This document shows positions 1 through 34,844 of a stretch of 34,844 bases of DNA, in pieces. The stretch is from Actinomycetota bacterium (GTDB lineage Bacteria; Actinomycetota; Actinomycetes; S36-B12): the NCBI GenBank assembly GCA_030652695.1, contig JAUSQD010000005.1, forward strand, positions 1 through 34,844, in the 5' to 3' direction. The position numbers and the translations under genes were made by a program. Numbering within the stretch: position 1 is the first letter of the stretch; each line of letters opens with the position of its first letter. Under the pieces are notes generated by a model that saw only the letters and a list, made by a program, of their open reading frames with translations, was not told the origin of the DNA and searched no databases.

Positions 1-2
1 AG

Positions 3-605
3 TCGCTGCTCGAAATCGGCTCAGGTGCTGGCTTCCTGCGTGAATTCCTGCCGCAGCTCACCACCAGTGAGGTCTTTCCGCTGGAAGGCATCGATCGCGT
101 GGTCGATGCAACAGCGCTGGACTTCGCCGACGAATCGCTCGACACGATCATCATGACCAACGTCATGCATCACATCCCAGACCTCGATGCCTTCTTCACC
201 GAGTCCGAGCGCACTCTGCGCGATGACGGACGCATCGTGATGATCGAGCCGTGGCGCACTCGGTGGTCTGACTTCGTCTACAAGCACCTGCATCACGAGC
301 CATTCGAGCCTGAAGCCAGCGAGTGGCGGTTGCCGCCTGGTGGACCTCTGAGTTCGGCCAATGACGCACTGCCGTGGATTGTCTTTGCGCGTGATCGTGC
401 TCGATTCGAACAGAGCCATCCAGAGCTTCAGGTCGTGTCCATCGAGCCGATGATGCCCGTTTCCTATTTGGCATCAGGTGGTGTCTCCATGCGGGCGCTA
501 CTGCCCGGCAACACCTATCGGGCATTTCGCGCAGTTGAGCGCAAGGTGCTGCGCGAACGCGGAGCCATGTTCGCGCTCATCGAAGTGCACCGACGCAAGC
601 GCTGA
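3..605 (+). CDS. SAM-dependent methyltransferase (class I), 5' truncated by window edge
   Basis: Frame open from base 3: SLLEIGSGAGFLREF (motif I) then TNVMHHIPD; stop TGA 603-605. The track lists only the internal ATG at 99. Confidence 0.85.
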   Translation, partial: SLLEIGSGAGFLREFLPQLTTSEVFPLEGIDRVVDATALDFADESLDTIIMTNVMHHIPDLDAFFTESERTLRDDGRIVMIEPWRTRWSDFVYKHLHHEPFEPEASEWRLPPGGPLSSANDALPWIVFARDRARFEQSHPELQVVSIEPMMPVSYLASGGVSMRALLPGNTYRAFRAVERKVLRERGAMFALIEVHRRKR

Positions 606-606
606 A

Positions 607-2520
607 CTAGCTCAACGGCACGAGATCGTGCACCAGCATCACGTCGTACTGCGATGGCGTGCGCGTGCACCAGCCACTACTGCCATCCAGCGCCTGAGCG
701 CGCAGCGTTTCGTCTGAAACAAAGACCGGGATCACCTCTCCCGTTGCCTGCGACCTGAGATCCAGCACGGTTCCCGGTGGAAGGCGATTGAGGTTCTGCT
801 GCACGTAGTAGGACTGCCCGCTGAACAGAAGCGAGATCTGCGGAGTGCCGATCTTGCGCCAGTCATCTGGGCTGCCGACCGGCAGTTCGGAACCGACCGA
901 AGCGGTGCCGACGACGTCATAGTCCTGCAACACCGGGACATCGCACGAACGCGAGACCTGGACGCTCGGCGACGGCAACCGGCCTTCGATGCCAGCGCCG
1001 ATCACCAGTGCCGCCACAACACAGGCGATCGCGATAGCAGCCCACTTCGGTGCTCGCCGCCAAGGAGCTGATGTCGGCAGCGACTGGGCTTGGCGTTGCC
1101 AGGGCAGGCAGGCAAGAGCGGCCACTGCAGCGACAATGAAGGGCACGTTCTGCACCAGATGTCGCTGAGGCTCAGTGTGACCGACCAGAGCGAAGGTCGC
1201 GGCAGCGCCAAGAATGGCGACGAGTCCAAGAGCCAGCACAAGGGCGACGGTGCTCGACTGATCATCGCGATTGGGCTCATTGTCGTTGCTGTCACTGGCT
1301 TGTGGCGGACCCCGCAGGCGACGGATCCGGAAGAGTCCCATGCACAGCATCGCAAGCAACACCCAGGATGCTGCCCAGACCAGAGTTGCTCCCGCGGTGA
1401 TCAGGCCGCTGGAGCTGTTGAGCAGAGCCGCACGTGCGTCTGCTTTCCAGATCTGCCACGCGGGCGCGATGGGTGTGGCCCACATCTGATTGAGATAGCC
1501 ATCGCTTACAAGGACGCGGGTGTTGACCAGGAGTTGGCGCACCACTGCCTTCGGATTGCCCTTCATGAGCTCGATCGCCTGATCGCGCATGAGCTGGCCA
1601 AACTCCTCTGATTCCAGCGCCAGGCAGGGATCCGCCGTCCACTGCGCCGGTGTAGGGCAGCCAACTTCGGGAGCAAAACGCTCGTAGGCGATCTCCCAAC
1701 TGTCATCTTCAGGCGTGGCTGCGGAGTAAGCGGCAGACCAGAAGTTCGCGGCGTGACCAGCCTGTGTCCACCCGTCATTCATTGCCAGGATGCGCGGCGG
1801 GAGCAGCCACGTGCCAAGAAATACAAATGCGATCGCAAGGGCGGCCCACACCCGCCGGTCGCGCCGCCAAGTCAGCACAATCACCCCGATGGCGAGCGCC
1901 GCGGTGAGCACCGCATTGCCTGGCCTGATCTGGAAGGCCAGAATCGCTGCGCACCCACTGAGCACTCCCCAGCCGATCGCGCGAGTGCGCAGGTAGGTCA
2001 CGATCGCAGCGGCAGAGACAAAGGACAGCCACAGAGTCTGCACCTCTGGACCAACGTAAGTCCCGTAGGAAAGCACCGGCCACAGGCTGAGTGCGTAGAC
2101 GATGAGCAGGCCAATACGTCCGACCGGCATTGCGCGCGCCAAGGCAACGAGAAACCACCACAGCGCAAGGCACACCACGAGCAGCTGGATGAGCACCACT
2201 GCCGCCATGCTTTTCGGTGCAAGCAGGAACAGTGGCGACTGCGCAACGATGGTCAATGGCCGACGCAGGCACCAAGCCATGTTGTACGACTCATCACCCG
2301 CAGCCAAGGCGCTTGCGCATGAGGCCCAGATATTGCTGTCTGACAACGGCACGGTGCTGCCAAGGGTCATCGAGTAACCGAGGCCTACCGCCTGGGCAAG
2401 GATCACCAAGAACACCGGAGCCAGGCACAACCATCCGAGGGTTACCGCACCGAAACTTGCACGAGGCCTGTGCTCGTCTAGTGCTGCTTGTTGTGCAATT
2501 GACTCACTCGCGTTCGTCAC
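607..2520 (-). CDS. Polytopic membrane protein, possible GT-C-type glycosyltransferase
   Basis: Many hydrophobic segments. Start taken as GTG (complement 2518-2520), giving a GTGA overlap with the stop of the upstream gene, rather than the longer 2598 start. Confidence 0.75.
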   Translation of the reverse strand: MTNASESIAQQAALDEHRPRASFGAVTLGWLCLAPVFLVILAQAVGLGYSMTLGSTVPLSDSNIWASCASALAAGDESYNMAWCLRRPLTIVAQSPLFLLAPKSMAAVVLIQLLVVCLALWWFLVALARAMPVGRIGLLIVYALSLWPVLSYGTYVGPEVQTLWLSFVSAAAIVTYLRTRAIGWGVLSGCAAILAFQIRPGNAVLTAALAIGVIVLTWRRDRRVWAALAIAFVFLGTWLLPPRILAMNDGWTQAGHAANFWSAAYSAATPEDDSWEIAYERFAPEVGCPTPAQWTADPCLALESEEFGQLMRDQAIELMKGNPKAVVRQLLVNTRVLVSDGYLNQMWATPIAPAWQIWKADARAALLNSSSGLITAGATLVWAASWVLLAMLCMGLFRIRRLRGPPQASDSNDNEPNRDDQSSTVALVLALGLVAILGAAATFALVGHTEPQRHLVQNVPFIVAAVAALACLPWQRQAQSLPTSAPWRRAPKWAAIAIACVVAALVIGAGIEGRLPSPSVQVSRSCDVPVLQDYDVVGTASVGSELPVGSPDDWRKIGTPQISLLFSGQSYYVQQNLNRLPPGTVLDLRSQATGEVIPVFVSDETLRAQALDGSSGWCTRTPSQYDVMLVHDLVPLS

Positions 2521-4091
2521 TTGTTGAATACCAGAGCCTGAGGTGGACAGGAAAATAGTTGATATGCCCCAACGGATTTGCCTGGCAGGGCTTTGCACTT
2601 CGCCTTCACATGTGTCAGGGATTCAAGCGCCCATGGATCTGGCCCCACTGTCTTGGTCGCCACGATCAGATCAGGTCCAGCGAGCTCTTCAGCAGTCAAG
2701 GGGAAGCGGTTGTAGCGATTGGTGATCGTGCGCAGGCGCATGCCCGACGCATAGCCCACCGGGATGACGTCGTAGTACGAGCCGAAGACGTAACCGGCGC
2801 CAGCATCGACCAGTGCGTCGGCAAGGTCTTGCTGCCTGGACATCTCATCGACCTTCTCCTGGAAGCGCGCAGGGGCATCGGAGTAGAAGTGCCAGTTGTG
2901 CGTGATGGTCGAGATTGCCATCACGCCGATTGCAATCGCAGCAAGTCCGTTCCCAATCCATCGCTTGGCGAACATGGCAGGCAGCGCACCCACCGACAGC
3001 CAGAGCAAGATGCCCAGCCCCGAGCTGTAGATCCAGACCGGGTCGATGAAGGTGACGAAACCGAACATCGTGATGCTCGCCACTGTCCAGGTCATGGCAA
3101 ATGCAATGGCAATGCTTGGCCTTGTGCGCGACCTCAACGAGCGCACAAGACCAACGATCGTGGTGACGACAATTGCCAGCACCAGAATCCACATGAGCAT
3201 TGACTGCCATCGACCCACGCTTGGATCAGTTGAGGGAGGCAGGCCGAGGCTGTACGGCAACAGAGCTGACATGTAGTCCGGGATGCCATCGAGCCCCAGA
3301 ATCGAAGCGCCAATTGAACGGTAGTAGCCCATGGCGATGAACGCTCCGTGCGATGGATCCCAGGTGTTGACCCCAGCATTGACGACATAGCTGATCGCAG
3401 CAGGCAACGCGCCAACAGCTGCTCCAGCTGCAGTCAGCAGCAGTGTCGAAAGTGACCAACGTGAGCGAAGCAGGACAAGCGCAACGATCGGAACAAGGAG
3501 CAGGATGATCGCGGGGTGCGCGTAGAAGCCCAGTCCGAGCAGGAGTCCGGCCAGCAGTGACGAACCAAACCAGCGATTCTTCGACGGTTCCGGGCCGGGG
3601 GTCTGGAGCACATATGCCAGCACCATCGCGCCAGCGACGACGAGCAGCCAGGCCATGTCCCAGTTCGGCTGCAGCCACCAGACTCCAACGGTGTTCCCCT
3701 CAGCTCCCAGCAGCCCATGAAGAATGGTCGGGCCCACGGCCACTGCAGCCAGGAATGCCCAACGGGCGGCATTGGGAAACAAGGCAAGAAAGAGCTTGGC
3801 AACGAGAAAGCCAGTGATGAAGGCCAATACTGGGCGAATTGCGGCATTGGCGAAGTAGTTGCCAGGCGACAGCCATTCGGCCAGCAATGTGGCCGGGTAC
3901 TCCAGTGGCCCGCCGTGCTTCTGCCCCGGGAAGGCCAGCACGATTCTTGGGTCGGTGAGCAGGGATTGGGCCTGAATGCCGTCAGCGAGGATGTCCTGGT
4001 TCGGGATGACCGTGAGCCATCCAAGAAATGCCCAGGCAAAGCAGAAGAGTCCTGAGGTGAGTTCGAACCACTGCCGGCGGATCCGGCTCAT
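2517..4091 (-). CDS. Polytopic membrane protein, GT-C / GT39-like
   Basis: 524 aa with multiple TM segments and an early luminal loop containing acidic residues (NQDILADGIQAQSLL). Coupled to the downstream gene by GTGA. Confidence 0.75.
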   Translation of the reverse strand: MSRIRRQWFELTSGLFCFAWAFLGWLTVIPNQDILADGIQAQSLLTDPRIVLAFPGQKHGGPLEYPATLLAEWLSPGNYFANAAIRPVLAFITGFLVAKLFLALFPNAARWAFLAAVAVGPTILHGLLGAEGNTVGVWWLQPNWDMAWLLVVAGAMVLAYVLQTPGPEPSKNRWFGSSLLAGLLLGLGFYAHPAIILLLVPIVALVLLRSRWSLSTLLLTAAGAAVGALPAAISYVVNAGVNTWDPSHGAFIAMGYYRSIGASILGLDGIPDYMSALLPYSLGLPPSTDPSVGRWQSMLMWILVLAIVVTTIVGLVRSLRSRTRPSIAIAFAMTWTVASITMFGFVTFIDPVWIYSSGLGILLWLSVGALPAMFAKRWIGNGLAAIAIGVMAISTITHNWHFYSDAPARFQEKVDEMSRQQDLADALVDAGAGYVFGSYYDVIPVGYASGMRLRTITNRYNRFPLTAEELAGPDLIVATKTVGPDPWALESLTHVKAKCKALPGKSVGAYQLFSCPPQALVFNK

Positions 4092-4150
4092 GTGGGGTCC
4101 TGAATCTGCACCGCCGCAGTCTCACAGACGAAGGGGCCGAAATCGTCATG

Positions 4151-4169
4151 CACGCCCAAGATTGGCGTG
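4151..4169. repeat. Inverted repeat CACGCC-N7-GGCGTG in divergent intergenic region
   Basis: 6-bp perfect arms at 4151-4156 and 4164-4169 between the GT-C-like gene (-) and the methyltransferase/pseB run (+). Confidence 0.4.
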
Positions 4170-4253
4170 GTGGCCCAGACCAATGAAGCGCGCAACTGCT
4201 GGCGTTGCGGCGATATGCTCCCCTGCCAAATCACTCTTCAGATCGGATCCGTC

Positions 4254-5084
4254 ATGACAACTGCGGACACGGAAACAGAAGCCCAGGCAGTGCTCCATCA
4301 GGCACTCGAATGCCTGATCAAGGGCTCTCCGAACCCGATCGTGGGGCCTCACACCGCCACGTGGTCTGAGCGCTGCGTGGAGGTGCCCTGGGTCGCCGGG
4401 CATCTCACCGCTGCAAAGCGGCTGCTCGATGTGGGCTACGCCATGGCCCCGCCTGAGTGGATGGGTGTGCTGTTGGCCACTCAAGACCGCGGAACCGCGT
4501 TGACGGGCATCGACATTGTGGATCCGCAGCGGGTGCGAACCCGCTACCCGGCAGAGATGGTCGACCAGGTGTTGGCCACCACAGTGCGCGTGGAGAGCAT
4601 CCTTGATGCCCAGCCAAGCAGCGGCACCTACGACACCATCACCTGTGTTTCCACCCTCGAGCACATCGGTTTCGATATTGCGACCCCGCCGGAGACGACT
4701 GACACCGTGTTCGTGCGAGCCCAGCGCGCGGAGGATGCATCTGCCACCCGTGATCCCAACACCGACCGCGACTTCTTGGATGCTGTCGCGCGGCTCCTTT
4801 CCCCAGGCGGTTCGCTGTTGCTGTCGGTTCCGGCCGGACGTGGTGGGGCGATCCTGCATCAGGACTCACTGGGACTGTTCACCTACCAGTTCGAGTACGG
4901 CACTGCCCACTGGAGAGCAGTGACGTCTGATCCCCGCTTCGAGCTTGAGCTCGAGACCTTCTTCCGGCATGACGAGACGTCCGGCTGGGAAGAGGTCGGC
5001 ACCTTTGATGAAATGACGGGTCAATCAAGCGCCATGAGACCCTTTGCCACGGCCTGCGCCATGGCGCGCATGACCCTCCGCTAA
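4254..5084 (+). CDS. Class I SAM-dependent methyltransferase-like protein
   Basis: RLLDVGYAMAPPEW, TALTGIDIVDP, YDTITCVSTLEHIGFD, LLSPGGSLLLSVPAG. Start at MTTADTE preferred over 4167. Confidence 0.75.
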   Translation: MTTADTETEAQAVLHQALECLIKGSPNPIVGPHTATWSERCVEVPWVAGHLTAAKRLLDVGYAMAPPEWMGVLLATQDRGTALTGIDIVDPQRVRTRYPAEMVDQVLATTVRVESILDAQPSSGTYDTITCVSTLEHIGFDIATPPETTDTVFVRAQRAEDASATRDPNTDRDFLDAVARLLSPGGSLLLSVPAGRGGAILHQDSLGLFTYQFEYGTAHWRAVTSDPRFELELETFFRHDETSGWEEVGTFDEMTGQSSAMRPFATACAMARMTLR

Positions 5085-5104
5085 TCGTCTAACAGGGAGC
5101 ACGC

Positions 5105-6091
5105 ATGTCCAGCAGTCTCGAGAATGCCTCGATCCTCATCACTGGGGGAACAGGCTCCTTCGGGCGTGCCTTCTTGGACACCGTGCTGAGCGAGCACTCA
5201 CCCCGCAGAGTCGTGATCTTCTCTCGTGACGAGCTGAAGCAGTACGAGATGCGCCAGATCTGGGGCGAGGACTCGCGCGTGCGCTTCTTCATCGGCGACA
5301 TCCGAGATCTTGAACGCCTCACCGTGGCTCTGCGTGGCGTGGACATCGTCATCCATGCAGCCGCGCTCAAGCAGGTCGACACAGCTGAATACAACCCGAT
5401 GGAATACGTCAAGACGAACATCCTTGGATCTGAAAATGTGATCCAGGCGTCCATGGCAGCCGGGGTGAAGAAAGTCGTGGCACTGTCCACCGACAAGGCC
5501 TCATCGCCTGTCAATCTCTACGGCGCCACCAAACTCACCGCCGACAAGCTCTTCATCTCCAGCAACCACTACGCCGCCGCATGGGGCACTGTCTGCTCGG
5601 TCGTCAGATACGGCAACGTGATGGGCAGCCGTGGCTCAGTCATCCCGCTGTTTCGCAGACTGGCCGCAGCGGGCATGCCCCTGCCAGTCACTGACACCCG
5701 GATGACCCGCTTTTGGATCACCCTTCCCCAGGCTGTGCAGTTCGTGCTCGACTGCCTGGACGATATGCAAGGCGGCGAGCTCTATGTGCCCCGCATTCCC
5801 AGCATGCATGTTGTGGACTTGGCAGAGGCCATCGCACCCGGCACCGATCTTGTCGAGGTCGGCATCAGGCCTGGTGAGAAATTGCACGAGGAGATGATCT
5901 CCACCGAGGACTCACGACGAACCCTGCTGCAGGACGGCCGCTACGTCGTGCTGCCGACCCTTGCCGGCTGGGGGTTCACAGCACCTGAAGGGCAGCCCGT
6001 TCCGGATGGATTCAGTTACACCTCGGAGTCCAATGACCTGTGGTTGAGTGCTGAGCAGCTGCGCGAACTCATCGGAGAACTCCACGACTGA
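5105..6091 (+). CDS. pseB: UDP-N-acetylglucosamine 4,6-dehydratase, PseB/FlaA1 type (SDR)
   Basis: ITGGTGSFGRAFLDTVL, VVIFSRDELKQYEM, RFFIGDIRD, VIHAAALKQVDTAEYNPMEYVKTNI, ALSTDKASSPVNLYGATKLTADKLF, IRPGEKLHEEMIS. GGGAG upstream of ATG. Confidence 0.9.
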   Translation: MSSSLENASILITGGTGSFGRAFLDTVLSEHSPRRVVIFSRDELKQYEMRQIWGEDSRVRFFIGDIRDLERLTVALRGVDIVIHAAALKQVDTAEYNPMEYVKTNILGSENVIQASMAAGVKKVVALSTDKASSPVNLYGATKLTADKLFISSNHYAAAWGTVCSVVRYGNVMGSRGSVIPLFRRLAAAGMPLPVTDTRMTRFWITLPQAVQFVLDCLDDMQGGELYVPRIPSMHVVDLAEAIAPGTDLVEVGIRPGEKLHEEMISTEDSRRTLLQDGRYVVLPTLAGWGFTAPEGQPVPDGFSYTSESNDLWLSAEQLRELIGELHD

Positions 6092-6101
6092 GGCGGCAGT
6101 T

Positions 6102-7346
6102 ATGGTGCATGGCATGCCCGGCATCCATAACCTCGTGAAGCAACGGGCCGTCTATGCCTGGCTGGCCTTTGCCATACCGCCCATTGCCATCTTCGGGCAC
6201 GCTCTATCCCCCGGCACGGTCGTCTTCAAGGCCCAGACTCTGGGAATCGTGCTGGCGTTGGCGCTGACCTTGGTCTGCGTGCTGCTGTGGCTGCCCTACA
6301 GGGCACAGGGACGACTTCCGCGGATCGTGGTCTGGACGATGCTCGCCATCATCGCTGCCTGGCTGATCCAGATTCTGCGGATACAAGCCGACGGCGCTTT
6401 GTTCAATGTCAGCACCTTCTGCCTCCCGGCATTGCTGATCCTGCTGTTGCTCAAACCACCGTCGCCAGCGGACATCCGCATTGCAGGCCTGGCCCTGTTC
6501 TATGCCGTGGCGATCATTGCGCTGATCAGCTTGCCATTGGGGATCTTCGGGGTCATGCCCAACGGCTTCGAAGGAGCCGACAACGGCGTGTGCCGGCTCG
6601 CAGCGCTGTGCGATCTCGTCAACAACCTGAATCGCTGGTCTGGGCCATTTGGCAGCGTCAACTATGCAGCACCCATGGGAGCCGCACTCATCGTGTACGG
6701 AGCTGTCCAGCGGCGTCATCATGCCTGGATTCTGGTCAGCACGGGTGTCCTCGTGATGGTGCTCAGCCAAGGTCGAACCGCCTTGTTCGCAGCAGTCGCA
6801 GGGCTCGCTGTGGTCGTGCTCTTCAGCCAGCGGGTGTCACAGTGGCCGAATCGGCGGGCCATTCGCGTCGGCAGCGTGCTTGGCCTGCTCTTCGCCGGGT
6901 TGATGTACATGCTGCTCTTTGACCCATCGTTGAACGGGCGAGTGGGCATCTGGGAAGACCTCCTGCGGCTGTGGCGGACCGAGCCGTGGACTGGCCTGGG
7001 AAGCTCAGGCATCACTGCAAACGTTGAACAGGCTCAAGGCGTGGGTATGGCCTTGCATGCCCACAGCGTTGTCTTGGATCAACTGATTCGCTGGGGCCCC
7101 GGTCAGGCCCTTTTGACGATTGCAATATTGGTGCTGATTGTGATCGCTGCAGCGCGCGCACTACCTACTGCGGGCCGCGGCCCGGTGGCTGTGGCGGTGA
7201 CTGTGGTCGTGGCCGGACTCGTGGAGACGATGCACGACTGGACCTACTGGTCGATCATCATGGCCATGCTGGTGTGGTCACTGGTGTCGTACATGCACGA
7301 TCGAGCGCCGACAGTAGAAGCGGAAGCTGTCAGCTCCTCAGTTTGA
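6102..7346 (+). CDS. O-antigen ligase / Wzy-like polytopic membrane protein
   Basis: Multiple TM segments; large loop with GPFGSVNYAAPMGAAL, VLSQGRTALFAA and MALHAHSVVLDQLIRWG, typical of O-antigen ligase family proteins. Confidence 0.75.
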   Translation: MVHGMPGIHNLVKQRAVYAWLAFAIPPIAIFGHALSPGTVVFKAQTLGIVLALALTLVCVLLWLPYRAQGRLPRIVVWTMLAIIAAWLIQILRIQADGALFNVSTFCLPALLILLLLKPPSPADIRIAGLALFYAVAIIALISLPLGIFGVMPNGFEGADNGVCRLAALCDLVNNLNRWSGPFGSVNYAAPMGAALIVYGAVQRRHHAWILVSTGVLVMVLSQGRTALFAAVAGLAVVVLFSQRVSQWPNRRAIRVGSVLGLLFAGLMYMLLFDPSLNGRVGIWEDLLRLWRTEPWTGLGSSGITANVEQAQGVGMALHAHSVVLDQLIRWGPGQALLTIAILVLIVIAAARALPTAGRGPVAVAVTVVVAGLVETMHDWTYWSIIMAMLVWSLVSYMHDRAPTVEAEAVSSSV

Positions 7347-8628
7347 ACAACGGCACAAGAGTTGCGCATTCCAGCCGAGACACCACATCACCATCAACCA
7401 GCGCGGTCTCAATCAAGTCCAAGGCTTGGGCATACACGCGTGCGACATGCGCGATGTCCTCGTCAGTGAATGCCGTGGTCACATCATGGGTGTTCAACAC
7501 CAGCACCCCGCGGCGCAGCACTTCCTGCATGAACAAGGTCTTGACCTCGTTCAGGGTGTTGGCGTCATCGATCGACCACTGCATGAACGTCCATGCCGGA
7601 TGGCCGCTGAACTGCAGAAACTCGTGCGACTGAGGTGAGCGCTCATGATCAATCGCCGCAACCAGGCGCTCGCCAATGTCAGCCATCTGCTTGGTCGGCT
7701 CGCCGGTGGCCATGCGCGCAAGCACCACGCTTGCGGCAGTCAGCGAGAGAGTCTCGCCGCCGTAGGTGCCGGAGAAGAAGATGTCCTCCATCAGCATCAT
7801 CAGCTCGCGCCGACCTGTCACGGCTGACAGTGGAAAGCCATTGGCGATGCCCTTGCCAAAGGCTGCGAGATCGGGGGTCACGCCGAAGTACTCCTGCGCC
7901 CCGCCTGGTGCGAAGCGGAATCCGGTGAGCATCTCGTCGAAGACGAGCACGATGCCATGGCGATGCGTCAGCTCGCGGATGCCCTCGAGGTAGCCAGGAT
8001 CGGGGAAGGTGGAGGTCATCGGCTCCATGATGAGTGCAGCGATCGCATCTGGATGGGCGGCGATCGTTCGCTCGACAGCGTCGAGGTTGTTGTACGGAAC
8101 GGCGTGGGTGAGTGCGCTCGTGGCCTGAGGGACTCCAAGGTTGCGGGTGGTGCTGCCGATGTACCAGTCCTGCCAGCCGTGATAGCCACAGGCAATGACA
8201 TGGTCGCGACCAGTAGCCGCACGAGCCAGGCGAATGGCAGCGGACGTGGCATCGGTGCCGTTCTTGGCAAAGCGCACCATCTCCGCACAGGGCACGATGT
8301 CGACCAGCTGCGATGCCACCTGCTCTTCAATGGGATGCGACAAGGACAGCGTGACGCCAGACTCCAGTTGACGCGTCACTGCCTCTGTGATCTCCGCATC
8401 GCCGTAGCCGAGCACCACTGCCCCAAGTGAGCTGACGAGGTCGACATATTCATGGCCATCGACATCCCAGGTATGACTACCGTGCGATCGCACAGCGAAA
8501 AGCGGAGCGGCCCCCACTGGATACTGCGTTCGCGATTTACTGAAGGTCTGTGCCCCAAGCGGGATCACCTGCTCTGCTCGTGCCAACTGCTCCAGGGATC
8601 GTGCGTATCGCTGTACGAGATCACGCAT
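7330..8628 (-). CDS. Class III PLP aminotransferase, glutamate-1-semialdehyde aminomutase-like
   Basis: NGTDATSAAIRLARAATGRDHVIACGYHGWQDWY, VFDEMLTGFRFAPGGAQEYFGVTPDLAAFGKGIANGFPLSAVTGR (PLP-lysine region). Start at MRDLVQRY, overlapping the upstream gene by 8 nt; 8646 is the longer alternative. Confidence 0.88.
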   Translation of the reverse strand: MRDLVQRYARSLEQLARAEQVIPLGAQTFSKSRTQYPVGAAPLFAVRSHGSHTWDVDGHEYVDLVSSLGAVVLGYGDAEITEAVTRQLESGVTLSLSHPIEEQVASQLVDIVPCAEMVRFAKNGTDATSAAIRLARAATGRDHVIACGYHGWQDWYIGSTTRNLGVPQATSALTHAVPYNNLDAVERTIAAHPDAIAALIMEPMTSTFPDPGYLEGIRELTHRHGIVLVFDEMLTGFRFAPGGAQEYFGVTPDLAAFGKGIANGFPLSAVTGRRELMMLMEDIFFSGTYGGETLSLTAASVVLARMATGEPTKQMADIGERLVAAIDHERSPQSHEFLQFSGHPAWTFMQWSIDDANTLNEVKTLFMQEVLRRGVLVLNTHDVTTAFTDEDIAHVARVYAQALDLIETALVDGDVVSRLECATLVPLFKLRS

Positions 8629-9379
8629 GCATCGCTCCAGTGTCAAGGCCGATCAGCGCCGCGTTGCGCACTTCGTCAGCGCTGGTACGCACGAGAGCAG
8701 GGCGCTCCTCGAGCAGTTGCAGGATTTGGTCCATGTCGAAGTGTGCATCCAAGGGATACAAGGCCGCGTAGACCTGTTCGACGAAGGCAAAGTCGTCTGG
8801 GGTGTCCACGGTCCAACGCAGATGGGAAAGATCAGTATCACCCACCACATTCACCAGCGAGAACTCCTTGGGTCTGCGATACACGCCAAGAGTGACATGT
8901 TCATGCTCTGCCGCATCTGAACTGCCTGCCGCCACCGCGAGCAGGGCTGCAGGACGCACCACCTCAACATCAAGTCCATCGGGAAAGGTCGCCTGCAGGG
9001 TGTTGGAGCAATAGTCCACGTCGGACTCAAGGAAGCGCTCGATCACCAGATCGATGACCGCGGGTGAAGTAAGCGGACAGTCTGCGGTGAGTCGCACAAC
9101 TGCGTCCGGTTGAAACTGCTCAATGGCCTTCGTGAACCGAGCAAGTACGTCGTCCAGAGGTCCGCGCACCACGGGGACACCCAAGGTTGCCGCGTATTCC
9201 ACGAGCACATCGTCAGCCGGATCTGTGGAAGTGGCAATGACAAGTGCATCGATGAGTTGGGCTCGACGGATCCTCTCGATCTGGCGACCGATCATCGGCT
9301 CACCCAGCAAAGGGCGCATCACCTTGCCAGGCAGGCGGGTTGAGGACATCCGCGCCTGGAGCACTGCAAGAGTTGACAC
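8621..9379 (-). CDS. SpsF-family cytidylyltransferase (NulO-type sugar activation candidate)
   Basis: VLQARMSSTRLPGKVMRPLLGEPMIGRQIERIRRA, VVRLTADCPLTSPAVID, LRWTVDTPDDFAFVEQVYAALYP. GTG start. Confidence 0.88.
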   Translation of the reverse strand: MSTLAVLQARMSSTRLPGKVMRPLLGEPMIGRQIERIRRAQLIDALVIATSTDPADDVLVEYAATLGVPVVRGPLDDVLARFTKAIEQFQPDAVVRLTADCPLTSPAVIDLVIERFLESDVDYCSNTLQATFPDGLDVEVVRPAALLAVAAGSSDAAEHEHVTLGVYRRPKEFSLVNVVGDTDLSHLRWTVDTPDDFAFVEQVYAALYPLDAHFDMDQILQLLEERPALVRTSADEVRNAALIGLDTGAMHA

Positions 9380-9398
9380 CCAATGATTCTGGCAGCAA

Positions 9399-10262
9399 TC
9401 ACCGATTCCAGCGACGAGGGTCGATGAGATCCGTGTCGTCGGAAGACAATTCGCCCCACTGCTGAGCGCCGGCGTCGACTTGCCAAGCCTGATCTATTTC
9501 CAAGAGCTCGGCGGCGCTGGTGACACCCACGACCACCTCATCCGCCCAGGGGATCTGCTGAATGAAGCCCAGGGCCGCTTGCAGTGGCGTCAGCCCGGCA
9601 CGGGCGCACCATCGATGAAAGCCCTGTACATGGGGATGCCGAGCCAAGGGAGAATCATGATCAGGCGCGAGCAGCAGCCCCTGCAAGAAGACGCTGCGCA
9701 CCTGGATTTGAGCTCCGGCAAAATGCAGGTCGGCGATGCGACTCCCGACCACAAGGCGTTGATCCAGCACGCTGATTGGCACCTGCACGACATCGAGCGA
9801 TGCAAAGTGCTGCTGCGCTCGCACCACGTCATCCTCGTCATAGGCCGAGATGCCAATGCGGCTGATCAAGCCTGCTTCCTTCAACGCGTGCAGTTCGTGC
9901 ACGGCCGCTGTGGCCTCCAACTCGTCTATCGCTGCCCAGTCATGGATGAGAACCGACGCAACTGAATCCAGGCCCAACTCCAGTAGCGAGGCCTCGAGTT
10001 GTGCGCGAATCGGCAGGTCAGCACTCGGGCCGGCGATCACCTTGGTCGTCACCGAGAATTCGCGCGCCCAGGGTTTGAGTCGAGTCTGCGCCGCTCCATA
10101 TCCCTGCGCCGGATTGCTGGTGCGGTGGGTGTCAACCGACCTGATGCCAAGGCCAAGTGCCGCTTCTGTAATCTCGCCGATGACCTGATCATCCAGAAAG
10201 CCCACGGCATTGGTCAGGCCATAGCCCGCACCCCACTGCGCCGTTCCCAGCGAGAGCCCCAT
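9399..10262 (-). CDS. Aldo/keto reductase family oxidoreductase
   Basis: LSLGTAQWGAGYGLTN, IRSVDTHRTSNPAQGYGAAQ, VTTKVIAGP, SVLIHDW, ISRIGISAYDEDDV, VVQVPISVLDQRL. Confidence 0.87.
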   Translation of the reverse strand: MGLSLGTAQWGAGYGLTNAVGFLDDQVIGEITEAALGLGIRSVDTHRTSNPAQGYGAAQTRLKPWAREFSVTTKVIAGPSADLPIRAQLEASLLELGLDSVASVLIHDWAAIDELEATAAVHELHALKEAGLISRIGISAYDEDDVVRAQQHFASLDVVQVPISVLDQRLVVGSRIADLHFAGAQIQVRSVFLQGLLLAPDHDSPLARHPHVQGFHRWCARAGLTPLQAALGFIQQIPWADEVVVGVTSAAELLEIDQAWQVDAGAQQWGELSSDDTDLIDPRRWNR

Positions 10263-10327
10263 TCCGGCACTCTAGGACGAAGTGGGATCTCCATCGCTCA
10301 TGGACTCACTCTCTACACTCGCTGACC
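10263..10327. promoter_or_regulatory. Divergent promoter pair between AKR (-) and RmlD-like SDR (+)
   Basis: Minus strand: TAGAGT (complement 10269-10274), 6 nt from ATG. Plus strand: TACACT (10314-10319), 8 nt from ATG. No Shine-Dalgarno space on either side. Confidence 0.55.
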
Positions 10328-11233
10328 ATGCAGACCTGGCTTGTCACGGGAGCTGGCGGCTTCCTTGGCCGAAATGCCGGCGCGTTTCTGCACAGTCGCA
10401 CTCAGGCCATCGGGCAGGTGCGCACGCCTGCGACTTCCGGCCTCTACAAGCAGCTCCTGCCCGTGGACTTGCGCGACACCGAAGCCATCGGAGCACTCAT
10501 CCGTTCAACCGCACCAGACGTAGTCCTACATGCCGCCGCCATCTCCGGACACGAGCAAGCCGACGCGGATCATGAGCAAGCTGAGGCGGTCAATATTCAC
10601 GCAACTGCCGAGATCGCCAGAGCCTGTGCTGACATGGGTACTCGACTTGTGTACATCTCAACTGATTCTGTCTTCAGCGGATCCACCGGCAATTACAGCG
10701 AGGAAGACCCACCAGAGCCCTTCTCCTGGTACGGCGAGTCCAAGCTGATTGGGGAAGACTTTGTGCGCGAACTCGTTGCGAATCATCTTGTCGTGCGCAC
10801 CAACTTCTTCGGATGGAGTGATACCGGCCGCAAGTCTGTGCTGGAGTTCTTCGTGCACTCACTTCGCGCGCAGCAGCATGTGCGCGGCTATCCAGATTTT
10901 GTGGTGACCTCGATCTATGCACAGCAGCTCATCGAGGCCATCTGGCGACTCACTGAACTTGGCGCAACAGGCACCTTCCACCTTGCATCCAGTGATGCCC
11001 GATCAAAGTACGAGTTCGGCATGTCTGTTGCCGAGCACTTCGGCCTGGACAGCAGCCTCATTGCTCGTGAAGGCCCACCAGCCGACGCGCACACAACCTC
11101 GCGTGCCCGCAATCTCTCGCTCAACACTGCAAAGGCTGCAGCGGTTCTCGGGTCCCCTCTGCCAACTCAGGCTGAGGGCATCCGGCAGTCAGTGTCTGAT
11201 GAGGCAGAACTGGCCCCACTCATCCGCGCTTGA
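10328..11233 (+). CDS. NAD(P)-dependent sugar epimerase/reductase, RmlD-like SDR
   Basis: WLVTGAGGFLGRNAGAFL, DVVLHAAAISGHEQAD, LVYISTDSVFSGSTGNYSEEDPPEPFSWYGESKLIGED (YxxxK). Confidence 0.87.
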   Translation: MQTWLVTGAGGFLGRNAGAFLHSRTQAIGQVRTPATSGLYKQLLPVDLRDTEAIGALIRSTAPDVVLHAAAISGHEQADADHEQAEAVNIHATAEIARACADMGTRLVYISTDSVFSGSTGNYSEEDPPEPFSWYGESKLIGEDFVRELVANHLVVRTNFFGWSDTGRKSVLEFFVHSLRAQQHVRGYPDFVVTSIYAQQLIEAIWRLTELGATGTFHLASSDARSKYEFGMSVAEHFGLDSSLIAREGPPADAHTTSRARNLSLNTAKAAAVLGSPLPTQAEGIRQSVSDEAELAPLIRA

Positions 11234-12062
11234 GCGCGGCCTTGGCCCAGGCGAAGTAGCGCATCCCGGTGAAGGAAGCCAGAAATGGTGCTGCATATAT
11301 GGCCTCTGCTGGACTCAAGCGTGTGATCGGCTCCACGAGATCAACTTTCAATGGATGCGCGGCGGATTGCAGCCTGCGCGTCACTGGCCAGCCACTCTTG
11401 ACTCCGCGCGAGTACACCTCGTGGTCGGAGATTCCGTACATGCGACAGCGCACAGCGATCTCCTCCCATGAGGTCTTGCCTAGCTCCTGGACGCAGGCAG
11501 AGGAGATCGCAAAACGTGCGCCAAATTGCGCAGCCCAACGCTCACACAATTCAGAGTCATCAGAGAACCGTGCTGTGCCGTCATAGGGATGCGCTCGCAG
11601 GAGATCACCCAGAAACAGTGTTGGCGTACCGATGATCAAGGCGGGCCCCGGCACGAAACGTCCCTTGCGCCAGGCGTTGAGCCCGCGTGCTGAGTAGCTT
11701 TCGCCGGCAATCTCTGTGCGAGCGCTCACGCCTTGCACATCGAACTTCACCAGGTCATCGATCATCAACTGCAGCTGCTCAGGGGCGATGACATTGTCTG
11801 AGCCCATGTTCAGCACCAAGGCTCGAGTCGACTTCGCGATGCCGACATTGCGCGCATTGCCAAGACCAGTACCGGGATCACTCAGCACCTGATCAGCAAG
11901 GGCATCAGCGATCTCGCGCGTGCCGTCCGTGGAATGTGCATCCACGACGATGAGCTCGCCAACCCGGGCGGCTCGCAGCGACTCAAGGCACTGATTGATC
12001 GAGCTGATCGAGTTCAAGGTGCACACGACTGCCGATACATCGCTCGGCGCGTAGATCGACAC
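11220..12062 (-). CDS. Glycosyltransferase family 2
   Basis: SAVVCTLNSISSINQCLESLRAARVGELIVVDAHSTDGTREIADALADQVLSDPGTGLGNARNVGI and downstream DD motifs. Confidence 0.85.
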   Translation of the reverse strand: MSIYAPSDVSAVVCTLNSISSINQCLESLRAARVGELIVVDAHSTDGTREIADALADQVLSDPGTGLGNARNVGIAKSTRALVLNMGSDNVIAPEQLQLMIDDLVKFDVQGVSARTEIAGESYSARGLNAWRKGRFVPGPALIIGTPTLFLGDLLRAHPYDGTARFSDDSELCERWAAQFGARFAISSACVQELGKTSWEEIAVRCRMYGISDHEVYSRGVKSGWPVTRRLQSAAHPLKVDLVEPITRLSPAEAIYAAPFLASFTGMRYFAWAKAALKRG

Positions 12063-12064
12063 GG

Positions 12065-13990
12065 CTACAAGCCCAGAAGTCGCGCTTGGCGATCGAAGTC
12101 CGAGATGCTCGCACGCACCTCATCGAAGGTGCCGCGAGCCACGATGCGGCCATTCTCGAGATAGATCACCTGATCTGCATGGCGCACAGTTGCCAGGCGG
12201 TGGGCAACGGTGATGGTGGTGACTTCGCCTTCGAGCTCTTCCATGGTCTGCATGATCGACTGCTCGGTTTCAGCGTCCAGTGCACTTGTGGCTTCATCGA
12301 GCACCAGCAGTTTGGGTCGCGTGTAGAGCGCTCGAGCGATGCCCAGGCGTTGGCGTTGACCTCCGCTGAGTCGAAATCCTCGCTCGCCGATCATCGTGTC
12401 CAGGCCTTCGCGGTTCTGTACAAGGAAGGTGTCCAGATGAGCCCTCTTCAATGCCTCCCAGACCAACTCGTCATCGATGGCGTCGGCAGGTAGTCCAAGC
12501 GCCACGTTCTCGCGTACTGAGCCTGCAACGAGCGCGACTGCCTGCGGCACATAGGAGATGGCTCCCGGCCAGCGATCGATTGCCTCGCGGGGCGTCAGCC
12601 CACTGATCGATACGCGACCTGAGTTCGGCTGCATGACACCGAGCACCACGTCAGCGAGTGTCGATTTGCCCGCGCCTGTGGAGCCGACGAAGGCAACCGA
12701 GGTACCTGACGGCACATCACAGCTCACTTCAATGAGTGCTGGCTCCAGTGAGTCGTTGTATGTCAGAGTCGCTGAGTCCACGACGACATGTCCATCGAAG
12801 TCGGGATAGCCCCCCATCACGTGCTCGTGAATCTCAGCCGCAGAAATGCGCGCACCTGATCCGGCGTTGAACACAGGAGTGTCCTTCAGGAAGTCGACCA
12901 TGAAGAAGGTCGGTTGAGCCTGTACTGCTGCATTGCGAATCGTGATGCCGGCGCCCTGCACTCGCAGCAGTGAGGGCACGATGCGCGAACCGGCTGCCAG
13001 GAACAATGCAACCGTGGCGGCCGCTGCGCTCCAGTCCTTGGTGACAAACTGCACGACCGCCAGAATCAGCACGCCGATGTACAGGGATGCTTCCAGCACA
13101 TACTTGGGAATCTCAAGAATGAAGGATGAAGTCGAACTCGCCATGGCGTATCGACCCACGAGTGACTCATAGCGATCGACATAGAACTCGCGACGATTGA
13201 GCACTGTTGACTCACGGTAGGTCGCCAATGCCTCGGACACGGCAGTCAGGGTGTCGATGGAGGCATCGGTCATGATCTGCGCATTGCGCGAAGTCCACTT
13301 GCCAAGTAGCCGGTGCATCAGCAATACGACGCCTCCGAACAAGCCCACGCTGATGAACGTCAGCACTGGGTCGTAGAAGAGCAAGGTGACACCCACGATG
13401 GTGAAGAGGAAGACCTCTGACGCAATCATGATGGCCGAACCCAGCAATGAGACGGTGGCTGCACCGACACCGCTGCCGAGGCCATACATCGCCTCTGGGG
13501 TCGTCCATCGCTGCACATCAGCCAATGGTCGGCTGAGAAAGTCGCGGGCCAGTCGAGCAGAGACTTCAGCTTGCTGGTGGGCAAGGAAGCGGATGATTCG
13601 ACGCGAAAGCAGTGCCGACAGCACTGTCTTCAGCACAAGGATGAACACCGCGCTCAAGGCGATGAATACCGAGACCTGGGAGACCGTGGGGTTCTCGATG
13701 CCAAACCAGCCAAGGAACTCTGCAAGCCAGCCCGGGATGTTCGCCACCGTGATGCCGGACACGGCTACGGCTGCAAGGAGGCCAATGAGTGCGATGCCCA
13801 GCAGATCCAGCAGCCCGAGGGAGATCTGGATCCCGCTGGCCACGTAGAGCAGTCGGCGCTTGCCTGGCGGCAGCAGCCGCACGGCCCGGCGGACAGAAGG
13901 AATGACCCCGGGGCTTTGAAAGTCCACGACATTGAGGCCTTTGTGGGGGACATCCGGTGCCTGCGTCGACAAGGCATCCGGATCACTCAC
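12065..13990 (-). CDS. ABC transporter, fused permease-ATPase exporter (candidate lipid-linked glycan flippase, PglK/MsbA-like)
   Basis: N-terminal TM domain; Walker A VGSTGAGKST, signature LSGGQRQRLGIARALYTRPKLLVLDEATSALD, H-loop TVAHRLATV. Start taken as GTG complement 13988-13990, preceded by TAGGTT at 7 nt; 14023 is the longer alternative. Confidence 0.9.
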   Translation of the reverse strand: MSDPDALSTQAPDVPHKGLNVVDFQSPGVIPSVRRAVRLLPPGKRRLLYVASGIQISLGLLDLLGIALIGLLAAVAVSGITVANIPGWLAEFLGWFGIENPTVSQVSVFIALSAVFILVLKTVLSALLSRRIIRFLAHQQAEVSARLARDFLSRPLADVQRWTTPEAMYGLGSGVGAATVSLLGSAIMIASEVFLFTIVGVTLLFYDPVLTFISVGLFGGVVLLMHRLLGKWTSRNAQIMTDASIDTLTAVSEALATYRESTVLNRREFYVDRYESLVGRYAMASSTSSFILEIPKYVLEASLYIGVLILAVVQFVTKDWSAAAATVALFLAAGSRIVPSLLRVQGAGITIRNAAVQAQPTFFMVDFLKDTPVFNAGSGARISAAEIHEHVMGGYPDFDGHVVVDSATLTYNDSLEPALIEVSCDVPSGTSVAFVGSTGAGKSTLADVVLGVMQPNSGRVSISGLTPREAIDRWPGAISYVPQAVALVAGSVRENVALGLPADAIDDELVWEALKRAHLDTFLVQNREGLDTMIGERGFRLSGGQRQRLGIARALYTRPKLLVLDEATSALDAETEQSIMQTMEELEGEVTTITVAHRLATVRHADQVIYLENGRIVARGTFDEVRASISDFDRQARLLGL

Positions 13991-14040
13991 GACCGCTAAC
14001 CTACCTTCACAACCCTCAATCACCCGTTTGGAGTGGACGC
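13991..14040. promoter_or_regulatory. Overlapping divergent -10 elements between ABC exporter (-) and GT25-like gene (+)
   Basis: Minus strand TAGGTT (complement 13998-14003) 7 nt from GTG; plus strand TACCTT (14002-14007) overlaps it; GGAG at 14030-14033 before GTG 14041. Confidence 0.45.
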
Positions 14041-14922
14041 GTGACGGCCCTGTTCATCGGAGTGGTAAGCCATCCGGCGTCGAGCTTTGCCGTGAGCACC
14101 GGACCCAAGGGGCTGGGGCGCTCACTCGCCTCTGGCTTGACCAAGCGGGGAGTCCAGACCTCGGTCGAGGTCAATACCAAGAATGCCTACCAGCCTTCGA
14201 TGCTGGCCCTTGATGGCCCGGCAGTGGCTCGCTCGCTGACCGCCCAGCTTCGAGTTGAACGCCACTGGCAGGCCTTTCTGCGCGACAACCTGAATCTGGG
14301 CCAGCTCATGCGGGCATCAGCAGCACGAACTCAAAGGCGACTGGGTGAGTGGTTCCGCTTCCTTCGCCCTTGGCACGGCAAGAACAAGGACTCTGCTGGG
14401 GCGCGGCGGATCCGCCGGCTGATCAACATCGAGCTGTCCCATTTTGCTCTGATGCGGGCCTCAGTGGCCTCCGGCTCGGAGTGGACGCTGATCCTCGAGG
14501 ACGATGCCTCCGCCACAGATCTGGATGACTGCGTCAACGGCCTCGTGGGCTTGATGAATCAAGGCCCACGGCAGCCTGCCTATGTCAATGTCTCCCAGTC
14601 GTTCAGCGCACAGGATTTGAGCATCAGCCATCTGCTGTCACCAGTGCCTGGCGTCCAATGGGAGGGGACCCAAGAGCGCCAATTGCTCGCGTCGAGCAAG
14701 CCGGTGACCAACACCGTGTGCGCGATCCTGTACCGCACTTCTTTCGTCAAGGAACTGCTCGAGGTCACCGATGCATTTCCCGTGGATCCGGTCATTCCCA
14801 TCGACTGGAAGCTGAATGTCGCACTGATGGTCCTCTTCGAGCAGGGCTCGCTGGAAGCTGGTGATTGCTGGACTGTGGTGCCAGGGCCCATAGATCAGCT
14901 TTCAATGATCCCTCAGCGATAA
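14041..14922 (+). CDS. Putative glycosyltransferase-like protein (GT25-like), function uncertain
   Basis: MRASVASGSEWTLILEDDASATDLDDCV (EDD after a hydrophobic strand, as in GT25-like proteins). GTG start with upstream GGAG; avoids overlap with the ABC exporter. Confidence 0.6.
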   Translation: MTALFIGVVSHPASSFAVSTGPKGLGRSLASGLTKRGVQTSVEVNTKNAYQPSMLALDGPAVARSLTAQLRVERHWQAFLRDNLNLGQLMRASAARTQRRLGEWFRFLRPWHGKNKDSAGARRIRRLINIELSHFALMRASVASGSEWTLILEDDASATDLDDCVNGLVGLMNQGPRQPAYVNVSQSFSAQDLSISHLLSPVPGVQWEGTQERQLLASSKPVTNTVCAILYRTSFVKELLEVTDAFPVDPVIPIDWKLNVALMVLFEQGSLEAGDCWTVVPGPIDQLSMIPQR

Positions 14923-14929
14923 TGACCAG

Positions 14930-15700
14930 GTGAAGCGGTACGAGCAGGTCGTCAATGGGCTCGCCCGCAAGGTAGGCCTCCAGATCTCCCGAGTCGGCAA
15001 TGACTACAACCGCCTGCCCGTTGAGGCGACTGCTGACGACACCGCACTCATTGCTCAGGTCCGCCCGTACTCGATGACCAGTGCCGAGCGGCTGTGGAGC
15101 TTGATCAACGCCGTCCGGTACGTGACCGACAACGACATCGCGGGCGACTTCGTGGAATGCGGAGTCTGGCGCGGAGGCAGCGTCATGGCGATGGCCCTGG
15201 AGCTCAACAAGCTCAAGGTGAGCGATCGAAGATTCTGGCTCTACGACACCTTCGCCGGCATGACCACTCCCACTGCCGCCGACGTCGAGGAAGGTACGGG
15301 CGTGAGCGCGGCGGACATGCTGGCGTCAACGCCCGTTGAAGAAGGCAACAATGTGTGGTGCATCGCCAATCGCATGGATGTGGAAGCAAACCTGCGCATC
15401 ACCGGCTATCCGATGCAGCAGTTCACCCTGTGCGAGGGAGATGTGCGCGACACCCTGCACGATCAGACTCCTGACCAGATCGCACTGTTGCGCCTGGACA
15501 CCGATTGGTATGAGTCGACCAAACTCGGACTTGAAGTGCTCTATCCCAAGCTCGCCGTCGGAGGCGTCTGCATCCTTGATGACTACGGCCATTGGCAAGG
15601 TGCACGGACAGCAGTCGATGAGTACTTCGCAGAGCTAGGACATCGGCCGTTCATGCATCCAATCGACTACTCGGGTCGAGTCTTCATCAAGAGTCGCTGA
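14930..15700 (+). CDS. TylF/MycF-family O-methyltransferase
   Basis: GDFVECGVWRGGSVMAMA, FWLYDTFAGMTTPT, ALLRLDTDWYESTKLGLEVLYPKLAVGGVCILDDYGHWQGARTAVDEYF. Confidence 0.9.
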   Translation: MKRYEQVVNGLARKVGLQISRVGNDYNRLPVEATADDTALIAQVRPYSMTSAERLWSLINAVRYVTDNDIAGDFVECGVWRGGSVMAMALELNKLKVSDRRFWLYDTFAGMTTPTAADVEEGTGVSAADMLASTPVEEGNNVWCIANRMDVEANLRITGYPMQQFTLCEGDVRDTLHDQTPDQIALLRLDTDWYESTKLGLEVLYPKLAVGGVCILDDYGHWQGARTAVDEYFAELGHRPFMHPIDYSGRVFIKSR

Positions 15701-15704
15701 CAAC

Positions 15705-16490
15705 GTGACTGACCAGCCATGGCTCAGCATCGTCACAGTCGTGAAGGACGATTCCCCCGCACTGGCCCGCAGTCTTGTTTCCCTGTCGAGTCAGGATCTG
15801 GACGACCTGGAGTTCATCGTCATCGACAGCTCGCAAGACAACGAGCACGTGCCAGCGCTGCTCCACCAAACAGATCCACCTGCCGACTTCCACTGGACGC
15901 CCCCAGCTGGTGTCTATGCGGCGATGAATCTGGGCCTGGAGAAAGCGCACGGGCGCTACATCTACTTCCTCAATGCTGGTGACGAACTCCTGCCCGATGC
16001 ACTGCGCAGGGTTCGCGCGATTGCGGAGCAGACCGATGCTGGCTGGCTGATTGGAACCGTCGAAGTCGTTGCTGCCAATGGCTCATCGGTTGTCACGCCT
16101 GCGTGGGATTTTGCCGCAGAACAGCGATCGCTGTTTGCGCGCGGGCACTTCGCCCCACATCAGGGCACATTCGCTGCCCTTGCCGACTTGCGGCAGGTGG
16201 GTGGGTTCGACCCCAGCTTTCAGATTGCGGCCGACTACGCAGCATTCCTGCAACTCAGCAGGCTGAGCACTCCGGTGATGATCGAATTTCCCATCGCCCG
16301 ATTCCATGAAGGAGGTCTGTCCACGCAGCGCTGGAGAGAGTCCTTCGCAGAATTTCACCGCGCAAGACGCACGATCTTGAAGCCTCGCGGCTGGGCTGCC
16401 GTTCGTGAACTCCTTTCCAGTAGCCGACACTTTCTTGCGGTGAGCATCTACCGAGGCATCTGGTCAAAGGTGACGCGTCATGGCCAGTGA
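15705..16490 (+). CDS. Glycosyltransferase family 2
   Basis: LSIVTVVKDDSPALARSLVSLSSQDLDDLEFIVIDSSQ, WTPPAGVYAAMNLGLEKAHGRYIYFLNAGDEL. GTG start. Confidence 0.9.
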   Translation: MTDQPWLSIVTVVKDDSPALARSLVSLSSQDLDDLEFIVIDSSQDNEHVPALLHQTDPPADFHWTPPAGVYAAMNLGLEKAHGRYIYFLNAGDELLPDALRRVRAIAEQTDAGWLIGTVEVVAANGSSVVTPAWDFAAEQRSLFARGHFAPHQGTFAALADLRQVGGFDPSFQIAADYAAFLQLSRLSTPVMIEFPIARFHEGGLSTQRWRESFAEFHRARRTILKPRGWAAVRELLSSSRHFLAVSIYRGIWSKVTRHGQ

Positions 16491-18645
16491 GCTCTTCTTC
16501 GCCTTTGCTGTGGTGCTGGTGCAGTGGCTTACGGGCGCCTACTTCTGGCAGTTGGTGCGTCGCGGAAGCGCGCACCTCATTGAAGTCCTGGGCTTAGGAC
16601 TGGCGATTGGCACTGCGGCAGGCGCCCTGAGCGGGGTGCTGCTGTGGCAGTGGCTTCCGCTGTGGGGTTGGGCGCTGCCTTCAGTGCTCGCCGTCGTCGT
16701 GGCATTCATCCTGCAATGGCGCACCGGCAGCACCCTGGGCCCAAGTGGTGCCCAAGCAACGACAGAAATCTCCTCTCGGTGGTTCGCGATTGATCGACCA
16801 TCCGCAGTCGCCTTGATCGTGTCCCTTGGTCTGGGCTTCATCGCCCTGGCTGCGAGCTTGCGGTCGTATCCACTCAACTGGAGTGGGACGCTCACCAGCT
16901 ATCACCCCGACATGCTCTTCTTTGAAGCGCTGTCCACTTCGCTGGCCCAATTCGGCCCTTCGGAGAGCATCTTCTCCAACAACATCTTCGCCGCCGGAAA
17001 CGAGCTTCGCTACCACTGGCTGACCTACGCCTGGTCGGGTCAGATCACTCACGTCGTCGAGGCGCAGCCATTTCTCGTGCTCACCCGAGTGCTGCCAGTA
17101 ACTGCGCTCATCGGCGCGGTGCTGATTGCCGTGGCCTGGACTCGTCGGCTCACCACCATGCGCTGGGCGCCGACCATTGCGGCGTTGCTCATCGTCACCG
17201 GCGGATATGTCGGCGCAACGTACGGCACGATCCTGAACTTCGACTCGCCCTCACAGCAATTGGCCACGGTCTGGGTCTTGGGCCTGTGCCTGGCTCTGTG
17301 GCAGGTCACCTCAAGCAAGACGGCTACGAGATTTCCCTTGCTGCTGCTGGTGATTCTCGTGCTCGCCGCGGCGGCCACCCTGGGCAAAGTCAGCGCTGGT
17401 GTCGTAGCCCTGGCCGCTTGGGGCTTCGTGGCTGTCGTCGGTGCCATGCGCAGAGAGTCATGGGCTGCTCGAGCCTGGGCAGCACTGGCAGCCGCAGGCG
17501 TCGGCGTTGCCGGTGTCTACTTCGCCTACATTGCAGGCTCGGCCGAAGGCGGCGGTCTTGGGCTCGGCAGCCTGTTGAACAAAGCGTCGTCGGTGCAGGG
17601 GCTCAACCCCACTGACGCCAAGTGGGGAATCCTGTTTGGCACAGGCTTGCTGCTACTGGCGATGGCAGCCCGCTGGATCGGCCTTGTCTGGCTCGTTGGC
17701 AGCCGGTCGACCCGCTGGCAGCCCGTCACCATCTTTGGCATGGGGCTGGTGGTGGCCAGTGTCGCGTCGGTGCTCCTGATCAGTGGCGGGCTCAACGACA
17801 CCTGGTTCGCGTTGGCGGCCTCGGCGCCATTGGCGATCATCTCGGCATTGGGCATTGCCCATGCACTGCTGGCCATTGCCCCGCGCATGCGCTGGGTGCC
17901 AACGTGGCCGATTGTCGCCGCCATTGCCGTAGGAGTCATTGCTTCAGTACTGATCGCTGCCGTGTGGACCTTCGGGCCTGGGCACTCACCGTTCCTGCGC
18001 TGGGCTGGACCTCTCGTTGCCTATCTCGTGGCCTTTGCGATTGCCTTGGTGATTGCCGCCATCTGGCGTTCCCAAAGCGGCAGTCGCTTCCTGCGTTGTG
18101 CAGTCGCACTCACACTGGTCACGCTCACTGTGATGGCTGCGGGCGCACGGGTGCTCGGTGTGTCGTCAACATCCTTTGGGCTTCAGTCCGAAGGCGGGAT
18201 GAAGACCTCGGAGTTCGTGCCTCTCACGCCGTTCATCATCGCCAAGGATCTGGTACCCGTCACTTCGTGGACAGACAACGAACGAGCGGCTGGCCAGTAC
18301 CTCGCCGATCATGCGCACGATGCCGACATCGTCGCAACCAACAGCACCTACAGCCCACTCGTTGCTGCTCTGGGGCAGCAGAGGACGTTGATCTCAGGCA
18401 TCCAGTACCAAGCGCCATATGGTCGGCCGTCAGCACTGCAGAGCATCATGGATCGAGAGTCGATCTCACTGGAATTTGCCAACAACCCGGGCGTGCAGAC
18501 AGCCGCGAACCTCTGCAATTCCGGGGTGACCTGGTTCTGGATTGATCCACGCAGAACGGCAACGCGCAATTGGCTGCCCTATGCCACCATCGAATTCAAC
18601 TCACCTGACGCGATCGTGCTGAAGTTCGATCAGTCAGCTTGCTGA
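16480..18645 (+). CDS. Large polytopic membrane protein, GT-C-like
   Basis: 721 aa, many TM segments, first large loop TSYHPDMLFFEALSTSLAQFGPSESIFSNNIFAAGNELRYHWLTY. Overlaps the previous CDS. Confidence 0.75.
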   Translation: MASELFFAFAVVLVQWLTGAYFWQLVRRGSAHLIEVLGLGLAIGTAAGALSGVLLWQWLPLWGWALPSVLAVVVAFILQWRTGSTLGPSGAQATTEISSRWFAIDRPSAVALIVSLGLGFIALAASLRSYPLNWSGTLTSYHPDMLFFEALSTSLAQFGPSESIFSNNIFAAGNELRYHWLTYAWSGQITHVVEAQPFLVLTRVLPVTALIGAVLIAVAWTRRLTTMRWAPTIAALLIVTGGYVGATYGTILNFDSPSQQLATVWVLGLCLALWQVTSSKTATRFPLLLLVILVLAAAATLGKVSAGVVALAAWGFVAVVGAMRRESWAARAWAALAAAGVGVAGVYFAYIAGSAEGGGLGLGSLLNKASSVQGLNPTDAKWGILFGTGLLLLAMAARWIGLVWLVGSRSTRWQPVTIFGMGLVVASVASVLLISGGLNDTWFALAASAPLAIISALGIAHALLAIAPRMRWVPTWPIVAAIAVGVIASVLIAAVWTFGPGHSPFLRWAGPLVAYLVAFAIALVIAAIWRSQSGSRFLRCAVALTLVTLTVMAAGARVLGVSSTSFGLQSEGGMKTSEFVPLTPFIIAKDLVPVTSWTDNERAAGQYLADHAHDADIVATNSTYSPLVAALGQQRTLISGIQYQAPYGRPSALQSIMDRESISLEFANNPGVQTAANLCNSGVTWFWIDPRRTATRNWLPYATIEFNSPDAIVLKFDQSAC

Positions 18646-19416
18646 CATCCGCGTTGCTCTGCGCTGCACTTCGCGCGCTGCCATTCGGGTGGCCAGCCGA
18701 ACCGGAGGCTCCCAGACCCACGCCACGCGACGCATGCCGGGCGACAGTGCTGCGCGCTTGGCGCGCTCTGACTCCTTGATATTCGTGGTGCGGTCGTCAA
18801 CGGTGAGCGAGTCAGGATGCCAGCGAAATGCCGAGACAACTGACGGCACTTGGGCGAAGGGTCCGAGCTTCTTCAGCTTCAGGAGCAGATCAAGATCGAA
18901 TGCCAGCGAAAAGCTCTCGTCAAGCCCGCCGACCTGCTTCCAACTTGAACTGCGCACGAGCATGCCGGGCTGCGGAATGAGATCTGGGCCCCACGAGAGC
19001 ACCCGCGGCGCCCACTTGCCTGCCTTGCTGATCCATAGTTCGCGGCCCTGCGGGTCGATATAGCGGCAGGAGCCGAAGGCCACCACCGCAGCAGGGTTGC
19101 GATCCAGGGCATTGACCGTTGCCTCCAAGGACCCCGGCTCCAGCAGGTCGTCGTCATTGAGCCAGTTGAAGTACTCGTGATGGGCTTTGAGCTGCTGCGC
19201 CCCCAGGTTGATGGCCCCTGGCAGTGATCCGGGATCCGCCAGCACTGGGATTCCGTACGCCAATGACGCTTGCTGCACGGTGACCGAGTCCAGCGGAGCA
19301 ACCATCACCACATCGCTTGCCACAGCCTGCGAGCGAATGGAATCAAGAGTCTGGGTGAGAAACTCCGGGCGCCGACCAAGAGTGGCGACAACGATCAGCA
19401 CTCGTGGCTCGCTCAT
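18634..19416 (-). CDS. Glycosyltransferase family 2
   Basis: VLIVVATLGRRPEFLTQTLDSI, YFNWLNDDDLLEPGSLEATV, GGLDESFSLAFDLDLLLKL. Confidence 0.88.
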   Translation of the reverse strand: MSEPRVLIVVATLGRRPEFLTQTLDSIRSQAVASDVVMVAPLDSVTVQQASLAYGIPVLADPGSLPGAINLGAQQLKAHHEYFNWLNDDDLLEPGSLEATVNALDRNPAAVVAFGSCRYIDPQGRELWISKAGKWAPRVLSWGPDLIPQPGMLVRSSSWKQVGGLDESFSLAFDLDLLLKLKKLGPFAQVPSVVSAFRWHPDSLTVDDRTTNIKESERAKRAALSPGMRRVAWVWEPPVRLATRMAAREVQRRATRMSAS

Positions 19417-19462
19417 GATCCCGGTAGTCTAGGCAGCCCCATCTTGTCGTCTTGGAGCTTGT

Positions 19463-20773
19463 GTGCAGCCGGAATCGAATCACGCCGAAGGGCTGTTCGC
19501 GCACGCCTTGGCCGAGCGACTTTGGGACTTTCCCCGCAGCCTCACAGGTGATGGCGTGCGAGCAACCTTCGCAGTCCTGCAGGAGTTGCTGCCCGAGCTG
19601 GTGGTGCATGAAGTCCCCAGCGGAACCGAGGTGTTCGACTGGGTCGTGCCAGATGAGTGGAACATTCGCGAGGCCTACCTCATTGACCCCCATGGTCATC
19701 GGGTGATCGATTTCGCCTTCAGCAATCTGCATGTCGTGGGCTACTCAGACCCCGTTGACACGGTGCTGACTCTGGACGAACTGCAGCCTCACCTGCACTC
19801 TGACCCTGAGCATCCCGACGTCATTCCCTATGTCACCAACTACTACAACCCAGGCTGGGGCCTGTGCCTGCCGCACGCGCTTCGGCTGACGCTCGAGCCC
19901 GGTGACTACCGCGTCGTGATCGACAGCACCCTTGCTCCGGGCTCGCTCACCTACGGCGAGCTCCTCATTCCCGGTGACACTGAAGACGAAGTCTTCATCT
20001 CCACGTACATCTGCCATCCATCATTGGCAAACAACGAGCTCTCAGGTCCTGTGGTGTCCGTTGCCATTGCCCGATGGCTGATGGGGCTTGCGCGACGCCG
20101 ATACACCTACCGCCTGGTATTCGTGCCCGAGACCATCGGTGCCATCACCTATCTGGCACGCAATCTTGAGCATCTGAAGTCGGCAGTCGTGTCGGGCTAC
20201 AACCTCACCTGCATCGGCGATGAAGGCGACTACTCCTATTTGCAATCCCGGCGCGGTGGGCTGCCGATCGACCGCATTGCCCGACGGGCTGTGCTGGCCA
20301 CGCCACAGCCCAAGTTGTACTCATACCTTGATCGGGGCAGCGACGAACGCCAGTACGGAGCCCCCGGCGTGGATCTGCCGTTGATTTCGCTGATGCGAAC
20401 CAAATATGGCTCCTACCCGCAGTACCACTCCTCTGCCGATGACCTGTCCTTCGTCACCCCGGCTGGCCTGCAGGGCGGCATTGACCTGGTGCGCACCTGC
20501 ATCTCGGAGTTCGAGGAGTCGATCTACTACCGCACACCCGTGCTGGGCGAACCCCAGCTGGGCAAGCGAGGGCTCTACCACCAAATGCACGGCCGAACTG
20601 TTGAGGATGTCGTCCTGCTTCGCACCCATGTACTCGCCTATGCCGATGGTCAGCATTCTGTGACAGACATGGCCGAGCTTTTCGAGCGTCCACTCAGCGA
20701 TGTGCAGGCCGTTGTCGCAGAATTGCTCGAGCATGGCCTGCTCGAAGAAGTTCCGCCGATGAAGGGGCACTGA
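19463..20773 (+). CDS. DUF4910 aminopeptidase-like (M28-related) protein with C-terminal winged-helix-like segment
   Basis: DEVFISTYICHPSLANNELSGPVVSVAIARWL, YRLVFVPETIGAITYLARN, YHSSADDLSFVTP; C-terminal VTDMAELFERPLSDVQAVVAELLEHGLLEE. Confidence 0.8.
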   Translation: MQPESNHAEGLFAHALAERLWDFPRSLTGDGVRATFAVLQELLPELVVHEVPSGTEVFDWVVPDEWNIREAYLIDPHGHRVIDFAFSNLHVVGYSDPVDTVLTLDELQPHLHSDPEHPDVIPYVTNYYNPGWGLCLPHALRLTLEPGDYRVVIDSTLAPGSLTYGELLIPGDTEDEVFISTYICHPSLANNELSGPVVSVAIARWLMGLARRRYTYRLVFVPETIGAITYLARNLEHLKSAVVSGYNLTCIGDEGDYSYLQSRRGGLPIDRIARRAVLATPQPKLYSYLDRGSDERQYGAPGVDLPLISLMRTKYGSYPQYHSSADDLSFVTPAGLQGGIDLVRTCISEFEESIYYRTPVLGEPQLGKRGLYHQMHGRTVEDVVLLRTHVLAYADGQHSVTDMAELFERPLSDVQAVVAELLEHGLLEEVPPMKGH

Positions 20774-21657
20774 TGTCAGTCGCATCGCACTATGACGGCA
20801 GTGCTTCGTCCTATGCCGAGCAGTACGACGAGGCGAAGATCTGGACGAATGCCGAATATCCAGCCAACTACTTCCGGCTGCAACTGGTGCGCGGGCTTCT
20901 GAAGGCGTCAGGTGCCAGATCGCTGTACGAACTGGGTGTCGGCGATGCGACTCCCCTGGTCACCATCGCGGGCGACGGCATTCGCGTGGCTGGCAATGAC
21001 ATCTCCCCCGAGATGGTCCGCTTCGCTCGCGACAACATGACCGCGCACGGGTTGGACCCACTGGCAATCGACCTGCTCGATGTCCAGGACTCCTCATCTC
21101 TTGCCAATACCCAAGCTCGAGTCGGCAGTTTCGATGCGGTCATGGCGCTGGGCGTCATCCCGCATGTGCAAGACGATGCCCAGTTCGTCAGTTCGATGGA
21201 TTCATTCCTGCGTCCCGGCGGACAGTTGATTCTGCAGTTCCGCAACTCCATGTTCTCCATGTTCACGTTCAATCGTCTCTCCAAGGAATTCATCCTTGAC
21301 GAACTGCTTGCGCCGGTCTCAACTGAGATCAAGAAGGTCGTTGCCGATGACCTTGATCAGCGACTCGCGGTCAACAAGCCGCCAGCACGCACGAGACCGA
21401 CAGGCGATGGATACGACGAGATTCTCGCTCGCTTCCACAATCCCTTCGAACTCGCAGATGTCGTGCGTGCGCACGGCTACTCGGATATTCGCTTCCATTG
21501 GTACAACTACCACCCGGCCTATCCGATGCTCGCAGAGCAGATTGATCCTCGCGCCTACCGCGAAGCTCAGATTGCACTTGAGCATGAGGGCACCTGGCGC
21601 GGCATGTTCCTTTGTTCAGCTGGAGTCATCGAAGCTGTGAAGCACGACTCACCATGA
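20773..21657 (+). CDS. Class I SAM-dependent methyltransferase
   Basis: SLYELGVGDATPLVTIAG, VAGNDISPEMVRFARDNM, FDAVMALGVIPHVQDD, LRPGGQLILQF. TGATG overlap with the upstream stop. Confidence 0.85.
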   Translation: MSVASHYDGSASSYAEQYDEAKIWTNAEYPANYFRLQLVRGLLKASGARSLYELGVGDATPLVTIAGDGIRVAGNDISPEMVRFARDNMTAHGLDPLAIDLLDVQDSSSLANTQARVGSFDAVMALGVIPHVQDDAQFVSSMDSFLRPGGQLILQFRNSMFSMFTFNRLSKEFILDELLAPVSTEIKKVVADDLDQRLAVNKPPARTRPTGDGYDEILARFHNPFELADVVRAHGYSDIRFHWYNYHPAYPMLAEQIDPRAYREAQIALEHEGTWRGMFLCSAGVIEAVKHDSP

Positions 21658-22586
21658 GTCAATCGTTTGCGATGCTGCTGAAGTCATTTGCCGGAGACTT
21701 CACGTATGCCGAACGAATGATTGAGTCCTTTCATCGCTTCAATCGCGACAACGTCACCCTGTATACGGTGGTTCCCAACGTCGATCTCGCACTGTTTGCT
21801 CCACTGGGATCTGACACAGTCATCCTGATAGCGGAAGAGGAATTCAGCAAGCACCTGGTTGCATCTGCGGTGCATGGCATGCGTGCTGGCTACATCAATC
21901 AGGAGATCGTCAAGCTTGCCTTCTGGGAGAAGGGCCTGGCGGACAACTACTTGTGTGTTGATTCCGATGCCGAATTCATTCGCGATTTCCGAGTCCAGGA
22001 TTTCATGTACGACGAGCAGACGCCCTATTCAGTGCTCGTTGAAGACAAGGAACTTGAGGTAGAGCCGACGTACTACAGGCAGTACTGGCAGTCACGCGAG
22101 GCAGAGCTTCGCCACATTGCCGACCTGATCGGCTGGACCTCACCAGTGATTCGCACCTGCCACGGACACACTGTGCTATCCGCAAAGGTCTTGCAGTCGT
22201 TCGTTGAAGATTTCCTGAACCCGCGCGGCTGGGACTACAAGGACGCGCTCGCCGAGGCTCCATACGAGTTCAGTTGGTACAACATCTGGATGCAGTTCGC
22301 AACGCCGATCGACATTCATGCACGTGAGCCGTGGTTCAAGGTCTTCCATCACGAGGGGCAGCACCTTGAATACCTGATGCGTGGCATCACTACCCCGGAC
22401 ATTGCGCGTGGCTACCTCGGGATCATCGTCAACTCCAACTACTCACGCGACCTGGGGCTGATGAGCACCAGCGCGACCAAGCCAGAGTCCATTGCCCGCT
22501 ACTTGTCCTACGGGGAGCTCGCCAGCGTGCTCACCTCGAAGCTGCGAGACACCGCAAGACGCAGGCTCCGACGCCATGCAGAGTAA
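21654..22586 (+). CDS. DUF6492-like hypothetical protein (possible nucleotide-sugar-binding / glycosyltransferase-like)
   Basis: MLLKSFAGDFTYAERMIESFHRFNRDNVTLYTVVP, NYLCVDSDAEFIRDF (DSD), KVFHHEGQHLEYL. ATGA overlap with the upstream stop. Family name recalled, not searched. Confidence 0.6.
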   Translation: MSQSFAMLLKSFAGDFTYAERMIESFHRFNRDNVTLYTVVPNVDLALFAPLGSDTVILIAEEEFSKHLVASAVHGMRAGYINQEIVKLAFWEKGLADNYLCVDSDAEFIRDFRVQDFMYDEQTPYSVLVEDKELEVEPTYYRQYWQSREAELRHIADLIGWTSPVIRTCHGHTVLSAKVLQSFVEDFLNPRGWDYKDALAEAPYEFSWYNIWMQFATPIDIHAREPWFKVFHHEGQHLEYLMRGITTPDIARGYLGIIVNSNYSRDLGLMSTSATKPESIARYLSYGELASVLTSKLRDTARRRLRRHAE

Positions 22587-22619
22587 AATTCGAGAAGCCC
22601 GGTCGATCTTGAGGAGAAC

Positions 22620-23642
22620 ATGAGCGAGCTCGTCGAGTCAGCCCTGCGGCTGCCCCGGCTTGCGCGCACGGTTCTTGCCGCTCGCAGCTTCAATCGCCAA
22701 GCGCAGACGCCGCAGACAACTGCCGGCCAGCAGCAGTTCAATATGCGCTCCTCGATGGATCTGCATCCCCGCATCGGCAAGCTGATCTCGCGCAGCGTCG
22801 TGCGAGGCACTCCGCCCGATGCCTGGCAAATCGCTGATCCGGACTCAAGTCGATTCTTTGACTCAGCCGAGGTTGAGCGGGCTGTCCAGAGCATCCGCCG
22901 AGACGGGTTCTTTGTGTTCAGTCACATTGTTCCGTCTGACATCACCACCGCTATCCGCGAGTACGCCGAGCAGGCACCTGCGATTGCGCGCGGCGCCGAC
23001 CAGCCCGCAGGCGTGTATCCCCGAACCCAGCCATTGGTTGGCAGATATGACATCGATGAGACGGTGGCACTGCAGTGTGTTGAGGTGCAGGAGTTTGTGA
23101 CTGACCCGGTGGCCGCGCTCATCTCGCAGCGCTACCTCAACCAGCCGGTGCTCATGGACGAGGTCGCCTTCTGGTGGACGACCACACAGGGCACGCAGGA
23201 CACCAACCTGAACGCTCAGATGTTCCATCAAGACCGTGATCGACTCGCGTTCCTGAAGTTCTTCCTGTACCTGACCGACGTCACTCCGGAAACCGGGCCG
23301 CATGTCTACCTTCGTGGCTCGCACCGGCATATCCCCCGCTCGCTTCGCGCCGATGGGCGCATCGACGATGCGTCAGTGCAGAAGGCAGGTTTGTGGGACG
23401 AGGTCACTGAGCTCACCGGGCCGGCCGGCACCTTGATGGCCGTGGACACCATTGGCCTGCACAAGGGTAAGACGCCGACCGGTGGAGATCGCCTGGCTTT
23501 GGAGAATGAGTTCTGCACCTCGCTCTTCGGCAACGACTTTGAGCGACCACATTTCCCAGCATCAGCGCTTACCCGCGACCGGTACGCCGCCATGCCGTGG
23601 GTTCTGCAGCGCTATGCGCAGTCAGCAGGAGAAGCGCCCTAG
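22620..23642 (+). CDS. Phytanoyl-CoA dioxygenase (PhyH) family Fe(II)/2-oxoglutarate oxygenase
   Basis: Internal MFHQDRDRLAFLKFFLYLTDVTPETGPHVYLRGSHR (HxD) and GLHKGKTPTGGDRLALENEF (distal His and Arg). GAGGAG ribosome-binding site. Confidence 0.85.
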   Translation: MSELVESALRLPRLARTVLAARSFNRQAQTPQTTAGQQQFNMRSSMDLHPRIGKLISRSVVRGTPPDAWQIADPDSSRFFDSAEVERAVQSIRRDGFFVFSHIVPSDITTAIREYAEQAPAIARGADQPAGVYPRTQPLVGRYDIDETVALQCVEVQEFVTDPVAALISQRYLNQPVLMDEVAFWWTTTQGTQDTNLNAQMFHQDRDRLAFLKFFLYLTDVTPETGPHVYLRGSHRHIPRSLRADGRIDDASVQKAGLWDEVTELTGPAGTLMAVDTIGLHKGKTPTGGDRLALENEFCTSLFGNDFERPHFPASALTRDRYAAMPWVLQRYAQSAGEAP

Positions 23643-25162
23643 CGCGAAAGACGCCATTTCTGCAGACGCTTGTAGGCGTGGCCCACATGCTGCACGAGGA
23701 TCGGCGCGTCATCGAGGCGTTGCTCTCCAATGCTGAAACCCGCTGCTGGATCACGGGTGACGAACTCGTGCATCAGTCCGCGCCGGCGCATCATCAGGCC
23801 GTAGGAGATGGCTGCTTGCTTGGAACCCACTGGCGTGTCCACGAGTGCAGCTGAGAGCTCATCAGGGGTTGCCACGAAGCGAGCACAGCCGAGCTGGTCA
23901 TAGGCCGAGGGCCCCATGACGATGACGGGTCTGCCTGCGTATGCCGCCTCGACTCCAGTGGTCGAGCCGTAGGTGACGACCACATCAGCTTGTTCCATGA
24001 GTGCATAGGAATCCACTGTCGAGTACGGATCAAGGTGAATGTCGGGCGCCGCGCGCTCGACGGCCTGCATCCACTCCACAAGATCCTGCTTGGGCTTCAT
24101 GCGCATGTGCGGATGCGAGCGCACCACCAGCGTGGTGCCAGGTTGTCGGCGGCACTCGTCGGCGAGCAGTTGCAGTGTCTGCTCCTGAGTTCCGAAAAAG
24201 GTGCTCCAGTCCAGTTCGAGTTCTGCGATCTCATCACCAGAGGAGCTGAAGTAGACAACGACCCGTGTCGCATTGGCCACATCGATGGTTTCACCAAGTC
24301 TCTGCGCCTCCACGAAGAGCGCGTTGTTCGGCGCGATGTGCTGGCGTCGCTCTTCAAACCAACTGCTGCCAATCTCATCGCGCTGTGGCGCTGGCCACTT
24401 CTCGTACATCGCCAGCATGCGTCGTTGCAGATCTGACCAGTCGTGGGTGACCGCATCGGTGACATCGAAGTCGGTGTCGATGCCTCCCGCGTCGTAGTAG
24501 AGCACCGGGATGCCTGCGAACTCAGCGGCCGCGGAAGCGGCACGATCGTGCAGGAAGCGTCCGTTGTAGACCACGACAGCAGTGATCTGCCCGCGTCTGA
24601 TCGTCTCAAGAGTCTGGTCGAACACGAAGGCGTACGAGCGCGCAGCCGCCTGCAGCCAGCGCTTGCTCCAGTAGAAGGAGTCGGTGATGGGAGTTTCGGT
24701 GTCGGGATTCACCTGCAGGATCGCCCGTCCCATCGGCGAACCGTGATAGGTCAGCGCGCGGATCTGGGTGCGATTCATCGGCGCAGTGATCGCGATAGGC
24801 GCCGAGGGCTTCCAACCGCGCAGCGGGGGCGAGATGAAACTCTGCTCGGGCACCCCGGCCGCCTTCAAGGCAGCGATCGCATTCTGGTCGCGGCTTGATT
24901 TGCCCAGCAGTTTGGACAGCCGACCGCTGGATGACCAGCCTGGATCGCGCAGCGGAGTTCGGTCTGTCCAGAAGGCCATCGTCAATGCAGCACCCTGTGC
25001 CCGCAGAGCGAGCGCAATCTCAGCGAGAGCACCCAGAGCAAAATCCCATTGGGTGAAACTGACGAACAGGACCCGGCTGCGCTGGTCTGGGTTGAGCGCC
25101 TGCCCGAGGAGCTCCACTGCTGAGTCGTGCTCCGCGCGAACAGGCTGGTGGGGCTGAGTCAC
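23639..25162 (-). CDS. GT-B-type glycosyltransferase, capsule polysaccharide synthesis-like
   Basis: TTLVVRSHPHMRMKPKQD, IHLDPYSTVDSYALMEQADVVVTYGSTTGVEAAYAGRPVIVMGPSAYDQ. Confidence 0.7.
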   Translation of the reverse strand: MTQPHQPVRAEHDSAVELLGQALNPDQRSRVLFVSFTQWDFALGALAEIALALRAQGAALTMAFWTDRTPLRDPGWSSSGRLSKLLGKSSRDQNAIAALKAAGVPEQSFISPPLRGWKPSAPIAITAPMNRTQIRALTYHGSPMGRAILQVNPDTETPITDSFYWSKRWLQAAARSYAFVFDQTLETIRRGQITAVVVYNGRFLHDRAASAAAEFAGIPVLYYDAGGIDTDFDVTDAVTHDWSDLQRRMLAMYEKWPAPQRDEIGSSWFEERRQHIAPNNALFVEAQRLGETIDVANATRVVVYFSSSGDEIAELELDWSTFFGTQEQTLQLLADECRRQPGTTLVVRSHPHMRMKPKQDLVEWMQAVERAAPDIHLDPYSTVDSYALMEQADVVVTYGSTTGVEAAYAGRPVIVMGPSAYDQLGCARFVATPDELSAALVDTPVGSKQAAISYGLMMRRRGLMHEFVTRDPAAGFSIGEQRLDDAPILVQHVGHAYKRLQKWRLSR

Positions 25163-25169
25163 AGTGAGT

Positions 25170-26267
25170 TCAGGCTACTGCAGCAGCAGATGTCGCCCGG
25201 TAGACCTCAGCGGTCTGTCGGGCTGAGCGCTGCCAGGTGAAGAAGGCCGCCCGCTTCAAGCCGCGAGCCACCAGATCGCTTCTGGCCTGGTCGTCGGACA
25301 GCAGGTCACTCAAGATGCCGGTCAGCGCCTCGGCGTTTCCGGGCTCGAAGTAGATGGCTGCATCTGAGCCCACCTCCGGCAGGGAGGTAGCCCGTGCGAG
25401 CACGACGGGCACGCCGCAGGCCATCGCCTCCAGTGCCGGCAGACCAAAGCCCTCGAAGTGCGAAGGGAAGATGAAGACCAGCGCATTGGCATAGGCCGAG
25501 ACGATCCCGTCATCGGAGAGCTGCATCTGCAGGACCCTTCCGGCGATGCCCAGCTCGTGCAGCTGCTGGAGTTCACTTCTCGTGAAGGCTCCTCCGCCGA
25601 TGCAGACCAGACGCACACCGGTCTGGTCATTGAGCGCGGCAAAAGCGCGAAACAGCACACCCGCGTCCTTGTACTGTCCCCGATTGCCGACGAAGAGCAG
25701 ATAGCGCTCTGGCAAGGAGGACAAGCGCGGCAGACCAGGGGTGAAACTGGCATCGACACCGTGATGCACAACGGTGATCGGGGCCTGAATCGGACCGTAG
25801 ACCTTCAGCAGGTCGCTCTTGGTTGCCTCAGAGACACAGATGATGTGATCGGCTCGCGCGACATAGCGCCGTTTGAGCGTGACGAAATCCAGCCGACGTC
25901 GAGTGTCTGGCCGAAGCTCGGGGATCATGTCGTGAATGGTCACGACCCGCTTCGCTCCGCCGGTGGGGGCCAGCCCATGTGGCAGGTAGAAGGTGTTGTG
26001 CACGACATCGCATGAGGTCTTCGTGGAAATGCGGGACAGATACCTGACGAGCGCAGTCCACTCATTTCGGGCACGCGAGGCGTCCAGCGCCTTGGCCAGC
26101 TGAGGGTCATCCAGGATGTAGCGATTGATGATCGGTGCGTGGATGGGGAGCAGTTCGATATCCGCAACCTCGCCCTTGGCGAACTGGCGGGCAAGTTCGG
26201 CGAACAGGCGGCTGATGCCGCCATAAGCCTGAATGGCGAATATCTGTTCATCCATCGCCACCCGCAC
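25170..26267 (-). CDS. Glycosyltransferase family 4 (GT-B)
   Basis: VRVAMDEQIFAIQAYGGISRLFAELA, RYLLFVGNRGQYKDAGVLFRAF, FPSHFEGFGLPALEAMACGVPVVLA (EX7E). Start set at GTG complement 26265-26267, preceded by TACGAT at 6 nt; 26330 is the longer alternative. Confidence 0.9.
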   Translation of the reverse strand: MRVAMDEQIFAIQAYGGISRLFAELARQFAKGEVADIELLPIHAPIINRYILDDPQLAKALDASRARNEWTALVRYLSRISTKTSCDVVHNTFYLPHGLAPTGGAKRVVTIHDMIPELRPDTRRRLDFVTLKRRYVARADHIICVSEATKSDLLKVYGPIQAPITVVHHGVDASFTPGLPRLSSLPERYLLFVGNRGQYKDAGVLFRAFAALNDQTGVRLVCIGGGAFTRSELQQLHELGIAGRVLQMQLSDDGIVSAYANALVFIFPSHFEGFGLPALEAMACGVPVVLARATSLPEVGSDAAIYFEPGNAEALTGILSDLLSDDQARSDLVARGLKRAAFFTWQRSARQTAEVYRATSAAAVA

Positions 26268-26279
26268 CCGGTCATCGTA
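26268..26279 (-). promoter_or_regulatory. Candidate leaderless promoter -10 for the GT4 gene
   Basis: TACGAT (complement 26274-26279) followed by GACCGG then GTG (VRVAMDEQ). Confidence 0.5.
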
Positions 26280-26371
26280 GTGTCGTGTCCAAGCACCGGA
26301 CCGTTCCTTGGATCCTGTGAGGGTGTTCACCCGGCAGGGCGCAACAGGCGACTCTGCAGCACAATGGCGCC

Positions 26372-27319
26372 GTGCCCGTTGATGGACTGCAGCGCATCAT
26401 CATCGTGCCTCGCAATGGCTACGCCAATCGACTCCAAGCCTGGGCAAGCGCCACTGCCATGGGACGTCAGCTCCAAGTGCCGGTCGAAATGCTGTGGGCG
26501 CCGCAACCCATCGCTCCAGCTCCGGCAGAACTGCTCTTCGACCACGACCTCGTGCAGCGGATTTCAGTGTCGGCCAAAGAGGTCACCGAGACCCTCATCC
26601 TGTCCGGTGACCTCGACGAGCCTTCGTATCTCAATCGAGTTCCAGAGACGGGCACCTTGATCCTGTCCGGAGACGACCGCGGTGAGCAGGCCTTCATGAC
26701 GTCCCTGGTGCACGAACTGGCAACCCCGCCAGTGCCTCGAGTGCTCGTGATCATCGCTGGCGGACATTTCCACCTTCCCGGCACCAAGGACCCTGCAGGG
26801 GATCGGCGCAACTTCTACCGCGATTTGGCCTGGAGCCAGCCATTGCTCCGCAAAGTCAATGCCGCCACCGACCTGCACTCCGAGCCATATCTGGGCCTGC
26901 ACCTTCGCGGCACCGACCGCGCTGTGACAGCACCTCAGCCCCGAGCGGTGCACAAAGCAGTGCACACGCTTGTCAATCGGACTGGCATTTCCAGCCTGTT
27001 CATCGCGGCTGACACTGCTCAAGCCCGGGAGCAATGGAGGACCGCCGAATCATCGACTGGCCTGCTTCCCTGGTGGGTGGAACATGACAGTTTCGATCGC
27101 ACGCAGGACGATGCGGCGCTTGGAGCGCTCGTGGACTGGATTCTGCTGAGCCGCGCCAGCGGGCTGGTCTACTCCGCGGCATCGTCCTTCGGGCATGAAG
27201 CTGCAGTGGCCATGGGCGAACGGGGTCCGGCCATGGGCTTGCATGCACCGAAGATCACGCAGCGGGCTCGCGAGTTGCGCACTTTGGCCAAGCACGGCTG
27301 GCGCAGGCTTCGTCGATAG
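26372..27319 (+). CDS. Putative fucosyltransferase-like (NodZ/FUT8/GT23-like fold) protein
   Basis: GYANRLQAWASATAMGRQL and YLGLHLRGTDRAV (HxRxTD signature as in alpha-1,6-fucosyltransferase-like proteins); SGLVYSAASSFGHEAA. GTG start. Confidence 0.55.
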   Translation: MPVDGLQRIIIVPRNGYANRLQAWASATAMGRQLQVPVEMLWAPQPIAPAPAELLFDHDLVQRISVSAKEVTETLILSGDLDEPSYLNRVPETGTLILSGDDRGEQAFMTSLVHELATPPVPRVLVIIAGGHFHLPGTKDPAGDRRNFYRDLAWSQPLLRKVNAATDLHSEPYLGLHLRGTDRAVTAPQPRAVHKAVHTLVNRTGISSLFIAADTAQAREQWRTAESSTGLLPWWVEHDSFDRTQDDAALGALVDWILLSRASGLVYSAASSFGHEAAVAMGERGPAMGLHAPKITQRARELRTLAKHGWRRLRR

Positions 27320-27345
27320 CTGAGGACGTGAGCTGCAGAAACTGG

Positions 27346-28188
27346 CTAGGTGACTGAGCGATAGTCCAAGAATGGCGAGGCGATGCCTGGTGGATACCAC
27401 GCGTGCGATGCGTGCCCGGCCCAATACTGCGGAGCGATGAAGTGGCCTCCTTTTTGCCGGTGTGCGAAGTAGGCACCCCAATAGGCAAAGGTGCTCGCAG
27501 ACAGCACTCCTGCGCTGCATTGGGTGAGTAGCGCAAATTCGGTTAGCTCGTCGGCCCGCACGACTGTGGCGTCGGTGAGTGCATCAGCCACTTCGTCCAC
27601 ATACTCGGGCTCATCGCCCACGACAAAGGCATGCAGCGGCCCCTCTAGGCGAAGTTCGCCCAGCTGAGTCCGATACCACGCGGGCGAGAGGATCGCCGGA
27701 GCCTCAGCAGATGGCCACGTGCGGTAATCGCCTGCACGGACGTGGATGAACGCGTAATCGGCATGCTGACTGACCACGGATCTCGCGGCCTGCACCAGCG
27801 CCGGCTTGACCTGCATCGCAGCCAGCGCCGAGGTGCTCAGCACTGTCGGCGATTGGAACCACGCGGGGACACAGATGCGCATGCGAGCGCTCGGTGCGAC
27901 CGGCTGCCCATCCACGGTCTCCTCGACGAGGTCCAGGCCTGGGACAAACGAGCTGGCACGGCGAATGCGCGCATAGTTAATCGACCGCAGGTGTCGCAAC
28001 ATGCTGGTGTCGATGGCTGTGAAACGTGCATCCAGTCCGTCGAAGGTCGCACGGAGCTGGTCGAATCCCATCAGCTGGATCCTCTCGCCTGGTCGAGCCA
28101 CCGACCGCAGAGCCAGGTACTGGAAGATCTGATTGCCAAGCCTGCCCTGCTCAACCATCACGATCATCGGCGCTGCCGATCCTCGCAC
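27346..28188 (-). CDS. GT11-like alpha-1,2-fucosyltransferase family protein
   Basis: MIVMVEQGRLGNQIFQYLALR, YAFIHVRAGDYRTW, GVLSASTFAYWGAYFAH. True start may be the internal MIVM. Confidence 0.8.
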   Translation of the reverse strand: MRGSAAPMIVMVEQGRLGNQIFQYLALRSVARPGERIQLMGFDQLRATFDGLDARFTAIDTSMLRHLRSINYARIRRASSFVPGLDLVEETVDGQPVAPSARMRICVPAWFQSPTVLSTSALAAMQVKPALVQAARSVVSQHADYAFIHVRAGDYRTWPSAEAPAILSPAWYRTQLGELRLEGPLHAFVVGDEPEYVDEVADALTDATVVRADELTEFALLTQCSAGVLSASTFAYWGAYFAHRQKGGHFIAPQYWAGHASHAWYPPGIASPFLDYRSVT

Positions 28189-28196
28189 CGCAAGGG

Positions 28197-29144
28197 CTAG
28201 GCCAAAGTCGAACGGAAGTAGTCGATTGTGCGCGACAGCCCTTCGGACAGCGGGATGGTCGGACCCCAGCCGAGAGTCTTCTGTGCGCGAGTGATGTCGG
28301 GCTGACGTCGGACGGGATCGTCCTGCGGCAGCGGCAGGTAGGTGAGCGAGGATGCGCTGCCGGTTTGCTCAATGACGAGCTCAGCAAGTTGGGCAATGGT
28401 GAACTCGCCAGGGTTGCCGAGATTGATGGGGCCGGTGACTTCATCACCGGTCTGCATCATCGCGATCAATCCGTCAACAAGATCATCGATGTAGCAAAAG
28501 GAACGAGTCTGCTGGCCTTCGCCATAGATGGTGAGCGGCTCACCAGCAAGCGCGCTCACCACAAAGTTCGACACGACGCGACCGTCGTGCGGATGCATCC
28601 GTGGGCCGTAGGTGTTGAACAGACGCACGACCTTGATTTGCAGCTTGTGCTGGCGGTGGTAGTCGAAGAAGAGAGTCTCCGCAGCGCGCTTTCCCTCGTC
28701 GTAGCAGGCTCGCGGACCAATCGGGTTCACGTTGCCCCAGTAGTCCTCAGTCTGAGGGTGCACGAGTGGGTCTCCGTAGACCTCCGAAGTGGAGGTCAGA
28801 AGGATTTTGGCACCCGTTCTCTTGGCCAAGCCCAGCATGTTGATCGAACCGTGCACAGCAGTCTTGGTCGTCTGCACCGGATCGCGCTGATAGTGAATCG
28901 GCGAAGCGGGGCACGCCAAGTGGTAGATCTCATCAACCTCGACATACAGGGGAAAAGTCACGTCATGACGCATCACTTCGAAGCGAGGGTTGTCCAGCAG
29001 GTGCGCGATGTTGTCCTTGGTGGACGAGTAGTAGTTGTCGACGCAGAGCACCTCGTAGCCATCGTCGAGCAGGCGCTCACACAGATGCGAGCCAATGAAA
29101 CCCGCACCACCGGTCACCAGGGCGCGCCCTCGGCTGATCGTCAC
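28197..29144 (-). CDS. uxs: UDP-glucuronate decarboxylase (UDP-xylose synthase)
   Basis: [129 protein letters not shown]. Confidence 0.95.
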
Positions 29145-30061
29145 GACTTCCTCCTTTGCCGCTGCTTGCGGAACCCGTCAAGCTGATCAAGCATCCCGCG
29201 CCATGTGGCATTGAAGTGGTGCACTCGCGTCCACTCATCCGCCTTGCTGTCCACCACTACGGGGACCGGTGCTGTCGGCAGCAGCACACTGCCAGCCGTC
29301 AACTCATGACGATCTTCAACTGTATGCGTTGCGGTCTCACCGAAGCCAATGTTCTGGATCAGATTGACATTGCTGGTTGCCGTCAGTTGCTGGGATGCCA
29401 TGCTCGCCAACACGAATTGTCCGTCCCATGTGTCAACTTGCTTGCGTGCCAGCAGCTCGAAGATGCCCGTCCAGTACACCGTCGCCGGTATCGAGTGCCC
29501 GACTCGTGACCAGAGGGTGCGGATGGGAAGACGAGAGCGCCACCCAGAAATGTCCAGCTGATGCTGCTGCCAGGAGCGGCGCCAAGTGGCCCATCCCCAG
29601 ATATGTGGGATCTGTGAAAATCGATACGCCAGTTCAGGATGTTCAACAGCATCACTCGGGGCGAAGTTGCAACCAGCGATCGCGAAGACGCGCAGATCAT
29701 CCTGATAGCGATCGAGCAACTCCGTGCAGAAGGGAAAGAAACTCAGGTCGGGGATGATGTCGTCCTCAAGGATGATGCCGCGCTCGACATGCTCAAAGAA
29801 CCAGCTGATCGCCGTGGAGACACCAAGGCCGCAGCCCAGATTCTGCTCCTGAAAGTGAGTGCTGACTTCGCAGGGCCAGTCGATTGCTGCAATGAGGTCG
29901 CGACACTCCTGGACGAGCTCTGCCTCGCCAGCTCGCGAAGATCGAGGGCCATCAATGGCGACGAACACCCTCGACGGCTGCACGAGTCTGAGGCGATCCA
30001 GCAGCACCCTCAGGAGATCCGGTCGATTGAATGCGATGACCAGCACGGGCTCAGTTGTCAC
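29141..30061 (-). CDS. Glycosyltransferase (GT2/GNT-I-like)
   Basis: [69 protein letters not shown] start (complement 30059-30061) preferred over 30103. Confidence 0.8.
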
Positions 30062-30404
30062 GCTGCTCCCGGAGTTGTTCAATTTCTTCCTGCAGTAGGG
30101 CAACCTCTTCAGCCAGCCGACGAATCCGCATCTCGTGCCGACTCAACTCGTAGCTCAACTGAACGCTCACGAGCACGAGCAGGACGACCGTGACAAAGAA
30201 CAGCAAGTTCACTGGAGTTGCGACGCCGACAAGACTTGCAAACCAATCCAGAGCGCCGGGCACGATGGCAAAGAACAGCGCGGCACCAGAGAAGAACAAC
30301 CACAGGACTGCGTACTTCTCTCGCAAAGCACCACGGCGCAGCAGACTGAAGACGAAGACGAAGGTGACGATTGCGGTGATGCCGGCCAGCACATTTGCCG
30401 TCAT
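30051..30404 (-). CDS. DUF2304-family small membrane protein
   Basis: 117 aa: TM segment, RGALREKYAVLWLFFSGAALFFAI, further TM segments, coiled-coil-like C-terminus. Overlaps the upstream GT2 gene by 4 nt. Confidence 0.8.
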   Translation of the reverse strand: MTANVLAGITAIVTFVFVFSLLRRGALREKYAVLWLFFSGAALFFAIVPGALDWFASLVGVATPVNLLFFVTVVLLVLVSVQLSYELSRHEMRIRRLAEEVALLQEEIEQLREQRDN

Positions 30405-31123
30405 GCTGCATCTGCCTTCGGAGTCTTGCGTGCGCGCGTGGTGGTGGCAATGATCGCCAGGGCTGCACGACCGAGGTACAGCGCAGACCAGATCGCATTC
30501 TTGCTCGGTCGCCCGGCTTGCCGAAAGTACATCGTCACTGGTGTCTCGTGGATCACCAGTCCGTTGCGTATGGCGATGGAAAGCGAGCCAACGGTGTCCC
30601 CGAGATAGTCAGCCGGATACTCAATGGCGAACAGGTCGATGGCCCGGGGTCCGGCACTTCGAAAACCCGAGGTCGGATCGGAGATCGTGCCTCGATTCAT
30701 CCGGCTCAGCGAGCGAGACAGCAGCACCATCGCCCAGCGGCGCGGTCCACCCACGAAGTACATCGAATTTGGGTGGAAGCGAGTGCCCACCACGACATCG
30801 GCCTCGCTGAGACCGTCAATGACCCGATCCAGATCCGCGGGGTCATGCTGGCCATCAGCATCCACCTGCACCATGGCGCCATAGCCCTCACGCTTGGCAT
30901 AGAGGAATGCCGTGCGCATTGCCCCACCGACTCCGACATTGAATGGCAGAGTCACCACGGTGGCCCCGGCAGCCTTTGCCAGCTCAGCGGTGTCGTCAGT
31001 TGAGCCGTCGCTGACAACCAGGATGTCGGCATCAGGGCGGTGTTCTTGCACCTTGGCAATGACATCTGCGATGGAACCAGCCTCATTCCAGGCAGGGATC
31101 GCCACCAGGGTGCGCAGGGATGT
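30401..31123 (-). CDS. Glycosyltransferase family 2, polyprenyl-phosphate sugar synthase-like (DPM1-like)
   Basis: LVAIPAWNEAGSIADVIAKVQEHRPDADILVVSDGSTDDTAELAKAAGATVVTLPFNVGVGGAMRTAF, MVQVDADGQHDPADLDRVIDGL. Start at VTSLRTLVAIPA preferred; track start is 31174. Confidence 0.88.
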   Translation of the reverse strand, partial: TSLRTLVAIPAWNEAGSIADVIAKVQEHRPDADILVVSDGSTDDTAELAKAAGATVVTLPFNVGVGGAMRTAFLYAKREGYGAMVQVDADGQHDPADLDRVIDGLSEADVVVGTRFHPNSMYFVGGPRRWAMVLLSRSLSRMNRGTISDPTSGFRSAGPRAIDLFAIEYPADYLGDTVGSLSIAIRNGLVIHETPVTMYFRQAGRPSKNAIWSALYLGRAALAIIATTTRARKTPKADAA

Positions 31124-31181
31124 CACGAGCGACAACGGTAGTCCACGCGCGCACGCGACACCCGGCGCGCACACGCTCTCG

Positions 31182-32693
31182 TCAGTGCGAGCTGGGAACT
31201 CGATCGTTGCTGGTTCGCGCCCACAGGAAGATGCCTAGCACCCAGGCGATGGTGGCCAGGGCCGTCACGATGCTCACAGGGACCAGCGGAGCGTGCAACA
31301 GCGGGTTCCACTTGATGGGCAGGGTTCCTTCGATCAGCGGATGGAACTGGCCAGCGATATAGCGCTGGATGTTGACCCAGTAGGCCACGCAGGCGCTGAG
31401 CGACAGCAGCAGGCCAATGGCATAGGCAGGAGCCCGTGGAAGCGCCAGTCTCCTCATCGGATTTGAGCTCAGTGCCGCCGTCGCGATCAGCACGGTGAGC
31501 AGCGGCAGGATGTAGCGCGGCTGCACGAGTTCGCCCACGTTCAGGTTCTGGGACTGCAGATAGGCAAGGGGCACAAGAATCAGCGCGCTGCCGGCGATGC
31601 CCATGGCAATCATCTGTCGAGTGGACGCTTGGGCCAGGCCGCGATAGAGCAGTGCGCCGACCACCATGACGCCGATGAACGTGACGATTGCCGGCATATT
31701 GGTGTCGAACCAGCCAAGAGAGCCACCCACGATGCCTTGGAAGAGCTGCGGCAGTTGGGTGATGTTGGTCAGCAGCAGTCCGACCCCTGCGTCCTCGTTT
31801 GCCGCCCCACCGCCACCAGTGCCCAACAGTGCGGCGGACGAAACGGTGAAATACAAGATCACCGCGACCAGGCACAGCAGACCCAGGCTTGCCAGGCGAA
31901 CCGGCTGCCTTCGCGCCTTGCGCCAGCCGTGCATGGTCAGCACGACCAGGGTCGCAAGCACGACGTAGACATTGGAGTCAACGCGACTGCTCATGGCCAA
32001 GAAGGCACAGATGAAGGTGCCACAGCCAAGCAGCAGGCTTCGGCGATCGAACTTCTGCGGATCCTCGGGGGCATCACCATCGGGCCCCACAGGGTCGCCA
32101 CGATGCAGCCAGGACAACGCGAAGGCCCAGAAGCCAGCCAGGCCAATGATGGTCCAGGCGCTGGGGTTGGTCGAGACCGTCACGAAGATGCCAAGGGGAA
32201 TGAAACTGACAGGGATGGCGATCATCGCCGCGGAGGCGATGCCCTTGGGAGTCAGCCTCATGATCGCGGCCATCAGCAGAGCCGCCAGCAGCGAATTGAA
32301 CAGGCGCATCGCGACAACTGAGCGTTCGACATTGGGACCCACGAACACCGACATGACCTTGTAGAAGCCCGATGGATACAGACCCTGAATGTCGTTGACC
32401 CGCTCGGTCCAGACCATGGTGGTGTCCTCACGGGAGGCCCATTGGCATCGCGCGGTCTGGCCGGGCAGGAATCGGTAGCAATCGGAGGCATCAACCACGT
32501 TTCGGGGCACCTTGCGGGTGTCCGGATAGGCCGGGTCCAGCTCACAGACGCCGCTTTGGATGCCGCCGCCACACCAAATGGAGCTGAGGTGGTAGTCGTC
32601 GTCTGGAGCGGATCCCACTGGTGAAGTGACCGCCCAGCCTGCGCACATGATGAAAAAGGCGATGGGCAGTAGCCACCAAGCTCTGCTCCGCAC
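31182..32693 (-). CDS. DUF2142-like polytopic membrane protein
   Basis: 503 aa, N-terminal WAVTSPVGSAPDDDYHLSSIW, multiple TM segments. GTG start preceded by TAAGAT at 6 nt. Confidence 0.78.
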   Translation of the reverse strand: MRSRAWWLLPIAFFIMCAGWAVTSPVGSAPDDDYHLSSIWCGGGIQSGVCELDPAYPDTRKVPRNVVDASDCYRFLPGQTARCQWASREDTTMVWTERVNDIQGLYPSGFYKVMSVFVGPNVERSVVAMRLFNSLLAALLMAAIMRLTPKGIASAAMIAIPVSFIPLGIFVTVSTNPSAWTIIGLAGFWAFALSWLHRGDPVGPDGDAPEDPQKFDRRSLLLGCGTFICAFLAMSSRVDSNVYVVLATLVVLTMHGWRKARRQPVRLASLGLLCLVAVILYFTVSSAALLGTGGGGAANEDAGVGLLLTNITQLPQLFQGIVGGSLGWFDTNMPAIVTFIGVMVVGALLYRGLAQASTRQMIAMGIAGSALILVPLAYLQSQNLNVGELVQPRYILPLLTVLIATAALSSNPMRRLALPRAPAYAIGLLLSLSACVAYWVNIQRYIAGQFHPLIEGTLPIKWNPLLHAPLVPVSIVTALATIAWVLGIFLWARTSNDRVPSSH

Positions 32694-32705
32694 CCACGCA
32701 TCTTA
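32694..32705 (-). promoter_or_regulatory. Candidate leaderless promoter -10 for the DUF2142-like gene
   Basis: TAAGAT (complement 32700-32705) followed by GCGTGG then GTG. Confidence 0.5.
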
Positions 32706-32797
32706 TGTAGCCCGCTTCCGGTGCCAAGACCACTGTTGATCGCACAACTCCAGCCTTCTTCCGTACGATTGCCCGCAACCTGAGTGCGGAGGCATGT

Positions 32798-33868
32798 GTG
32801 ACCACGTTCCAACTGGGCGACCGATTCATCGGTCCCGATCAACCGACCTACTTCATCGCCGATATTGCGGCGAACCACGATGGCGATCTGGATCGAGCAT
32901 TGGACTTGATGACTCTGGCACGCGATGCCGGCGCTGATTGCGCGAAGTTCCAGCACTTTCGCGCCGCACACATCGTGTCCGACTACGGCTTTCGCTCGCT
33001 GGGCGGACAGCAGTCCCATCAGTCCTCGTGGAAGAAGTCGGTGTTCGAGGTCTACGAGGACGCCGCAGTTTCATGGGACTGGACGCCAGTGCTGGCGGCC
33101 CACGCCCAGGAACTCGGCATTGAATTCATGTCGGCCCCCTATGACCTTGAAGCAGTGGCCCATCTCAATCCGTACGTTCGGGCATTCAAGGTGGGCTCAG
33201 GTGACATCAACTGGCTGGAGGAGCTGGAGGCTATTGCTGCACTGGGCAAGCCTGTGCTGATTGCCGCAGGAGCAGCCGACCTCGAAGACGTCCAGCGGGC
33301 AATGGAGCTGCTGCAGGCACTGGATGTGCCTGTGGTGCTGATGCAATGCAACACCAACTACACGGGCTCCATCGAGAACATCCAGTACGTGAATCTGCGC
33401 GTGCTTGCTCAGTTCGCTGAGATGTATCCACAGGTCACCTTGGGGCTTTCAGATCACACCCCTGGGCATGTCACGGTGCTGGGAGCTGTGAGCCTTGGCG
33501 CTCGCGCGATTGAGAAGCACTTCACCGACGACACCACTCGCACCGGTCCTGACCATGGATTCTCCCTGGATCCAAGCGGCTGGCGCGCGATGGTCGATGA
33601 CACCCGCATGCTGGAGGCTGCACTGGGCACCGGGTCCAAGCAAGTCGAGCCAAATGAGCAGGAAACCGTGGTGTTGCAACGGCGATGCGTTCGTGCGGCA
33701 CGCCCATTGCTGGCCGGAACCGATCTCGGCGAGAACGACATCGAAGTGCTTCGACCCGCACCGTTGGATGCCATCCCCGCACATGAATATCAGGCGGTGA
33801 TTGGTCGCACGCTCACCCGTGACCTTGAGTATGGACAGGAACTTCACTGGGCCGACCTGAAGTCGTGA
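32798..33868 (+). CDS. NeuB-family nonulosonate synthase (N-acetylneuraminate/pseudaminate/legionaminate synthase-like), divergent
   Basis: YFIADIAANHDGDLDRALDLMTLARDAGADCAKFQ, AFKVGSGDINWLEELEAIAALGKPVLIAAG, LGLSDHTPGHVTVLGAVSLGARAIEKHFTDDTTRTGPDHGFSLDP, C-terminal SAF-like RRCVRAARPLLAGTDLGENDIEVLRP. GGAGG 5 nt before GTG. Confidence 0.9.
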   Translation: MTTFQLGDRFIGPDQPTYFIADIAANHDGDLDRALDLMTLARDAGADCAKFQHFRAAHIVSDYGFRSLGGQQSHQSSWKKSVFEVYEDAAVSWDWTPVLAAHAQELGIEFMSAPYDLEAVAHLNPYVRAFKVGSGDINWLEELEAIAALGKPVLIAAGAADLEDVQRAMELLQALDVPVVLMQCNTNYTGSIENIQYVNLRVLAQFAEMYPQVTLGLSDHTPGHVTVLGAVSLGARAIEKHFTDDTTRTGPDHGFSLDPSGWRAMVDDTRMLEAALGTGSKQVEPNEQETVVLQRRCVRAARPLLAGTDLGENDIEVLRPAPLDAIPAHEYQAVIGRTLTRDLEYGQELHWADLKS

Positions 33869-33881
33869 ACGAAAGCACACG

Positions 33882-34844
33882 ATGAGCGCCGACTGCGTCT
33901 ATGCAAGTGCGAGTTGGGGACTTCATGATCTGCGATGGACACATGCGCTGCGCGAGCTTGGGCACGAACCTGCTGTAGTCGTCCTTGGTCGAGATGCTGG
34001 GCTGGACGATCTCCGATCGACAGTCGTCACAGCTGCCGGCGGCACTCTGCCCGTTCTGGCCGGACCACTCACGACGGTGACTCGCCATCTGCATGTCGAT
34101 GACGATCTGCCCAAGGTGCTTGGACTCTCGTGGGGCTTTGACCTTCATGACCTGCGTGCTGCACACGATCTTGCTTGGCTCTCTGGTCTCACCGGCCTAG
34201 TCGTCGACTCTGACCCGACGATGCAGATCGCCATCCAGGCTGGGATGCAGGAATCCCAGCTCACCTTCCTGCCTTGGGGCGTGGATCTGGAGCTGTTCAC
34301 CCCCGAGGGATCGAGTTTTGATCTGAGATCCCTGGACCTCAAGCCAGGGACCAGGCTCCTGCTTTCACTGCGCGCACACGAACCGATCTATCGAGTCGAC
34401 GAAATCATCTCGGCCTTCGCACGCGTCCATGCCGATCATGCCGATCTTGTGCTGCTCATCGGGCACTCCGGCTCGCTCACGTCAAGCCTGCGGGCGCAAG
34501 TGGCTGAGCTCGGCCTGGAGCAGTGCGTCCGCTTCATCGGCTCGGTTGAAGAGCAGCAGGTCGCGGAGCTGATGCGAGCATGCGTCGGCTACGTGAGTGC
34601 CTCGGAAGTGGATGGAACCTCGGTCACCTTGTTGCAGGCCATGGCTTGCGGCACGCCAGTGATTGCCTCCGACTCCCCTGGCAATGTGAGTTGGGTGGGT
34701 CCCAACACCGGTTTTCTCTTTCATGTCGGTTCGATCACCCAGCAGGCCGCAGCGATGTCTGCGGCGCTGACGATGGACGTCACGCGCCGCACAGATGCGG
34801 CGATGGCATTGGTGCGCAATCGGGCAGATTGGCATGCCAATCTG
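33882..34844 (+). CDS. Glycosyltransferase family 4, 3' truncated by window edge
   Basis: Frame open from ATG 33882 to the last base, absent from the ORF track: MSADCVYASASWGLHDLRWTHALRELGHEPAVVVLGRDAG ... LPWGVDLELFTPEG ... SEVDGTSVTLLQAMACGTPVIASDSPGN. Confidence 0.88.
   Translation, partial: MSADCVYASASWGLHDLRWTHALRELGHEPAVVVLGRDAGLDDLRSTVVTAAGGTLPVLAGPLTTVTRHLHVDDDLPKVLGLSWGFDLHDLRAAHDLAWLSGLTGLVVDSDPTMQIAIQAGMQESQLTFLPWGVDLELFTPEGSSFDLRSLDLKPGTRLLLSLRAHEPIYRVDEIISAFARVHADHADLVLLIGHSGSLTSSLRAQVAELGLEQCVRFIGSVEEQQVAELMRACVGYVSASEVDGTSVTLLQAMACGTPVIASDSPGNVSWVGPNTGFLFHVGSITQQAAAMSAALTMDVTRRTDAAMALVRNRADWHANL

What the first reader, a model, noticed from the sequence alone, without database searches (positions are those of the whole stretch)
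5105..10262. PseB next to an AKR / SpsF / class III aminotransferase operon: non-canonical nonulosonate or related sugar-acid pathway
Seen: a PseB-type dehydratase (5105-6091), then a minus-strand operon AKR (10262-9399) -> SpsF-type cytidylyltransferase (9379-8621) -> GSA-like class III aminotransferase (start overlaps SpsF end). Established: canonical pseudaminate synthesis uses PseB, PseC (DegT/AHBA fold), PseH, PseG, PseI and PseF. Here no PseC, PseH or PseG is recognisable, while a different-fold aminotransferase and an AKR sit beside the CMP-transferase. Inference: the locus may make an unusual CMP-activated alpha-keto acid sugar, with amination or reduction done by these enzymes.
Basis: partly seen in the sequence, partly recalled or inferred. 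Interest (0 to 1): 0.72.

Follow-up and report, generated by a model that had tools for sequence, protein, structure and literature searches.

The report
Sugar-acid amination cassette, no pseudaminate enzymes
This freshwater actinobacterium has a surface-sugar gene cluster that most likely makes an unusual sialic-acid-like sugar, using a very widespread but uncharacterised three-gene cassette that probably swaps a hydroxyl for an amine near the tail of the sugar.

Summary
PseB (5105-6091), an AKR>SpsF>class III aminotransferase operon (10262-7330, minus strand) and the genome's only NeuB (32798-33868) are real, inside a surface-glycan cluster. PseC, PseG and PseH are absent from the window. 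No PseG exists in the genome or in nine of ten kin, one of them 99% complete. The aminotransferase is not a heme enzyme: a true hemL lies elsewhere.

It also took the AKR/aminotransferase for a local oddity. AKR-SpsF-aminotransferase is a cassette found in nonulosonate clusters of many phyla, usually beside a complete Pse set, so it tailors rather than replaces PseC. In other clusters an SDR takes the aminotransferase's place (mutual exclusion, Fisher p=3e-5). That SDR plus an SpsF-AKR fusion is the architecture of EpaA/EpaB, shown by others to epimerise pseudaminate at C8. I infer that AKR opens C8 to a ketone and the aminotransferase aminates it, giving 8-amino nonulosonates, known chemically but without assigned genes in the papers I could search. 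Here the backbone is probably made without PseC, by PseB plus the reductase. Phages carry PseB-AKR-SpsF-aminotransferase, sometimes with NeuB, among virion genes. The product is untested.

The parts
5105..6091 (+). PseB, UDP-GlcNAc 4,6-dehydratase (inverting)
   Evidence: TIGR03589 473.6 bits, over the cut-off of 407.75
7330..8628 (-). Class III (glutamate-1-semialdehyde-aminomutase-like) PLP aminotransferase, 'AT3'; the longest frame starts at 8646 (TTG), the conserved ATG is at 8628
   Evidence: PF00202 172 bits; PLP-Lys265 invariant; separate from the genome's own hemL; next to SpsF in kin
8621..9379 (-). SpsF-type cytidylyltransferase, the presumed CMP-nonulosonate synthetase
   Evidence: PF02348 109 bits; only strong CTP_transf_3 protein in the genome
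9399..10262 (-). Aldo-keto reductase, first gene of the minus-strand operon; acts at C8 by analogy with EpaA (inference)
   Evidence: PF00248; D44/Y55/K74/H107 invariant; same cassette in many phyla
10263..10327 (.). 65-base divergent intergenic region between the AKR and the RmlD-like gene
   Evidence: spacing
10328..11233 (+). RmlD-fold SDR reductase, proposed 4-reductase of the PseB product
   Evidence: RmlD 163 bits, below cut-off 224; T112/Y135/K139 invariant; AlphaFold pLDDT 93, best PDB matches include RmlD enzymes; PseB(-4)RmlD(-4)NeuB overlaps in kin
32798..33868 (+). NeuB-family nonulosonate synthase, only one in the genome
   Evidence: PF03102 221 bits; clade separate from canonical PseI

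Best explanation
The locus makes a CMP-activated nonulosonic acid (NulO) by a variant pathway. PseB turns UDP-GlcNAc into the 4-keto-6-deoxy sugar. The RmlD-fold enzyme reduces the 4-keto group instead of PseC aminating it. After loss of UDP, by an enzyme not identified, NeuB adds PEP to give a 5-acetamido-3,5,9-trideoxy NulO with OH at C7. The AKR-SpsF-AT3 cassette then works on this NulO or its CMP form: AKR oxidises the C8 hydroxyl, AT3 transaminates the C8 ketone, and SpsF makes the CMP-sugar. The product would be an 8-amino NulO in a surface polysaccharide. Shown: gene content, conservation, intact catalytic residues, widespread cassette, exchange of AT3 for an SDR, absence of PseG. Inferred: C8 as the site (from EpaA/EpaB), amination as the outcome, 4-reduction by the RmlD-like enzyme.
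For: (1) 80 loci from many phyla retrieved with the AKR: of 51 with at least 6 kb on both sides, 40 hold NeuB, 44 PseB, 47 a PseC-type DegT, 35 AT3; typical order PseB-PseC-AKR-SpsF-AT3-PseG-PseH-PseI. (2) AT3 and an EpaB-type SDR replace each other: AT3 only 33, SDR only 10, both 2, neither 6, Fisher p=3e-5. (3) EpaA is a CTP_transf_3 + Aldo_ket_red fusion and EpaB an adh_short_C2 SDR; together they convert Pse to 8-epi-Pse, shown by NMR (PMC12053666). Marinovum L097 has exactly that architecture. (4) Fusions SpsF-AT3 (8 of 80 loci, plus L009) and SpsF-AKR tie both enzymes to the CMP step. (5) The only hydroxyls of Pse open to such chemistry are at C4 and C8 (established structure), and an 8-amino-3,5,7,8,9-pentadeoxy NulO is known from Flexibacter maritimus (PMC3210612). 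(6) PseB-RmlD-NeuB gene overlaps; RmlD fold and SDR triad. (7) NeuB clade distinct from canonical PseI, shared with a phage and with Vibrio tubiashii L127. L127 has PseB-SpsF-AKR-DegT-RmlD-NeuB, the DegT scoring well below the PseC and LegC cut-offs. (8) Phage contigs carry PseB-AKR-SpsF-AT3, two with NeuB, and no DegT.
Against: No biochemistry on any AT3-type cassette was found. The C8 site rests on analogy with EpaA/EpaB; C4 is not excluded. I could not check whether Tenacibaculum maritimum, the known 8-amino NulO producer, carries the cassette. No UDP-sugar hydrolase was identified for the PseC-less route. In several other phyla an RmlD-like gene sits between PseB and PseC in clusters that also have PseC, so it need not be a PseC substitute. 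The MAG is 89.6% complete. One related genome (G081) has PseB-PseC-PseG beside the same cassette. AKR partner labels are interleaved on a weakly resolved tree.
Confidence: 0.5

Rival explanations
1. Canonical or near-canonical pseudaminate pathway whose PseC, PseH and PseG lie in the missing part of the genome; the cassette only decorates it.
For: MAG is 89.6% complete; most cassettes elsewhere sit with PseC and PseG; G081 has PseB-PseC-PseG beside the cassette.
Against: No PseG in nine of ten kin, including G091 (99% complete) with the same arrangement. NeuB falls outside the canonical PseI clade. RmlD is coupled to PseB and NeuB where PseC normally sits. Phage sets lack DegT.
Confidence: 0.15
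2. AT3 takes the place of PseC and aminates C4 of the UDP-sugar (C7 of the NulO); the AKR does another reduction.
For: In the window and in the phages AT3 is the only aminotransferase in the set. In Vibrio L127 a DegT fills the slot.
Against: Across phyla AT3 coexists with PseC (all 44 PseB-bearing well-flanked loci also have a PseC-type DegT, 35 of 51 have AT3), which would make it redundant. AT3 is fused or overlapped with SpsF, the last step, not with PseB.
Confidence: 0.13
3. The cassette aminates or reduces a different position (C4 of the NulO) or makes an N-acyl donor for the amine.
For: C4 is the other free hydroxyl of Pse. AKR and class III transaminases also act on small ketones (family knowledge).
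Against: The related SpsF-AKR plus SDR pair acts at C8 (PMC12053666). An 8-amino NulO is known (PMC3210612). I know of no natural 4-amino NulO (own knowledge).
Confidence: 0.12
4. The aminotransferase is the heme glutamate-1-semialdehyde aminomutase, next to sugar genes by chance.
For: Best solved relatives by sequence and fold are GSAM.
Against: A dedicated hemL over the cut-off exists on contig C13 (552 bits); the window protein scores 256 against 527. On the tree the seven hemL form one clade apart from it (100*). It sits with AKR and SpsF in many phyla.
Confidence: 0.01

Closest known systems
EpaA/EpaB of Acinetobacter prophages (Pse to 8-epi-Pse; PMC12053666)
   Same: AKR of PF00248 joined to a CTP_transf_3 protein and acting on a nonulosonate with a second enzyme
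   Different: Second enzyme there is an adh_short_C2 SDR (EpaB) and the result is C8 epimerisation; here it is a class III aminotransferase, and AKR and SpsF are separate genes
Canonical CMP-pseudaminate pathway PseBCHGIF
   Same: PseB over its cut-off, a NeuB-family synthase, a cytidylyltransferase
   Different: No PseC, PseH or PseG; NeuB below the PseI cut-off and in another clade; SpsF instead of PseF; RmlD-fold reductase present
Trideoxy fusaminic acid and 2-acetamido-2,6-dideoxy-L-altrose of Fusobacterium nucleatum 25586 (cited in PMC5595891)
   Same: Shows that 3,5,9-trideoxy nonulosonates without a C7 amine and the matching hexose occur in nature
   Different: Biosynthetic genes not compared here; no evidence of the AKR-AT3 cassette there
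Kdo8N synthesis in Shewanella (KdnB/KdnA, own knowledge; Kdo8N itself in PMC3210612)
   Same: Oxidise, then transaminate, at C8 of a ulosonic acid
   Different: Different enzyme folds and an eight-carbon sugar
Vibrio B9-25K2 Pse cluster (PMC7371886)
   Same: Published SpsF-AKR fusion in a PseB/C/G/H cluster lacking NeuA
   Different: Followed by a dehydrogenase; no aminotransferase of class III is mentioned

Membership tests
Canonical pseudaminate pathway | PseB equivalog | tested here: met
   TIGR03589 473.6 bits, cut-off 407.75
Canonical pseudaminate pathway | PseC aminotransferase in the cluster or genome | tested here: not met
   No DegT in the window; genome DegT proteins score 250 and 200 bits against the PseC cut-off of 423.5
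Canonical pseudaminate pathway | PseG UDP-sugar hydrolase | tested here: not met
   Best match 13.5 bits, E 0.05; absent from nine of ten kin
Canonical pseudaminate pathway | PseI-type synthase | tested here: not met
   TIGR03586 219.6 against 340.25; outside the canonical PseI clade
Canonical pseudaminate pathway | PseH N-acetyltransferase | tested here: inconclusive
   None recognised in the window; GNAT proteins elsewhere in the genome were not searched
EpaA/EpaB C8-modifying pair | CTP_transf_3 plus Aldo_ket_red proteins together | tested here: met
   Adjacent genes, one operon; fused in L097 and L100
EpaA/EpaB C8-modifying pair | EpaB-type adh_short_C2 SDR partner | tested here: not met
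   No SDR of that family in the window; AT3 instead
EpaA/EpaB C8-modifying pair | Activity at C8 of the nonulosonate | not testable with these tools
   Needs enzyme assay and NMR
Glutamate-1-semialdehyde aminomutase (HemL) | Score over the hemL equivalog cut-off | tested here: not met
   256 against 527.3 bits; the genome's own hemL scores 552
RmlD / nucleotide-sugar 4-reductase | RmlD fold with T/Y/K triad | tested here: met
RmlD / nucleotide-sugar 4-reductase | Reduces a 4-keto nucleotide sugar | not testable with these tools
   Score 163 below the rmlD cut-off 224; substrate not known
NeuB/SpsE synthase family | NeuB and SAF domains | tested here: met
   PF03102 221 bits, PF08666 38 bits

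The most novel reading that the evidence does not exclude
AKR-SpsF-AT3 is a general C8-amination cassette for nonulosonic acids, spread over many bacterial phyla and some phages, so that many gene clusters now annotated as pseudaminate clusters really make 8-amino nonulosonates. In Nanopelagicales and in phages it works with a PseC-free backbone route (PseB, in the bacteria with an RmlD-type reductase, and NeuB) giving a 7-hydroxy-8-amino nonulosonate.
Probability: 0.35. Interest if true: 0.82.

Novelty: new variant of a known kind. Interest (0 to 1): 0.66.

Why it matters
Surface nonulosonates decide recognition by phages, immune lectins and flagellin glycosylation systems, and product prediction rests on gene lists that ignore this cassette. 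If it aminates C8, it gives genes for a sugar known only chemically, corrects the predicted product of many clusters called pseudaminate clusters, and adds a positive charge to a normally anionic sugar. The locus also points to a pathway without PseC and PseG, and to phages carrying such gene sets among their virion genes. Each step can be tested with small soluble enzymes and mass spectrometry.

Tried and rejected
Heme role for the aminotransferase: rejected, hemL is on another contig. Memory lead that Sinorhizobium rkp-3 genes include a GSA-like enzyme: not borne out, RkpLMNOQ are described as ordinary Pse enzymes (PMC7591256). Pattern of in-frame stops in AKR copies of some kin: not pursued as a finding; in the copy I looked at the stop lies at the end of the match. 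First hemL tree had one mis-extracted row, repeated correctly. Maritalea 915-aa fusion first thought to include AT3: its C-terminal part is a BNR-like domain. Search for EpaA relatives in named phages: none. Shewanella oneidensis flagellin NulO (274 Da, C11H18N2O6) fits either Pse5Ac or a 7-hydroxy-8-amino NulO, but the papers do not say whether the cassette is present, so it is not evidence. T. maritimum genome paper holds none of the O-antigen or nonulosonate terms searched. AT3 structure model was only moderate (pLDDT 73); it confirms the GSAM fold and nothing finer.
Full report
Observation. The window is the whole of contig C159 of a 2.16 Mb metagenome-assembled genome in 199 contigs, 89.6% complete; record titles of related loci include Candidatus Nanopelagicales. 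PseB passes its curated cut-off. AKR keeps the D/Y/K/H tetrad and AT3 the PLP lysine. The AT3 start is probably ATG 8628, overlapping SpsF by 8 bases as in kin. The only NeuB of the genome is in the same window at 32798-33868. SpsF is the only strong CTP_transf_3 protein of the genome. The rest of the window holds glycosyltransferases, methyltransferases and an ABC transporter, that is, a surface-glycan cluster conserved in the family.

There is no PseG in this genome nor in nine of ten related genomes, including G091, 99% complete, which carries the same arrangement with NeuB about 27 kb away. The two strong DegT proteins of the genome are a LegC/PseC-like one beside an initiating sugar transferase and a WecE type, both far below the PseC cut-off. 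A true hemL is on contig C13, and seven hemL proteins form one clade apart from the sugar-cluster aminotransferases. The overlooked gene is 10328-11233, an RmlD-fold reductase with the SDR triad, modelled at pLDDT 93, with dTDP-4-dehydrorhamnose reductases and human MAT2B as best solved matches. In kin it overlaps PseB by 4 bases and NeuB by 4 bases or more. The conserved unit of the lineage is PseB-RmlD-NeuB, divergent from AKR>SpsF>AT3.

The cassette elsewhere. The commonest order is PseB-PseC-AKR-SpsF-AT3-PseG-PseH-PseI. Of 51 loci with at least 6 kb on both sides, 44 have PseB, 47 a PseC-type DegT, 40 NeuB, 38 SpsF and 35 AT3. AT3 occurs without the SDR in 33, the SDR without AT3 in 10, both in 2, neither in 6; the loci are related, so p=3e-5 is only indicative. 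SpsF and AT3 are one protein in 8 of the 80 loci and in Pseudosulfitobacter. SpsF and AKR are one protein in Marinovum and Maritalea. Because AT3 usually coexists with PseC, it cannot be a general replacement for it.

What it most likely does. EpaA (CTP_transf_3 + Aldo_ket_red) and EpaB (adh_short_C2) convert Pse to its C8 epimer in Acinetobacter, shown by NMR of the capsule (PMC12053666). The SDR form of our cassette has that architecture. Replacing the SDR by a transaminase on a C8 ketone would give an 8-amino nonulosonate, and such a sugar is known from Flexibacter maritimus O-polysaccharide (PMC3210612). Class III aminotransferases of the same wide family include sugar 6'-aminotransferases and FumI, the latter acting on a CH3-CH(NH2)-CH(OH) group (own knowledge). 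This is inference by analogy; C8 and amination are not shown.

The backbone here. Without PseC, and with an RmlD-fold reductase between PseB and NeuB, I propose 4-reduction and hence a C7 hydroxyl, as in the 3,5,9-trideoxy acid of Fusobacterium (cited in PMC5595891). Support: the NeuB of this lineage, of phage contig L198 and of Vibrio tubiashii form a clade (99*) apart from 44 canonical-type synthases (100*). Vibrio tubiashii has a tight PseB-SpsF-AKR-DegT-RmlD-NeuB run in which a non-PseC DegT fills the aminotransferase slot. Against: RmlD-like genes also stand next to PseC in other phyla, and no hydrolase for the UDP-sugar was found.

Phages. Five IMG/VR contigs carry PseB-AKR-SpsF-AT3, two with NeuB (L198, L203). 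In four of them terminase, portal or head genes were confirmed near by, and one (L199) has an MptE-like PF01973 protein next to it. None has a DegT protein. The records may be fragments.

Verdict. Real, conserved and interesting: a variant nonulosonate pathway built on a widespread uncharacterised cassette whose site of action can be predicted from a recent experiment. The product remains to be tested.

Noticed in passing
L198:3173-9181, L199:3611-10011, L201:2608-9397, L202:769-4317, L203:3487-9060 (IMG/VR contigs): Phages carry PseB-AKR-SpsF-AT3, two with NeuB, among terminase, portal or head genes; L199 also has a GNAT and an MptE-like PF01973 protein (family of Maf flagellin glycosyltransferases, own knowledge). 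This suggests nonulosonate glycosylation of the virion.
   Followed up: partly
L127:8183-13958 (Vibrio tubiashii): PseB-SpsF-AKR-DegT-RmlD-NeuB, the window's six functions with a DegT-fold aminotransferase in place of the class III one.
   Followed up: partly
L138, L168, L182, L194, L195 (Betaproteobacteria), just after AKR: A second, very divergent NeuB-like gene (branch 1.58 on the tree) inserted between AKR and SpsF, in several clusters in addition to the normal synthase.
   Followed up: no
L005:6217-12055 (Methylomagnum plasmid): SpsF, split transketolase, class III aminotransferase, SDR, NeuB-like and HAD phosphatase in one run: possibly another unusual ulosonic acid pathway starting from a transketolase product.
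   Followed up: no
L140:1840, L158:7915, L163:7889, L194:6413: RmlD-like gene between PseB and PseC with overlapping frames in Bacteroidota and Betaproteobacteria; role unknown.
   Followed up: no
window 19463-20773, 22620-23642, 14930-15700: DUF4910/DUF2172 peptidase-like protein, PhyH dioxygenase and TylF-type methyltransferase conserved in the same glycan cluster of the family.
   Followed up: no
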